Source of the DNA: a virus
Strand: one strand, 5' to 3'
Virus record (IMG/VR): IMGVR_UViG_3300049216_000094
Span: 1 to 53,277 of that record
DNA length: 53,277 bases
The notes under the pieces are model-generated. The model searched no databases. It worked only from the letters and a program-made list of their open reading frames with translations, and was not told the origin of the DNA. A program made the translations under genes and the position numbers. Shown piece after piece: positions 1 through 53,277 of this stretch; position 1 is the first letter of the stretch; every line of letters starts with the position of its first letter.

Positions 1-187
1 AAGAACTGGTGGACAAGTATCTTCTAAAACATTTTAGAAAAGAGAATGGCGCGACACGTCGAATCGCATGCGCGTGTATTGATTCTGGTGGGCACCACAC
101 TCAGGCCGTGTACGATTTTTGTAAAACTCGGCTTGGCCGCAAGGTGTTTGCGATTAAAGGCGGTTCGGAACCTGGTGGCAAACGTTC
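1..187. repeat. Terminal direct repeat, left copy
   Basis: Bases 1-187 match 53091-53277 except for two substitutions: T128 against G53218 and G143 against A53233. Both fall in third codon positions of the terminase gene and are synonymous (Thr, Lys). This is what an assembled circular genome looks like when its ends overlap. The mismatches point to two strains in the sample rather than to an exact duplicated terminus. Confidence 0.9.
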
Positions 188-740
188 TCCGGTATGGCCG
201 ACTTCAAAACCGACACATCGCAAAAAGAAGGCATTTCGACCGATTATTCTCGGCGTAAACGCTGCAAAAGATGTTATCTACAAACGATTGTCGATTGACA
301 CGCCAGGGCCGGGTTTTATGCACTTTCCGCCTGATCGATCGGAAAACTATTTTGCGCAACTTACCGCTGAAAAACTGGTCGCCAAGTTCGTTAACGGGTT
401 TCGGTTTCGCGTATGGGAATTGCCCCCCGGCCGGTCGAACGAAGTGCTCGACACAACGGTGTACTCTTACGCAGCGCTTTGCGCTTTGAAGCAGTTCAAC
501 ATTAAACTGTCGTCACGCCGATCGCTTGAACCCCCGGAGCCTGAAACCGTGGTTGAAAATACTGAAACGCCCGCACAGACCGCGGCAAGCGAACCGGTCG
601 CGCCGGCCAAACCTGCTGCGCCTGTTGAACGGCCTAAAGGCGCATCGGTTACAGTAGTCCCAAATCAGCCTATTGTGGGCAATTCGGATGACGCGGCCCG
701 AAGCGCGTTGCTGAAACGACTGGTCGGTAAGCTCGCCTGA
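1..740 (+). CDS. Terminase large subunit, C-terminal part (continues from 51797-53277)
   Basis: This is the 3' end of the lambda gpA-type terminase large subunit. Its frame is the same as the open frame running off the right end of the window, and the 187-base overlap joins them into one 677-residue protein. The segment carries the nuclease part, with an acidic DSGGHHTQAVYDFC stretch typical of the gpA family, then a Pro/Ala-rich C-terminal tail. The GTG at base 9 is an internal valine codon, not a real start. The stop overlaps the start of the gpW-like gene, so the two are translationally coupled. The protein cuts concatemeric DNA and drives it into the prohead. Confidence 0.93.
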   Translation, partial: ELVDKYLLKHFRKENGATRRIACACIDSGGHHTQAVYDFCKTRLGRKVFAIKGGSEPGGKRSPVWPTSKPTHRKKKAFRPIILGVNAAKDVIYKRLSIDTPGPGFMHFPPDRSENYFAQLTAEKLVAKFVNGFRFRVWELPPGRSNEVLDTTVYSYAALCALKQFNIKLSSRRSLEPPEPETVVENTETPAQTAASEPVAPAKPAAPVERPKGASVTVVPNQPIVGNSDDAARSALLKRLVGKLA

Positions 741-1066
741 TGACGACGGAAATTGTTAGCGATCTCGGTTTTGGAGACTATCCGTATGCGATCGGACCTT
801 TGGGGTTCGACCCTACGATGTCGAGCTTGGCCGGCATTCCGACTGCGGTGCTTCAACAACAGCTTAATGTAATGCAAATGGCCGTTTTTCAGTTATCCAG
901 CGGCACTAAAGTTGTCGAAGCCAAATACACTCAAGGAGACGGAGAAAAAGCCGTTCGCTATACGCAAGCGAACCTCGGCATGTTGAACGCCATGATCCAG
1001 TTGCTGCAAATGCAACTTGGAATAACGCCGCGTGCTCGCCGGCCGATTTCAATGGTGTACCGATAA
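740..1066 (+). CDS. Head-tail connector, gpW-like
   Basis: A 108-residue protein. Its centre and C-terminus have the gpW pattern: a helix, a short VVEAKY hairpin, the Gly-rich stretch TQGDGEKAVRYT and a second helix. It sits between terminase and portal, exactly where lambda gpW lies. gpW closes the filled head below the portal and provides the surface for tail attachment. The start overlaps the terminase stop, and the stop overlaps the portal start by one base. The N-terminal 35 residues (SDLGFGDYPYAIGPLG) are longer than in lambda gpW and of unknown role. Confidence 0.75.
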   Translation: MTTEIVSDLGFGDYPYAIGPLGFDPTMSSLAGIPTAVLQQQLNVMQMAVFQLSSGTKVVEAKYTQGDGEKAVRYTQANLGMLNAMIQLLQMQLGITPRARRPISMVYR

Positions 1067-2787
1067 TGGCACGCACTTTGCCTGTTAGGATGGCGCGCGT
1101 GCCGGAACCGCCGCAGCAGTCGATGATTCTCGATCAATCGGGGCGCCCGATCGAAGCAAAACCGATTCAGCGTCGCACTGCGGCGTTGGCAGGCGGCTCG
1201 AACATTCCTTACGACGCCGCAGATTTTTCAAACCCGCACTTTGCAATGTGGAACCCGTTTTTGGGTTCCGCAGACGGCGAGTACAACCCGTACCGTGATC
1301 GCGTTGTTGCGCGGGTCCGCGATCTCGTTCGCAACGATGGGTGGGCTTCGGGCGTTGTTACGCGCATTTTGGATAACACGGTCGGCGCGACGTTTCGCCC
1401 GCTATCGAAGCCTGATTATCGCGGACTCGCAGCGATGACTGGCATCAAAGCATTTGACGCGAAATGGGCAGACGAGTACGGCCGTGCGATTGATACCTGT
1501 TGGCGCGCTTGGGCGTTGAACCCAGGCTTTTGGGCCGACACACAGCGCGGCATGACGGTTAATCAGCAATTCCGCCTTGCGTTTCGCCACAAGCTTGTCG
1601 ATGGCGACGCGCTTGCGCAGATCGTATATAAACGTGATCGCATCGGCTACGGGAAAGCTCGGTACGGCACGACGCTTAATTTGATTGACCCTGATCGTTT
1701 GTCGAACCCAGGTCAAGTGTTCGACATGAAGAACTTGCGCGGCGGCGTCGCTATCGACGACGACGGCGCGGCGATGGGCTACCACATTCGGCGTGCGCAC
1801 CAAGCAGACTGGTTCAACGCGCCGAACTCGCTGGTCTGGGATTACGTCCCGCGCGAAACGAAATGGGGTCGTCCGATCATGATCCACGATTTCGACCGTA
1901 CGCGCGCGGGCGAGCACCGCGGCGCGGGCGGCATTTTTGCGCCGATTCTTGATCGCATTCGCATGCTTGCCAAATACGATCGTGCAGAGCTAGACGCCGC
2001 GATTATCAACGCGACGTTTGCCGCTTTTATCGAATCGCCGTTTGACGCTCAGATGGTCGAACAAGCGCTTGGCGACGAGATTGACCTGAATCAATACCAA
2101 ATGGGCCGCAGCGAGTTTCACCAACAGCGAAAATTGCTGGTGGGCGAATCGAAAATGCTGAACCTATACCCCGGCGAAAAAATCGGCACCGTTGACGCTG
2201 CGCGGCCTAGCACGAATTTTGGCACGTTCGAGTCTGCGTTTTTGCGCAACGTGGCTTCGGCCACAGGCTTGACCGAACAACAAGTTTCGCAAGATTGGCG
2301 CGGCGTGAACTATTCATCGGCGCGCGCCGCGTTGCTCGAATCGTGGAAAACGCTGCAACGGCGCCGCGCGGATTTCGGCAACGGTTTTGGGCTGCAAGTG
2401 CGTTGCGCGGTGCTCGAAGAATTTCACGCTGTAGAAGAACTGCCACTTCCGAAAGGCGCACCGGACTTTGCCGACTTTCGCGCTATGTACGCAGCGTGCC
2501 GGTGGGGCGGTCCTGGCCGGGGCTACCCTGATCCGGTAGCCGATCGGGAAGGCGCAGTCCTCGGCATGACGGCGGGGCTTACCACGCTCGAAATGGAAGC
2601 GTTGGAAGGGTCCGATATGGACTGGGAGGAAATTCTCGATCAGCGCGAAATCGAAGTGCGCGGCTTTACTGAACGCGGGCTGCCGGTTCCGGAATGGTCC
2701 GGCGTAATGGCGGCGGCACAAGCCAACAAAGGCGGTTCTCACGATCCTAATTCACCGAATTACCGAAGCACGCCAGGAGAACAATGA
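1066..2787 (+). CDS. Portal protein, lambda gpB family
   Basis: A 573-residue portal of the lambda gpB family. Family traits include the early NPHFAMWNPFLGSADGEYNP segment, the VARVRDLVRNDGWASGVV helix, LIDPDRLSNP, the GYHIRRAHQADW region and the SATGLTEQQVSQDWRGVNYSS segment. It forms the dodecameric ring at one capsid vertex through which DNA enters and leaves. The start overlaps the gpW-like stop; the stop overlaps the next ATG in ATGA. Length is close to lambda gpB (533), with an extra polar C-terminal tail. The assignment is firm from motif order and position. Confidence 0.95.
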   Translation: MARTLPVRMARVPEPPQQSMILDQSGRPIEAKPIQRRTAALAGGSNIPYDAADFSNPHFAMWNPFLGSADGEYNPYRDRVVARVRDLVRNDGWASGVVTRILDNTVGATFRPLSKPDYRGLAAMTGIKAFDAKWADEYGRAIDTCWRAWALNPGFWADTQRGMTVNQQFRLAFRHKLVDGDALAQIVYKRDRIGYGKARYGTTLNLIDPDRLSNPGQVFDMKNLRGGVAIDDDGAAMGYHIRRAHQADWFNAPNSLVWDYVPRETKWGRPIMIHDFDRTRAGEHRGAGGIFAPILDRIRMLAKYDRAELDAAIINATFAAFIESPFDAQMVEQALGDEIDLNQYQMGRSEFHQQRKLLVGESKMLNLYPGEKIGTVDAARPSTNFGTFESAFLRNVASATGLTEQQVSQDWRGVNYSSARAALLESWKTLQRRRADFGNGFGLQVRCAVLEEFHAVEELPLPKGAPDFADFRAMYAACRWGGPGRGYPDPVADREGAVLGMTAGLTTLEMEALEGSDMDWEEILDQREIEVRGFTERGLPVPEWSGVMAAAQANKGGSHDPNSPNYRSTPGEQ

Positions 2788-3089
2788 TGAATCTGAATGA
2801 GATCGCGGCCGCGTTTGAGCCGAATGACGAGCAAAACGCGGTTTTGGAAGCCGTGCGCGCCGTTGCGCTCGCCTTTTCAGTGGTGCTCGATTCGGCTAGG
2901 CGCCTCGACGCGGACAACGGCCTCCTTTTGTGGGCGGAAGTCGGTGCCGAGGAAACGCTGCAAACTATCGCCTATGCCGTGCTGCGTCCCTATTCGTTTG
3001 CTAAAAACGAAATGGAGTCGCCAAACCCGAAGCGGCTTCGACTAGGCGAAGCGTTCACCCACGTAGCAACGTGCCGCGCGCCGTTCTGA
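2784..3089 (+). CDS. Hypothetical protein between portal and protease
   Basis: A 101-residue mostly helical protein I do not recognise. It begins at an ATG overlapping the portal stop with a GGAG ribosome site nine bases upstream; a second in-frame ATG follows immediately. Residues 10-60 look like two amphipathic helices (QNAVLEAVRAVALAFSVVL and an alanine/leucine stretch), and the tail is basic. It overlaps the protease start by 19 bases, so it belongs to the morphogenesis operon. A role in head assembly is inferred only from position. Confidence 0.7.
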   Translation: MMNLNEIAAAFEPNDEQNAVLEAVRAVALAFSVVLDSARRLDADNGLLLWAEVGAEETLQTIAYAVLRPYSFAKNEMESPNPKRLRLGEAFTHVATCRAPF

Positions 3090-3961
3090 CCGTGAGCCAC
3101 CGCCTAGCACATCTTGCAACGCGCGTATTCAACACGCCGCTGATGCTGCACCCTCGCAAGGTCGATGTCATTATGGCAGCCCTCGCGGAACGGTTCGGCG
3201 TTGTCTCGCTCGACAACTTTGCCCCACGGCCCGCAGCATGGGTCGACACGGACAATTTCGAGGAAGAGGGCACGATGCAGCGCGGCGACTACGACATCAT
3301 CGAAGGGGTCGCCCGTATCGAAATCAGCGGCACGCTGGTGAACAAACTAGGGCTGCTCGGTGGCTACAGCGGCCTTACAGGGTATGACGGAATCCGGCAG
3401 AATTTTATGGTCGCGCTTGACGACCCCGAAGTTAAAGGCATCGTGCTTGATATCGACAGCCCAGGCGGCGAAGTCGCCGGCTGTTTCGATCTCGTCGATG
3501 CGATCTACGCGGCCCGCGGAACAAAGCCGGTCATTGCGATTTTGAACGAATCTGCGTATTCAGCAGCTTACGCGCTGGCTTCTGCCGCCGACTATATTAC
3601 GGTGCCGCGCACCGGTGGCGCCGGTTCGGTAGGCGTTATCGCTATGCACGTCGATCTCAGCAAAGCGATTAAAAACGCCGGCATGAAAGTGACGTTTGTC
3701 ACTTATGGCGCTCGTAAAAAAGATGGGCATCCGGAAATTCCTCTTGACCCTGAAGCTAAAGCGGCTTGGCAAACGGACGTAGATACGATGGGCGAATTGT
3801 TCGTATCGACCGTAGCGCGAAATCGCGGCATTGACGTGCAGCGGGTTATTGATACTCAAGCCGGCTGTTACATGGGACAGAAGGCAGTGGATATTGGTTT
3901 CGCCGATAAAGTGTGTTCACCAGCAGAAGCGTTTGACGCATTTTTGGCGTCGGTAGAATAA
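3071..3961 (+). CDS. Prohead protease, S49 (SppA/gpC) family
   Basis: A 296-residue S49 serine peptidase like lambda gpC. Visible features: the DIDSPGGEVAG oxyanion segment (about residues 127-137), the nucleophile region NESAYSAAYALASAAD with Ser164 the likely catalytic serine, and TGGAGSVGVIAMHVD. A GARKKDG stretch further on is where the family's catalytic lysine lies. It matures the prohead by cleaving scaffold and portal. The start is GTG and overlaps the preceding gene. In lambda the scaffold Nu3 is read from inside gene C; here a separate downstream gene fills that place. Confidence 0.92.
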   Translation: MPRAVLTVSHRLAHLATRVFNTPLMLHPRKVDVIMAALAERFGVVSLDNFAPRPAAWVDTDNFEEEGTMQRGDYDIIEGVARIEISGTLVNKLGLLGGYSGLTGYDGIRQNFMVALDDPEVKGIVLDIDSPGGEVAGCFDLVDAIYAARGTKPVIAILNESAYSAAYALASAADYITVPRTGGAGSVGVIAMHVDLSKAIKNAGMKVTFVTYGARKKDGHPEIPLDPEAKAAWQTDVDTMGELFVSTVARNRGIDVQRVIDTQAGCYMGQKAVDIGFADKVCSPAEAFDAFLASVE

Positions 3962-4059
3962 CTTTTAACTATGGTATTTGTTTTTTCAATTGGATCGTGT
4001 AATGATCTTGCTTACGGGCGAAACCCGCATTTTTCTTACTTGATTTTGGGATAAACAAC

Positions 4060-4731
4060 ATGGCTTCCACATCGTCGAAATTTGCGGCTTTTCTCGGCAT
4101 TGGCAAGTATTCTGCGGCTGCCGCTGAATCTGAAGAAGCGAAAAAAGCGTCCGCCGCCAAGAAGTCGGCCGAATCCGACGACGAAAAAGATAAGGATAAA
4201 ATGTCGGACGACAAAGACGACGAAAAGTGCGAAGACGAAGACGACAAGAAGGACATGAAGGGCAAGAAAGCCAAAGGTAAGGCCGAAGACAAGGATTACG
4301 ACGACGCTGACGACGCGGACCCGAAAACCAAAAAAGGTAAAAAGGCCGAAGACGACAGCGACGAGGAAATGCGCGGTACGGGTGTTGCTGCGCTTGCGCG
4401 CATCCGCGAACGCGAACGCATTTCGACCATTGTGCTATCTCCCGATGCCGCGCGCGCGCCTGAACTGGCGCTGTCGCTGGCGCTGGAAACGAAACTTTCT
4501 CGCGCTGAAGCTTTGGCGGTACTGGCGTCGGCGCCGGACGCCGCTGCGCCTCCGGCCGTCAAAGGCAAAACTCCGTACGAAAAATTTATGGAACGGAACG
4601 ACAGCGTGGACGTTACGACTATCGTTCCGGAAACAGGCGCAAATACTGGTAACGATCTCGATCCGAGTACCCCAGAAGGTTTTGCTGCGCTCGCCAAACA
4701 AGTTGCGGCGAAGCGTCACGGTAAGAAGTAA
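4060..4731 (+). CDS. Probable capsid scaffold protein
   Basis: A 223-residue, extremely charged protein between protease and decoration protein, the position of a scaffold. Residues 20-110 are a low-complexity Lys/Asp/Glu stretch (DDEKDKDKMSDDKDDEK and similar). The C-terminal half is helical: an arginine-rich ARIRERERIS helix, then LSRAEALAVLAS, and it ends in a basic KQVAAKRHGKK tail. Scaffolds often bind the capsid shell through such basic C-termini. There is no recognisable enzyme motif. The 98-base gap before it contains a small GGG-CGAAA-CCC hairpin followed by Ts, perhaps an attenuator. Function is inferred from position and composition. Confidence 0.6.
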   Translation: MASTSSKFAAFLGIGKYSAAAAESEEAKKASAAKKSAESDDEKDKDKMSDDKDDEKCEDEDDKKDMKGKKAKGKAEDKDYDDADDADPKTKKGKKAEDDSDEEMRGTGVAALARIRERERISTIVLSPDAARAPELALSLALETKLSRAEALAVLASAPDAAAPPAVKGKTPYEKFMERNDSVDVTTIVPETGANTGNDLDPSTPEGFAALAKQVAAKRHGKK

Positions 4732-4776
4732 TTCTTTTTCACTATTCGCGGCACATAGATACCCAGGAGTTTTGAC

Positions 4777-5217
4777 ATGACGCTTTCCGTGACCAGCATC
4801 GGCGACAACCCGCAAATTCCCGGTAGCGCCGCTGAAACGTATATTCCCGATCAACTTATTGCCGGCGACTTTAAGCTTGTCACCGACAACGTGATTCTCG
4901 CCAGCGGCGTGATTTACACCCGCGGCGCGATTATTGGCGTTACCACGTCAACCGGCTTGGGCACGATTTCAAAAGCGACCGCAACCGATGGTAGCCAGAA
5001 TCCGATCGGTGTTCTCGCCACATTTACCGACTTGACTGCTACCGGGCCGCAGGGCGTTATCAACGGCAACGCCGGCATTTATCTGACCGGCGAGTTTAAC
5101 CAGAACGTGATTGGGCCGCTGCTCGATCCGTCTTGGACGTTGACGACTATCAAGCCCGTGTTGCGCGCGCTTAGCATTTTCCTTAAAGCGGCGGTTTCCG
5201 CTTCAGACCCGACATAA
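4777..5217 (+). CDS. Head decoration protein, gpD-like
   Basis: A 146-residue gpD-family head stabiliser. It begins with the polar arm SIGDNPQIPGSAAETYIPDQLIAGDFKLV. The VTDNVILASGVIYTRGAIIGV strands follow and then an AGIYLTGEFNQNVI segment, which is the family pattern. In lambda-like phages trimers of gpD stud the expanded capsid and resist DNA pressure. It has a good ribosome site (CCAGGAG) and directly precedes the major capsid gene. At 146 residues it is longer than lambda gpD (110), mainly in the N-terminal arm and the C-terminus. Confidence 0.88.
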   Translation: MTLSVTSIGDNPQIPGSAAETYIPDQLIAGDFKLVTDNVILASGVIYTRGAIIGVTTSTGLGTISKATATDGSQNPIGVLATFTDLTATGPQGVINGNAGIYLTGEFNQNVIGPLLDPSWTLTTIKPVLRALSIFLKAAVSASDPT

Positions 5218-5277
5218 TCGGCGGTTTTTACTTTTACTTATTCGACAATCGATACATCGCTCTTTCGGAGTTAGGAC

Positions 5278-6360
5278 ATGCCTGGAATCAACAACACTTT
5301 CGTTTACGACACCGTTAAGCTGATTTCGGTCGTTCCGAACCTGAAGATCGCGCAGACGTTTCTCGTCGATACGTTCTTCCCTGGCGTCAAGATGTCGGAT
5401 GACGAATTCGTTGCGATCGATGTCGATGTCGGCCTCCGCCGCATGGCGCCGTTCGTTTCGCCTTTGGTCGAAGGCAAACTGGTAGAACAGCGTCGCTATC
5501 AGACCAACCTGTTCAAGCCGGCTTACATCAAGGACAAGCGTGCGCCCGACTTGCGCAAGCCGATTCGCCGCATGATCGGCGAACAGATCACAGGCAACTC
5601 CTCTGCTTCTGAGCGGTTCATGGCGAATCTTCAGGCCGAAATGGAAGATCAGATTCAGATTCTCAAGCGCCGCATGGAGTGGATGGCGGCGCAAGCATTG
5701 CAATTCGGCACGGTGACAATCGCCGGCGACGGTTTCGAGACGCAGATTGTCGATTTCGGCCGCGATCCGTCGCTTACCGTCACGTTGACCGGTTCGGCAC
5801 AATGGGGCGTTACCGCGAATTTCGATTCGCAGGGCCGCGATCCGGTGCCGACGACTACCATCGAAGCGGTACAGCGCAACGTGCTGAAAAAGTCCGGCGC
5901 GAAACTGACCGACATCATTTTTACGACAACGCCGTGGCTGCTGTTCCTGAACGCGCGAGGCGTTTACGGAACGGTGCTTTACGACAAGTTCAACAGCTAC
6001 GCCAACAGCGCCAACCCCGGCCCGCAGCAGGCGTTAGGCGCTGTGTGGAAAGGCAAATGGGGCAACTTCGATCTCTGGGAGTATAACGACTGGTACATCG
6101 ACGGCACGACCAACATCGAAACGCCGATGCTCGCCGACGGCACCGTGCTTTTCTGCGGACAGGACATCATGGGCACGCAGGCCTTTGGCGTCATCCTCGA
6201 CCCGCGTCTCGGCTACGTCGCAATGCCGTTCGCGCCGAAAACCTGGATCATGGAAGACCCGGCACAGCAGCTTATGATGATGCAGTCGTCACCGATCGTG
6301 ATTCCGGAACGACCGAACGCTTGCGCCTGTTACACGGTCTGTGCTCCGGTCTACTTCTAA
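5278..6360 (+). CDS. Major capsid protein, gpE family
   Basis: A 360-residue major head protein of the lambda gpE family (HK97 fold). Recognisable parts include the N-terminal FVYDTVKLISVVPNLK region, FVSPLVEGKLVEQRRYQTN, the QRRYQTNLFKPAYIKDKRAP stretch and the long helix ending LKRRMEWMAAQALQFG. Further on are IIFTTTPWLLFL and the GYVAMPFAPKTWIMEDPAQ segment near the end. Length is close to lambda gpE (341). It assembles around the scaffold into the icosahedral shell. It has its own Shine-Dalgarno (TTTCGGAG) after a 60-base gap. Confidence 0.94.
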   Translation: MPGINNTFVYDTVKLISVVPNLKIAQTFLVDTFFPGVKMSDDEFVAIDVDVGLRRMAPFVSPLVEGKLVEQRRYQTNLFKPAYIKDKRAPDLRKPIRRMIGEQITGNSSASERFMANLQAEMEDQIQILKRRMEWMAAQALQFGTVTIAGDGFETQIVDFGRDPSLTVTLTGSAQWGVTANFDSQGRDPVPTTTIEAVQRNVLKKSGAKLTDIIFTTTPWLLFLNARGVYGTVLYDKFNSYANSANPGPQQALGAVWKGKWGNFDLWEYNDWYIDGTTNIETPMLADGTVLFCGQDIMGTQAFGVILDPRLGYVAMPFAPKTWIMEDPAQQLMMMQSSPIVIPERPNACACYTVCAPVYF

Positions 6361-6390
6361 GACCGGCCTTCCACTTTCGAGTACCCAACT

Positions 6391-6699
6391 ATGCCAACCC
6401 CAACCGACCCAAAAGCCAAGCCCGACAGCAAATTGCTGAACATGAAGGGCATCACCGTTGCGCGTGGCAACACGGTCCATCACGGCCTTGATGCGCGCGG
6501 CCAAGCAAAAACATATGCGCCAGGCGAATCGCCTCCTTTCGAGGAAAGCGATGCGGATGACGTGATCCGTCTTATCGAACGCGGCGTGCTTGTCGATGCA
6601 AACAACGTCGATGCCGACGGCAACCAATTGATCGGCGCAGCCGGCAAGTCGTCCGTGCCCAAAGACGGCAACGACAAGGAAAAGGACGACAAAAAGTAA
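6391..6699 (+). CDS. Hypothetical head-completion region protein
   Basis: A 102-residue polar protein directly after the capsid gene. It has a Lys/Pro-rich N-terminus, a compact middle (GITVARGNTVHHGLDARGQ, YAPGESPPFEESDADDVIRLIERGVL) and a highly charged Lys/Asp tail (DGNDKEKDDKK). The middle looks like a small domain found in proteins of structural cassettes. Lambda has FI, an accessory packaging protein, at this position, but I see no convincing sequence match. The next gene follows after one base. Confidence 0.6.
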   Translation: MPTPTDPKAKPDSKLLNMKGITVARGNTVHHGLDARGQAKTYAPGESPPFEESDADDVIRLIERGVLVDANNVDADGNQLIGAAGKSSVPKDGNDKEKDDKK

Positions 6700-6700
6700 A

Positions 6701-7111
6701 GTGTTCGACTGGGATGCCACTGTCCTAGCCGCGAATTTTGAAATTTTCGGTGAACTTTTTACTTATGCCCCTGCTCGCGCGGGGGCTTCGTCGTTTACGA
6801 TCAACGCAATTTTCGACGCGGGCTTCACCAGCGTTGAAATTGATTCCGGTCAGTCGATGTCGTCGGTGCGCCCACGACTCGGGGTACAGATCAGTCAGTT
6901 CACCGTTTTCGGGCAAACGCTACTTGGCAACACTCCGCCGCCAGCCGACTATTCAGCGCCTTTGCAAGGGGACTATGTTCGGCGCGAACTTGACCAGCGT
7001 TTGTACCGCGTAAAAGAAGTCCAGCCGGACAGTCACGGCCACGTTCATCTCGAACTTAACGCCATCGCCACGAACAACGAACTCGCCGTCGCTGAAGCGC
7101 GTTTTGTATGA
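6701..7111 (+). CDS. Head-tail joining protein, gpFII-like
   Basis: A 136-residue protein starting at GTG. It has a beta-rich N-terminal half (YAPARAGASSFTINAIFDAGFTSVEI) and a second half, GDYVRRELDQRLYRVKEVQPDSHGHVHLEL, that resembles phage attachment (gpFII-type) proteins, where a value is placed on the tip of the connector. Position between capsid and tail-terminator genes supports this. Its stop overlaps the following ATG in ATGA. The match is to fold pattern and context rather than a diagnostic motif. Confidence 0.65.
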   Translation: MFDWDATVLAANFEIFGELFTYAPARAGASSFTINAIFDAGFTSVEIDSGQSMSSVRPRLGVQISQFTVFGQTLLGNTPPPADYSAPLQGDYVRRELDQRLYRVKEVQPDSHGHVHLELNAIATNNELAVAEARFV

Positions 7112-7803
7112 ACATTCCCGTCCAGCCCATTCTTGCTCGCAGGTTGATCCGCCTTGCAATTGTGGCGGCGGTTCAGCGCGCAGCAGCTACGGCGGCGATT
7201 GACGGCAGAGCTTGGACTGTCGCCAGTCCTGGCGATTGGCCGACGCCTCCTGAAAAATGCCCCGCGGTTTTAATCCGCACTACCGGCGATACAAAGTCGG
7301 AATGGCACAAAGGTCAATCGGCGTTCGAGTCCACGATCAATATTCAAATTCTTGGCCGCGTGAATTGCCCGGACGAAGAAGCTGCGCAAGACCAGATCGA
7401 AGCGATGGGCTACATCGTCGAAGAAGCGGTTCTGGGCGACTACTGGTTGCGGCAAGTCATTTCGCAATTCGTCACGGTAGTCACTGAACAAGAAGTCAAT
7501 TCAGACGGCGAATACCATTTCGGCGGGTTTCAAATGTCGCTCGGCGTGCAAACTTCCGAAACGTTTATTCAACTTGATCCGGTTCCTGTCGAAACGGTCT
7601 GGCCTCCGCCGCCGCCCGCCGACCCTGTTGATCTCGAATCAGTTCATATCGACGTTGACGCGGCAAACGTGTACTCTCCTACTGGCACTTTTGTCAATCC
7701 TGATTTCCCCAATTCAGCTACACCCGATCCTCGCACTACCGGCCCAGATGGCCGCGTTGAAGTTACGGGCGGCAGCGACACTTTACAGGAACCGCAATCA
7801 TGA
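7108..7803 (+). CDS. Probable tail terminator / tail completion protein
   Basis: A 231-residue protein at the head-tail boundary. Residues 1-150 have the alternating helix and strand pattern of tail-terminator proteins: a first helix (LIRLAIVAAVQRAAA), the CPAVLIRTTGDTKSEW strand region, ESTINIQILGRV, and a helix after CPDEEAAQDQIEAM. The remaining 80 residues are Pro/Asp-rich and look disordered. It overlaps both neighbours by four bases. The Mu gene at this position (gp37) has a comparable role; I infer but cannot prove homology. Confidence 0.6.
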   Translation: MNIPVQPILARRLIRLAIVAAVQRAAATAAIDGRAWTVASPGDWPTPPEKCPAVLIRTTGDTKSEWHKGQSAFESTINIQILGRVNCPDEEAAQDQIEAMGYIVEEAVLGDYWLRQVISQFVTVVTEQEVNSDGEYHFGGFQMSLGVQTSETFIQLDPVPVETVWPPPPPADPVDLESVHIDVDAANVYSPTGTFVNPDFPNSATPDPRTTGPDGRVEVTGGSDTLQEPQS

Positions 7804-8012
7804 TTCCGATTACCGTCACACCGAAACAAGGTTACAAAATTTACGATCCCGCGCGTCAGGATTACCTCGAAGCCGAAGGCCGCGTCGTTGCTGCTGACGA
7901 GTTCTATTGGGATCGACTTGCGCGCGATGGCGATGTTACGATAAGCGCAGTTGCGGAAGTCAAGGCCGCAGCGGCGCCGAACAAAAGCGGCAAACCGAAT
8001 TACAGCGAGTAA
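7800..8012 (+). CDS. DUF2635-family small tail protein
   Basis: A 70-residue protein matching the small DUF2635 family found just before Mu-type sheath genes (Mu gp38 position). The diagnostic part is YDPARQDYLEAEGRVVAADEFYWDRLARDGDV: a conserved proline and an acidic helix preceding a Tyr/Trp-Arg-Leu signature. The function is not known. It starts inside the stop of the preceding gene and ends 11 bases before the sheath start. Confidence 0.8.
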   Translation: MIPITVTPKQGYKIYDPARQDYLEAEGRVVAADEFYWDRLARDGDVTISAVAEVKAAAAPNKSGKPNYSE

Positions 8013-8023
8013 GGGGAAGCACA

Positions 8024-9520
8024 GTGCCGACACCAGTTCCGTTCAAGCTTCTTCCGGCTAACCAGCGGGCGCCGCTGTTTTACGCCGAACTCGACAATTC
8101 CCAAGCCAACACTGCGACCACACCGCAGCGCACGCTTATCATCGGCCAAGTCACCGCGGCAGCGATCGCTGCGGGCACCGTGCCAAACGTGCCTGTGCTT
8201 TCGGCCAGCCCGTCGGACGCCGTATCGGTTGGCGGCAACGGTTCGATACTCGCCATAAAGACGTACGTTTACCGTTTGAACGATCCGTCGGGTGAAGTCT
8301 GGTATCTTCCGCTGGCAGACGCTGCCGGCGCCACTTCCGCAACTGGTTCGATTACTTTTTCGGGCGCCCCCACCGCGCCTGGCGTTCTATCGCTGTACAT
8401 CGCCGGCCGGCTGTTGCAGCTTCCGATCGCCGTCGCGCAAACCCCGGCGCAGATCGCCGCAGCGTTCGTAACTTTGATCGGCCAGACGCCGAACATTCCA
8501 GTGACGGCTGCTGCCGTCGCAGGCGTGGTAACGCTGACTGCCGTCAATGCAGGTCTGCTTGGTAACGACATTCCGATTTTGCTGAATTACGGTGGCGCGG
8601 TTCAAGGCCAGTCAACGCCAGCAGGTCTTACCGTTGCCATTGTGGCGATGTCAGGCGGCACGCTGGTTCCGTCGCTGACGACCGCGCTAGGCAACCTCGG
8701 CTCGAAGCCTTACGATTTCATCGACAGTCCGTACAACGACGCCGTGAGCTTGGCGTCGATTCAAACATTCTTGAGCGATCAGTCCGGGCGGTGGTCGTAC
8801 GCGCAGCAGATTTACGGCGGCTCGTTTACGGCGGCAACAGGCACAGCCGGCGCGCTGACGACTTTGGGCGGTACGGTTAACGATCAGCACAATTCGATCA
8901 TGGGCGTATACGGCAGTCCGCACCCGGCGTGGGTCTGGGCGTCGGCGTACGCGGGCGCGTGCGCGCAAAGCTTGCGCAACGATCCAGGTCTACCGCTGCA
9001 CACTTTGACTTTGTTCGGAGTGCTTCCGCCGCCGATATCGTCTCGATTCATGCTGCCGCAGCAAAATTCGCTGCTGTACTCCGGAATTTCAACGTTTAAC
9101 GTTGACGACAGCGGAACGGTTTCGATCCAGCTTGCGATCACGACTTATCAGCGCAATGCGTTCAACCAGCCTGATAACAGTTATCTCAAGGTTGAAACTT
9201 TGTATTCCCTGATGTACATCATTCGGTTTTTGCGCGCGGACTTGTTGGCGAAATTCGGCCAGTCGAAACTCGCGGCCGACGGTTCGCAAATTCCGACGCT
9301 TGGCAACGTCACCACGCCGAACAAAATTCGGTCTGCGCAAATCGCCGCGTACAAATTGCTGTGCAACAACGGTTATGCGCAGAATTTTGAAGCGTTTGCT
9401 GCGAACTTGATCGTTCAAAAGAACGCAACCAATGTGAACCGCGTCGATATCTTGTGGCCGGGCACGCTTATCAATCAACTCGACATTTTGGCGATGTTGG
9501 TCCAGTTCCGTCTATCGTAA
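8024..9520 (+). CDS. Tail sheath protein, Mu gpL-type
   Basis: A 498-residue contractile sheath subunit. Family features are the PFKLLPANQRAPLFYAELDNSQA opening, the RTLIIGQVTA strand, a variable domain of short beta repeats in residues 90-230, and the C-terminal core (LTTYQR-like TTYQRNAFNQPDNSYLKVETL, YIIRFLRADLLAKF, VNRVDILWPGTLINQLDILA). I place the start at GTG 8024 after GGGGAAG. A longer reading frame from 7907 overlaps the previous gene and adds unrelated residues. Sheath contraction pushes the tube through the host envelope. Confidence 0.95.
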   Translation: MPTPVPFKLLPANQRAPLFYAELDNSQANTATTPQRTLIIGQVTAAAIAAGTVPNVPVLSASPSDAVSVGGNGSILAIKTYVYRLNDPSGEVWYLPLADAAGATSATGSITFSGAPTAPGVLSLYIAGRLLQLPIAVAQTPAQIAAAFVTLIGQTPNIPVTAAAVAGVVTLTAVNAGLLGNDIPILLNYGGAVQGQSTPAGLTVAIVAMSGGTLVPSLTTALGNLGSKPYDFIDSPYNDAVSLASIQTFLSDQSGRWSYAQQIYGGSFTAATGTAGALTTLGGTVNDQHNSIMGVYGSPHPAWVWASAYAGACAQSLRNDPGLPLHTLTLFGVLPPPISSRFMLPQQNSLLYSGISTFNVDDSGTVSIQLAITTYQRNAFNQPDNSYLKVETLYSLMYIIRFLRADLLAKFGQSKLAADGSQIPTLGNVTTPNKIRSAQIAAYKLLCNNGYAQNFEAFAANLIVQKNATNVNRVDILWPGTLINQLDILAMLVQFRLS

Positions 9521-9531
9521 GGGAATAAGTC

Positions 9532-9912
9532 ATGGCCGCAGTTCCGAATCTTGTTGGCGGTACAGCCACGCTTACCGTAGATGGTCAAGCGTATCTTCTT
9601 CGCGGCGCGTTCAAGTACAGCGCCGTTACCGTAAAACGCGAAACGAAATCCGGACAGGATAAAGTTCACGGTTTTACCGAAATGCCGACGCCAGGCATGA
9701 TCTCTGGCACGTTAAGCGATTCTGGCGATCTCACGGTTGCCGATTTCAATTCGATGCGCGGCGTTTCGATTTCGGTGGAACTTGCGAACGGCAAGACCGT
9801 GATCGGTTCCGGAATGTGGACTGTCGATGCTCAAGAGGTCGATTCCGAAGAAGGCACCTTTGACGTAAAGTGGGAAGGCGTTGATGGGTCAGTTATCGAA
9901 CAACTCGCATAA
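9532..9912 (+). CDS. Tail tube protein, Mu gpM-type
   Basis: A 126-residue tube protein of the Mu gpM family: VGGTATLTVDGQAYLLRGAFKY near the start, then the KVHGFTEMPTPGMISGTLSDSGDLT segment and GMWTVDAQEVDSEEGTFDVKWEG. These strands form the hexameric rings inside the sheath. It follows the sheath gene after 11 bases with a GGAA ribosome site and precedes the chaperone gene, the standard Mu order. Confidence 0.93.
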   Translation: MAAVPNLVGGTATLTVDGQAYLLRGAFKYSAVTVKRETKSGQDKVHGFTEMPTPGMISGTLSDSGDLTVADFNSMRGVSISVELANGKTVIGSGMWTVDAQEVDSEEGTFDVKWEGVDGSVIEQLA

Positions 9913-9921
9913 GAGAATTTT

Positions 9922-10218
9922 GTGGAAGACACGAAAACCATTACGTTGCACAAACCGCTGACGAAAGGCCTTACGGCGCCCGTCACTGAACTTAACCTTG
10001 TCGAACCGAACGCCGGTCAAATGAGCAAGGCTTTTAAGGACAGCCAAGGCAACGGCGTTGATATGACGCTCGCGTTGCTGATGTACACCACGGGCACGCC
10101 GTTGGCCGCGCTGAAGACGCTTTCCGCGAGGGACTTTAATGCGTGTGCGGATTTTTTGGCCTCGTTCACGGCACCGGACGTTTCGGAGTCGGAAGCCTCG
10201 AATACCGCGGAAGACTGA
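9922..10218 (+). CDS. Tail assembly chaperone, short form (Mu gp41-like)
   Basis: A 98-residue product beginning at GTG. It resembles the short chaperone of Mu-type tails: TITLHKPLTKGLTAPVTELNLVEPNAGQ, then a helical part ending NACADFLASF. It coats the tape measure protein until the tube polymerises. Near its end it carries a T TTT TTG heptamer in frame, and the -1 frame continues open for a further 80 codons. So two products are expected, as with lambda G and GT. Confidence 0.85.
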   Translation: MEDTKTITLHKPLTKGLTAPVTELNLVEPNAGQMSKAFKDSQGNGVDMTLALLMYTTGTPLAALKTLSARDFNACADFLASFTAPDVSESEASNTAED

Positions 10219-10400
10219 TCGAAGACGCCTATTCTTGGGGCTTCCCCGGAGGCACCAAGAAAACGATCAAAGCGATTGAAAGGATGATGGCCGACCTTTC
10301 AATCGAGTTCAATTGGGGTCCGGTAGTTGGGTGGTCATTAAAGCCTTCTGAGTTATACTTTTGGTTCGAGCACGCAAAACGCCGGGAGCCGAAAACTTAA
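10143..10400 (+). CDS. Tail assembly chaperone, -1 frameshift extension
   Basis: This frame is open from before 10143 to 10400 and lacks a convincing ribosome site. It is best read as a C-terminal extension of the preceding gene after a -1 shift at 10152-10158. The extension contains YRGRLIEDAYSWGFPGGTKK and KPSELYFWFEHAKRR, typical of the second half of tail chaperones that contact the tape measure. The stop is directly followed by the tape measure ATG at 10401. An independent start at 10143 is possible but would fall in the middle of the slippery region. Confidence 0.8.
   Translation: MCGFFGLVHGTGRFGVGSLEYRGRLIEDAYSWGFPGGTKKTIKAIERMMADLSIEFNWGPVVGWSLKPSELYFWFEHAKRREPKT
10152..10158 (+). 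other. Slippery heptamer for programmed -1 frameshift
   Basis: The sequence T TTT TTG lies with the right phase: upstream reading GAT TTT TTG becomes TTT TTT GGC after a one-base backward slip. It sits 58 bases before the stop of the short form. Tail chaperone genes before the tape measure commonly use such a site to set the ratio of short to long product. I did not fold the downstream region to look for a stimulating structure. Confidence 0.75.
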
Positions 10401-12185
10401 ATGGCCGCAGGACAACAGAAGCTCCAAATTGAAATTAGCGCCGTCGATAGGGTTACGGCGCAAGTCAACAAAATTAACAAGTCGTTAGACAAGCTAGCGG
10501 CAGGCCCGCGCCGGTTTCAAAATTCTCTTAAACAGTTCAGCGATGCTTCCGGGCTGACCAAGTTCGGCTCGAAGCTTAAAAATGTGGGCGCGGCTGCCGC
10601 GCGCGTCGGCGCGCAGATCAAAGGTGCTGTTGAGCGCGTCGCGGAAATCGCTGGCGTCGGCGGGGCAGCAGCACTCGTCGGCTTGACTTACGAATGGTCG
10701 AAACTCGGACTTGAAGTTACGCGAACGTCGGATCGACTCGGGCTGACGACGACGCAGCTTCAGGAAATTCGGAACGTCGGAATCGCGTCGGGCGCCGGCT
10801 TAGAGGCGACCAGCCAAGCGTTTGAAACGATGGGCACCACGCTCGAAGACGCGACGTATGGCCGTAACCAATCTGCGCTCGTAATGATGGCGCGGTTGAA
10901 CATTCAGCTTCATCGATTGAAAGGCGGCGCGGTTGATGCTAAAGAAGGCATGCTGCAACTCGCAGACGCGATTCAAGCGCAAGGGGGCAATCGCCAAGCG
11001 CAAATGCTGATCGCCAACCAGTTCGGCGCGGGCGCGCTACTGCCCGAATTGTTAAAAGGCCGTGCGGGAATGAAAGCGTATTTTCAAATGGTCGAAAAGT
11101 ATTCGATGTCGCCCGAACAGGTAAAGCGCGCTGACGAGTTCGCGCTTAAATTGAACGAAGGCCGACTTGCTGCGGATCAACTTCGCAATTCGATCGGAAA
11201 TGGCTTGATTCCGGTTTTTCAACCGCTGATCCAGCAATTCATCGATTGGGAAAACATCGCGGGTAATCGGGACAAACTCGTAGGCGCAATCTCGTCCGGT
11301 GTGAACTGGCTGATCGACAAGATCCCAAAGCTCGTCACTGCGATTGGCGATGTGGTCGATGCGCTTGGGGGCTGGAAGTCTGTTGCGATTATTTTTGGCG
11401 CATCGATTGCCGCTAGCGTGCTTGCGCCTATCGCGTTGCTTGCTGCGTCGTTGGCCTCGTTGGGCGGCTCTCTAGGGGGTCCAGTATTTCGCATGCTTGG
11501 GTTACTCGGCATGCAGTTTGGCTACGTCGGAGGTGCCGCTGGCGCGATGGCCGCGGGACTTACTTCGCTTGGGCTGCTCGCCGGGGCAGGCGGCGCTGGC
11601 GGCGCTGCCGGCATGGGGTTTAATTGGCTGTACAACAAAGCGTCTGGGCTGCTCGGCGGTTCAGGTTCTCTTGGTAGCGACATTTACGACGGCGTGCAAG
11701 CGGTAACGCACGGTACTGATTCAGGGCGCCGTAACAACCCTGGCAATCTTCGCACTCCAGGTGGGAAAGGTTTTCAAGCGTTCGCTTCGCCGCAAGCGGG
11801 CCTCGACGCGATGGCACGGCAGCTTGAAATTTACAGCCAGCGCGATCACATCAACACTTTGAGCGGAATCGTTAACAAGTATTCGCCAGCCGGCGATCAC
11901 AACGACCCAAATACCGAAATTCCGCAGATCGCTGGCTGGACGGGTTTTGGCGCGAACGACGAACTGGATATGAAAAACCCGGCCGTGCTCGCAAAAGTTA
12001 TGACGGCAATTATCCGGAAAGAAGGCAATTCAGCCGGCGTGACCGCGGCCGACGTAAACTCGGCCGCGCAACAGGCTTCGACTTTTCATTTCAAATTTAG
12101 TGGATTGCCAAAAGGCGTTTCGGTAGTTGCCATGTCGTCGAACCCAGGCGTTAAAGTCACATCGACTGCAACGGATACGCCCTAA
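10401..12185 (+). CDS. Tape measure protein with lysozyme-like domain
   Basis: A 594-residue tape measure. The N-terminus is helical and polar (KLQIEISAVDRVTAQVNKINKSL), as in Mu-type tape measures. Residues about 270-400 hold the hydrophobic segments expected in this family. Residues about 439-543 form a separate domain with RRNNPGNLR, a GFQAFASPQAGLDAMARQL stretch and YSQRDHINTLSGIVNKYSP, the pattern of phage structural lysozymes that cut peptidoglycan during infection. It sets tail length and is probably ejected first. At under 600 residues it predicts a rather short tail. Confidence 0.9.
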   Translation: MAAGQQKLQIEISAVDRVTAQVNKINKSLDKLAAGPRRFQNSLKQFSDASGLTKFGSKLKNVGAAAARVGAQIKGAVERVAEIAGVGGAAALVGLTYEWSKLGLEVTRTSDRLGLTTTQLQEIRNVGIASGAGLEATSQAFETMGTTLEDATYGRNQSALVMMARLNIQLHRLKGGAVDAKEGMLQLADAIQAQGGNRQAQMLIANQFGAGALLPELLKGRAGMKAYFQMVEKYSMSPEQVKRADEFALKLNEGRLAADQLRNSIGNGLIPVFQPLIQQFIDWENIAGNRDKLVGAISSGVNWLIDKIPKLVTAIGDVVDALGGWKSVAIIFGASIAASVLAPIALLAASLASLGGSLGGPVFRMLGLLGMQFGYVGGAAGAMAAGLTSLGLLAGAGGAGGAAGMGFNWLYNKASGLLGGSGSLGSDIYDGVQAVTHGTDSGRRNNPGNLRTPGGKGFQAFASPQAGLDAMARQLEIYSQRDHINTLSGIVNKYSPAGDHNDPNTEIPQIAGWTGFGANDELDMKNPAVLAKVMTAIIRKEGNSAGVTAADVNSAAQQASTFHFKFSGLPKGVSVVAMSSNPGVKVTSTATDTP

Positions 12186-13553
12186 ATGGCTACGTTTCTT
12201 GAATCAATTCGCGGCAACCCCGCGTCTTTTCGCGGGCTGAAATTCGCCGTCATTGGCGCGCAATTTCGCGGCGGCCGAAAGAACGCGATTCATGAATACC
12301 CGTTTCGTGACATTCCTTATGTCGAAGACTTGGGGCGGCAAGCGCGGCGCATTACGGTTATTGGTTTTGTTCTGGACGACGCTAACGGTACGGCGATCAG
12401 CAAGCGTAACGCGATCATCGGCGCAATCGAAACGCAAGATCAAGGCGAATTAAATCATCCTACGTTAGGTCGATTTCAAGTTAACGTTCTGGATTTTGAA
12501 ACTGAAGAATCAATGGATGAAGGCGGCGCGTTTGCGTTGCGTTTCACGTTCATGGAATCGGGCGGTCTTAATTTTCCGTCGCCTGTTTCGTCTACACAGG
12601 GAGACGCGACCGAAGCGATTGGCGTCGTTTCTACGATGTCGAGCACGGCGTATGTTAGCGCGGTACGCGGCCTTATCAGTTACGGAACGGGCGTCGTAGA
12701 CGGCATTGAAAATACGGCGAACTCGTGGATTACGACAGGTCGCGCAGTGGCGCAAGATGCGACTTCGCTGCTCCATGCCGTTGTCAATTTACCTGGCGCC
12801 GCCGAAGGTTTATATGGGCGGCTTTTTAGTGGCAAGTTGTTCAGCGGCATTGGAAATCTTTTTGGTTCGCAAGGATCGCGCGTAGCGCCTGCGTCGCCAA
12901 GTACGACTATTCAAACTTTGCAAGCGCAAAACACAGTCGCTATTGCGAATATATCTTCAGCCGAATTAAGTTTGTCGTCAGCGGCAAGTGATATTGATCC
13001 ATCGGCTACGGCGGCAGCGGCGCAAGCTTATGCAAACAGCATTCAAAGTTCGACGCAGGACCCTGAAGACGGTGTTCGTCTTTTAAGCGCGCTTGCCGTT
13101 TTTGTTCCGCCGACATACCCAGCAACTTCAGTTATTGGAAATTCGACTAATAGTGCAGCATTGGCGACGGGAGATTTGTTTCGCCGATCCGCTATAGCAG
13201 CACTTGCGCAAGCGGCGCTGGTCTATCAGCCGTCGTCTTACGATGATGCGATCTCGGTTCGCGGCGCGATATGCACGATCATCGACAACGAAATTGAAGT
13301 AGCTGGCGATCAAGGCGAAGACGATGTATTTTTAGCGCTTCGACAACTTCGAGCCACGATATCTGCGGACTTAGCTGCCCGCGGCGCCAGTCTCGCGCCG
13401 ATTAAAACTTTTACTGTTAACCAATCGTTGCCTGCACCGGTTTTGGCTTTGCGGTTCTACCGCGATCCGACTCGAAGCGACGAACTGACAAGTCAAATTA
13501 GTCCTATTCATCCGGCGTTTTGTCCAACAACGTTTCAGGCGTTGGCCGAATGA
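12186..13553 (+). CDS. DNA circularisation / Mu gpN-like tail protein
   Basis: A 455-residue protein whose first 120 residues match the N-terminal domain of Mu gpN. They include SFRGLKFAVIGAQFRGGRK, the HEYPFRDIPYVEDLGRQARR segment and a VDYNV-like FVLDDANG strand. In Mu this protein joins tube and baseplate hub; the family was historically named for DNA circularisation. The C-terminal two thirds are Ala/Ser-rich with little recognisable structure. It starts three bases after the tape measure stop and overlaps the next gene in ATGA. Confidence 0.85.
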   Translation: MATFLESIRGNPASFRGLKFAVIGAQFRGGRKNAIHEYPFRDIPYVEDLGRQARRITVIGFVLDDANGTAISKRNAIIGAIETQDQGELNHPTLGRFQVNVLDFETEESMDEGGAFALRFTFMESGGLNFPSPVSSTQGDATEAIGVVSTMSSTAYVSAVRGLISYGTGVVDGIENTANSWITTGRAVAQDATSLLHAVVNLPGAAEGLYGRLFSGKLFSGIGNLFGSQGSRVAPASPSTTIQTLQAQNTVAIANISSAELSLSSAASDIDPSATAAAAQAYANSIQSSTQDPEDGVRLLSALAVFVPPTYPATSVIGNSTNSAALATGDLFRRSAIAALAQAALVYQPSSYDDAISVRGAICTIIDNEIEVAGDQGEDDVFLALRQLRATISADLAARGASLAPIKTFTVNQSLPAPVLALRFYRDPTRSDELTSQISPIHPAFCPTTFQALAE

Positions 13554-14704
13554 TCGACGAACTATACATTCAAGTCCGCACGCCACAACCTGTCGGCGTT
13601 AACGTTGACTCCGGTAACGCAAGAGTGCTGAACGGCTGGACGGATATTAGAGTTACACGCGGCGCTGAACGCATTCCGAACGATTTCACGATCAGCACGA
13701 CTGAACGTTTTCCCGCGCAGCGCGCAGCGAACATCGTTCAGCCTCAAGACGTTTGCACGATTTTTATTGGCGACGATGTAGTGCTTACGGGCTATGTCGA
13801 TTCAGTGGTGTCAAGCGTCGATAACGGAACGCATACCGTTACGGTTTCGGGTAGAGGCCGCTGCCAAGATTTAGTAGACTGTTCCGCCGAATGGCCTGGC
13901 AGTTTAATTAACGGCACAAATGCGCTCGACATCGCTACGAAGCTTGTCCAGCCTTATGCACCATTGCAAGCGATGCTTGACGCTAATGCTAACGTTGGCC
14001 CTTCAATTGTTAGTTTTCCGCTTAATTACGGCGAAACAGCTTGGGACATTATTGATCGCTGTACGCGCGCTGCGGGGCTTTTGGCTTACGAAACTCCCGA
14101 AGGAAACTTGTTGCTTGCTGCGCTCGGCACGGTTTCTGCCGGAAGCGGTTTTGAATTGGGCACCAACGTTCAAAAAGCCACATCAACGTACAGTTCTTCG
14201 GAAAGATATTCTGATTATCAAGGCGTCGCGCAGTCAGTTAACACTATGATCGAAACTGGCGAAGCAGGCTTTTTTCGTCCGGTTGTAAAAGACAGCACAT
14301 CAATTCGCCATCGTTTGAAGTACATCGTAGCCGAAACCATTGGCGGTCAAATCAGTCAAGATTTTCTTGATACTCGAATTTCGTGGGAGTTAAATCGGCG
14401 CAACGGGCGTTCTCGTTCGGTAAAACTGACAACAGATAGTTGGCGAGATGTTAATGGCGCGCTTTATGCACCTAATACTTTAGCGCACGTTCAACTTCCA
14501 TTATTGAAAATCGACAGCACGCAAGAATCTACTGGAAAATGGATTATTGGTGAAGTTACCTATTTGCGAGACGGCCAAAATGGTACGACTTGCGACGTTA
14601 CAATGATGCCGCAAAGCGCTTACGCAGTGTTGCCAGTTCCGTTAGTCATTCCGCCTCCCGATACTAAATCGGTAGTGCCGATTCAAATTGGGCAAGGTCG
14701 ATAA
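13550..14704 (+). CDS. Baseplate hub protein, Mu gp44 (gpP)-type
   Basis: A 384-residue hub protein related to T4 gp27 and Mu gp44. Visible are an early WTDIRVTRGAERIPNDFTIS strand pair, TVTVSGRGRCQDLVDCSA and the helix-strand YGETAWDIIDRCTRAAGLL. I start at ATG 13550, inside the gpN-like stop, because the longer frame from 13520 starts within that gene. It forms the central trimer at the end of the tube, on which the spike sits. Confidence 0.88.
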   Translation: MIDELYIQVRTPQPVGVNVDSGNARVLNGWTDIRVTRGAERIPNDFTISTTERFPAQRAANIVQPQDVCTIFIGDDVVLTGYVDSVVSSVDNGTHTVTVSGRGRCQDLVDCSAEWPGSLINGTNALDIATKLVQPYAPLQAMLDANANVGPSIVSFPLNYGETAWDIIDRCTRAAGLLAYETPEGNLLLAALGTVSAGSGFELGTNVQKATSTYSSSERYSDYQGVAQSVNTMIETGEAGFFRPVVKDSTSIRHRLKYIVAETIGGQISQDFLDTRISWELNRRNGRSRSVKLTTDSWRDVNGALYAPNTLAHVQLPLLKIDSTQESTGKWIIGEVTYLRDGQNGTTCDVTMMPQSAYAVLPVPLVIPPPDTKSVVPIQIGQGR

Positions 14705-15336
14705 TGGACGCCGTAAAACGTTTGTGGCAACGCATGCTTTATGTTATTGGGCGTGGCCGAATTACATTTGTAGATGATTCGGGAAACGTTCAACTTGTGC
14801 AAATCAATTTCGGGTCGAGCGCATACCCTCAAATTGTAGATGCAGTACCAAATTTGATTATTTTTGGTCACACGTCGAACCCACCTGTCGGCAGCGACGC
14901 GGGAGTCGCGTTTATCGCTGGCGATCGCGCGAACGGGTATGTCGTCGGTTTTAACAGCCAAGCATTCAGGCTTAAAAACCTCAAGCCTGGCGAGTCGGCG
15001 ACATACGACGCGCAAAGTAAATATATCAAGTTAGGCATCGACGGAATCACGATCGAAGCTAAAAGTCAAAACGTCGTTGTTCAAAACGCCGCAAATGTGT
15101 CTATTACCGCGTCCGGCACGGTCACAATAGCCGCTCCGAACATCGCGTTAGAAGGCGCCGTGACCATCACGGGCGACATGTTAGTCAGCGGCACGATTAT
15201 CGATCAAACGGCGAGCGGCAACGCCGCTACGGTAGGGAACTTGCGCGCAACGTATGATGAGCACACGCACCAGGTTGCGAACGTCGCATCTGGTACTTCG
15301 ACCGCTACCACGAATCCGCCGACCCCGAGCATATGA
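14704..15336 (+). CDS. Baseplate spike / gpV-like, Mu gp45-type
   Basis: A 210-residue spike of the Mu gp45 family. The N-terminal OB-like part (RGRITFVDDSGNVQLVQINFG, YPQIVDAVPNLIIFGHTSNPPVGS) is followed by triple-stranded beta-helix repeats (VVVQNAANVSITASGTVTIAA). The C-terminus, HTHQVANVASGTSTATTNPP, has the HxH pattern that binds a metal ion at the tip of such spikes. It pierces the outer membrane. Its start overlaps the hub stop. Confidence 0.9.
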   Translation: MDAVKRLWQRMLYVIGRGRITFVDDSGNVQLVQINFGSSAYPQIVDAVPNLIIFGHTSNPPVGSDAGVAFIAGDRANGYVVGFNSQAFRLKNLKPGESATYDAQSKYIKLGIDGITIEAKSQNVVVQNAANVSITASGTVTIAAPNIALEGAVTITGDMLVSGTIIDQTASGNAATVGNLRATYDEHTHQVANVASGTSTATTNPPTPSI

Positions 15337-15803
15337 GCGATATCAATACCGTATGGCAGCCGCAGATATCGAAAGGCGATTACGTCATTCAAGGCGCTGC
15401 GCTTCAATCTGGTGCGGACCTTTATACCGCTGTCGTTATTAGTTTGTTCACCGACCGGTTAGCCGATGTGGACGACCAAATCCTCGACGGTTCCGGGAAC
15501 CCGCGCGGGTGGGCGTGCGACGAGTCGTCGGGGCCGCTGATAGGTTCGCGGTTATGGCTATTAGAGCGCGCTAAGCTGCCCGTCGATACGCTGCAACGCG
15601 CGCAAGACTACTGCCAAGAAGCCCTGCAATGGCTGCTCGACGACGGCGTAGTCTCGAAAGTAGACATTTCGGTGGCGCTGTTATCCAATAGCGGTGTGCC
15701 GAACGGGATTGGCATCACCATCGTGCTTTATCGGCAAGACGGCTTGAAAGTCCCGGCCATGCAATTCGATTATGTTTGGAAACAAGCTTTCGGACTTTCC
15801 TAG
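15333..15803 (+). CDS. Baseplate protein, Mu gp46-type (gpW/gp25-related)
   Basis: A 156-residue protein with the Mu gp46 signature: DQILDGSGNPRGWACDES, GSRLWLLERAKLPVDTLQRAQDYCQEALQWLLDDGVVSKV, then a beta strand and an aromatic C-terminus. In the contractile machine it forms the sheath-attached part of the wedge. It overlaps both its neighbours by a few bases, so it is translated in step with the spike and gp47-like genes. Confidence 0.9.
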   Translation: MSDINTVWQPQISKGDYVIQGAALQSGADLYTAVVISLFTDRLADVDDQILDGSGNPRGWACDESSGPLIGSRLWLLERAKLPVDTLQRAQDYCQEALQWLLDDGVVSKVDISVALLSNSGVPNGIGITIVLYRQDGLKVPAMQFDYVWKQAFGLS

Positions 15804-16933
15804 TGCCATTTCCTCGCCCCACTTTAACGCAACTCAAGCAGCAAGCCGCGCAAGATATCGCGTCTTCGTTGCAAGGCGTTGACGCGCTTCTTCGATTTTC
15901 AAATCTTAATATCATTGGTACCACTGTTGCTAACTTTGCAAATTTGCAATACGGCTACCTTGATTACATCGCCCAACAGTCGAATCCTTTTACAGCGACG
16001 GATGAAGCCCTTGAGGCTTGGGCCGCGCTTAAAGGCGTTTATCGAAAACCGGCCACTCCGGCGTCGGGCCAGATCACTGTCACCGGAACTCCGGGCGTCA
16101 CGGTGCCTTCTGGCACAGCGTATTCTCGATCAGATTCGGTGCCCTACGTTTCTACTGCCAGCATAACGATCTCGTCGCTAGGATCGGCGCTCGTGCCGTT
16201 GACCGCTGTTCCTGATCCTTCCGGGATGACGGGCGCCAATACCGATACGCCCATCGGTTCGACTTTTGCGATCTCGAACGCCATTCCGGGGCTATCGTCC
16301 AGCGCCGTGTGTTCGACAGCGTTTGTTGGCGGGGCCGATGTCGAAACTGACGCCGCGCTGCGTACCCGCATGCTCGCGGCGTACCAAACCCCCGTTGGCA
16401 TAGGCGGCCCGCAGCAATATGTCAACGAAGCTTTAGCGGTGCCTGGCGTCACGCGAGCTTGGGCTTTGCGCAACGGCAGAGGTACGGGCACTGTCATCGT
16501 CTACACGATGTTCGATATGTCGGAGTCGGCATTCGGCGGCTTCCCGCAAGGTACGAATGGCGTGTCTTCGAGCGAGACGCGCGATACTGTCGCGGCAGGC
16601 GATCAGTTGCTTGTCGCCAACGCTATTTTTCCGAATCAACCGGTTGGGCCGATCGTTTACTCGTACGCTCCGGCGCAGCAGGTCGTCAATTTCAGCATCG
16701 CGGGTATCAGTAGTCCGAGTTCAGCGCTTACGGCAGCCGTGACTGCGGCGCTTAACGACACTTTCCTCCGCGTCGCGTCGCCGCTCGGCATGACGTTGAA
16801 CCTGCAAGATATCGAAAACGCCGTGCAGTCTGTTTCAGGAACGACAGGATTTTATCTTGTCACGCCGGCTGCAAACGTCGTTGTCGCGGTCGGCTCTTTG
16901 CCGGTTGTTGGAACGGTCGTTTTGAGCACTTGA
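15803..16933 (+). CDS. Baseplate wedge protein J, Mu gp47-type
   Basis: A 376-residue gpJ/gp47-type wedge protein. Family marks are the LQGVDALLRFSNLNIIGT helix, EALEAWAALKGVYRKPATPASG, the beta domain with VPSGTAYSRSDSVPYV, and the ETDAALRTRMLAAYQTPVGIGG and YVNEALAVPGVTRAWAL segments. I place the start at GTG 15803 overlapping the upstream TAG. It crosslinks the wedges and controls the baseplate switch that triggers contraction. Confidence 0.94.
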   Translation: MPFPRPTLTQLKQQAAQDIASSLQGVDALLRFSNLNIIGTTVANFANLQYGYLDYIAQQSNPFTATDEALEAWAALKGVYRKPATPASGQITVTGTPGVTVPSGTAYSRSDSVPYVSTASITISSLGSALVPLTAVPDPSGMTGANTDTPIGSTFAISNAIPGLSSSAVCSTAFVGGADVETDAALRTRMLAAYQTPVGIGGPQQYVNEALAVPGVTRAWALRNGRGTGTVIVYTMFDMSESAFGGFPQGTNGVSSSETRDTVAAGDQLLVANAIFPNQPVGPIVYSYAPAQQVVNFSIAGISSPSSALTAAVTAALNDTFLRVASPLGMTLNLQDIENAVQSVSGTTGFYLVTPAANVVVAVGSLPVVGTVVLST

Positions 16934-17502
16934 CCGTGGAAGAATATTCATCTGATCTTTACGACTTCGGAACGGCTTTAGCGGGAAAGTTCTCTGCGAA
17001 ATCGTACGCAGCGGCCCTTCAAAGTCTTTTGCCGACAGGCCGCGCTTGGCCGCGCGACCAAGACGCGAACCAATCATTGTTAATGGCCGCGTTGTCTCGG
17101 TCTTTTTCACGGAACGACGCGACTGCGCAGCGGCTTCTTTACGATGCGTTCCCAACCCATACCGCATTCTTGTTGCCAGAATGGGAAGCTACATTAGGCT
17201 TACCCGACCCGTGCTTGGGTTCGACTCCGACGCTAACGCAACGACAAGCATCCGTCACCGCGCGGTTCACCGCGGTCAGCGGGGATAACGTTGGTTTCTA
17301 CCAAAGTTATATGACGGCGCTAGGCTATACCATTACGATTACGCCGCAGTCGCCGTTCCGCATGGGGTTCAACGGCATGGGCGACCCGATAGGCGATTCA
17401 GAATGGTTTTTCTACTGGGTCGTCACCGGAGCCGATGATTCGGTAAGCCAATGCGAACTTTTGGCGATAGTTCCCGCCCATGTTTCAATCATTTTCAGAT
17501 AG
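16930..17502 (+). CDS. Tail protein, Mu gp48-type (gpI-like)
   Basis: A 190-residue protein of the Mu gp48 family: SYAAALQSLLPTGRAWPRD, LLYDAFPTHTAFLLPEWEATLGLPDP and RQASVTARFTAVSGDN. It attaches fibres to the baseplate in P2/Mu tails. The start is TTG 16930 in the gp47 stop; GTG 16936 is an alternative and cannot be excluded. It marks the end of the conserved tail operon, and receptor-binding genes follow. Confidence 0.9.
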   Translation: MTVEEYSSDLYDFGTALAGKFSAKSYAAALQSLLPTGRAWPRDQDANQSLLMAALSRSFSRNDATAQRLLYDAFPTHTAFLLPEWEATLGLPDPCLGSTPTLTQRQASVTARFTAVSGDNVGFYQSYMTALGYTITITPQSPFRMGFNGMGDPIGDSEWFFYWVVTGADDSVSQCELLAIVPAHVSIIFR

Positions 17503-17511
17503 AATTTAACT

Positions 17512-18258
17512 ATGTTCCAGCCCGACAACGCAACCGCTGCATCGACTCGTCCAGCCAAACTTCCGGCTGCTACACCCGGCTGGTTTACCGACGGCGGATC
17601 GACCGTGGCGCGGACGATCCTGAACTCGGATTTTATGAATATTTTGGTGGCCGAACTGTTAAACGTTTTGGCTGCTGCCGGCATCTCCCCTAACAAAGCT
17701 ACCGATAACCAGCTTGCCGCGGCTATTCAGCAAATCGCAGCAGGCGGCACCGGGGGCCAAACGGCGACGGAAGCGCAGTATGGCGCAACTCGTCTAGCCA
17801 CTCCGACCGAAGCCGCGGCGCATGCCTCGCGCGTGCTGGCCGTTGACCCTTATGCGTTAGGTCTTGCGCTGGCGAGCTTGCAACCTGCGAACGGCGCTAA
17901 TCCCGCGCTTTCGGTCGGTTCTGCTTCAGCGGCTGTTGGGACTATCGGGTCACAAGGTTACACAGAACGATTCGACGGTTCTATCTCTCAGTGGTTTACG
18001 GTTCAGCTTCTCGACACGGGTACCGGAAACATTACGAGCGGGCAAGTAGTCAATTACCCAATTGCGTTTCCCAACAAAGTTACGCGAATTCGGAGCACAA
18101 ATTTGGCTGCGTTAACGGGGTCAAGTTCAGGTTCAAACGCGCTTTACGCCATACTTACGCCAGAAGTTTTGGGTTTGTCTTCTGGCCGGTTTTCTATTCA
18201 CAATACAGGGTCTACGGGGACTTTGGCGTGGATGCTTATTGAACTTGACGGTTCATGA
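17512..18258 (+). CDS. Tail fibre-like adhesin, first of the receptor block
   Basis: A 248-residue protein. The N-terminal half (GWFTDGGSTVARTILNSDFMN, LAAAGISPNKATDNQLAAAIQQ) is typical of fibre N-termini that dock on gp48-type proteins. It is followed by a fibre-repeat-like TEAQYGATRLATPTEAAAHA. The C-terminal 110 residues form a beta-rich domain (WFTVQLLDTGTGNITSGQVV) of unknown specificity. It is short for a full fibre, so it may be the adaptor that carries the following spike proteins. Confidence 0.7.
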   Translation: MFQPDNATAASTRPAKLPAATPGWFTDGGSTVARTILNSDFMNILVAELLNVLAAAGISPNKATDNQLAAAIQQIAAGGTGGQTATEAQYGATRLATPTEAAAHASRVLAVDPYALGLALASLQPANGANPALSVGSASAAVGTIGSQGYTERFDGSISQWFTVQLLDTGTGNITSGQVVNYPIAFPNKVTRIRSTNLAALTGSSSGSNALYAILTPEVLGLSSGRFSIHNTGSTGTLAWMLIELDGS

Positions 18259-18272
18259 TTTAAGGGATCGAA

Positions 18273-20252
18273 ATGCAAACTTACTACGCTACCGTTCGTG
18301 ACACGCAAGGCGACGCGCTTACTGGCGCCACGGTTACTGTCTACATGGCAGATGGTGTTACGGTTGCGCCTAGCATTTACGATCGCCACGGCGCAGCGCA
18401 ACCAAACCCTTTGCAATCTGATTCTGCCGGCGAGTTCGCCGTAGCTGCCCCGGACGGAACTTACGTCATTTCCGTTCAGACACCAGGAAATGTAGAAAAT
18501 CGAACTATTGTTTTGCTTGATTCGACTGCGCTGGTTACTGCGTTGCCGATTGCCGTCGCTTCAGCGCAAGCCAATGCGACGCTCGCCCAAAATGCCGCCA
18601 ACGCCGCATTAGCCAGCGGCCAGCTTTATCAAACAACCGCCGCGGGCATCACCGCAACGAATGCGACCATCAACAAATATTTTCTCGTTATTTCAACCGA
18701 CGGATCAGGCGCATGGTATCTGTGGCAAAACGTATCAGGCACTGCGACTGCGGTGCTCGATATCAATGGTCAGCAGGTGGGTATTCCGGCGCAACAGGCC
18801 GTTGCACGACTTAACGCAAAAACTAAATCGATTTTTTCGAGGCCGTTTTCAAGCCTTTCGAGCGGTTTTGCCGACAAAAACGGTTATCTCATTCAGTACA
18901 CCACCAACGCGGGTCGCATTTTTGATCTACTTTTGACAAATTTTAAGTCCGTTCCGTCAGCAATTAAAACTCGTTTATTCAGCAGTTTGAGCTTTGCTAT
19001 TGCTGATAAAAATGGCTATATAAAATCAGCGACTCTTAATACAGGCGCGTCAATTGAACCGTTGTTGTTTACGCCTGTTCAAGCGCTTGCCGCGAGCATG
19101 TTCATTATTCCGGCTTACGGGCAATCGCTTTCAATTGGGACCAGTTCGCCCGCGTTGACGACGACTCAACCTTATTCAAATGTGATGTTTTCGTCGGGCA
19201 TAAATCAACAAACACCCGGCGCACAAACGGCATTCTCACCAGCAATCGAAGCTGCTACAAGCGGCTATGGCGAAACCGGCTGGGCGGCGATGGCAAATGT
19301 AATATCTTCTCAATATCCGAATTTGACCAAAGTTTTCGTTGGCGCATTCGGCGTCGGCGGCCAACCGATTGCAAACCTTTCAAAAGGCCAACCGGCTTAT
19401 ACGAACCTGATTGCCGGCATTCAAAACGCATACAACATAGCGGTTGCGAATGGTGAATTTCCACTCGTCCCATTCGTCCCGTTTGTTCACGGAGAGGCAG
19501 ATGAATCTTTCAGCACTCCGTCCTCCACATATGTAGCAGGGCTTACCGCTTTGGCTACCAATCTGGACAAGGATATTCGTGCGATTACGGGTCAAAATCA
19601 ACCGGTATTGCTGGTCTGCTCTCAAACCTCCAGCCACGAAATTTACGTCCACACTTACCCGACAATTTCACTGGCTCAATCAATAGCCGCCGCGCAACTG
19701 CCGAACCTGATTCGGGTGTTGGCGCCTAAATATCAAATGAGCGATTACGGAACCGACAACCCGCACATGGTCAGCGGACATGGCTATCGACATATGGGCC
19801 TCGATTTTGCGCGCTTCCACGTTGGGGAGTTCATCAACAGGAAACCTTGGCAACCGTTTCAACCTATTAGTGCAAGTCATAAAGGTTCGACAGTTATCTT
19901 GACTTTTAATAGTACCCCTACCATTGATACCGTTAATGTCACCGAACCCGTTGCCAACGCTCGCGGCTTGGAAATTTTTAGCAGCGCTGGCGCGGCGACG
20001 ATAAATTCGGTGACATTGGTTGGAAATAACAGCGTGTTGGTGAACTGCAGCGCAGCCCTTCCGAATGACGGTTCAATTCGAGCACGACTTGCTTACACGG
20101 GCGTTTTGAATGCCACGCCCGGCAACACTACCGGCCCGCGTTCTTGTCTTCGCAGCAGCGCGGCGTTGTTTTCTCAGCCTTATAACGATGCGAACGGCAA
20201 CCCCTATCTTCTTTACGATTGGGCCATTCATTCTGATTTCGGAGTTTCCTGA
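18273..20252 (+). CDS. Tail spike with SGNH / sialate O-acetylesterase-like domain
   Basis: A 659-residue spike. The N-terminal 100 residues are a carboxypeptidase-regulatory-like beta domain (TYYATVRDTQGDALTGATVT). A helical Ala-rich linker follows. From about residue 275 there is an SGNH hydrolase: PAYGQSLSIG (block with the nucleophile serine), GAFGVGGQPI, VHGEAD in place of the usual QGESD, and DNPHMVSGHGYRHMG with the Asp/His pair. These enzymes remove acetyl groups from capsule or O-antigen sugars. I infer that it modifies the host receptor during adsorption. Confidence 0.85.
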   Translation: MQTYYATVRDTQGDALTGATVTVYMADGVTVAPSIYDRHGAAQPNPLQSDSAGEFAVAAPDGTYVISVQTPGNVENRTIVLLDSTALVTALPIAVASAQANATLAQNAANAALASGQLYQTTAAGITATNATINKYFLVISTDGSGAWYLWQNVSGTATAVLDINGQQVGIPAQQAVARLNAKTKSIFSRPFSSLSSGFADKNGYLIQYTTNAGRIFDLLLTNFKSVPSAIKTRLFSSLSFAIADKNGYIKSATLNTGASIEPLLFTPVQALAASMFIIPAYGQSLSIGTSSPALTTTQPYSNVMFSSGINQQTPGAQTAFSPAIEAATSGYGETGWAAMANVISSQYPNLTKVFVGAFGVGGQPIANLSKGQPAYTNLIAGIQNAYNIAVANGEFPLVPFVPFVHGEADESFSTPSSTYVAGLTALATNLDKDIRAITGQNQPVLLVCSQTSSHEIYVHTYPTISLAQSIAAAQLPNLIRVLAPKYQMSDYGTDNPHMVSGHGYRHMGLDFARFHVGEFINRKPWQPFQPISASHKGSTVILTFNSTPTIDTVNVTEPVANARGLEIFSSAGAATINSVTLVGNNSVLVNCSAALPNDGSIRARLAYTGVLNATPGNTTGPRSCLRSSAALFSQPYNDANGNPYLLYDWAIHSDFGVS

Positions 20253-20253
20253 C

Positions 20254-21063
20254 ATGAGCACAGCATTCATTATTCAAGATCAAATGGCAGATTTCACAGC
20301 GGCATTCGCAACTGCTGGCGTTACACCGACACATATCCAAGACTATGATCTCATCCCGCAGCAACAGCCCAATAACGGTGCTCAAATTCTGCAAGCGTTC
20401 TACGATTTCAGCGACGGTTCAGGCAACACCGTAACAGATGTCTATTCAGGCCAGAATGCGACGGCAAATAATGTGACGTGGGATTCCACTAAGAAAGCGA
20501 TCGTATTGGCAGGGACGACGGGTTCGCATGTGCTTGTGCCGATTCCAAAAAGTTTGAATTACGAAGTGATTTTGCTTTTTAAGTCCACAGAGCCGAGTAG
20601 CTTTAACAATCAAGAAGTTATTTTGGGAAGTTACAATTTTAATTCTGTGGCTAACGGGGAAAGCTTGATTGTCTACCCTCCAGGATTAAGCAACAACGGG
20701 CAGCTTGGTATTTTTTCGTCACAAGGTGGCGTAGCCACTAATCAAGCTTCAGGAGCGACTATTAACAATGTTTGGCGCATCGTTTCAACGTCTTTGTCTA
20801 CCGTCAGTGGTACCACGACAGCATTTTTAATGATCGATGATGGAACTACTGTCACAAGTTCGGGCCAAGCTGCCGCGGTTCCGTATCCTGGCAATTTTTG
20901 CATTGGTGAAAATATTGGCAATGGCTTTGGCCCCTTTGCCGGCGAAGTTGCCGCTGCGGTGTTTTACAACACTCAGTTGACAACAGCGCAACGCGCATTG
21001 GTGTTTTCGTATATTCAAAACACCTTGGCTCCAAGCAAGAACATCACGATCGGCGCGGCATAG
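20254..21063 (+). CDS. Concanavalin/LamG-like adhesin
   Basis: A 269-residue protein starting at ATG 20254. The frame is open further upstream to 20110, but that part overlaps the spike gene and is basic nonsense. Residues 60-255 look like a LamG/concanavalin-like beta sandwich: FYDFSDGSGNTVTDVYSGQN, ATGTTGSHVLVP-type strands, and the ending VAAAVFYNTQLTTAQRALVFSYIQ, a frequent closing signature of phage and bacterial LamG domains. Such domains bind sugars. A role as a second receptor-binding protein is inferred. Confidence 0.75.
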   Translation: MSTAFIIQDQMADFTAAFATAGVTPTHIQDYDLIPQQQPNNGAQILQAFYDFSDGSGNTVTDVYSGQNATANNVTWDSTKKAIVLAGTTGSHVLVPIPKSLNYEVILLFKSTEPSSFNNQEVILGSYNFNSVANGESLIVYPPGLSNNGQLGIFSSQGGVATNQASGATINNVWRIVSTSLSTVSGTTTAFLMIDDGTTVTSSGQAAAVPYPGNFCIGENIGNGFGPFAGEVAAAVFYNTQLTTAQRALVFSYIQNTLAPSKNITIGAA

Positions 21064-21121
21064 AGCTATGACCCTGACACCCGACATCACCAGCCTCGCA
21101 CCTTAACTAGGACAATAAAAA

Positions 21122-21553
21122 GTGCAAATTCCAACGCCAATGAATTTTGACTTTGTTCGCTTAGGCGCGAACGATGGCGTTGTGCATATTCCAAAAATTT
21201 ACCAAAGCGCGCCGTACTTGCAATCACTTCAAGTTACCGCGTCTGACGGTACGATTCGGGACTTCTCGACTTACGATGAAATTCTTTTGCAGATTCGCTA
21301 CTCGCAAAACAGCGATCCGATTTTGTCATTATCGAAAACCGGCGGTCAGATCAACACAGATAACCAGCTTTTCACGATAACATTTCCCGGTTCATTCACG
21401 AACGACATTCCGATCGGCAGCAACTTCAATCAAGCGCGTATTGGCGAGTTGCCTTTTGTCTACGACGTGCAGCTACTTCAAGGCGGTATCGTAGTCGAAC
21501 GCACTTTTCAAGGCACCGGTTTCATTTCAATTGCAACTACGGAGCCGGCGTGA
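21122..21553 (+). CDS. Hypothetical structural protein in fibre block
   Basis: A 143-residue beta-rich protein starting at GTG 21122 after AGGACAATAAA. The sequence (GDYDEILLQIRYSQNSDPI-like strand, TGGQINTDNQLFTITFPG) resembles small immunoglobulin-like structural subunits in fibre clusters, but I recognise no family. The 58-base gap before it is the only break in this part of the operon. Its stop overlaps the next start in GTGA. Confidence 0.65.
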   Translation: MQIPTPMNFDFVRLGANDGVVHIPKIYQSAPYLQSLQVTASDGTIRDFSTYDEILLQIRYSQNSDPILSLSKTGGQINTDNQLFTITFPGSFTNDIPIGSNFNQARIGELPFVYDVQLLQGGIVVERTFQGTGFISIATTEPA

Positions 21554-22077
21554 CCGGCCCGTGCGTTATTCAGGTTGTCGAAGCGCCTTCGCCGCCGATC
21601 GTCGTGGAAGTGCTCGCCGTCGATCAGCCGGCCAGTGTCATCGAAGTGCAGGTGCCGGGTATTCCGGGTCCGGTTGGTCCTCCCGGCCCACCAGGACAAC
21701 CGGGTAGCGGCGTCATTGCGACCAACATACCGACAACTCAAGCGCTGTCCAGCGGCGCGCTGGTGAACTTGGTTCAAGCGGGCGCGACTACGAACGTTCG
21801 CCTAGCTGACGCGAGTCTAGGCATTGAGGCTCACGGGTACGTTCTGCAAGCTTACGCACTGGGCGCGTTAGCGACCATTTACGATTCAGGACCGAACAAT
21901 TCGCTAGGCGGACTCACGGCCGGTGAAGACTACTTTTTAGGCGTCGCCGGCATGGTCGCCTTGATGCCGTACGATGCGACAAATCCGGCAAACACCGGTA
22001 AGATTATCCAACCGGTCGGGACGAGCCTCAACACGACTACTTTGATTTTTTCTGTCACAACTGTTACTCATCTCTGA
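21550..22077 (+). CDS. Collagen-like short fibre protein A
   Basis: A 175-residue protein with a short collagen-like stretch (about residues 36-53: GIPGPVGPPGPPGQPGSG) followed by a compact C-terminal domain of about 115 residues. That domain has the pattern ALSSGALVN, IEAHGYVLQAYA, GLTAGEDYFLG, TNPANTGKIIQPVG. The same pattern recurs in the next gene, so the two are paralogues. Collagen-like stretches usually trimerise fibre stalks. It starts at GTG inside the previous stop. Confidence 0.75.
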   Translation: MTGPCVIQVVEAPSPPIVVEVLAVDQPASVIEVQVPGIPGPVGPPGPPGQPGSGVIATNIPTTQALSSGALVNLVQAGATTNVRLADASLGIEAHGYVLQAYALGALATIYDSGPNNSLGGLTAGEDYFLGVAGMVALMPYDATNPANTGKIIQPVGTSLNTTTLIFSVTTVTHL

Positions 22078-22086
22078 GGTGTCGCC

Positions 22087-22611
22087 ATGGCCGCCGCAAA
22101 CTACAAAAGCACGAACTCCACCGGTAAAGATACCAACGTTTTTGCTACGCAGGTTTCGGCGGGCGTGAGTAGCGCCGGCCAGATTCCAGCGCTGAATGCG
22201 AGCGGCGTACTCGACCCCACTTTGATGCCGCCTGGCGTTGAAGTGCAGGTTCGGGCTTTACCGGCTAGCGAAGCGCTCGCCGCTGGCGCCATCATGAACA
22301 TCTGGTCGAACGCCGGCGTTGTCAGCGTTCGCAACGCCGACAACAGCGCGCCAGGCAAAGAGGCTAACGGCTATGTGCTTGCGGCCGTAGCGAGCGCGGC
22401 AACGGCAATGGTGTACTTGCAAGGCCCGATCTCCGGTCTTACCGGGCTTACTGTCAACACGGCGTACTATCTCGGCACAGGCGGCGCGATTACGACCACG
22501 CCGCCTGATCCTACGAACTCCGCCAACGCGGGTAAGCTCGTTCAGTACCTCGGTCGAACGGACGCTACGACTGAGCTGAATTTCGTTCCTGCGAATCCGA
22601 CTTACCTGTGA
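22087..22611 (+). CDS. Short fibre protein B, paralogue of A
   Basis: A 174-residue protein. Residues 1-55 contain STGKDTNVFATQVSAGVSSAGQIPALNASGVL, a spacer common in phage fibre proteins. Residues 57-174 share the domain pattern of the preceding gene (ALAAGAIMN, KEANGYVLAAVA, GLTVNTAYYLG, TNSANAGKLVQYLG). The duplication with a different N-terminus suggests exchange of stalk and head modules. The gene has a good GAGGTGTCGCC leader and ATG start. Confidence 0.7.
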   Translation: MAAANYKSTNSTGKDTNVFATQVSAGVSSAGQIPALNASGVLDPTLMPPGVEVQVRALPASEALAAGAIMNIWSNAGVVSVRNADNSAPGKEANGYVLAAVASAATAMVYLQGPISGLTGLTVNTAYYLGTGGAITTTPPDPTNSANAGKLVQYLGRTDATTELNFVPANPTYL

Positions 22612-22614
22612 GTC

Positions 22615-22830
22615 ATGGCGAGCGTCGCCTTATTGGCGCTCCACGCGGACGGCAGCACGAACGTTCTTGCTACGGGAGATACGCCGTTGAATCTTTCTTC
22701 GGGCGGAGCTTCTGAAGTGTACGGGGGCTATCAACCTGCCGCGGTGTCGATCAGTTTTGTCGGCGGCAGCCCGTCTCAGCAAGGCACCGCGTTGGTTGTC
22801 GGCGGAACACCTACAACGAACTACACATGA
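22615..22830 (+). CDS. Small hypothetical protein in fibre block
   Basis: A 71-residue beta-rich protein with no recognised family: ALLALHADGSTNVLATGDTP and GGYQPAAVSISFVGGSPSQQ. It starts three bases after the stop of the previous gene and overlaps the following spike gene in ATGA. Tight coupling on both sides argues that it is real and structural. Confidence 0.6.
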   Translation: MASVALLALHADGSTNVLATGDTPLNLSSGGASEVYGGYQPAAVSISFVGGSPSQQGTALVVGGTPTTNYT

Positions 22831-24725
22831 GCGTTCCGACTTTAACGTATCAAGGCGCAATCGTTCAACGGAACGGAACTGCTGCTGCGTGGACGGCGGC
22901 AAATCCGATTTTGCTAGCCGGTGAACTCGCGTTAGAGACTGACACTTCAAAAATCAAAATCGGCGATGGCGTAACGGCATGGACATCGCTCGCATACGGA
23001 GGAACTGTTGGGCCTCAAGGTCCAACTGGGGCAACCGGCGCAACTGGACCCACCGGCGCAACCGGGTCCACCGGTGCAGCGGGGTCGCCGACTTCCCTAG
23101 GCGCGGTCGGTTCGACGCCAAATGCCAACGCCGCGTCGATATCGGGAAGCACGTTAACTTTGCAGCCGTCTAGCGGGTTGTTTCCTGGCGTGATGACGGC
23201 TACGCAATATAACAAGCTCGCAGGGCTAGTTAGCGGGCTTAATGGCGTCATTGACGTCACTCAGCAGGGGACAAACTCGGTACTTCCGGGTAACACGGGA
23301 GCAGCCAACAACACTGCGCTTGCTGCCATCATGTCTGCCGCTGCCAGTGGGTCGGTATTATATTTTCCGGGCAACTTTTACCCTTTCGCGTCGAACATTT
23401 CAGTTCCCGGAAAAGTGTTCGTTTTCCAAGGCGCGCTTGGGGGCGTCAACGGAAATTTGACCGGTTTTGAATGGACATCAAATGTCGCGGGCGATCTCAT
23501 CACGCTCACGTCTGCGAATTACTACACGCAGTTCCGAGACATCCTATTTACGACTAGCGTTGCGCAAACCACCGGGTCTGTCGTCAACACCAACGGTAAC
23601 GCTTACATCAATTTTTACCGGTGCGCGTTTTCAGGACTTAGCAGCAGCAACACGCTGTTCAACTGCATCAACTACAACGGCAGTGCTGGTGGCGAAATTT
23701 CGGTAATCAGCGACTGTACATTTACGAATTTTACCGGCACCGCAATTATCGGCGGGTGCAATCTTCAAACTTTCGTCATCCACGGCACGACGATTAACGG
23801 GGGACTGTCTTCGACGACAGGCGCCGTATGCGGCGTCAACATCACTTTGGGTGGCGCAGTACAGATCAACGACTCCGATGTAATCGGATGTCAGAACAAC
23901 TTATTGATTAACCCCACGACGGGAAATGTCGTCGCGTCGGTGTTTGTTATGAACACCTATTTCGACAACGCCTTTGGATCATGCATCAAAATTACCGGTG
24001 CAGGTGCAACAGTTCGATCTAAATTCACCGGCTGCTCTTTCACGGTCGCCGCGAATCAAACCGGCGTGTCAGCGTTTGAATGCTCGACGACCGTAGCGGC
24101 TGGCGCTCAAGGAATGGACATCGTTAATTGCAATGTGCTGAACACTTTTGGTGCAGCCTCGTGCAACGGGTTCAACATTACAGGCGGCGCGGATTATTCA
24201 ATTCAAGCTTGCAATGTCGCGGGATGGGCGACGGGCCTTAACCTTACGCCGAACCCGACTGCTGGCAGCACGATCGCGCGTATTCAGAACAACGTTATTG
24301 GCACCAGCGGCGGTTACGGCGTGAATACGGTGGGAATTCTATTGAACGCGGGTTCGGTTGCTTATGGCGCGTTGGAAATTCAGAACAACGATTGCGCAGG
24401 CAGCACGACGCCGCTTACAAACAACTTGACGACGAACGTTCCGACGAACTTTGCTCGCTATCGAATTACCGATAACGCCGGCATCAACCCAAAGGGAACG
24501 GTCAACCCGCCGATCGCAACGCCTGTCACTGCCACTACCTACACTAACAACACAGGCTACCGTTGTGTGGTCAAGTACAGCGGCGCGACCATAACTGCGT
24601 CTACCCTCAACGGAGTATCTTTCGGCACCGCCGTGGCGAACGCCAACAATTTTGTAACGCTTGATCCTGGTGGTACTATCTCGCTTACTGGAACTACACT
24701 TGCGTGGGTTTGGGTCGGAAATTAG
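22827..24725 (+). CDS. Tail spike with Mtd-type N-domain, collagen stretch and beta-helix
   Basis: A 632-residue spike. Residues 1-60 hold a domain like the N-terminus of major tropism determinants: ANPILLAGELALETDTSKIK then GDGVTAWTSLAY. Next is a collagen-like G-X-Y stretch (from GPQGPTGATGATGP). A linker, the ATQYNKLAGLVSGLN helix, leads into a long right-handed beta-helix with irregular repeats (YFPGNFYPF, FRDILFTTSVAQT, FYRCAFSGLSS). The C-terminus is a small beta domain that ends in WVWVGN. Beta-helix spikes bind or degrade surface polysaccharide; no catalytic residues can be assigned from sequence alone. Confidence 0.82.
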   Translation: MSVPTLTYQGAIVQRNGTAAAWTAANPILLAGELALETDTSKIKIGDGVTAWTSLAYGGTVGPQGPTGATGATGPTGATGSTGAAGSPTSLGAVGSTPNANAASISGSTLTLQPSSGLFPGVMTATQYNKLAGLVSGLNGVIDVTQQGTNSVLPGNTGAANNTALAAIMSAAASGSVLYFPGNFYPFASNISVPGKVFVFQGALGGVNGNLTGFEWTSNVAGDLITLTSANYYTQFRDILFTTSVAQTTGSVVNTNGNAYINFYRCAFSGLSSSNTLFNCINYNGSAGGEISVISDCTFTNFTGTAIIGGCNLQTFVIHGTTINGGLSSTTGAVCGVNITLGGAVQINDSDVIGCQNNLLINPTTGNVVASVFVMNTYFDNAFGSCIKITGAGATVRSKFTGCSFTVAANQTGVSAFECSTTVAAGAQGMDIVNCNVLNTFGAASCNGFNITGGADYSIQACNVAGWATGLNLTPNPTAGSTIARIQNNVIGTSGGYGVNTVGILLNAGSVAYGALEIQNNDCAGSTTPLTNNLTTNVPTNFARYRITDNAGINPKGTVNPPIATPVTATTYTNNTGYRCVVKYSGATITASTLNGVSFGTAVANANNFVTLDPGGTISLTGTTLAWVWVGN

Positions 24726-24734
24726 GGGCTTGCA

Positions 24735-25436
24735 ATGAAATACCTTTTCATAATTTTGTCGTTCGTCGTTTCCAGCGCTTACGGCGATGCTTTTTCAAAC
24801 CCGCCGCCTTCGCAAGGCGTTTCGCAAGGAACCGTGCCGGAAGTTATCGGTAGCGACGGCTACGCGCACCCCAATAGCGCGACGTACCCTTTATACGTTT
24901 CGGGCGGCGGCAGCGGGAGTAGTTCCGTCACTCAAGGCACATCGCCTTGGGCAGACAATATCACTCAGTTTGGTGGAAACCCTATTGTCACCGGAATTGG
25001 TGCTAGCGGCGCGGGTATTCCTCGATTCAGCCTGTCCAGCGATTCGCTAGTCGGCCTTACCGGGACGCTTCCAGCATTTGCGGTGACGCCCACTTTTTTG
25101 GCAACGCAATCTGTTGGTTCTAATCTCCATGCCGTGATCGACAGCGGGTCAATCGTTTCAGCGCCTTTGCTGGGATCAACGATGAACACGACGCCAGCCA
25201 CCGTGACGACAACCGCCGCGCAGATACTTCCTGCCGCGACCAATCCCGTGCTTCGACAAATCTACAACAATTCGACCACATTAACGATCTACATCGGCGG
25301 CACATCGGGAATTACGGGGCCCACCAATGCTTTTCCAATCCCGCCGCTTAATTCGTACGATGCTAGCAAATTTTCCAGCGCGGTTTACGCTATTAGCCCT
25401 GGTGGGTCTGTCACCGCGTCGCTGATCCAGTATTGA
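24735..25436 (+). CDS. Secreted-type protein in fibre block
   Basis: A 233-residue protein that opens with a clear Sec signal peptide: Lys3, a hydrophobic core FIILSFVVSSAY, and a likely cleavage after AYG. The mature part is beta-rich with repeating VTQGTSPWADNI and PNAPIPPLNSYDASKF-like stretches, close to a widespread small domain of phage structural proteins. A signal peptide is unexpected on a virion protein made in the cytoplasm. It may instead be exported or anchored in the periplasm. The start has a GGGGCTTGCA leader. Confidence 0.65.
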   Translation: MKYLFIILSFVVSSAYGDAFSNPPPSQGVSQGTVPEVIGSDGYAHPNSATYPLYVSGGGSGSSSVTQGTSPWADNITQFGGNPIVTGIGASGAGIPRFSLSSDSLVGLTGTLPAFAVTPTFLATQSVGSNLHAVIDSGSIVSAPLLGSTMNTTPATVTTTAAQILPAATNPVLRQIYNNSTTLTIYIGGTSGITGPTNAFPIPPLNSYDASKFSSAVYAISPGGSVTASLIQY

Positions 25437-25445
25437 GATAACGCC

Positions 25446-27950
25446 ATGAAAAAAATTCTCTCATTACTGTTTTTGGCGCTGTGCTCGTCTGCTGTTGCCG
25501 ACGGGCTGATTCCACCCGGAGCTAATTCTAATACTCCTATATCTCCCACAGGGGCGGGCAGCGCTTATGTAGCAACATTGGCTAAACTTACTGCGCAAGA
25601 TGGAGTGCTACTAGACACTTTTTATCAGACTGGGGACGCCGACGATACCGCTTCGCTTAATCGGGCAGCTGCTACTGGTGTGCCGATCATTTGCAATCGC
25701 ACTTATATCGTCAACAATTTTTTAACCGGAACAATCCCTCAATTTATTTTGCGGGGTGTTCGAGGGAAATGCGTAATTCAACGCACATCTGCTTCAGGTA
25801 GCAATTTTTTTAATGTGGCGGCAGCTAGTGTTTACATTGACGGGGTTGCGTTTGACTCAAACAAGGCGAACGTAACGGCTAACCAGTGGGGCGTCCTTCT
25901 GAGCGCTGGTGGCCAGAACATTATTATAACCAATTCCATATTCAAAAATAATAGCGGAACATTGGGCAGCGGCTTATCTATTTTAAGCACAGGTCCTTCT
26001 GCAGGTGGCTGGTTTTATCTCGACAACAATGAAATCACGGGAAACACATTTAATCCTTTATTTTTAGGTTCAGTCACGGCTGGAACGGTTACTCGCAATT
26101 ATGTTCATGACAACAGCAATCCTTCCGTAGTCTCTTCCTACCTGACCGCTAGCAGCACCAACTATTCCAGCAACATTATTGTTGCGAATAATCAATTTGT
26201 GCGGAACACCGGGTCTGGGCTGACTGTTGGTGGGTACGGTGCGCCATACAGTTTCACTGTGCCGCCCGCTGTCAGCGTTTCAGTTAAGGGAAACATTTTT
26301 CAGGATAATTCTAGTTACGAATTGACCCTACAAGGCGATTACCTTTCGGCTATTGATAACGACATCAATCAGTCGGCTAGCGGAGTTTCGGTTTTTGGAG
26401 GAATTGACTGCAACAGTCGCTATCAAGATATTCGGCTAAACAGAATCGTCTTGTCTGGGGCTTCTTACGGAATCGACTGCGGAGGTTCTACCGAAGCAAA
26501 CATTACCTCGAATAGTCTTACGATGAATTCGGGCTTGATGATTGACGTCGGAGGAAATCTTAACTCAAAAGTGTTAGATAACACGTTCAATGCCAGCGGC
26601 ACCGCAAATGCGATGACTATCTACGGCTATGAAACTGCAGGGGGCGGATCACCGTTCCCTACAGCAGCCTCTGGTATTGTTATCACTAAAAATATTTTTA
26701 ATCTTTCAGGCTCTTCTGTTCGCGGCATTCAAGCCTTTGATGACGCAGGCGGCACGCCAGGGGCAACTCCGATAGTCGTCAGAGACAATATCTACAACAT
26801 GTCGAACAGCGCGAGCACTGTTTATGCTGTGGTGTCTTTCGGTCGAAACGCTATAGAGGTCCAAGGGAACACGGTCAATGGGACCGGGACAATCTTTGCC
26901 GATCCGAACGGGAATAATGATCTTGTCTTCGATATCGTCTACGACCAGGTCAACAGTATTTCGGCGACTACAAATGTTAGATCAATTGTTAGTTCGTACA
27001 TAAACACTTACGGAACTACCGCGTCGATTTTGTACGTTTACCCGAGTTCAGGCGGCAGCAACTACACCTCAGCAACTACACTCTCAGCTTCCGGCACCGG
27101 ATGCACCGGTTGGACCGGAAACCCAATTATTTACGGTGGTGTGATTTTTGGCGTCAGAACCACAGCCAACGGTAGCGGACGCACCGGCACGGCAACGGTA
27201 ACAGCGACCGACAGCGGCGGCGGTAGCGGAGCGGTCTTTGTGGTTGGCCAATCTGCTACGTTCCCGATCTACAAAAGAATTCGCTGGTTTAGCCAAGGCA
27301 ACCTTTTCCTTAAAAGCGGCGGCAATGTGGCTTTGGCGAATCAATCTTACCCCCTACAAATGGGGACAGGAGCGCCCATAGAATTGGAGGCAGGCCAGAC
27401 TGGATTATTTTGGAACGTCGTTTCCTACATTACGCCGACTTACGCGATCGGAAGTTTGCCGACTTGTAACACAACGTCAAACGGAATTTACGCGAATGTC
27501 TCTGGTTCGACATACGGGCAGTGGTCCGCGCGTTGCAATGGCACCAATTGGGTATTTCAAGATGGCGCGCTTTCAACAGGCGGACAAAACGGATGGGGCG
27601 CTGAACAGACGGTAAGTTTTCAGCCGGGTTTGGCTACGTCCGTATCCAACACTAAGGGCGCATTCAGCAAGTTTCTAAAAGCCTCGACGGTAGACAACAT
27701 TGAGGTTTCAGCCACGGCGTTTACTTGCACCACAAACCCAACGGTTACCCTCTATGAGTGCGGGACCAGCACGTCTTGTGCCACGCCTACAACGATCGGC
27801 TCGGCGACCATTACGACAACAGGAACGGTTGTAGACGGCACGATTAGCTCGTCCTCAATTACGGCTGGAGATTATGTTAGCTGGGCGGTATCTGCTGGCA
27901 CCTGCACTTTGCTCAACATTGCGGGCACATCTCAAGCTCATGCAAACTAA
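25446..27950 (+). CDS. Beta-helix spike with N-terminal signal peptide
   Basis: An 834-residue protein. Residues 1-19 are a textbook signal peptide (MKK, then ILSLLFLALCSSAVA, cleavage before DG). Residues 60-470 are a right-handed beta-helix with short turns (NNEITGNTFNPLFLG, VKGNIFQDNSSYELT, RDNIYNMSNS). The C-terminal 300 residues are beta-rich, with SGGSGAVFVV-like and YATVSGSTYGQWSARC motifs and several paired cysteines. Base composition is slightly poorer in GC than neighbouring genes. The closest functional guess is a polysaccharide-binding or depolymerising spike. Confidence 0.7.
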   Translation: MKKILSLLFLALCSSAVADGLIPPGANSNTPISPTGAGSAYVATLAKLTAQDGVLLDTFYQTGDADDTASLNRAAATGVPIICNRTYIVNNFLTGTIPQFILRGVRGKCVIQRTSASGSNFFNVAAASVYIDGVAFDSNKANVTANQWGVLLSAGGQNIIITNSIFKNNSGTLGSGLSILSTGPSAGGWFYLDNNEITGNTFNPLFLGSVTAGTVTRNYVHDNSNPSVVSSYLTASSTNYSSNIIVANNQFVRNTGSGLTVGGYGAPYSFTVPPAVSVSVKGNIFQDNSSYELTLQGDYLSAIDNDINQSASGVSVFGGIDCNSRYQDIRLNRIVLSGASYGIDCGGSTEANITSNSLTMNSGLMIDVGGNLNSKVLDNTFNASGTANAMTIYGYETAGGGSPFPTAASGIVITKNIFNLSGSSVRGIQAFDDAGGTPGATPIVVRDNIYNMSNSASTVYAVVSFGRNAIEVQGNTVNGTGTIFADPNGNNDLVFDIVYDQVNSISATTNVRSIVSSYINTYGTTASILYVYPSSGGSNYTSATTLSASGTGCTGWTGNPIIYGGVIFGVRTTANGSGRTGTATVTATDSGGGSGAVFVVGQSATFPIYKRIRWFSQGNLFLKSGGNVALANQSYPLQMGTGAPIELEAGQTGLFWNVVSYITPTYAIGSLPTCNTTSNGIYANVSGSTYGQWSARCNGTNWVFQDGALSTGGQNGWGAEQTVSFQPGLATSVSNTKGAFSKFLKASTVDNIEVSATAFTCTTNPTVTLYECGTSTSCATPTTIGSATITTTGTVVDGTISSSSITAGDYVSWAVSAGTCTLLNIAGTSQAHAN

Positions 27951-27984
27951 GGCTGTATCATTTCCACATTAACAGGAGCCGCAC

Positions 27985-28326
27985 ATGACTACCATCACCC
28001 TCGCAGGAATCGAAACCACTATCGGTGCAGCAATTCACAAGCTTGCCGCGATCGGCACGCGCGTAGCCACGGCGATCGGCACGCTGACCTCGGACGTGGA
28101 CAAGGCTGCACCTGTCGTTGAGGAAATCACCGCAGCGATCCCGCAGGCCGCTGGCGCAGTTGCGGCAGAGAAAGCCGTGGTTGACATCCTTAATGCCGTG
28201 GACGCCGCTGTAGTCGCCGCTGGCACGGCCGCAGCGGGCGGCTTGACGGTCAGCCTCCCGTCTGAACTGGTCGCAGCATACAACGCGGCAAAAGCCAGCA
28301 TCACGGCCGATATCAAGGCGTTGTGA
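27985..28326 (+). CDS. Hypothetical Ala-rich protein preceding lysis genes
   Basis: A 113-residue Ala-rich helical protein (IGAAIHKLAAIGTRVATAIG, AAIPQAAGAVAAEKAVVDIL) with an AGGAG ribosome site. It is hydrophobic in patches but has no clear membrane span. It is coupled to the next gene by GTGATG. I do not recognise the family. Position at the start of the lysis operon suggests an accessory lysis or virion role, which I cannot test here. Confidence 0.6.
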   Translation: MTTITLAGIETTIGAAIHKLAAIGTRVATAIGTLTSDVDKAAPVVEEITAAIPQAAGAVAAEKAVVDILNAVDAAVVAAGTAAAGGLTVSLPSELVAAYNAAKASITADIKAL

Positions 28327-28526
28327 TGATTACCGTCACCCCCGAAGAACTGGCCGACTTGCAAGCGCTTGAGGTTGACGCGGAAAAACTGGCCGACGCG
28401 GAACTCGCCGAACGCTTCGAGTCTGCGCCTGGCTGGATTCGCGCGCTCGCCGTAGACGCCGTTAACCTCGGCGCAAAAGCGATGCTCGACAAGATCAACG
28501 CGCAAATACAGGTCAAACCGCCGTGA
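28326..28526 (+). CDS. Small acidic hypothetical protein in lysis operon
   Basis: A 66-residue acidic helical protein (TPEELADLQALEVDAEKLADAELAERFESAP). GTG 28323 overlaps the previous stop and would add one residue; I take ATG 28326. Its end overlaps the holin start in GTGA. No family is recognised. Confidence 0.6.
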   Translation: MITVTPEELADLQALEVDAEKLADAELAERFESAPGWIRALAVDAVNLGAKAMLDKINAQIQVKPP

Positions 28527-28870
28527 TCGCGCTATCGATCATCTGCGGCGTGCTGGTGCTGGCCTTGATTCTGTGCTTGGTCAACCCGTCGATCCGGATC
28601 AACGCCGTCGATAACTGGCGGCAGGGTCTCAAGTTCTTGTCGCTGTGGCCGATCGGCGCTGGCGTGTTGCTGCAAGGCATCGACATGCTTTCGGCGAACC
28701 AAGCCGTCATCGACACGCTGCCGGGCCTTGCGCCGATCACTCACACCAATTGGTATCACGGTTTGATCGCATGGCTTGGTGTGATTGGCATGCTGCTGCG
28801 GTTCGTGAAGCAGACCCATGCCGCGTCGCCGGATATCGTGCCGCCGTTGCCGGATGTGGAAAAGAAATGA
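28523..28870 (+). CDS. Holin
   Basis: A 115-residue membrane protein with three hydrophobic spans: residues about 1-20 (IALSIICGVLVLALILCLV), 37-58 and 75-95 (IAWLGVIGMLLRFV), and a short polar C-terminus. It directly precedes a small gene and the endolysin, the normal place of a class I holin, which permeabilises the inner membrane so that the endolysin reaches the wall. GTG start in the upstream stop. Confidence 0.78.
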   Translation: MIALSIICGVLVLALILCLVNPSIRINAVDNWRQGLKFLSLWPIGAGVLLQGIDMLSANQAVIDTLPGLAPITHTNWYHGLIAWLGVIGMLLRFVKQTHAASPDIVPPLPDVEKK

Positions 28871-29103
28871 ACCTTTCTCCCACACAAGCCGATTTCACGA
28901 TGACGATTCCGTTTGGGCCGGGCGGGGGTAAAGTCGCGTTCGGGTTCGACTTGAAGTTCGGGAAACAGGAACCGGATAGCCCGGAAGACATCGTTCTGCG
29001 CGCGGCTGCCGGCGCTGCGGCAAAGCCAATTGAGGAGTACAGCGAGGAGCAGATCAAAGCGATCTCGCACTCGCTGTTCGAGCAATGGGGAGCCGATTCG
29101 TGA
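28867..29103 (+). CDS. Small hypothetical protein between holin and endolysin
   Basis: A 78-residue protein with a Gly-rich strand region (FGPGGGKVAFGFDLKFG) and an acidic helical C-terminus (SEEQIKAISHSLFEQWG). It starts in the holin stop and overlaps the endolysin GTG. I know no family. The coupling suggests a lysis accessory role. Confidence 0.6.
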   Translation: MNLSPTQADFTMTIPFGPGGGKVAFGFDLKFGKQEPDSPEDIVLRAAAGAAAKPIEEYSEEQIKAISHSLFEQWGADS

Positions 29104-29624
29104 TTCCTTTTCAACCTTGCGCGCTCGCCGGCGTGTCCGTCAACATGAACGCCTTTCTATTTACGGCGGCTGTGAGTGAAGGGACGATCGCCGCAGGCAG
29201 CAGCGAATGCAACGGGTACGACTGCCTTGTCGGATCAAAGCCGGATGCGTTGAGCCTGTTTGTTCCAAATGGCCCGCATCCGAACCAAGAAGTGACGTTG
29301 ACCATTAACGGCAAGCAAGTTCCGTCTACTGCTGCCGGTCGGTATCAAATCAATCATCCGACTTGGACGTGGTATCTCAACGCCAACGGACTGCCTTTAG
29401 ACACTCCATTCACCCCGGAGAACCAGGACCGCTGCGCAATCTGGCTGATCGGCATGCGTAAAGCCCGGACGCTGGTTGAAGCGGGCGCTATTAACGCCGC
29501 GTTGGTCGCATGCGCGGGCATCTGGGCGTCCTTTCCGGCCAGCCAAGCAGATCAGCACACTCAACAGCTTTCAACGCTCCTGGCCGCGTACAGCGCCGCG
29601 GGCGGCACGACACAAACCGCGTGA
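29100..29624 (+). CDS. Endolysin, lambda gpR-type transglycosylase
   Basis: A 174-residue lytic enzyme of the lambda gpR family. Visible are NMNAFLFTAAVSEGT with the catalytic Glu in SEGT, NGYDCLVGSKPDALSLF, HPNQEVTLT, STAAGRYQINHPTW, QDRCAIWLIGMRKA and the AALVACAGIWASFPAS helix. It cuts peptidoglycan between MurNAc and GlcNAc and leaves an anhydro end. I choose GTG 29100, four bases into the upstream stop, over the longer reading from 29085. There is no signal peptide, so release depends on the holin. Confidence 0.9.
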   Translation: MIPFQPCALAGVSVNMNAFLFTAAVSEGTIAAGSSECNGYDCLVGSKPDALSLFVPNGPHPNQEVTLTINGKQVPSTAAGRYQINHPTWTWYLNANGLPLDTPFTPENQDRCAIWLIGMRKARTLVEAGAINAALVACAGIWASFPASQADQHTQQLSTLLAAYSAAGGTTQTA

Positions 29625-29968
29625 CGCCACGTCAGCCCAGTGACCCGGATCGGCGCAATGACTCTCGGCGCGAATCGGATCGCCTGGAACGCATGCACGA
29701 CGAAAACGTCAAATCGTTGACCGGCTTGGAGCGTACTTTAGCGCTTTTATCTCAACGTTTCGACCAGCTTGACGAGCGTTTCGACAAGCTGGAAAAAAAG
29801 ATGGAGGGTCAGTCTCAATCTGGCGTGGACTTAGTGCTTTTGAGGGGCCGAGTGGAAGTGCTTGAAGACAATCAAAAAGAGTCTGTACGTTTTCGGTGGG
29901 GCATTATCACCGCGTTAACTGTGCTGGTCTTTCAAACGCTTGCCAGCAAAGTTCATTGGGGCAACTAA
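29621..29968 (+). CDS. XhlA-like coiled-coil membrane protein
   Basis: A 115-residue protein: polar N-terminus, a long coiled coil (TLALLSQRFDQLDERFDKLEKK, VDLVLLRGRVEVLED), then one C-terminal membrane span (WGIITALTVLVFQTLAS). This is the build of haemolysin XhlA-type lysis accessory proteins. An alternative is a spanin component, but its membrane span is C-terminal, opposite to an inner-membrane spanin. GTG start in the endolysin stop. No classical Rz/Rz1 pair was found. Confidence 0.65.
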   Translation: MTPRQPSDPDRRNDSRRESDRLERMHDENVKSLTGLERTLALLSQRFDQLDERFDKLEKKMEGQSQSGVDLVLLRGRVEVLEDNQKESVRFRWGIITALTVLVFQTLASKVHWGN

Positions 29969-30011
29969 TCTTGCTGTACGCGGTCGGACCTGAACACACC
30001 GGAGCGCTGAC

Positions 30012-30158
30012 ATGGACCCTATCCTGCTGATCCTGATCGTACTGCTACTCTGCGGCGGCGGCTGGGGCTTTTATGGCGGTTTCGGATTAGGCCCGATCTT
30101 GCTTATCGTCCTCATTTTCCTAGCGCTGGGTGGGCGCGGCTGGTGGGGACGGCGTTAG
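30012..30158 (+). CDS. Very small Gly-rich membrane protein (DUF3309-like)
   Basis: A 48-residue protein with two hydrophobic stretches: DPILLILIVLLLCGGGW then FGLGPILLIVLIFLALGG, ending in RGWWGRR. This resembles the small DUF3309 membrane proteins of proteobacteria. It has an ATG with a GGAGCGCTGAC leader, 43 bases after the preceding gene. Its 3' end overlaps the end of the broken leftward gene at 30112. Role unknown; an antiholin or envelope function is only a guess. Confidence 0.6.
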   Translation: MDPILLILIVLLLCGGGWGFYGGFGLGPILLIVLIFLALGGRGWWGRR

Positions 30159-30320
30159 AACTCATGGTACGCAAAGCCACAGCCAAGCCTTCGGTCGTGA
30201 TCTCATTGCCCTTGAGGTATCCGCGTTTTTGCAGCGCAAGTGCAGTCCACGTCGCGCCGCCGTGCTCTGCACGTCCGCGCAATCCGGTCGTCAGCGGCCT
30301 TCGGCATTCGTTCCGCTCAT
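30112..30320 (-). pseudogene. Frameshifted small gene at the end of the accessory block
   Basis: The ATG overlaps the upstream stop in ATGA, a normal coupled start, but the frame stops after nine codons (MSGTNAEGR, stop). The +1-shifted frame then gives a sensible sequence: PLTTGLRGRAEHGGATWTAL, then ALQKRGYLKGNEITTEGLAV, ending at 30112. Adding one C in the GGCCGC stretch near 30295 would restore a 69-residue protein starting MSGTNAEGPLTTG. It is either a real inactivating deletion or a sequencing error. Confidence 0.55.
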
Positions 30321-30520
30321 TTCGTTTCCTCGCTGGCCGCGACGCGGCTTAGCTCTGCGTTAGCACTGATTTTCGCGGCATGGAAACGTACAGCAATCTC
30401 AGCAGCCCACTCAAAGTAAAGGCCACTGGAGATGCCGCACATCGCCCATTCTGATTCGAGTCGATCGGCGATCTGCCTCAACATTTTGGCGTCTTCGGTG
30501 TCGGAATCTTCGTAGTCCAT
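30317..30520 (-). CDS. Small hypothetical protein in attC-flanked block
   Basis: A 67-residue acidic/helical protein starting at ATG 30520 after GGAG; an in-frame TTG two codons earlier is less likely. Sequence: MDYEDSDTEDAKMLRQIADR, then a CGISSGLYFEWAAEIAVRF helix. Its 3' end lies on an attC-like right arm (30330-30365), and its start sits just left of a clear attC-like site. Unknown function. Confidence 0.65.
   Translation of the reverse strand: MDYEDSDTEDAKMLRQIADRLESEWAMCGISSGLYFEWAAEIAVRFHAAKISANAELSRVAASEETK
30330..30365 (+). repeat. attC-like half site 1
   Basis: The right arm GCGGCTTAGCTCTGCGTTAG matches the right end of canonical attC sites (GGCTTAACTCAAGCGTTAG). The outer box is GTTAGCA at 30359-30365. 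The left arm is not clear; a poorly matching candidate with AATCCGGTCGTC lies near 30279-30290. Lies inside the C-terminal codons of the leftward gene 30317-30520. Confidence 0.4.
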
Positions 30521-30533
30521 TCTCAATTCTCCG

Positions 30534-30590
30534 CGCTAACAATTCATTCAACGCGACGGCTTCGCTCACGGCTTAACTCCGGCGTTAAAA
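30534..30590 (+). repeat. attC-like site 2 (57 bp)
   Basis: The left end CTAACAATTCATTCAACGCGA is nearly the canonical aadA-type attC left end, and the right end is CGGCTTAACTCCGGCGTTAA. Folding pairs ATT[C]AACGCG[A]CGG with the right arm, leaving unpaired C and A in the left arm as in standard sites. The outer boxes are GCTAAC and GTTAAAA. It lies between leftward genes 30317 and 30566, overlapping the last codons of the latter. Confidence 0.75.
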
Positions 30591-30817
30591 CTCGCCGTAT
30601 CAATTCGGAAATAGCCCGGCCGGCCGCCGCAAAAAGGACAGAAATTTATCAGTAGGCCACGGTCGCTTTGGCTTTTCTTGTAGACCACCCCGAAGAAACG
30701 AGTCTCGGCACTCGGACCAGAGTTCATCTGGATGGTGTACAGCGGCTTGAATCCTTTTCCTGTGTCAATGAGTCTGCTACCCAGCGGGTAACAACATCCG
30801 TCTTGATGGCACTTCAT
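30566..30817 (-). CDS. Small zinc-ribbon-like protein in attC-flanked block
   Basis: An 83-residue protein with two cysteine groups: CHQDGCC near the start and CPFCGGRPG near the end, a probable zinc site. The middle (FKPLYTIQMNSGPSAETRFF) is beta-rich. The last codons (NAGVKP) are encoded by the right arm of attC-like site 2. ATG at 30817 with GGAGGAA upstream. No known family recognised. Confidence 0.65.
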   Translation of the reverse strand: MKCHQDGCCYPLGSRLIDTGKGFKPLYTIQMNSGPSAETRFFGVVYKKSQSDRGLLINFCPFCGGRPGYFRIDTASFNAGVKP

Positions 30818-30823
30818 GTGTTC

Positions 30824-30847
30824 CTCCGTCCTAACTAAGCGTTGGGC
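30824..30847 (+). repeat. attC-like half site 3
   Basis: A perfect outer box GTTGGGC (30841-30847) preceded by CCGTCCTAACTAAGC, the usual right arm. It overlaps the stop of gene 30835-31179 and the leader of 30566-30817. I find no convincing left arm; GGTAACAACATCC near 30787 is a weak candidate that would make a 60-bp site. Confidence 0.45.
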
Positions 30848-31179
30848 TGCAACGGCAGCAGCGCGTGAATCGCGTTGATCGTTGCGGCCCTGTCTTCGTC
30901 CGGCACCGGCAGCGTGCGCATCGCCAGTTCCATTGCGCGCAATTCATTCGGCTCGCTCGCACCCACCAGTCCAACCAGCGCTTTGCGCAGCCTGTCGCGG
31001 TCGGCTTCGACCTCCCGCATCGGGTGCGCCTCGCACGTCTTGATATGCGCGGTCAGCACACCGTCGCCCCATGCAGGCGTGTCCTGCGGGTATTCATGGC
31101 CGCAGTAAACACAGGTCAGCACGCGCCCAACCACTTCTTCAACCGGACGGTTCTGCCGCGTCTCGTTCGCATCATTCAT
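30835..31179 (-). CDS. Zinc-finger protein in attC-flanked block
   Basis: A 114-residue protein with a C2-H-C type zinc finger: CVYCGHEYPQDTPAWGDGV, then LTAHIKTCEAHP. A coiled stretch (REVEADRDRLRKALVGLVG) follows. This architecture is frequent in small early phage proteins. The ATG lies inside the loop of attC-like site 4, so the first 18 codons are part of that site; the stop touches half site 3. Confidence 0.7.
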   Translation of the reverse strand: MNDANETRQNRPVEEVVGRVLTCVYCGHEYPQDTPAWGDGVLTAHIKTCEAHPMREVEADRDRLRKALVGLVGASEPNELRAMELAMRTLPVPDEDRAATINAIHALLPLQPNA

Positions 31180-31226
31180 CGTGGTTCTCCATGGCGGCAG
31201 AGCCGCCGGTTAAGCTGGCGTTCGGC
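31125..31226 (+). repeat. attC-like site 4 (102 bp)
   Basis: Outer boxes GCCCAAC (31125-31131) and GTTCGGC (31220-31226). Inner stem: left CTT[C]AACCGG[A]CGG then TTCTGCC; right GGCAGAGCCGCCGGTTAAG. Apart from the bracketed bases, which have no partner, pairing is almost complete over about 18 positions. The two unpaired bases C and A, six apart, are the hallmark that sets attC orientation. The long loop holds the start codon of leftward gene 30835-31179. Confidence 0.85.
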
Positions 31227-31227
31227 C

Positions 31228-31482
31228 TCATACCTGCACCACCGGCACGACACGGCAATACTTCTTCTCTGGCAAGTCGCCACGGCCAAAAGCGAGCCTG
31301 TAGTGCTCGGTGCGCTGTATCGCGGCCTTCGCGCTTACCCGATCAGCAAAAATCGCGCGTGCATCGGGCGGACTTCCCCACTGCAATATCCCCGCTGCGG
31401 GGTATTCGGGGCCACGCCGCAGCGTCAGACCTTGCTCGTATTGCTGGGCACTTTCCATCACCAAATATCCACTCGGTTTCAT
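31228..31482 (-). CDS. Hypothetical protein in attC-flanked block
   Basis: An 84-residue protein starting at ATG 31482 after GGGAGAGAAGAA. Sequence traits: KPSGYLVMESAQQYEQGLTL, RRGPEYPAAGILQWGSPPDA, a helix ARAIFADRVSAKAAIQRTEH and a C-terminal YRLAFGRGDLPEKKYCRVVP strand. The pattern recalls small phage proteins of unknown function. It fills the whole space between attC-like sites 4 and 5. Confidence 0.65.
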   Translation of the reverse strand: MKPSGYLVMESAQQYEQGLTLRRGPEYPAAGILQWGSPPDARAIFADRVSAKAAIQRTEHYRLAFGRGDLPEKKYCRVVPVVQV

Positions 31483-31500
31483 TTCTTCTCTCCCGACAAG

Positions 31501-31560
31501 GCCGAACAATTCGTTGCACTCGGACTGCCTGCGGCAGCCGGTGAACTCAAGGCGTTGGGC
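31501..31560 (+). repeat. attC-like site 5 (60 bp)
   Basis: Outer boxes GCCGAAC (31501-31507) and GTTGGGC (31554-31560), complementary at six of seven positions. The inner arms GTT[G]CAC[T]CGG[A]CTGCC and GGCAGCCGGTGAAC pair completely once the bracketed left-arm bases are left out. The AATTCGTT left spacer and the AACTCAAGGC right spacer are near-identical to classical attC sites. Separates the PAPS-reductase-like gene from gene 31228. Confidence 0.83.
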
Positions 31561-31561
31561 C

Positions 31562-32383
31562 TCACAGCGTACACACCCTGCAAGCGCCAACCTGCATGCG
31601 CTCGCGCGCCATTCGGTTGAGACTGATTGTCGGGACTCGTCCACGCTCAAACGCCGCGAACAAATCTTCGAGCGCGGTAGGCCAAGCATCGCGGCCTGGT
31701 GTTCTGTAGGTGCCGCCCATTTCCTTCTCCAGTGCAACGGCTTCCATCGCAGCAGCCCGGTGGTTCAGCCAGTATTCGTACCACTCACCGAGACGCTGGT
31801 GGTAGCAATCTCCGCAGTCAGTGCGGTCGGGGCATCGCACGCCGAACCGCGTTAGCGTCGCTTGCACGTCTCTTTCAGCGAAGCCCATGTCCCGAAGCGG
31901 GAACTTCATTTCTACGCCGTCTATGTCGCCGTACGCGCCGCCCGCTCGTCCCTCCTCGTCGGCGCGCAAACCTACATACGAAACAATAGGCCCGAGCGCA
32001 GCCTGTTCAATTAAAAACTTCCGGTACGGCTCAATCTTCAATATTCGGGTGCAGAAACGCGCCCTAAAATTGGGCAGCATTTTCTCCCGGCGAATAGTGC
32101 CGTGCAGGGTTCCCGCCATTATCGGCACAAGCCGTCGGCCAAGCCGCTCGCCGAGGCTAAGCCAGTGCGCAAACATTTCCGGCAGCTCGTTGCCCGTCGG
32201 CGTGCAAATGTAGTTGTAGGGCGTTCCCGGATTTTGCTCCCGCAGCAGCAGCGCGAGCGCCGTGCTGTCGTGTCCGCCAGACAACGCCACTACGTGTAGC
32301 ACCCCGAGTGAGTCGCGCGGGAACATCGGCCCAACCAGACGTTCAACCGGACGTGCCAGCCGTGCCACTTCACTCTTTTCCAT
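31562..32383 (-). CDS. PAPS-reductase-family PP-loop protein
   Basis: A 273-residue protein with the ATP pyrophosphatase loop SGGHDST (35-41) and a PNFRARFCTRILKIEPYRKF motif (about 104-123) typical of the PAPS reductase / adenine nucleotide alpha hydrolase superfamily. Cysteines at about 184, 190, 193, 268 and 271 (CGDC and CRVC pairs) could hold an Fe-S cluster or zinc. Phage members are of unknown substrate; relatives act in sulfate reduction or DNA phosphorothioation. It occupies one attC-flanked unit: the stop is two bases from site 5, and the start lies inside site 6. Confidence 0.82.
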   Translation of the reverse strand: MEKSEVARLARPVERLVGPMFPRDSLGVLHVVALSGGHDSTALALLLREQNPGTPYNYICTPTGNELPEMFAHWLSLGERLGRRLVPIMAGTLHGTIRREKMLPNFRARFCTRILKIEPYRKFLIEQAALGPIVSYVGLRADEEGRAGGAYGDIDGVEMKFPLRDMGFAERDVQATLTRFGVRCPDRTDCGDCYHQRLGEWYEYWLNHRAAAMEAVALEKEMGGTYRTPGRDAWPTALEDLFAAFERGRVPTISLNRMARERMQVGACRVCTL

Positions 32384-32430
32384 CGGAGTTCACCTCGCGG
32401 CTGTCACGCCGGTTAACTTGGGCGTTGGGC
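32329..32430 (+). repeat. attC-like site 6 (102 bp)
   Basis: Outer boxes GCCCAAC (32329-32335) and GTTGGGC (32424-32430) are perfectly complementary. Inner stem: left GTT[C]AACCGG[A]CG, right CGCCGGTTAAC, leaving exactly C and A unpaired. The stem continues with TGCCAGCCGTG against CGCGGCTGTCA (nine of eleven positions). Same length and left-arm sequence as site 4. Contains the start codon and leader of the PAPS-reductase-like gene in its loop. Confidence 0.88.
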
Positions 32431-32440
32431 GTGCAAGACA

Positions 32441-32782
32441 TTAGAACGGCACTCCCGTTTCTCGCCACAATTGATACTCTGGCGTCCCGATATCGTCGTA
32501 ACGGAACCCCGCAGCAAACATTTTTGAATGCACGCAACCCGGCGATCCGCGACGATGGCGCCAAGGCCGGCCGCCGCATTCGCAGTTGTATTTCACAACT
32601 TCGCGTCCCGACTCTCGGAAAAGATCGACGGTCAGCGTGCGCCGGCATAACGGGCATTGGCCCCTCCATTCTTGTATATACAAATGCGGCTTCTTTCGCG
32701 TCCTATGGCGTCGTTTGTACCCTGCGCACTTCACGTTCTGGCAACGAGAATTCACCCATGAGCGGTATCCACGATCAGCCAT
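32441..32782 (-). CDS. Cys-rich zinc-binding phage protein
   Basis: A 113-residue basic protein with three cysteine pairs: CQNVKC, CPLC and CEC, plus HRRGSPGCVH. This suggests one or two zinc ribbons and nucleic-acid binding. I start at ATG 32782, overlapping the stop of the upstream gene; the open frame extends to 32824 but those residues duplicate the neighbour. It lies outside the attC-bounded interval, just beyond site 6. Confidence 0.65.
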   Translation of the reverse strand: MADRGYRSWVNSRCQNVKCAGYKRRHRTRKKPHLYIQEWRGQCPLCRRTLTVDLFRESGREVVKYNCECGGRPWRHRRGSPGCVHSKMFAAGFRYDDIGTPEYQLWRETGVPF

Positions 32783-33032
32783 TAGCGATCTCAATTTGCC
32801 GTTTCTTTTCTTCAAGTTCACCAAAAAATTTACCAGCCTTGCCGTTGGCGTAACGTTTTTGCTGTCGATTTAACGTAGATCGATTTTTTGATGAAGCTTT
32901 CAAATGCTTTACTCGGTCAGCTTCTAATCGCGCTTCGCAAGTTTTGCATCGACGGTTTTGCGGTTTACGACCCGGCGCTTTTTCCGATACATCGGGATAA
33001 TGCTTACCGAGTTGGCAATAAAAAGTTGTCAT
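32775..33032 (-). CDS. Small zinc-finger protein
   Basis: An 85-residue basic protein: CQLGKHYPDV, then CKTC after KPQNRR, then a Lys/Arg-rich helical tail (LEADRVKHLKASSKNRSTLN). The cysteine pairs suggest a zinc finger like those of HNH-adjacent phage proteins, but no HNH motif is present. Its leader is also the tail of the terminator at 33034-33063. Confidence 0.65.
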   Translation of the reverse strand: MTTFYCQLGKHYPDVSEKAPGRKPQNRRCKTCEARLEADRVKHLKASSKNRSTLNRQQKRYANGKAGKFFGELEEKKRQIEIANG

Positions 33033-33033
33033 A

Positions 33034-33063
33034 ATAAAAAGCCCAACCTTTCGACCGGGCTTT
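33034..33063 (-). terminator. Rho-independent terminator, leftward
   Basis: Read leftward, AAAGCCC pairs with GGGCTTT around a 12-base loop and is followed by TTATTAT. It ends the transcript of gene 33075-33338 and begins right before the next start codon, so genes at 30.1-33.0 kb need read-through or antitermination, or a promoter I cannot see. Confidence 0.7.
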
Positions 33064-33074
33064 CGTAAACCGAA

Positions 33075-33338
33075 TCAACCGATCGAAACTTTCGTTTTGA
33101 GCGAGCCAGACTTGACGAGCTTGAACAGATGAACCGTGTCGCCAGGTTCGGCGTTCATCTGCATGTCGGCAGTCGCTGCCGCGGCATGCGGGTGAACCGG
33201 ACTCACATACTTCGTCACGTCCATTGCATCGGACACAACGGCGATATGCGGTTTGTCGGCGCGGGTTTTACGGGTGTTCTTGGCGCTTGAAACAACTTCA
33301 GGAACGCTTTTCACTGTGGTTTTCTTTGCTGCTGCCAT
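33075..33338 (-). CDS. Small basic protein under an operator-controlled promoter
   Basis: An 87-residue protein with a Lys-rich N-terminus (AAAKKTTVKSVPEVVSS) and a later GDTVHLFKLVKSGSLKTKVS strand. Not recognised. It stands alone between the promoter at 33391-33419 and a terminator, so it is probably strongly and separately expressed. It has a GGAGAATC ribosome site. Confidence 0.65.
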   Translation of the reverse strand: MAAAKKTTVKSVPEVVSSAKNTRKTRADKPHIAVVSDAMDVTKYVSPVHPHAAAATADMQMNAEPGDTVHLFKLVKSGSLKTKVSIG

Positions 33339-33390
33339 CTTGATTCTCCTATTGTGAACTGGTGCTGTGGTTTTCTCTACAACAAGACCG

Positions 33391-33419
33391 ATAATAGACT
33401 AGTAAAATCTACATGTCAA
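33391..33419 (-). promoter_or_regulatory. Leftward sigma70 promoter with operator in spacer
   Basis: Leftward reading gives TTGACA (33414-33419), a 17-base spacer, then TATTAT (33391-33396), a near-ideal sigma70 promoter. The spacer contains GTAGATTTTAC (33402-33412), the pseudo-palindrome also found at 40.9 and 41.3 kb. Repressor binding there would block polymerase. It drives gene 33075-33338. Confidence 0.75.
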
Positions 33420-33822
33420 CAACTTTTAATAGTTCTCGTATTACCGGCGCCATAAGCTTTACCAACTCGCTTTGTCCGATGTCGCCTTGGCGCAAAGCGG
33501 AATACATTTTAGCGGCGACTTCTGGCAATTCTTTAGAAGCTCGCAAATACGCAACGTATGAACCGTGGAACATTCGGTAAGGCATCGTCGCATTAGCTTT
33601 TACAAGTTCACGGTAAACGTTGCCGACAAAAATCGCTTCTTGAGGGTTTGTAAAATACTCAATGCTTGGATCGAGCAACGGCGTTTCAAATTCATCGGTC
33701 AAATAGTAGCGAGCAAAAATTGGTATTCCTTTATAGAACTCGATCGGCGTACCGTCTCGGTTCGCTTTAACTGCAACAATAACTCCCGGTGCAACCGGGA
33801 AAAAATGACTGTACTCGTTCAT
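33409..33822 (-). CDS. Hypothetical protein downstream of helicase
   Basis: A 137-residue protein with a beta N-terminal part (FFPVAPGVIVAVKANRDGTP) and helical remainder (AAKMYSALRQGDIGQSELV). Unrecognised. It overlaps the helicase stop by four bases and is the last gene of the replication operon; its stop region is shared with the promoter at 33391. Confidence 0.65.
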   Translation of the reverse strand: MNEYSHFFPVAPGVIVAVKANRDGTPIEFYKGIPIFARYYLTDEFETPLLDPSIEYFTNPQEAIFVGNVYRELVKANATMPYRMFHGSYVAYLRASKELPEVAAKMYSALRQGDIGQSELVKLMAPVIRELLKVVDM

Positions 33823-35678
33823 GCGGCTTCCTGAAGAATTGCTTTAATGCGAAGTTTCATTTCGTTTTGAAATTCTTCCTGTTCGCGGTCTTTGTGGTTG
33901 ATCGCGCGCATCGCAGCTTCGTCGGCAGTTTTCTCAACGATTAAATGGTGGATAGCAACGCGATGTTGCTGGCCTTTGCGCGGTAAACGTTTATTCATCT
34001 GCAAATAATCTTCAAGATTATGTCCGGGCAAACTGAACCAAATTAAAATGTGGCCGCCAAATTGGAGGTTTAAGCCGTGAGCGGCAGAATTATGAGAAAC
34101 AAACGTTTCGCCGTTTTTATTTCTGACGACAAATCGTGAACGAGGACCGCAGTCTACTAAGTCGTATACGTCCGCTTTTTTCTCGGAAGACCCATGTTGT
34201 ACGTCGACGACCGGTAGCTCTTCACGGCTAAACAACGCACTAATACGAGCGTCATCTCCCTGGTAGGTGTACCGTGCTTTGTCTCTAGCGTCTTCAATAG
34301 TTCCAACATTTTTAGCCTCGACCCAAACGTCCGAAACAAGCATCCTGTGCTCGGGAGTCATTGTAATACCGAAAAAATCGGTAACAGTCTTGTAGCCTGA
34401 GTAGACGCAACCGGAATGGTTTACGAATTCTACGCCGTCAAACACCCGATCACAAACCGTGGTCTTAATTATAGGCTGCCAGCCTCGATGCTCGGTAAGC
34501 ACTTCCGTGTCGGCTCCTAGGCACTTCGGATGAGCGATAAGCATGCGAATTTTACCTGCGTTCCAACGGTCAATTTGTTCGCCGTCTTTACCTAACACTT
34601 CTGCATGCGGAAATGACTCAAAAATTCTCGGTATTTCATGCTTAAAATTGTACGCTAACAAAATTGGTTTGTCGGGATTATCTTCAATCAATTCTTCAAG
34701 CGCTTCGATTTTAAGTCGGTGAACAATTTTAGCTTCACGATTTTTGTCGTAGATTGCGCCACTAGCGAATTGCAGCAGCTTAACTCCTAAACCGGATGCG
34801 TTCATCGCGGTAATTTTGTCGCCGTCTGGCAAACTTAAAACGTAATCTCTTTCAAAAGATTTATAAGCTTTATGCAAGTTCTCAGGCAAAGGAATCTTAA
34901 TCGCGTTGTATAAAGGTTTTTTGATACTGTTATAGTCTTCAGGTCGCAAGACGTAAACGATATCGCTCAACAATTTCATAATTACTTTTTCGGCACCGGG
35001 CGTTGGTTTCTTTACCAACTCTTGCGTACCGTCGCCATGCGTTACGGTGACGTGCTCAAAAAATCGACGTTCAAACGCGATTATGTTCGGACCTAAGCGC
35101 TCGCCTCGGTCAAGCAAATAAATTTGATGCCAAAGGTCTTTAATGCCGTTCGGCATTGGCGTACCGGTAAGTTCGATGACGCGCCTGCATCTCATCGTCA
35201 ATAATCGCATCGACAAAGACCTTTTTGCCGACGGGTTTTTGAACCTCGGGGACTCGTCGATAATCATCGTGTCCCAGATGTGCTGACGCGCTTGAAACAA
35301 AGTCTCAAGTACGCGAACTTTGTCACACGATATCGCCCATACGTCGAAATCGTTAAGCCGGGTTTGCAGTATTTTGGCGATCTTCAAAAGTGGACCGTCG
35401 AGAAAAATAAATCGAAGGTGGCGCGCATGCGCCCAGTCTTCGATCTCGTCCGCCCAGGTTTTCTTAGCAACTCGCAAAGGTGCTACTACCAGCACTCGAT
35501 GCACCTCGAACCGATTTATGAGGTCGATCACCCCGGTAAGCGTGGCTATTGATTTTCCGCTGCCCATTTCAGCCCAAACAGCGCATTTCGGCACCCGTTC
35601 GACAAATCGAGCAATGCTCCGGGGGCCGTCTTGATAGAACTCAAGATCGCTTCGCTGTTTTATCGCGACATTGCTCAT
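33819..35678 (-). CDS. SNF2-type helicase interrupted by a mini-intein
   Basis: A 619-residue precursor. SNF2/DEAD motifs: AEMGSGKSIAT (motif I, 36-46), VVAPLRVAKKTW (Ia), IIDESPRFKNP (motif II, 139-149), ELTGTPMPN (III, 169-177), LLAYNFKHE (IV region, 340-348). Motif V is split: HPK at 383-385 and SAAHGLNLQ at 531-539 flank a 145-residue intein. Motif VI follows near MNKRLPRKGQ. After splicing the enzyme would be 474 residues. It belongs to the phage helicase family encoded next to VRR-NUC and family A polymerase genes and likely acts in phage replication or recombination. Confidence 0.9.
   Translation of the reverse strand: MSNVAIKQRSDLEFYQDGPRSIARFVERVPKCAVWAEMGSGKSIATLTGVIDLINRFEVHRVLVVAPLRVAKKTWADEIEDWAHARHLRFIFLDGPLLKIAKILQTRLNDFDVWAISCDKVRVLETLFQARQHIWDTMIIDESPRFKNPSAKRSLSMRLLTMRCRRVIELTGTPMPNGIKDLWHQIYLLDRGERLGPNIIAFERRFFEHVTVTHGDGTQELVKKPTPGAEKVIMKLLSDIVYVLRPEDYNSIKKPLYNAIKIPLPENLHKAYKSFERDYVLSLPDGDKITAMNASGLGVKLLQFASGAIYDKNREAKIVHRLKIEALEELIEDNPDKPILLAYNFKHEIPRIFESFPHAEVLGKDGEQIDRWNAGKIRMLIAHPKCLGADTEVLTEHRGWQPIIKTTVCDRVFDGVEFVNHSGCVYSGYKTVTDFFGITMTPEHRMLVSDVWVEAKNVGTIEDARDKARYTYQGDDARISALFSREELPVVDVQHGSSEKKADVYDLVDCGPRSRFVVRNKNGETFVSHNSAAHGLNLQFGGHILIWFSLPGHNLEDYLQMNKRLPRKGQQHRVAIHHLIVEKTADEAAMRAINHKDREQEEFQNEMKLRIKAILQEAA
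34089..34523 (-). other. Mini-intein in helicase motif V
   Basis: Residues 386-530 of the helicase precursor. Cys1 begins the intein (CLGADTEVLTEHRGW, block A), block B is TPEHRMLV with the conserved His, block F is VYDLVDCGPRSRFVV, block G ends in the His-Asn pair, followed by Ser+1 of the extein. At 145 residues it is a minimal Hint domain with no homing endonuclease. Removing it restores a continuous helicase motif V (HPK joined to SAAHGLNLQ). Confidence 0.92.
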
Positions 35679-35687
35679 AGTAGTTTC

Positions 35688-36035
35688 TTAAAACGCCTCG
35701 AAATCGATAATTGACTTGCCTTGATTGATGCTGTCCACAACGTAGACGCGAAAACCGCGTTCGGTAAGAAAGGCGTGTTCTATAAGCTGATTGTGCGTAG
35801 GCTTTTCACCGCGGCGCTTGAACTCGATAAAAAAGACTGCTCCCGAACCTGGATACAGTATTCGGTCTGGCGCACCGCGGCGTTGCGGGGTCGTGTACTT
35901 TCGATGTGCAACGCCACACTGAACAGCGTACTTGCAAACTTTTGCTTCAATCTCTTTTTCAAGCGGGTTGTTTTTTCTAACAAGATTAAGTTCAAGCGGT
36001 CCATCGCTATTCCTTTTTGTAGAACGAACTTTCAT
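35688..36035 (-). CDS. VRR-NUC nuclease
   Basis: A 115-residue VRR-NUC domain protein: NNPLEKEIEAKVCKYAVQCG, then RRGAPDRILYPGSG, FFIEFKRRGEKPTHNQ with the catalytic E-x-K, and a VYVVDSI end. This is a small PD-(D/E)XK nuclease, stand-alone in phages, often next to SNF2-like helicases and probably a structure-specific resolvase. Its N-terminus overlaps the polymerase 3' end by 29 bases. Confidence 0.9.
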   Translation of the reverse strand: MKVRSTKRNSDGPLELNLVRKNNPLEKEIEAKVCKYAVQCGVAHRKYTTPQRRGAPDRILYPGSGAVFFIEFKRRGEKPTHNQLIEHAFLTERGFRVYVVDSINQGKSIIDFEAF

Positions 36036-38049
36036 AACCTTCAGCCCCTAACGGTATGTCGCGTGACCATTTATCTTTAATGCACATTAACTCGATCAGC
36101 TTTTGTAAATTATACACTTGATCGGTGTCGCGTGTTAACGCAACAATTTCATCGTGAACATGAAAAACAATTTCAAAACCGAATTTGTCTGCTGCTAACA
36201 TTCCGTAAGCGAGAATGTCTCGCGCAATCGCTTGGCATAGATTTTCATAAATTTTCCCCGGATGTGTAGCAACTCGACAATATTGTCCCGCTTTATTTTT
36301 TCCGATATAACTAACTGCGAGTTTTGTAAAAGACCCTTTAACGTGTTTAATCGTATGCATCTTCACTTGCGGATTCAGGTAACAAATATACCTACCGCTA
36401 GGAAGTTTCAGCCGCAAAAATGGCGCTTGATAACTAAACTCAAAATGCCCCACTCGCGTTAATTGCCTGGACTGCACGCATTCGATCATCGCGTCTTCAA
36501 GCTTTTTCCACATTTCCGGCACTTCAAAATATTTGCTGCGAAACTTAGCGATAAACTGCTTTGAATCCGCTTCTTTAATTTTGACTCCCATACTGGCCGC
36601 GTAACCCATTAGCCCCGTCAAAATGACGTCGGGGTACTTACCTACTCGCGTACCGCCGCCAAGCATGTAGAAACCGCCTAACACAGGCGGCTTAGCAACT
36701 CCACGTTGCTCTGAGGTCACTGCGTCGTAAGGGACGCCAAAGATCACTGAAGCGAAATCCCGGTAAGCATCTTTACCGTCTCTTATAAGCTTCAACAAAG
36801 CGCTCACATCTGACATCCAGGCTGACACGCAAGTCTCGATCGACTTCAGGTCGCTCACTACAAAATGCCGGCCTTCGGGCGCTCGAATACAACTCCGGAT
36901 AACCGCTGACAAAGTTTCAATTGGACAACCGTGTCGCTCTTTCAGCGCGACGTAATTGTTGTCGCGGATTAACTCAATGATCTCCGGCAAAACTTTCTTC
37001 CGTACGCGATCAATGCGCTTCAAATTGTGCCATTGAACGCCTCGGCCGGCCCACCGCATCGTTCGCCCAGCGCCGCCCATCTGAAACGAATACCTTACTC
37101 GGTCGCCCGCGCCTACGCGATCGACGATGGCGTTGTATTTGGTCACAGAGGTCTTGCTGCTAGACTGGCGCGCCTTGAGCACGGCAATACAGTCTTCCGT
37201 CATCGCCAGTTCAAAATCTTCCAGCGCTAACTGAATGCGCTCTTTTTGAAGATTCTGAAACGGATAGCCCCGCGCCCTAAGCCAAGGCAGCAACTGCGAC
37301 ACACTGTTCGGGTTCGCTAGCTGAGTGAGGCGCGCCATTTCGTTAAACAGTTCGGCGCGACGGCGTTTTACGATTGAAATAGCGTTGTGGACAAATACCA
37401 TATCCACAGGCACGCCGCGGTCATTGATCTTCTGGTCCAACGCATAGATGCTCCATTCTATCGCCGGCACGCTGTACTTTGATAAGAGCTTCCTAATATA
37501 GCGTTCGCTCACTACATCTTGTCGGCAATACTCTCGAAACTCCTCCCACTCTTTTGGGTGCGTATATCGCGTATTGCGTGTGGCCGGATTGCGCTTAGTC
37601 GGTTTTTGGTATGAAGTAAAAAACCGAATCAACTGCTTGCCGCGCGCGTCCTTCTGGTGCTCGTCGCGCAGCTTCATCAACTTACCGGTGGTCTCTAAGC
37701 TCGGGTCAAGCGACACCAGCGTTGCCAAAACAGCGGTACAGCGCCATTGTTCAATCGGAGTATCTAATAACAGTGCGTCTCGGAAAAACACACGCTCAAA
37801 TTGCGCGTTCCATGCGTGCTTTACGATATTCGGATTCAACAATAAAGCTCGCAGCTTTGCGGGCATCGGCTCAAGGTCCGGCTCCCAAATCTCAACGTGC
37901 TCGTCGTCCAGCGCCCATCCCAACATCAATACCTGTGCGTCCGGGTGGCTGACGTACCGATCCAGGCCTTGCGTTTTCAGGTTCGCGCCTGAAAACGTTT
38001 CAAAATCGAGCGAAAGGTCGCCGCGCGCAAGCGTTGCATAGTTAATCAT
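36007..38049 (-). CDS. Family A DNA polymerase
   Basis: A 680-residue polymerase. It has a 3'-5' exonuclease domain (LSLDFETFSG with Asp15 and Glu17), then polymerase motif A VVSDLKSIETCVSAWM, motif B EQRGVAKPPVLGGFYMLGGG and motif C HVHDEIVAL. The order and the LGGFYML variant match the polymerases of phages with the VRR-NUC, DUF2800 and Enc34-type module. It carries out phage replication. Confidence 0.95.
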   Translation of the reverse strand: MINYATLARGDLSLDFETFSGANLKTQGLDRYVSHPDAQVLMLGWALDDEHVEIWEPDLEPMPAKLRALLLNPNIVKHAWNAQFERVFFRDALLLDTPIEQWRCTAVLATLVSLDPSLETTGKLMKLRDEHQKDARGKQLIRFFTSYQKPTKRNPATRNTRYTHPKEWEEFREYCRQDVVSERYIRKLLSKYSVPAIEWSIYALDQKINDRGVPVDMVFVHNAISIVKRRRAELFNEMARLTQLANPNSVSQLLPWLRARGYPFQNLQKERIQLALEDFELAMTEDCIAVLKARQSSSKTSVTKYNAIVDRVGAGDRVRYSFQMGGAGRTMRWAGRGVQWHNLKRIDRVRKKVLPEIIELIRDNNYVALKERHGCPIETLSAVIRSCIRAPEGRHFVVSDLKSIETCVSAWMSDVSALLKLIRDGKDAYRDFASVIFGVPYDAVTSEQRGVAKPPVLGGFYMLGGGTRVGKYPDVILTGLMGYAASMGVKIKEADSKQFIAKFRSKYFEVPEMWKKLEDAMIECVQSRQLTRVGHFEFSYQAPFLRLKLPSGRYICYLNPQVKMHTIKHVKGSFTKLAVSYIGKNKAGQYCRVATHPGKIYENLCQAIARDILAYGMLAADKFGFEIVFHVHDEIVALTRDTDQVYNLQKLIELMCIKDKWSRDIPLGAEGYESSFYKKE

Positions 38050-38091
38050 GGAAATTCGAGCAACGATAACGCGCGGCGAACAACAAACTTA

Positions 38092-38751
38092 CTAAGGAAT
38101 GTCGTCGAAGCCGTCGTCTTCTAAACTTTCGGACGCGCCTGCATTGGCGGTATCGTCTTCATCTTCGCTCTCGAAAATGTCTTCGATGTTCGGTCGGCTC
38201 ATGTTGCCGAAAGCTTCGTCGTCTTTGTGGAATTGGACTGCAAGAAAGTTAGCGTTGACTCGCATTCCATAGCCCGAAGCCTTACCTTGAAACCAAGGCC
38301 GGATCAGGATGTGCGCATGGCAGCCTGCGTAGATAACGCCATCGTCTTCAGTCAAAGGTGTTCGACCGTCTTTGCCCACAACGGTCGGACGAGTGCTTTC
38401 CCGCGCACTGACAACCCAATGGCCCATGCTTTCGGGTTTGGTCTGATCGGCTTTGCGAATGAACAGCTTTTCATCTGGCAGTTCGGCCTCTTTGTTTTTC
38501 AACTCGGTTTTTAGCATCTTCCGAGCAAAATTACGAAGAACCTTAATGTCTTCTTCTCGTGTTTCTTTATGCAACAAACCCTGCGTACTAAATGCCGGCA
38601 CAGGTTCTTTGGTGTCGCTCGGTTTACGCGGTGGCGCGTACTTCTTAAAAACGTGCGGGTAGGAAAGCCGAACGTCTTTAATCTTGATCGTGCCGTCGCT
38701 ATACAGAATACACGTTTTTGTTCCGCCTACAACAGTCGCTTTTTCAGCCAT
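38092..38751 (-). CDS. Single-stranded DNA-binding protein, Enc34-type (DUF2815)
   Basis: A 219-residue protein of the family founded on the Enterobacter phage Enc34 ssDNA-binding protein: DVRLSYPHVFKKYAPP, a GVIYAGCHAHILIRPWFQG strand pair and GYGMRVNANFLAVQFHKDDEAFG, with an acidic C-terminal tail (ESEDEDDTANAGASESLEDD). The acidic tail is typical of SSBs and recruits partners. It lies between polymerase and the Cas4-like nuclease. Confidence 0.88.
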   Translation of the reverse strand: MAEKATVVGGTKTCILYSDGTIKIKDVRLSYPHVFKKYAPPRKPSDTKEPVPAFSTQGLLHKETREEDIKVLRNFARKMLKTELKNKEAELPDEKLFIRKADQTKPESMGHWVVSARESTRPTVVGKDGRTPLTEDDGVIYAGCHAHILIRPWFQGKASGYGMRVNANFLAVQFHKDDEAFGNMSRPNIEDIFESEDEDDTANAGASESLEDDGFDDIP

Positions 38752-38808
38752 GTCGAAATACTCCGATATACGATAGATAGGAATGAGGGCGTCGCCCTCG
38801 ATTCGAGC

Positions 38809-39990
38809 TTAGTCTTCAACGTAAAAAGCTTCGTCGCTTTCGTCGTCGAACACGTCGGCCCGGTGCTGCCCGTACTCAGGTCTGGGGTCAGACATGGGTA
38901 CGATTGTTGGCTTGCCAACCGGTTTAACGATTGCCTCGCCAAGAATTTTACGCTGTGATTTTTTAACCAGCTTTTCCGCTTGGGCGGGTGTAATCAACTT
39001 CTGGTTTGTCGTGGCCTTCGCGGGAATGCCTGCCGCGAGCATTGCTTGCCGTGCCTCCTCGACGCTGCGCCAACGACGATGCGACGTGCCCTCGACCAGC
39101 TTCAACCCAACGTCAACGCCTGATCTCATTAAGCGTTCGACTTCTTCTTCGACCGCCTTAATACGAATGCGCAGTAAGTCCGCGGTTTGGTAGGCCGATA
39201 ACAGGTCTTCGCGCGACAAATCTTCAAGCGCGTAAATAAAATCTTCGCGCCAATCGTCCATCTTATAAGCGTTTTCCGCGTCAATACGGGCGCGGTTTGC
39301 TTTACACGTCAAGTTAACCGCGCAGAACTTGCACGCCGCGTCGGAGGGCGCGAACTCCGGGTCGCGGTCCTGCGATAACATCAATCGCATCTTGATCCAT
39401 GAACCTAGTTCCAACAACTCGTCAATCGTGGTTTCCCAAACATCGAAATGTCCGAGTGTCGGCTGCGCGATGCGTAAGGTAAACGTCTTTACGCTAAACA
39501 GCCAATTCCACTCTAGCCACCAGCCTAAAGCATACAAAACTAACTGTATGTTCTTAAACGCGAGCACTTTCAAACCGCCAAACTTATAATCAGTGACTGT
39601 CGCATGTCCGATGCGCGCGACCACGTTATCGCAAGTTCCAAATGACGGCCCCGGGCACCACGGCGTAACATCGACTTTCGTTTCGGCGAACATCTCGCCT
39701 GGCGACTCGCGCACCCAGTCCAAACACTGCTGAATCTGGTCGGCCACAGGCTCATCCACCGTCAGAACGTGCGGCTTGCCTTCAACGGTAAAAGTATGTT
39801 CAACGCCTAGCAACGAATCAGCGTCAACTTTCGTATTGACGCACAGATCGACCAGCGCGTGCTTCACGGTGCCCAGTTCAGAAGCGTAGGACTCGCGCGA
39901 TCCAGCGGCCCAGTTGATCTCGACCGACGCGGGGCAGAGTACGCCGCGCGCTGCGGACGACGGGGAAAACTTGGAATGCGAACCGGACAT
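38809..39990 (-). CDS. DUF2800 (Cas4/RecB-like) nuclease
   Basis: A 393-residue PD-(D/E)XK protein of the DUF2800 family. It has an N-terminal cysteine (RGVLCPASVEIN), a SELGTVKHALVD helix, the ATVTDYKFGGLKV motif with the catalytic D-x-K, and a C-terminal cysteine cluster (CKFCAVNLTCK) that with the N-terminal Cys could bind a 4Fe-4S cluster as in Cas4. I start at ATG 39990, sharing a base with the upstream TAA; the longer frame overlaps that gene. Likely a recombination exonuclease. Confidence 0.88.
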   Translation of the reverse strand: MSGSHSKFSPSSAARGVLCPASVEINWAAGSRESYASELGTVKHALVDLCVNTKVDADSLLGVEHTFTVEGKPHVLTVDEPVADQIQQCLDWVRESPGEMFAETKVDVTPWCPGPSFGTCDNVVARIGHATVTDYKFGGLKVLAFKNIQLVLYALGWWLEWNWLFSVKTFTLRIAQPTLGHFDVWETTIDELLELGSWIKMRLMLSQDRDPEFAPSDAACKFCAVNLTCKANRARIDAENAYKMDDWREDFIYALEDLSREDLLSAYQTADLLRIRIKAVEEEVERLMRSGVDVGLKLVEGTSHRRWRSVEEARQAMLAAGIPAKATTNQKLITPAQAEKLVKKSQRKILGEAIVKPVGKPTIVPMSDPRPEYGQHRADVFDDESDEAFYVED

Positions 39991-40220
39991 TAAGCAACTC
40001 TCAAATGCCGTTCTAAGGGGACTGGAATTACAGTCATACCCCACAATTTTATTTCCTCACCCAAAACACTGCGCCCGCGTTTAGCTGACAAAATAATACT
40101 AAGACGCTCTAGTTCGTGCATTCCTAGATAAAGAAACTCAGCCGGCTTTTTCATTTTACGAGCGTAATACAAAGCTTCGTTATTGATAACCGCTTCTAAG
40201 GTAGATAGAGATTCGGGCAT
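39990..40220 (-). CDS. Small hypothetical protein, replication operon
   Basis: A 76-residue helical protein (MPESLSTLEAVINNEALYYA, KKPAEFLYLGMHELERLSII) ending in a basic LERHLRVA. Its stop and the DUF2800 start share one base (TAATG). It is the first gene after the terminator at 40231-40292 in the leftward direction. Unrecognised. Confidence 0.65.
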   Translation of the reverse strand: MPESLSTLEAVINNEALYYARKMKKPAEFLYLGMHELERLSIILSAKRGRSVLGEEIKLWGMTVIPVPLERHLRVA

Positions 40221-40230
40221 TCAAAAACTC

Positions 40231-40334
40231 CAAATTAAAAACGCCTCGTGATTTCGGTAGGGGACATACCGAAACCACGCGAAACCACGAGGAAGACGCC
40301 ACAGCAGCCCAAGAGGGAGTTTCGGCTACTGTGG
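40231..40334 (-). terminator. Tandem hairpins with terminator, leftward
   Basis: Two strong hairpins. One pairs 40299-40309 with 40324-40334 (CCACAGCAGCC with GGCTACTGTGG, 10 of 11). The other pairs CCTCGTG (40244-40250) with CACGAGG (40286-40292) and, inside, TTTCGGTA (40252-40259) with TACCGAAA (40267-40274). Leftward it is followed by a T-run at 40241-40237. It ends transcripts of gene 40367-40864; expression of the replication operon would need read-through or a promoter in this 146-base gap. I see no other feature in this gap. Confidence 0.75.
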
Positions 40335-40366
40335 TTGGTACTACCTCAGCCAGGCAGTTCGTCGCC

Positions 40367-40864
40367 TCAGCCTGCCGCTTTAATCCGCTTTACGGCTTCA
40401 GCGTAAAGCGAATCCAGCTTGTCGGCCGGAACATTGGCGATCACGCACGGTGTTTTCGGATCGTTGATAGCGCGAGCCATGAGCTTCATCGGGATATCTT
40501 TTGAACCTAGTTTAGCCTTCAACTCCATGAGCTTCTTCATGGTCTGATCGGCGGTATACTTGCTGGCCGCCAACGCCGGAGACGGCTCATCGTCGTCTAG
40601 CGAATCGTTAGCCGTGTTAACGTCTTCGCCTAAGCCTTCAGCGTCTAACGGGTCGTTCAGGAAGTCGTCGCCCAAACCGTCGTCAGCGGCTGCGGACGCG
40701 GGCGCGGGCGCAGGCTTCGCTTTGGTCTCGGTAGTTTTGTCCGCTTTGGGCTTCGCGCTCGGCGTAGCCGTCGTCCCGTCTTCGGGTAGTGCGTCGGCGA
40801 GCGCGCTGACCGCTTTAATGAATACCAGTGCTGCGGCCAAAGTGCCTTTGATAAACGTCTTCAT
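40367..40864 (-). CDS. Hypothetical protein with acidic linker
   Basis: A 165-residue protein: an N-terminal hydrophobic helix (TFIKGTLAAALVFIKAVSALA), which reads as a signal peptide or a membrane anchor, an Ala/Asp/Lys-rich disordered middle, and a C-terminal helical domain (KYTADQTMKKLMELKAKLGS). I choose ATG 40864 because it has an AGGAG site and lies just after the promoter at 40897-40926. The frame continues upstream without stop to 41050. Function unknown. Confidence 0.6.
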   Translation of the reverse strand: MKTFIKGTLAAALVFIKAVSALADALPEDGTTATPSAKPKADKTTETKAKPAPAPASAAADDGLGDDFLNDPLDAEGLGEDVNTANDSLDDDEPSPALAASKYTADQTMKKLMELKAKLGSKDIPMKLMARAINDPKTPCVIANVPADKLDSLYAEAVKRIKAAG

Positions 40865-41050
40865 ACTTGCTCCTGCTGTGGTGGTAAAGTTTGTAGATTT
40901 TACATTGTAAATTTTACTATTGTCAATTGGCGGTCTCGAAGCGTCGTAATAACAAGAGTGCAACATGCCATCCGGTTTCAATAGCCCAGGTCTGCCTTGA
41001 AAATCGCCCCAACGCAAGTCAGTTGCACCGCAACGACGACACTGCGTCAT
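40865..41050 (-). other. In-frame zinc-ribbon extension upstream of gene 40367
   Basis: The same frame starts at ATG 41050, sharing a base with the stop of gene 41050-41262. It encodes MTQCRRCGATDLRWGDFQG, then LLKPDGMLHSCYYD, a small zinc ribbon often found as a separate phage protein. It then runs through the promoter and Shine-Dalgarno region without a stop into MKTF. So a 227-residue fused form and a 165-residue short form are both possible. The stop that would end the small zinc protein seems to have been lost. Confidence 0.5.
40893..40926 (-). promoter_or_regulatory. Leftward promoter with two operators
   Basis: Leftward TTGACA (40921-40926), 18-base spacer, TAAAAT (40897-40902). Two pseudo-palindromes of the same class, GTAGATTTTAC (40893-40903) and GTAAATTTTAC (40907-40917), lie over the spacer and the -10 box with centres 14 bases apart. 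Confidence 0.7.
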
Positions 41051-41262
41051 TAGCTAAAACGATCTACTTGTTTCCGAACGCGGCATATTGTGCCAAAGTC
41101 AATCGGCGCTTTCGGTAATTCCGTTAAACGCGCCCCTTCGTCAGTGCGTTGCAACAAAGGTCTGGACGGTAGCGTGATCTTTAATGGCGGTCGGGCTGCC
41201 TGGCGAGTCATTTCCGCGAGCTTGGCTCGCCCTTTAAGGTGCGCGGGTACGTTAAATTTCAT
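41050..41262 (-). CDS. Small basic hypothetical protein
   Basis: A 70-residue basic protein (KFNVPAHLKGRAKLAEMTRQ, RPPLKITLPSRPLLQRTDEG) starting at ATG 41262 after GGAGCAAATTCAGA. First gene of the leftward early operon, directly behind the operator-promoter at 41298-41333. Not recognised. Confidence 0.65.
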   Translation of the reverse strand: MKFNVPAHLKGRAKLAEMTRQAARPPLKITLPSRPLLQRTDEGARLTELPKAPIDFGTICRVRKQVDRFS

Positions 41263-41297
41263 TCTGAATTTGCTCCGAAAGTCAATGACGAGTTACG

Positions 41298-41333
41298 ATA
41301 GTACAGTAGTAAAATCTACAATGCAAATTTTAC
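41298..41333. promoter_or_regulatory. Divergent early regulatory region with operators
   Basis: Leftward TTGCAT (41321-41326), 17-base spacer, TACTAT (41298-41303). The spacer holds GTAGATTTTAC (41309-41319), exactly as at 33.4 kb; a second box GCAAATTTTAC lies at 41323-41333, centre 14 bases away. The rightward HTH gene begins 15 bases further on, so the region is placed to control both directions. Confidence 0.72.
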
Positions 41334-41348
41334 AATTGCAAAGCGTTT

Positions 41349-41720
41349 ATGGTAGCTTGCGCCTACCCGTCTTTCATGACTCTTTACCCCGATCGACACA
41401 TGCCCACGCTATACCAAAACGCCCTGAAAAGACATAAGCACACCGTTGACCAGACGACCTTGCGTAGGATAGCGCTTCGCAGTGTATTTGATAGAGTGGA
41501 AAGTTCGCTGCGTGCGAAGCATGTTAAGCCTGAGCTTCTTTCTTTCGCGCGTTGGCACTACCTCGCTGAAGCGCACGGGGTTAGTTTGCACACCGTGCAT
41601 AGCTGGATACGCAATCTCGGAATGCCTTTATCCGCAGCGATTTTGTTTGAATCGAAGTACGGCGCTTTACGATGCAATGCTCAAGAGCTTTTGGTTCCTC
41701 CACCGAAAGAAAATACTTAG
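41349..41720 (+). CDS. Helix-turn-helix regulator, YdaS/Cro-like
   Basis: A protein of up to 123 residues with a clear helix-turn-helix: FARWHYLAEAHGVSLHTVHS followed by WIRNLGMPLSAAILFESKYG. This is the layout of phage YdaS/Cro-type repressors. Start is uncertain: ATGs at 41349, 41376 and 41400 all lack a good ribosome site. It sits next to the operators and is the best candidate for the protein that binds them. Confidence 0.7.
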   Translation: MVACAYPSFMTLYPDRHMPTLYQNALKRHKHTVDQTTLRRIALRSVFDRVESSLRAKHVKPELLSFARWHYLAEAHGVSLHTVHSWIRNLGMPLSAAILFESKYGALRCNAQELLVPPPKENT

Positions 41721-41771
41721 CGCAGTTAACGCGGCTGTTCGCGTCAAAACAACTTATTCGGGAGCAAGAAA

Positions 41772-42407
41772 GTGACAAGCAAAAAAGATAGAGACTCAAC
41801 AGAAGAATCGGTTGGCCGTCGTTCGGTGCGAATTGCAGAAGCGATAGAACGACATGTCGGAGTGGAACGCGGGCTTGACGGTAAAGCTCGATCGACTCGG
41901 CCAAACCGCGGATTAGTTTCGGTTGGCACGAACGTTCTTGAGGCAGACCCGAAGACCGATCTATTCGGCAAGATCGCAGAGTCGATTGAAGCCGGAGAAT
42001 CGGTTATCGTCGTTGGGCAGAACGGTGAACGGCAAGTCATTACTAAAGTTCAAGCGGATAAGTTAGCGGCAGAAGGCAAGTTGGTCGTAAGCACTTCCCG
42101 CTTTGGTATTCCGTCAATCGCAGAACACTATCAGCAGTACGCCGCGCTTAACGGCGTGCATCTGGTTTATGGAAATGAAGTTAGTCATGCGTTTCGCAGC
42201 AAGATGCAAGTACAGCTTGTATTGACGACATTTTACCAAGCATATCGTGCGGGCATCCTTGCGGTATTGCGTCTCACTGAATTGGGCCTGACCGATCAGC
42301 AAGTAGCCGAAGAAATTAAGCAGTTGTTAACTGAGGCTGAAACGATGTTGAACGAAAGTAAACGAAGCACGAGCGGCGCCAGCGGCGAGGCCCCCGCGTC
42401 TTACTAA
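41772..42407 (+). CDS. Hypothetical protein upstream of primase
   Basis: A 211-residue protein from GTG 41772 with GGGAGCAAGAAA leader. N-terminal third is charged and probably disordered; residues 60-105 (LFGKIAESIEAGESVIVVGQ, VITKVQADKLAAEGKLVVST) could be a DNA-binding or ribbon domain, and the C-terminal part is helical. Unrecognised; co-transcribed with the HTH gene and the primase. Confidence 0.65.
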   Translation: MTSKKDRDSTEESVGRRSVRIAEAIERHVGVERGLDGKARSTRPNRGLVSVGTNVLEADPKTDLFGKIAESIEAGESVIVVGQNGERQVITKVQADKLAAEGKLVVSTSRFGIPSIAEHYQQYAALNGVHLVYGNEVSHAFRSKMQVQLVLTTFYQAYRAGILAVLRLTELGLTDQQVAEEIKQLLTEAETMLNESKRSTSGASGEAPASY

Positions 42408-42472
42408 TGAAGGTCGTTGTTCGCCGTTTCGCAACTCTCGTTCTCAACTCACTGCTTTTATCCTAAGTATTT

Positions 42473-45334
42473 ATGCGCGATTTACCGATGAGTTACGCGC
42501 CCACGCGCTTCGACTCTGTAATGCTGTTTCGCATGATGTCGTGGCGCGAAATAAAACGGGTGCTATCTAAACCGCGTGTTGGAAAAGAGACTTACGAAAC
42601 GTATTTGTCTTGGGATAAAGAAAGACAACTTTCGGCAAAAGACGCAGGTTATTACATACTCGGTCGCTTCGATGGCGACATACGGTCGAATCGTACTTTC
42701 AGTGTCCGTTCGACCGTAACTTTGGATATCGATTTTCCGCCTCGTGACTTCGAGTCGCGTATTCGGGAAACGTTCAAAGGCTTGGAATTATTTTGGCATA
42801 CCTCGCGCAAGTCTTCGCCCGACAAGCCGCGCATCCGCATCCACCTTCCGCTAGTCCGAGACCTGACCAGCGCTGACGAGTACGAAGCCCTGTCGCGCAT
42901 GGTCGCGTCATGGTGGAACATTGAAGACGTTGACGCGGTGTCGTTCGTACCGGCGCAGATGATGTTTTTCCCCTCTCGATCGATCGACGGCGTGTTCCAG
43001 TCGGGCGGCGTGACCGGTGCGTGGCTGGACCCGGACGACGTGTTGGGGTTGCACTATGTTGACTGCCACGATCGCGCTGAGTGGCCTCGGAAGCTCGGTG
43101 AGATACCGCCTGAGACTCGCGTTGATAAGGTTAGCTCGCCGCTGCTCAAGCCCGGAATCATCGGCGCGTTCTGTCGTGCTTTTGGGATTACCGACTGCCT
43201 TGAATCGTTGATACCTGGCGCGTATGAGCTTACCGGGGAAGGGCGCTGGCGTTACGCCGGCAGCGAAGGTGGCGGCGGCGCGCTGGTGCTGGACGACGAT
43301 ACGATCCTGTACTCGTTCCACACGAACAACGACCCGGCAGCGGGACGCTCCGTCAATGCGTATGACTTGGTTCGTATCCACAAGTTCGGCGAGTTGGATA
43401 AAGAGGCTAACGAAGGCGATCTATCGTTTGAGGCTGCGTTCGTCTCGCCCGCCCAGATGCCTTCGTATCAAGCGATGGCCGAGTTCGCAATGACGTTTCC
43501 CGAAGTCGTCGCCGAACTGGACCACGTTGCGCGTTTCGAGGATGAGTCGGACGAGGGCGATGCGGAAACCGACGAGCCGGAAGCCCTAACAGACGAGTTT
43601 ACCAAGGCGCCCTCGCACGGCTCGCTTTTGGGTGACGGCGATCCGCTGCCCGACGAGCCTGTTGATCGCGGCGCCGTGAGCCGTGATCGGGTGCGGCAGA
43701 TGATTGATGAGGCGTCGAACGCGGACATTTTGATGGACAAGGTGCTGCCCGCGATCGCTTCGTTGACGATTACCCAAGCGATTGAACATGACTTGCTAAA
43801 CGCGGTTGCTAACCGCTATGCGGAAATCACGCAAAGCAAGATCACTATAGCCGTGTTGCGCAAGAGCGTTAGGGAATGGCGCGATAAGATCAAGGGAAAG
43901 CCGCGTGACGGCGATAGCGGCGATGACTTACCGATTGATGATCTTGAGTCGGCGCTTGTGGATCATGTGTGGCGAACCGTGTTTGCGGGTGGCGAAACGC
44001 TGAAGTATTTTGCGAAGAACTGGTGGCACTACCGGAACGCCGTTTGGAGCGAACTGGACCCTTCGGTCATGCAGGGCAAGGTCTGGACATCGTTACAGGC
44101 GTTGAAGTCGGGCAGCGGGAACGTATCAGTGGCCTTGCGCACCGCCTTATCCGAGTCGTCCCGCGACGATCGTATGCTCGAACTCACGCGCACCGTGCTT
44201 GGTATTTTGGTTGGGCACGCATCGACGGATGACGATGATCCGTTCGGGTACTTGAAGCCGATGGATACGTCAATCGTGAACTGCAAGAACGGTGAAGTCG
44301 TGTTCTCGCCCGACGGTTCGATCATTTTGCGGGCGCACGATCCGGCGTCGATGCAGACTCGCAAGGCGGTGGTTGAATACGATCCTTTTGCCGAGTGCCC
44401 GTTATGGGACGCGACCGTGTTGAATCAGTTTAGCGATTACTTGGACACTGAAAATGTGGTGCGCCATTTCGAGGAAGTGATGGGGTGCTACATTCAACCG
44501 GTGCGCGACCTTGCGGTGTTCACGCTCATCAAAGGCGCAGGTGGTAATGGTAAATCGACGTTAATGAAAGTCGTGATTGCGTTGATGGGTAAAGCTGTCT
44601 ATTCGGAATCGATTGCAGCGCTGTCAAATAAAGCGGATGTGCATTTCACGAGCGGTTTGCTCGACAAATTGATTCTGCTGGATGACGACTATAAGAAGAA
44701 CGCGGTATTGCCGGATGATTGGCTCAAGAAGTTAGCTGAAGAAAAGATCATTACGGCGAATCCGAAATACGCGAAGCCGTTTGACTTTTTGAACCGCGCG
44801 ATGCCGATGATCCTTTGCAACGCTTGGCCTCATACCGTGGATCAGTCTTATGGTTTGCATCGTCGTGCGCAAGTATTCGAGATTACGCGACGCATTCAGC
44901 CGGAAGCGCAAGACATCCGATTGTCAAAGCGCATTGTTGCCGGTGAACTTGCCGGCGTGTTCAATCGACTGCTTGCCGGTTACTCGCGCGTGCTACGCCG
45001 TGGAGGGTTTGACGTGCCGCTGGAATGTGTAGAGGCGAAAGAACGGTGGATCGCTAAGAGTAATCCGACGGCCAGGTTCATCCGTGAGTTCCTGGTGCCG
45101 GATAACAATCGCTATGGCGTAATGCTGCGTGACGTGTATGACGTATATACCGACTGGATCGGCGAGGAGGGTCAACGTGCCGTGTCTCGCAGCAACTTCG
45201 TCGATGCGCTTGCCGATCACGGTGTTGGCACTGTTAAGCACGCCAGTAACAGAACCGTTCACTTGGTTAAGCATGCCGTATCTGCCGATCTCGCCCTGCA
45301 ACTTGATCGAGCGTTCGAGATGCCTGCCGGTTAG
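42473..45334 (+). CDS. Primase-helicase, D5/P4-alpha-like
   Basis: A 953-residue replication protein. The N-terminus has archaeo-eukaryotic primase features: TLDIDFPP (Asp85 and Asp87), FWHTSRKSS and RIRIHLPL. The C-terminal part is an SF3 helicase of the D5 type: KGAGGNGKSTLMK (Walker A, near 688), LILLDDDYKKNAV (Walker B, near 732), MILCNAWPHT (sensor, near 775) and RAQVFEITRRIQPE. It should prime and unwind at the origin. No ribosome site is visible near ATG 42473; ATG 42488 is an alternative. A terminator follows. Confidence 0.92.
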   Translation: MRDLPMSYAPTRFDSVMLFRMMSWREIKRVLSKPRVGKETYETYLSWDKERQLSAKDAGYYILGRFDGDIRSNRTFSVRSTVTLDIDFPPRDFESRIRETFKGLELFWHTSRKSSPDKPRIRIHLPLVRDLTSADEYEALSRMVASWWNIEDVDAVSFVPAQMMFFPSRSIDGVFQSGGVTGAWLDPDDVLGLHYVDCHDRAEWPRKLGEIPPETRVDKVSSPLLKPGIIGAFCRAFGITDCLESLIPGAYELTGEGRWRYAGSEGGGGALVLDDDTILYSFHTNNDPAAGRSVNAYDLVRIHKFGELDKEANEGDLSFEAAFVSPAQMPSYQAMAEFAMTFPEVVAELDHVARFEDESDEGDAETDEPEALTDEFTKAPSHGSLLGDGDPLPDEPVDRGAVSRDRVRQMIDEASNADILMDKVLPAIASLTITQAIEHDLLNAVANRYAEITQSKITIAVLRKSVREWRDKIKGKPRDGDSGDDLPIDDLESALVDHVWRTVFAGGETLKYFAKNWWHYRNAVWSELDPSVMQGKVWTSLQALKSGSGNVSVALRTALSESSRDDRMLELTRTVLGILVGHASTDDDDPFGYLKPMDTSIVNCKNGEVVFSPDGSIILRAHDPASMQTRKAVVEYDPFAECPLWDATVLNQFSDYLDTENVVRHFEEVMGCYIQPVRDLAVFTLIKGAGGNGKSTLMKVVIALMGKAVYSESIAALSNKADVHFTSGLLDKLILLDDDYKKNAVLPDDWLKKLAEEKIITANPKYAKPFDFLNRAMPMILCNAWPHTVDQSYGLHRRAQVFEITRRIQPEAQDIRLSKRIVAGELAGVFNRLLAGYSRVLRRGGFDVPLECVEAKERWIAKSNPTARFIREFLVPDNNRYGVMLRDVYDVYTDWIGEEGQRAVSRSNFVDALADHGVGTVKHASNRTVHLVKHAVSADLALQLDRAFEMPAG

Positions 45335-45390
45335 CCGGCTGTCCTGATAGCAGGGGCGCCGGACTGCCGGTCAGCCTGCCGCTGTAAACG

Positions 45391-45421
45391 AACCCGGCCT
45401 TACACTTGCCGGGTTTTCTTT
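45391..45421 (+). terminator. Rho-independent terminator after primase-helicase
   Basis: AACCCGGC (45391-45398) pairs perfectly with GCCGGGTT (45408-45415) around a nine-base loop, followed by TTCTTTT. It ends the rightward 41.3-45.3 kb operon. Confidence 0.85.
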
Positions 45422-45422
45422 T

Positions 45423-45689
45423 GGGCGAAAGTTTGACAGTAATCTTTTATTATATTATATTTAATACATACCTTTTAATTTAATAAGGATATAAAGTAGT
45501 TTTAGAACATAAAAGTTAATAGATATAAAAAATATTTAGTGTGTATGTTATGAGTAATTAGTTAATCAGTGGTTAGGTGACCGGTGATAACATACAGCTA
45601 AAAATTATTTATGGGAGACTGAGTGTGGTCCAAAAATTTTCCCTCTTTTTACGTTTTATATCAACACTAGTTATTACAAAGGAAAACGC
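45423..45689. other. AT-rich intergenic region, candidate origin and leader
   Basis: About 265 bases of markedly AT-rich DNA (runs such as TTATTATATTATATTTAATA), in strong contrast to the GC-rich flanks. It holds the promoter at 45433-45461, a long leader and the ribosome site AAAGGAAAA. Position right after the primase-helicase terminator fits a DNA unwinding element. I see no coding frame longer than a few codons. Confidence 0.55.
45433..45461 (+). promoter_or_regulatory. Rightward sigma70 promoter
   Basis: TTGACA (45433-45438), 17-base spacer, TATATT (45456-45461). A strong match, with no operator of the early class. It drives gene 45690-46247 over a leader of about 220 bases. Confidence 0.75.
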
Positions 45690-46247
45690 ATGAGTAAGAA
45701 CACTAGAAACAGAATCAGAGTTGAAATTGCGCGATACCCGACCAGCGTAGTTTTTGGGCATTGCGGTAAGCAGGCTTATGAGGAGGCGCGGCGAAGGCTG
45801 CCGGTGACTGGCGATCGGTATGATGAGTGCGTTGCGTTTGACGTTGAAACTTTATACGGTCGAGTCATCTTGTCTTACCTGCAAGAACTGCCGGATAAAA
45901 ATACTGCCGAGATTGCGGTGAAAGTTGCACTAGGAACCGGTAAGCGCGGCAGCGGTAGGCGCACGTCAGCGTACCCGAACAAGATTCAGCGTTCTTTTTC
46001 CATTTATGAAAAAGATGTTGAATACTTGGAAGCACAGTTTGATAGCGTCAGCAAAGGGCTTGAGATACTTATTGAGTTTCATCGTATGCATCACAAGCCC
46101 GGCACTGCCATCTACCAAGTAACTGAAAACCATTTAAGCGCGACGAAGCCTGCCGCTAGCATCCCGCTAGGTGTAGGTTACGATGAACTTAACGCGGTGC
46201 CGGAAGCGCCGGATTCAGCGAAGCTCGGCTTGTTTGACGATATTTAA
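45690..46247 (+). CDS. Hypothetical protein with own promoter
   Basis: A 185-residue protein with AAAGGAAAA ribosome site. It contains a mixed alpha/beta half (KNTRNRIRVEIARYPTSVVF, QAYEEARRRLPVTGDRYDE), a Gly/Arg-rich segment (GTGKRGSGRRTSAYPNK) and an acidic C-terminus. No known motif. It is the only rightward gene in this part and is preceded by the AT-rich region, so it could be an origin or copy-control factor; this is speculation. Its stop overlaps the convergent gene's stop by four bases. Confidence 0.65.
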   Translation: MSKNTRNRIRVEIARYPTSVVFGHCGKQAYEEARRRLPVTGDRYDECVAFDVETLYGRVILSYLQELPDKNTAEIAVKVALGTGKRGSGRRTSAYPNKIQRSFSIYEKDVEYLEAQFDSVSKGLEILIEFHRMHHKPGTAIYQVTENHLSATKPAASIPLGVGYDELNAVPEAPDSAKLGLFDDI

Positions 46248-46465
46248 CCGGCTTCAGATTTCATGATTTGATACCGCACGCTTTGACCCGGCGCACACCG
46301 CGCCTGCACGTCCTCTAGCTCTTGTGAGGCACCGCGGTTGCGGCGGCGAATTTCCGTCTTCATCCCGGCCGCTGCTGCGCCCTTGCTGTTCCAGATCGTC
46401 GGCAGCACTTCGCTTCCAAGGCGCACTTGCCATTCACCTTCGCGGATCGTGAAAACCTCATTCAT
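46244..46465 (-). CDS. Small hypothetical protein
   Basis: A 73-residue protein: EVFTIREGEWQVRLGSEVLP, a Trp-Asn-Ser-Lys-Gly turn, then an Arg-rich helix (KTEIRRRNRGASQELEDVQA). Unrecognised. It overlaps the upstream gene's stop in ATGA and ends tail-to-tail with gene 45690. Codons here and next door contain several CGGCAGGC words. Confidence 0.6.
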   Translation of the reverse strand: MNEVFTIREGEWQVRLGSEVLPTIWNSKGAAAAGMKTEIRRRNRGASQELEDVQARCAPGQSVRYQIMKSEAG

Positions 46466-46713
46466 TGCAGCACCTGGACGGTTGTCGCTTTAACGTAGTC
46501 GCCAGCGTTGCAGTCGCGCGACTCCACTAGCCTGCCGGTTACAAGTAACCGCGTACCATGCCGGTACGCCTGCCGCGCCTGCCGGCTGCAGGACACGTTT
46601 AGACCGTCAAGTGTGCCGCCCTGGACGCGGACCCGGATGCTGCCGGCCCCGCGTTTCTCGTGCGCGCCTGCCGCGTATGCCACGGCGTGGAACTGCTGTA
46701 GTTCGTTTTTCAT
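46462..46713 (-). CDS. Small OB-fold-like hypothetical protein
   Basis: An 83-residue beta-rich protein (AGSIRVRVQGGTLDGLNVSC, RHGTRLLVTGRLVESRDCNA, GDYVKATTVQVLQ). The strand pattern with conserved glycines recalls small OB folds as in nucleic-acid binding proteins; this is a resemblance only. It is coupled to the next gene. A 67-base gap before it carries no visible feature. Confidence 0.6.
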   Translation of the reverse strand: MKNELQQFHAVAYAAGAHEKRGAGSIRVRVQGGTLDGLNVSCSRQARQAYRHGTRLLVTGRLVESRDCNAGDYVKATTVQVLQ

Positions 46714-46780
46714 GCCGGTATGTCCTTTCGTTCGTAATCAGTGGCGTCAGCGCCTTACAGGTTTACGTTTTCTTGATAGC

Positions 46781-47638
46781 TCATTCGGCAGACGCCCCTT
46801 TAGTGAATTCAGTAATCGTTGCAAGTAGTGTTTCGCTTTCGTCGATCCACGCCGCCGACCTCGCCGCCGACCTCGCCGACTCCGCCGACTCCGCCGACCT
46901 CGGCGACGCCGATTCCCCCGCCAACCTCGCCGATTCCGCCGCCAACCTCGCCGCCGCCCGCGCCGCCGACGCTACCAACCTCGCCGACTCCGACTCCTCC
47001 GCCGACCACGCCGATTCCGACGCCGACCACGCGGCCGACGCCGCCGACCACGCCGACGCCGCCGACCACGCTGCCGACGCCGACCACGCTGCCGACGCCG
47101 ACCACGCTGCCGACGCCGACCACGCTGCCGACGCCACCAACCCCGACGACGCCGACCACGCCGACCACGCCGACGCCGACTCCGCCGACGCCATCAACCT
47201 TGGCGATTCGCTCAGTTCGTTGTGATAGTCAATCGTTTTGCGAATCGCGGCGACTACGCCCCATTTGTCGCCAATCGCGGATTGCTGCGCAGCGGCGAGT
47301 TTCGTTAATCGTTTAACTGCGATGCTGTGTCGCACCGACTCCCACTGTTTTTCGCGCATGCCGACTGGGATTGTTTCAAGCAAACGAATCGGCCAAGTCA
47401 TTGCCAGTTCGTTCGGCAGAGCCTCAAAAAATGCGTCCTCAAGTTGCGCGACCCATTCCGGTAAACCTAACTCAATTGGATAGCGCGAGTGGTCGTAACA
47501 CTCTAAGGTACAGCCGACCGCGCACCCTTTCCCCTTGTACCACCCTGTTCCCTGAATCAATTCGTCGGCAGCAGCGTGGTCCTGCACGCGCTTGACGAAT
47601 TTAGCTTTAATCGTTGCATCGTTGTGAAATGCTTGCAT
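46781..47638 (-). CDS. Phage protein with Ser/Ala/Trp hexapeptide repeats
   Basis: A 285-residue protein starting at ATG 47638 after AAGGAACAACC; the longer frame to 47725 adds only a GGT-repeat-encoded Thr run. Residues 1-155 are a domain I have seen in many phages without known function: TGWYKGKGCAVGCTLECYDH, ELGLPEWVAQLEDAFFEALP, TWPIRLLETIPVG. The remaining ~125 residues are low-complexity Ser/Ala/Trp repeats (SASAAW, AARSAAW) that would form a long helical or solenoid rod. Confidence 0.7.
   Translation of the reverse strand: MQAFHNDATIKAKFVKRVQDHAAADELIQGTGWYKGKGCAVGCTLECYDHSRYPIELGLPEWVAQLEDAFFEALPNELAMTWPIRLLETIPVGMREKQWESVRHSIAVKRLTKLAAAQQSAIGDKWGVVAAIRKTIDYHNELSESPRLMASAESASAWSAWSASSGLVASAAWSASAAWSASAAWSASAAWSAASAWSAASAAWSASESAWSAEESESARLVASAARAAARLAAESARLAGESASPRSAESAESARSAARSAAWIDESETLLATITEFTKGASAE
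47064..47135 (-). repeat. Four perfect 18-bp tandem repeats
   Basis: The unit gaccacgctgccgacgcc occurs four times without a mismatch, within a wider GC-rich degenerate repeat from about 46855 to 47205. On the leftward strand it encodes the hexapeptide SASAAW. Repeat length is a multiple of three, so slippage changes the length of the protein without breaking the frame. Confidence 0.9.
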
Positions 47639-47736
47639 GGTTGTTCCTTGTTCCTTGGTGGTGGTGGTGGTGGTTGGTGCCGGCAAAGCTGCCGCGAATG
47701 CCGCCGCGCTGAATTGCAGCGGCATGGACGGGGGCT

Positions 47737-47934
47737 CTACTCGCCTGCAACATCGTCATAGCGGGTGCGCATCGACGCCGGTACTGCTACGCGCTTGACG
47801 ACGATGCGAGAGTCATATCCATCGTGATTAATCAAACTACGGCGCATTTCTTCCGCGTCATAGCCGGTGGCGAACACCGTATCTATTTCTTTGCTGTTTA
47901 AGAAAACATCAAAAGCACGCTGTTTATGGTTCAT
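47737..47934 (-). CDS. Small hypothetical protein
   Basis: A 65-residue protein: NHKQRAFDVFLNSKEIDTVF, ATGYDAEEMRRSLINHDGYD, ending basic-acidic. The SKEIDTVFATGYDAEEMRRSLI pattern is seen in small early proteins of many phages, with no assigned function. Starts at ATG 47934. Confidence 0.65.
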   Translation of the reverse strand: MNHKQRAFDVFLNSKEIDTVFATGYDAEEMRRSLINHDGYDSRIVVKRVAVPASMRTRYDDVAGE

Positions 47935-47938
47935 TGGT

Positions 47939-48196
47939 TTAGCCCTGGCTCACGACTACGCGCTTTCCGCTAATGCGGACGAAGCACGTCCCTCCATTGG
48001 AATAGATGCGACAATACACGCGCCGGAGATGGCCCTTGTAGCGCACCATGAGCGTAGTCGGAATTGCCGCACCATAACCCGTAGCGGTCCAGGTCAAACC
48101 GGCCTTGTGGTGCGGCATCGGTGCGTCGATGAACTCGCCCGCATCGACGGTCTGATACGGCCCGCCCCATTCGCCAAACTGCAAGTAAGCTTTCAT
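47939..48196 (-). CDS. Small hypothetical beta protein
   Basis: An 85-residue protein: MKAYLQFGEWGGPYQTVDAG, HKAGLTWTATGYGAAIPTTL, RYKGHLRRVYCRIYSNGGTC. The last part is a strand-rich core similar to many small phage proteins of unknown role. It lies four bases before the next leftward gene. Confidence 0.6.
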   Translation of the reverse strand: MKAYLQFGEWGGPYQTVDAGEFIDAPMPHHKAGLTWTATGYGAAIPTTLMVRYKGHLRRVYCRIYSNGGTCFVRISGKRVVVSQG

Positions 48197-48223
48197 TTGT
48201 TCAATCCTCTCTTCGGATGCGTG

Positions 48224-48739
48224 TTAATCCAGGTAAAAAGACCTACAAGAGCATGTGCCGCTGACCACTTCACCTTTGTCCGCGAGTTCTGCTCGGCAGG
48301 CAAGGCGATAGTCGCCGAATGTTGGCTGCTCAGGCGTCGGGTAGTAGTCGCCCATGTACTTGATTGCCACGACAAAGCCCTTTTCGTCCACCGCCGCCCA
48401 GGCGCGCCCGCAGCCGCTATACCCGCTATCAGGACGCACACGGAGCTTGCCGGGTTCGGTTATAACGTCTTCGTCAAAGTCTGGTGCATCCAGCGCATCG
48501 AGCGAACCAGCGAACCAGTAATTGCAGCGGTTGTCCTCAATAATGTTCACCGCGTCGGAAGAGCGGCTAAGCGTTGTAAGACCATTTTGCGTAGCAAACG
48601 AGGTGATTACATCGTGTGTCTTTTCGGCGGTGATAGCTTCGTACCCACCGTTGAGTCCGATGGACACCTTACCATTGTGGCTGACAGCGCGAAGGGCGAT
48701 ACCGTTGTGCTTGACTTCAACTATTTTCAAGTTATTCAT
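48224..48739 (-). CDS. Hypothetical protein under repeat copy 1
   Basis: A 171-residue protein starting at ATG 48739 (MNNLKIVEVKHNGIALRAVS). The open frame extends to 48796 but that part is the repeat leader. It has a C-terminal Cys cluster (SGCGRAW, CRAELADKGEVVSGTCSCRS). Unrecognised. The start is preceded by repeat copy 1, which presumably carries its promoter. Confidence 0.6.
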   Translation of the reverse strand: MNNLKIVEVKHNGIALRAVSHNGKVSIGLNGGYEAITAEKTHDVITSFATQNGLTTLSRSSDAVNIIEDNRCNYWFAGSLDALDAPDFDEDVITEPGKLRVRPDSGYSGCGRAWAAVDEKGFVVAIKYMGDYYPTPEQPTFGDYRLACRAELADKGEVVSGTCSCRSFYLD

Positions 48740-48755
48740 TGCGTTAATCCGTGTG

Positions 48756-48895
48756 ATCGGTTCGTGTCGGTATTGACGGGGCAAGTGTGTAGACACGCGA
48801 GTAGCGCGTCCAGTGAAACGTTTTAATCGTTACTGTCGTCTTCATTGCAGAAATCGATAAACATAATCTGACACTCGCCGCGCGGCTTGACGGTT
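48756..48895 (-). repeat. 140-bp promoter-like repeat, copy 1
   Basis: Differs from copy 2 at about 10 of 140 positions by my reading. It lies between genes 48224 and 48895 and includes the inverted repeat in decayed form (TATTGAC...GTAGACAC). Its upstream half encodes, leftward, the short frame MFIDFCNEDDSND. Confidence 0.85.
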
Positions 48896-49863
48896 TAAGC
48901 ATGTGAATTCTCTAGAACGTCTGCTGTCGCGGTCTCGTTAAACACTCCAGCGGCGCGAGCTACCCGCTCAATTTCTTCCCATTCGATTAAATGGCATCCG
49001 GCGGTAAACGAACCGTTATTTGCTACAGCGTCAACTTGAAAATGTCCGACTCGCAACGTGCGTCCGTTACTCGTCCAGGCTGTAGCAGTTTCGCGGCAAA
49101 GCTTTACAAACTTAAAAACGCGAATTGCGTGCACCAACGGTACGCGCGCGCCCATGCTTGTTTGTAACTCTTCGCCAACAATGCGCAATGCAACGTCGCG
49201 ACCATTGTTATAGCCAAAGTAAACATTTGCGCCATTGCGCCATTCTTCAAGCTTTCTAGCGTAGTTCAGCGAAGCAATGCGTTTTGCTTCAACTTCTCGC
49301 GCCAGCTTTGCAGCCGCGTTGCGTTCGCGTTTCGCGCGCTTTGCGGGCGTATCGTTTCGCGCGGTACGTTCGATATGATGCGCGACGATAGAGGCCAAGG
49401 TAGCGTCTAGGTCCACCCGCTGAATCGGCTGGCCTAAGTTGAAACATTCCGCGTAGCTATTAGCATCGCTAGCGAGCGTTCGCAGGCTGTCTCGAGTGTA
49501 TGAATCAAACGAGCGCGCACTTTTTGCTTTGCCTATTGCGCGTTCGTAATTCGTAAATAACTCGACAAGGTTTGCGGCATGGTCCGTAATAGAGCCAATG
49601 TCCGAAACGGTGAACATGCGACCGCGGAACGCGCGGCGCATTGCTGGCGTATGCTTGGAGCTAGTTGTCGCGGAATATTTGCGCGCATTAACTAGTAGCA
49701 CCGATTCGCTACCGTCAAACGGCTTGACAATTGCACCGATAGCTGTTCGGTAACTGTTAAAAACAGGACCGTAAAACGAAACAGACGCGGCGCGTCCTTC
49801 GGTTTGCGTCTGCTGCGCCCATACGTGCGCGCATTGTTCGATTGAGGCGAATACTGTTTTCAT
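48895..49863 (-). CDS. Phage protein of unknown function
   Basis: A 322-residue protein with AAGGAG ribosome site, start ATG 49863. It belongs to a family seen in many phages: an N-terminal part (VFASIEQCAHVWAQQTQTEG, SVSFYGPVFNSYRTAIG, ARKYSATTSSKHTPAMRRAF), a coiled basic middle (KRAKRERNAAAKLAREVEAK) and a C-terminal alpha/beta part (VPLVHAIRVFKFVKLCRETA). No function is known to me. Followed by repeat copy 1 and preceded by copy 2. Confidence 0.7.
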   Translation of the reverse strand: MKTVFASIEQCAHVWAQQTQTEGRAASVSFYGPVFNSYRTAIGAIVKPFDGSESVLLVNARKYSATTSSKHTPAMRRAFRGRMFTVSDIGSITDHAANLVELFTNYERAIGKAKSARSFDSYTRDSLRTLASDANSYAECFNLGQPIQRVDLDATLASIVAHHIERTARNDTPAKRAKRERNAAAKLAREVEAKRIASLNYARKLEEWRNGANVYFGYNNGRDVALRIVGEELQTSMGARVPLVHAIRVFKFVKLCRETATAWTSNGRTLRVGHFQVDAVANNGSFTAGCHLIEWEEIERVARAAGVFNETATADVLENSHA

Positions 49864-49881
49864 TTGTTCCTACTCCTTGTA

Positions 49882-50021
49882 ATCGGTTCGTGTCGGTGTT
49901 GACGGGGCAATTGTGTCAACACGCGAATAGGGCGTCCAATGAAACGTTTTAATCGTTACTGTCGTCTTCATTGCAGAAATCGATAAACATAATCTGACAC
50001 ACGCCTCGCGGCTCGACGGTT
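49882..50021 (-). repeat. 140-bp promoter-like repeat, copy 2
   Basis: The best copy. It contains a perfect inverted repeat GTGTTGAC (49896-49903) and GTCAACAC (49915-49922) with an 11-base spacer, and directly leads, leftward, to the ribosome site of gene 48895-49863. Read leftward, the site also provides TTGACA for a -35 box, but I see no clear -10 box at the right distance. Confidence 0.85.
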
Positions 50022-50022
50022 A

Positions 50023-50212
50023 GTGATTCGTCGTGGTGGCAGCGCACACGCCATTGACGTACAGCGCTTCAATCAAGATCAGCGGCGCATAGATGCGCAC
50101 TTGCTCGTCTGTGTAAACGTCTTGGCCTTGGTCATACACGTAGACCACATAACGCGGGCCTTGAGTCTTGCTGACCTTGGCTGCTTCCTTGTGTGCTTGC
50201 TTGATCGTTCAT
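50023..50212 (-). pseudogene. Frameshifted small gene under repeat copy 3
   Basis: ATG 50212 (MNDQAS) follows the repeat as in its neighbours, but its frame stops after 26 codons. The frame +1 to it is open to 50023 and gives a convincing protein: IKQAHKEAAKVSKTQGPRYV, then VYVYDQGQDVYTDEQVRIYA, PLILIEALYVNGVCAATTTN. In that frame a TGA lies right at the ATG, so no start is available. Removing one G after ATGAAC would join both. Real frameshift or sequencing error. Confidence 0.55.
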
Positions 50213-50300
50213 TGTGTTAATCCGTGTGATCGGTTCATGTCGGTGTTGACGGGGCAAGTGTGTCAACACGCGAGTAGCGCGTCTAATGAAACGTTTTAAT
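50208..50300 (-). repeat. Promoter-like repeat, copy 3 (shorter)
   Basis: A 93-base copy with the same perfect inverted repeat (GTGTTGAC and GTCAACAC) and, unlike copy 2, also the segment next to the start codon shared with copy 1. It ends at the ACGTTTTAAT point where copies 1 and 2 continue into the short coding tail. Confidence 0.82.
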
Positions 50301-50501
50301 GCTAAATGCGCTATCGATGCACGCTCGCTATCGTCAGCGCTATAGCGAATGCCTATCGATTCCTAAAAACTTGGGTCCTTCTGGCTATCAAAGCCAGGCG
50401 GGGCACTGCGCTCGCGCGTTGATTCACTAGCTATAAAAATTTTTATCGTATTACGGTTATTGATAGCCAAAATCTATCGTCGTTACGCGGTAAGATGCGG
50501 C
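50301..50501. promoter_or_regulatory. Divergent intergenic region with palindromes before packaging genes
   Basis: No coding frame. It holds GCTATCG-like words at 50310, 50327, 50339 and 50352, a palindrome CGCTATAGCG (50338-50347), a hairpin CTGGCT...AGCCAG (50381-50397) and a perfect 14-bp palindrome ATAAAAATTTTTAT (50433-50446). It separates the leftward block from the rightward packaging operon, so it must carry the late promoter, and it may also hold the packaging site. I could not identify a sure -35/-10 pair. Confidence 0.5.
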
Positions 50502-51239
50502 ATGGTTGATTTTTCAATAAATGTTCGCTCGAACGCCAAGCAAGTAATGGCAAACTTGTCGAGCTTTGCGTCCAAGCAGCTTCCGTTTGCCATGGCGGTA
50601 GCGCTGACCGATCTCGCAAAGGATGTCCAGGCCGCAGAGAAAGCTTCGTTGCACACTACTTTTGATCGTCCAACGCCGTTCACCGTCAACTCGATTCGCA
50701 TTATCCCGGCAAAGAAAAACTTGTGGATTTCGACGGTGTTTGTGATGGATACCGCTGCGCAATACCTGTATCCGTACGAAGTAGGGGGCGATCACAAGTT
50801 GATTGGACCGCTCGAAAAGACGTGGCTGAATCCGAAAGACTATTCGATGCTCAACCAGTACGGGAACTTCCCCGTCAATACGCTCGAACGCTTGATCGGC
50901 TCGGCCAAAATGGACGCGCGCAATGCCAAGACCAAAGGTTATCAGTCTCGCGCTATGCGCGGTCTCAAGCCGTTTCCCGGCAAGCCTGGCATATTCGTCG
51001 GCACGGTCACGACGAAAGGGGGCCAAGAGATAGGCGGCGTGTGGAAACGCATCGATAAAAATACAGGCAAAGGTTCTAAAAACGGCCGGGGGCTAAAACT
51101 AATAATTCGATTTGGCGACGCCCGCCCGGTTAGACAACATTTGAATTTTGTTCGACGCGCTATAATCATCGTCGATAGTAAATTTAACCAACGATTCGGG
51201 GCCGCACTTGCCAAAGCGATCGCCACCGCCAAGCCTTAA
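50502..51239 (+). CDS. Virion-assembly-like hypothetical protein
   Basis: A 245-residue protein starting at ATG 50502 (MVDFSINVRSNAKQ); a TTG-initiated frame from 50460 is less likely. Signature: FDRPTPFTVNSIRIIPAKKN and AAQYLYPYEVGGDHKLIGPL, a pattern seen in uncharacterised phage proteins of structural operons. It overlaps the small terminase start by 32 bases and opens the rightward late operon. A neck or minor tail role is likely but unproven. Confidence 0.65.
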   Translation: MVDFSINVRSNAKQVMANLSSFASKQLPFAMAVALTDLAKDVQAAEKASLHTTFDRPTPFTVNSIRIIPAKKNLWISTVFVMDTAAQYLYPYEVGGDHKLIGPLEKTWLNPKDYSMLNQYGNFPVNTLERLIGSAKMDARNAKTKGYQSRAMRGLKPFPGKPGIFVGTVTTKGGQEIGGVWKRIDKNTGKGSKNGRGLKLIIRFGDARPVRQHLNFVRRAIIIVDSKFNQRFGAALAKAIATAKP

Positions 51240-51804
51240 AAAGCGAGGCCGGCCGAAGAAAACTCTGAAAGGAATCACCCAAAGCGAATTTGCAAAACGC
51301 GATGGGTGCTCGGCCACGCACGTTGCTCGATGCGTTCAAATCGGCTCGTTACAAGCGCACCCCGACGGGTCAATCGATCCAGCGTTAGTCGGTTCGGACT
51401 GGCGCGCAAGCAACGCTAAAAAGAACGAAAAAGCCGAACACGACGCACGGTTAGTTCAAATGCAGGCAAAACTTGAAGCTGACGACGACGGCCTCGGCGA
51501 AGACGCTTTAGTTGACGAAAACGGCATAAGCATCGGCATGACGCGCATTGAGGCCGAACGCCTTAAAATCACTTACGACGTGCTCAAGCGAAAACGCGAA
51601 CACGATCTCGAAATGGGGCGCGTAGTTTTAGTCGAAGACGTTGCAAAAATGGTCGGAAAACGCGAATCCGAAATTAGAACAAAGCTATTAGCTATCCCGA
51701 ACGGGCACGCGCCACAAATTCACGCGCTGAAAACGGTCATGGAAGTGCAAGATTACCTTCAAACCGTGCTGACTCAAGCGTTACAGGCGCTATCCGATGC
51801 TTGA
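51208..51804 (+). CDS. Terminase small subunit
   Basis: A 198-residue protein. The N-terminus is basic (LKKRGRPKKTLKGITQSEFA) and leads into a winged-helix-like domain (SEFAKRDGCSATHVARCVQI, then DWRASNAKK), as in Nu1-type small subunits. The middle is coiled (RIEAERLKITYDVLKRKREH) and the C-terminus is helical and would contact the large subunit. The start is TTG 51208. It overlaps the large terminase ATG by eight bases. It recognises the packaging site. Confidence 0.8.
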   Translation: MPKRSPPPSLKKRGRPKKTLKGITQSEFAKRDGCSATHVARCVQIGSLQAHPDGSIDPALVGSDWRASNAKKNEKAEHDARLVQMQAKLEADDDGLGEDALVDENGISIGMTRIEAERLKITYDVLKRKREHDLEMGRVVLVEDVAKMVGKRESEIRTKLLAIPNGHAPQIHALKTVMEVQDYLQTVLTQALQALSDA

Positions 51805-53277
51805 CGCGAACTTTTACGCGGCAGGTCGCCAAAAATTAGCAGAAGCGTTGGCGGAAACGTCTCGAATTAACTTAAAACCACCACCGAAACTAAAACTTTC
51901 GGATTGGGCAGCTAAATACGGAAAGTTATCACTCGAAACTAGCGCGACAACAGGCGATTTTCACGCTTACGCCTACCAAATTGGCATTATGGACTCGGTA
52001 ACTGATCCAACGGTGCTCGAAATATCTGTAATGAAAGGCGCTCGGGTCGGCTATACGCGCATCATGGATATGGCTTTCGGGTATTACACGCATCACGATC
52101 CGTCGCCGATACTTATTGTTCAACCTTCGCTCGATGACGCGGAAGATTACAGCAAAACTGAAATCATGCCGATGATTCGGGATACGCCTGAATTGTCTTT
52201 ATTGCTTGGCGATCCAAAAGCCAAAGATTCGGGCAATACGATTCTCAGTAAAACTTTCAAAAACGGCGCGTCGCTAAAACTCGTCGGTGCTAATTCGCCT
52301 GGCGGTTTTCGTCGAATTACGATTCGAGTGGTAATTTTTGACGAAGTTGACGGATACCCGACAGGCGGCGCTGGAAACGAAGGCGATCAACTATCGCTTG
52401 GAATTAAGCGCACGCTTTCTTTTTGGAATCGGCGAATCATTAAAGGTTCTACTCCGACTATTGCAGGGCTTAGTCGAATCGAAACAGCTTTTAACGAAGG
52501 CGACCAGCGGTATTTTTTTGTTCCGTGTCCGCATTGCGGTGAATACCAACATTTAGAATGGGGAGGTCCGGAAATCGCATACGGTTTCAAATGGGATCGT
52601 GATAAAGACGGCAACGGAATACCAGAATCGGTTTTCTACGTCTGTAAAAAGAATTTTTGTGTTATTTACGAAATCGACAAAACGTCGATGGTCGAAAAAG
52701 GCGAATGGCGAGCAACAAAACCTTTTAAGGGCCACGCCAGTTTTCACGTCTGGGCTGCTTACAGCAATTTTCCAAATGCAGCGTGGCCGATGCTTGTTAA
52801 AGAATGGCTCGAAGCAAAAGGCGATCCGCTGCGCCGACAAACTTTTTACAACACCGTGCTCGGCTTGCCTTACGAAGATTTCGGCGAAGGCGCAATTCGC
52901 GCCAGCGATATCTATGCTCGACGCGAAGGCTGGGGCGAGTTCTTACCGCCTGAAATAGAACTAATCACGGTCGGTATCGATATTCAAGATTACCGTGTTG
53001 AAATCGAAACGACAGGTTGGGGTCCAGACGAAGAATCTTGGAGCATTGAACACGAAGTTATCGACGGCGCGTTCAGCGACAAATTGATTCAAGAACTGGT
53101 GGACAAGTATCTTCTAAAACATTTTAGAAAAGAGAATGGCGCGACACGTCGAATCGCATGCGCGTGTATTGATTCTGGTGGGCACCACACTCAGGCCGTG
53201 TACGATTTTTGTAAAACGCGGCTTGGCCGCAAAGTGTTTGCGATTAAAGGCGGTTCGGAACCTGGTGGCAAACGTTC
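51797..53277 (+). CDS. Terminase large subunit, N-terminal part (runs off right end)
   Basis: The first 493 codons of a gpA-type large terminase that continues at base 1. ATPase motifs: SVMKGARVGYT (Walker A variant, 78-87), VVIFDEVDGYP (Walker B, 178-188) and KGSTPT (coupling motif). Cysteine pairs CPHC (244-247) and CKKNFC (283-288) are the zinc site of the family. The nuclease starts with VGIDIQDYRVEIE. The joined product is 677 residues. Start ATG 51797 lies within the small subunit gene. Confidence 0.94.
   Translation, partial: MLDANFYAAGRQKLAEALAETSRINLKPPPKLKLSDWAAKYGKLSLETSATTGDFHAYAYQIGIMDSVTDPTVLEISVMKGARVGYTRIMDMAFGYYTHHDPSPILIVQPSLDDAEDYSKTEIMPMIRDTPELSLLLGDPKAKDSGNTILSKTFKNGASLKLVGANSPGGFRRITIRVVIFDEVDGYPTGGAGNEGDQLSLGIKRTLSFWNRRIIKGSTPTIAGLSRIETAFNEGDQRYFFVPCPHCGEYQHLEWGGPEIAYGFKWDRDKDGNGIPESVFYVCKKNFCVIYEIDKTSMVEKGEWRATKPFKGHASFHVWAAYSNFPNAAWPMLVKEWLEAKGDPLRRQTFYNTVLGLPYEDFGEGAIRASDIYARREGWGEFLPPEIELITVGIDIQDYRVEIETTGWGPDEESWSIEHEVIDGAFSDKLIQELVDKYLLKHFRKENGATRRIACACIDSGGHHTQAVYDFCKTRLGRKVFAIKGGSEPGGKR
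53091..53277. repeat. Terminal direct repeat, right copy
   Basis: Pairs with bases 1-187; differences at 53218 and 53233, both synonymous in the terminase gene. Confidence 0.9.

Follow-up and report, generated by a model that had tools for sequence, protein, structure and literature searches.

A phage attC array with cassette genes antiparallel to their recombination sites, and its recurrence among phages

In a canonical integron cassette the gene lies on the top strand of its attC site, with the stop codon beside R''. In the window analysed here (the whole of an IMG/VR virus record, 53,277 bp), five genes associated with attC sites all lie on the opposite strand. The locus therefore raises the questions of whether the sites are genuine attC sites, whether the reversal extends to other phages, and what might favour it.

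Recombination sites and genes of the array

The window encodes a contractile-tailed phage. Its + strand carries, as far as ~29.6 kb, the portal, tail sheath, tape measure, baseplate hub and endolysin genes, and a DNA-metabolism operon (SNF2-type helicase, DNA polymerase, exonuclease; 33819-40044) occupies the - strand. The cassette array sits between these two converging gene blocks (+ strand to the left, - strand to the right), and its genes run in the same direction as the operon. An initial annotation had equated this direction with that of early transcription; co-direction with the neighbouring phage operon was confirmed, and the region may be transcribed early, as the - strand genes for DNA polymerase, helicase and exonuclease suggest. 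No family was matched in an Rfam scan of the window, and megablast of the array region against phage records gave no match.

Sites were searched for with a covariance model (R1) built from 26 bacterial and no phage attC sites, with the R''-L''-loop-L'-R' structure written by hand. Exactly four attC sites were detected in the 53-kb window (E 2.8e-7 to 2.9e-4), and the top strand of each is the + strand; the next-best match had an E of ~0.9. The best preserved was attC 4 (32329-32430, +; 36.2 bits, E 2.8e-7), which has a perfect 7-bp R''/R', and attC 2 (31125-31226, +; 25.4 bits, E 2.9e-4) has a long loop. These two ranked first in the window in a structural scan made without the consensus (<0.2 equal hits expected per 53 kb), and folded far better than shuffled sequences (z -3.4 and -3.1, respectively). 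Both carry two single-base bulges (C and A) in the left arm of the + strand, corresponding to G and T on the bottom strand, which is the canonical polarity. The unpaired bases had been assigned to this arm in the initial annotation, and this was borne out by model and folding, which put both bulges there and not on the other strand. In attC 3 (31501-31560, +; 27.4 bits, E 8e-5) only the inner stem folds (z -1.3), while attC 1 (30534-30590, +; 35.3 bits, E 5e-7) looks decayed, the sequence being conserved and the pairing lost (z -0.5).

Two right-half attC remnants on the + strand, recognised by sequence and below the reach of R1, were located at 30344-30365 (L'-R', GCGGCTTAGCTCTG-CGTTAGCA; no matching left half was found) and at 30827-30847 (CGTCCTAACTAAGCGTTGGGC), and mark older junctions. 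Several attC sites of the window are decayed, and recombination at these may be over. The sites are best kept near the phage operon and most decayed at the far left end, which hints at a direction of growth. A small hydrophobic + strand ORF (30012-30160) has its stop within a GTTAGAA core-like box, possibly a further array boundary.

A CALIN comprises two or more attC sites on the same strand, which form bottom-strand hairpins with extrahelical bases and complementary R''/R', and lacks a nearby integron integrase. The window holds four sites, all on the + strand, the hairpin being complete at 31125-31226 and 32329-32430, partial at 31501 and decayed at 30534, and the whole record gave 0 matches to the integron integrase family TIGR02249. 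It is not a complete integron (intI, attI and Pc), the record having no intI. To read the hairpins not as recombination sites but as terminators, or as RNA structures with a regulatory role ahead of phage genes, is very improbable: they do lie 5' of each gene, and 30534-30590 has no attC fold, but this reading is contradicted by the scores of the bacterial attC model, which reach ~86 bits in reversed phage arrays, and by the canonical bulges, the R boxes and the homology breakpoints at the GTT crossover (see below).

Genes were called by a home-made codon-score method, supported by Shine-Dalgarno (SD) signatures and protein families. Five consecutive cassette genes were found, all on the - strand as initially annotated, with scores of 3.8-25.4 and an SD-like site before each. 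The leftmost (30317-30520, -; 67 aa, score 14.9 with SD) has its start codon 13 nt to the left of R'' of attC 1 and runs through the left remnant, and the next (30566-30817, -; 83 aa) has the weak coding score of 3.8, an SD GGAGG before its ATG and a stop inside attC 1. A CxxC protein of 114 aa (30835-31179, -; gene call) is translated from a start within the attC 2 loop. The fourth gene (31228-31482, -; 84 aa, with SD) stops 1 nt past R' of attC 2 and starts 18 nt from R'' of attC 3, and the fifth (31562-32383, -; 273 aa) stops 1 nt past R' of attC 3 and starts in the loop of attC 4. The product of the latter is PAPS-reductase-like (PHROG 424, E 2.3e-27; PF01507; relatives at 47-71%), which makes the strand of this gene certain. 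The gene that adjoins the array on its R' side (32441-32824, -; PHROG 17384, E 6e-4) has the same direction as the cassettes and stops 10 nt from R'. Starts therefore adjoin or lie within their own attC, as had been claimed (at distances of 13 and 18 nt from R'' in two cases, inside the hairpin loop in two others). The accompanying statement that every stop abuts the outer GTT box holds only approximately: three stops fall 1, 1 and 10 nt past R', but those of the genes at 30566 and 30835 overlap a site and the gene at 30317 reads through a remnant. The limits first given for the region (30566-32383) were too narrow, since the gene at 30317-30520 and both remnants belong to it.

The left arm of attC in 31125-31226 and 32329-32430 encodes an N-terminal motif, RPVE(R/E)(L/V)VG, in two otherwise unrelated proteins. 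Alignment of the PAPS reductase to its relatives begins only past the attC-encoded N-terminal stretch, and no attC was found near these relatives in 17 viral contigs, so the gene also exists outside cassettes.

Gene and attC orientation in viral and bacterial arrays

Viral contigs (IMG/VR) and bacterial genome loci were collected by the same attC seed pattern; the seeds of the survey came mostly from a single attC family, with a few others added. Tabulation of gene against attC strand, as proposed in the initial annotation, gave 149 reversed and 28 forward viral cassettes (same attC type, deduplicated), on 47 and 14 contigs, respectively. Out of 327 cassettes called in the bacterial loci, 28 were reversed and 299 (~91%) forward, with a contig ratio of 5:92 (viral versus bacterial contig orientation, Fisher P = 7e-22). 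Only one contig, from a bacterial isolate, was of mixed orientation, and no phage array was mixed; the agreement of all units first noted in the window thus holds in other phages too. Independently of the gene caller, a start with SD was present left of R'' at 134/162 reversed viral, 3/34 forward viral and 26/436 bacterial sites, the bacterial rate being equal to that of shuffled sequence, and the start lay 0-40 nt from R'' in 142/164. Stops provided by the TTA of the GTTA core (53/143 reversed genes) were dropped as evidence, one frame in three being expected by chance. The sites of the window are attC sites with the + strand as top strand and the genes are reversed, and this layout is found again in many unrelated phages and prophages, and only rarely in bacterial arrays.

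The reversed contigs represent many phage types, with genes for Mu-like transposase, DNA polymerase, terminase, portal, tail, helicase and tyrosine integrase, and no integron integrase above the curated cut-off was found in the 47 phage records. That the viral contigs are misassigned bacterial integrons is hardly credible. IMG/VR does include bacterial flanks, and several forward viral contigs resemble bacterial chromosome beside a prophage (L060/L063, L021, L084 and L086 look bacterial); however, it is the reversed contigs that have phage structural and replication genes and lack IntI, and the bacterial-looking ones are forward. Reversal is not universal, because phage TJE1 has forward cassettes, in attC sites parallel to the operon, and phage genes are also present on a few of the forward viral contigs (L067, L107, L112). 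Among viral contigs with VCR-type attC, the Vibrio cases examined (L250, L251) were forward, as in chromosomal integrons. A scan for the attC type of the window gave two contigs, of which L248 was reversed and L247 too short to use. The isolated lytic Polaribacter phage P12002L (L246:29248-30957) is reversed, having an attC at 30005-30059 with the + strand as top strand and methyltransferase genes on the - strand. A probable second attC of this phage lies at ~30869-30957, also with the + strand as top strand.

Both orientations were also encountered within a single bacterial genome. In this proteobacterial MAG (G002), the IntI-linked array (L257) is mainly forward and the two arrays flanked by phage genes are both reversed (L259, beside primase, antirepressor and terminase; L260, beside a RecE-like exonuclease). 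The third array of this MAG that lacks IntI (L258, at a contig end) contains three or more reversed genes, with no phage gene identified nearby. In a Pseudothauera genome that also encodes IntI, a reversed cassette lies within a prophage, together with portal and head protease genes. IntI was detected in each of the two bacterial genomes that have reversed arrays.

CALINs in temperate and lytic phages are already known, and five of six tested attC sites were recombined by IntI1 (Qi et al. 2023, PMC9892861); attC2 of P12002L is active with IntI1 (Qi et al. 2023, PMC9892861). The arrays of TJE1 and PH101 were described as having typical bacterial structure, and for P12002L only divergent attC sites were reported (PMC9892861). 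The arrays described here are like those phage CALINs in having attC clusters without integrase and DNA methyltransferase cargo, but neither systematic reversal of gene and attC nor phage-phage cassette exchange is described in that paper. No published account of systematic reversal was found in the open-access literature (subscription papers and bioRxiv preprints lay largely outside the search), and it is apparently unreported in the literature searched. Compared with sedentary chromosomal integrons and CALINs of Xanthomonadales and allied bacteria, the attC family, cassette geometry and crossover are alike, whereas the genes of the bacterial arrays are forward (299/327), IntI and attI are nearby, and expression is Pc-driven. 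In the reversed cassettes of bacterial integrons (toxin-antitoxin; symE in Xanthomonas, PMC12444791) the gene is likewise antiparallel to attC, but these are isolated in forward arrays and outside Pc control, whereas in the phages whole arrays are reversed and operon-fed. Toxin-antitoxin cassettes carry their own promoters (PMC11023631).

Operon context, shared cassettes and possible origins of reversal

Upstream of the reversed cassettes, on the R' side, the genes were co-directional in 39 and opposed in 3 of 42 arrays, the other side being mixed, which points to phage operons gaining cassettes in their distal portion, as in the window. The initial annotation had suggested selection for expression driven by the phage rather than from an integron promoter; since orientation, agreement of units and operon co-direction hold here and elsewhere, this is plausible, but it does not by itself predict reversal. 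Co-direction explains expression and not the antiparallel attC, because forward genes with parallel attC sites are equally readable, as in TJE1, and something further must favour the antiparallel arrangement of gene and attC in phages. We regard it as unlikely that co-directional expression alone accounts for the layout, a founder attC having by chance faced against the operon, so that cassettes were of use only if their genes were reversed. The 39:3 ratio with the R'-side operon and the absence of mixed phage arrays fit this account. On it, however, phages with forward genes in parallel attC sites, supplied from a pool some ten times larger, should be about equally common, against the 47 reversed and 14 forward contigs observed, several of the forward ones apparently being bacterial flanks.

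Cassettes were found in common between phage contigs. L031 and L043 have 373 bp in common (97%), the ends in L043 being -3/+2 nt from GTT crossovers, L079 and L091 have ~414 bp in common (93%), with ends -1/-4 nt from GTT crossovers, and further phage contig pairs have the right boundary in common. Judging from these boundaries, single-cassette homology ending at the GTT crossover in unrelated phages is probably a trace of IntI-mediated cassette exchange, and these breakpoints lend support to attC sites of this kind being IntI substrates. A chimeric cassette was seen in L044 versus L046 and L068, in which attC, leader and first residues (MEQGYYS..ATPREA) are common and the gene body is different. 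The cargo is phage-like, with 8 DNA methylases, 3 Mom, dNTP (dATP/dGTP) pyrophosphohydrolases and PAPS reductase. Among the 327 bacterial cassette proteins no homologs of phage cassettes were found, except one prophage copy. Two phage cassette proteins sought in 369 genomes of one bacterial class were each found in one genome, the close match (92%) in a reversed array and the other, a distant relative (41%), without attC.

A serious rival explanation is a founder effect propagated through exchange, although on balance we doubt it: the reversed pool would have arisen once and spread among phages sharing hosts, for historical reasons and without any mechanical advantage. Cassettes common to unrelated phages agree with it, as does the lack of homologs among bacterial cassette proteins outside the one prophage. 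It is weakened by P12002L, which has a different host phylum and a different attC and is reversed too, and by the divergent attC type of the window and L248, again reversed.

We consider it probable that the window holds a phage-borne CALIN of reversed architecture, each gene being antiparallel to its own attC, with cassettes recruited or exchanged via host IntI and expressed from the operon. Phages would recruit and exchange cassettes using the integron integrase of the host, new cassettes would join a co-directional phage operon at its distal end, and their expression would come from read-through. Two further forces may maintain the layout. Reversal would make the recombinogenic bottom strand of attC the sense strand of the operon, which may more often be single-stranded. 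In bacteria, cassette recombination is raised when the bottom strand is on the lagging template (PMC5371416, PMC11023631); GC skew does not tell replication bias from coding bias. In addition, reversed cassettes would be silent behind Pc, and forward host cassettes antisense or silent in the phage, so that the two pools would be kept apart. Tentatively, and with slightly less than even confidence, we suggest that phages have a cassette economy of their own, in which reversed cassettes pass from phage to phage via host integrases, and the orientation insulates the pools and promotes recombination, the recombinogenic strand being the sense strand.

Implications for phage and integron biology

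Cassettes are usually treated as a bacterial resource read from Pc, and their reversal in phages represents a second use, with no integrase, no Pc and expression from an operon. The findings point to phages swapping anti-restriction genes (methylases, Mom) cassette by cassette via host enzymes. The effect of attC orientation on recombination and expression, a long-standing question, becomes testable in natural arrays, and P12002L, as an isolated lytic phage, is suited to such bench work.
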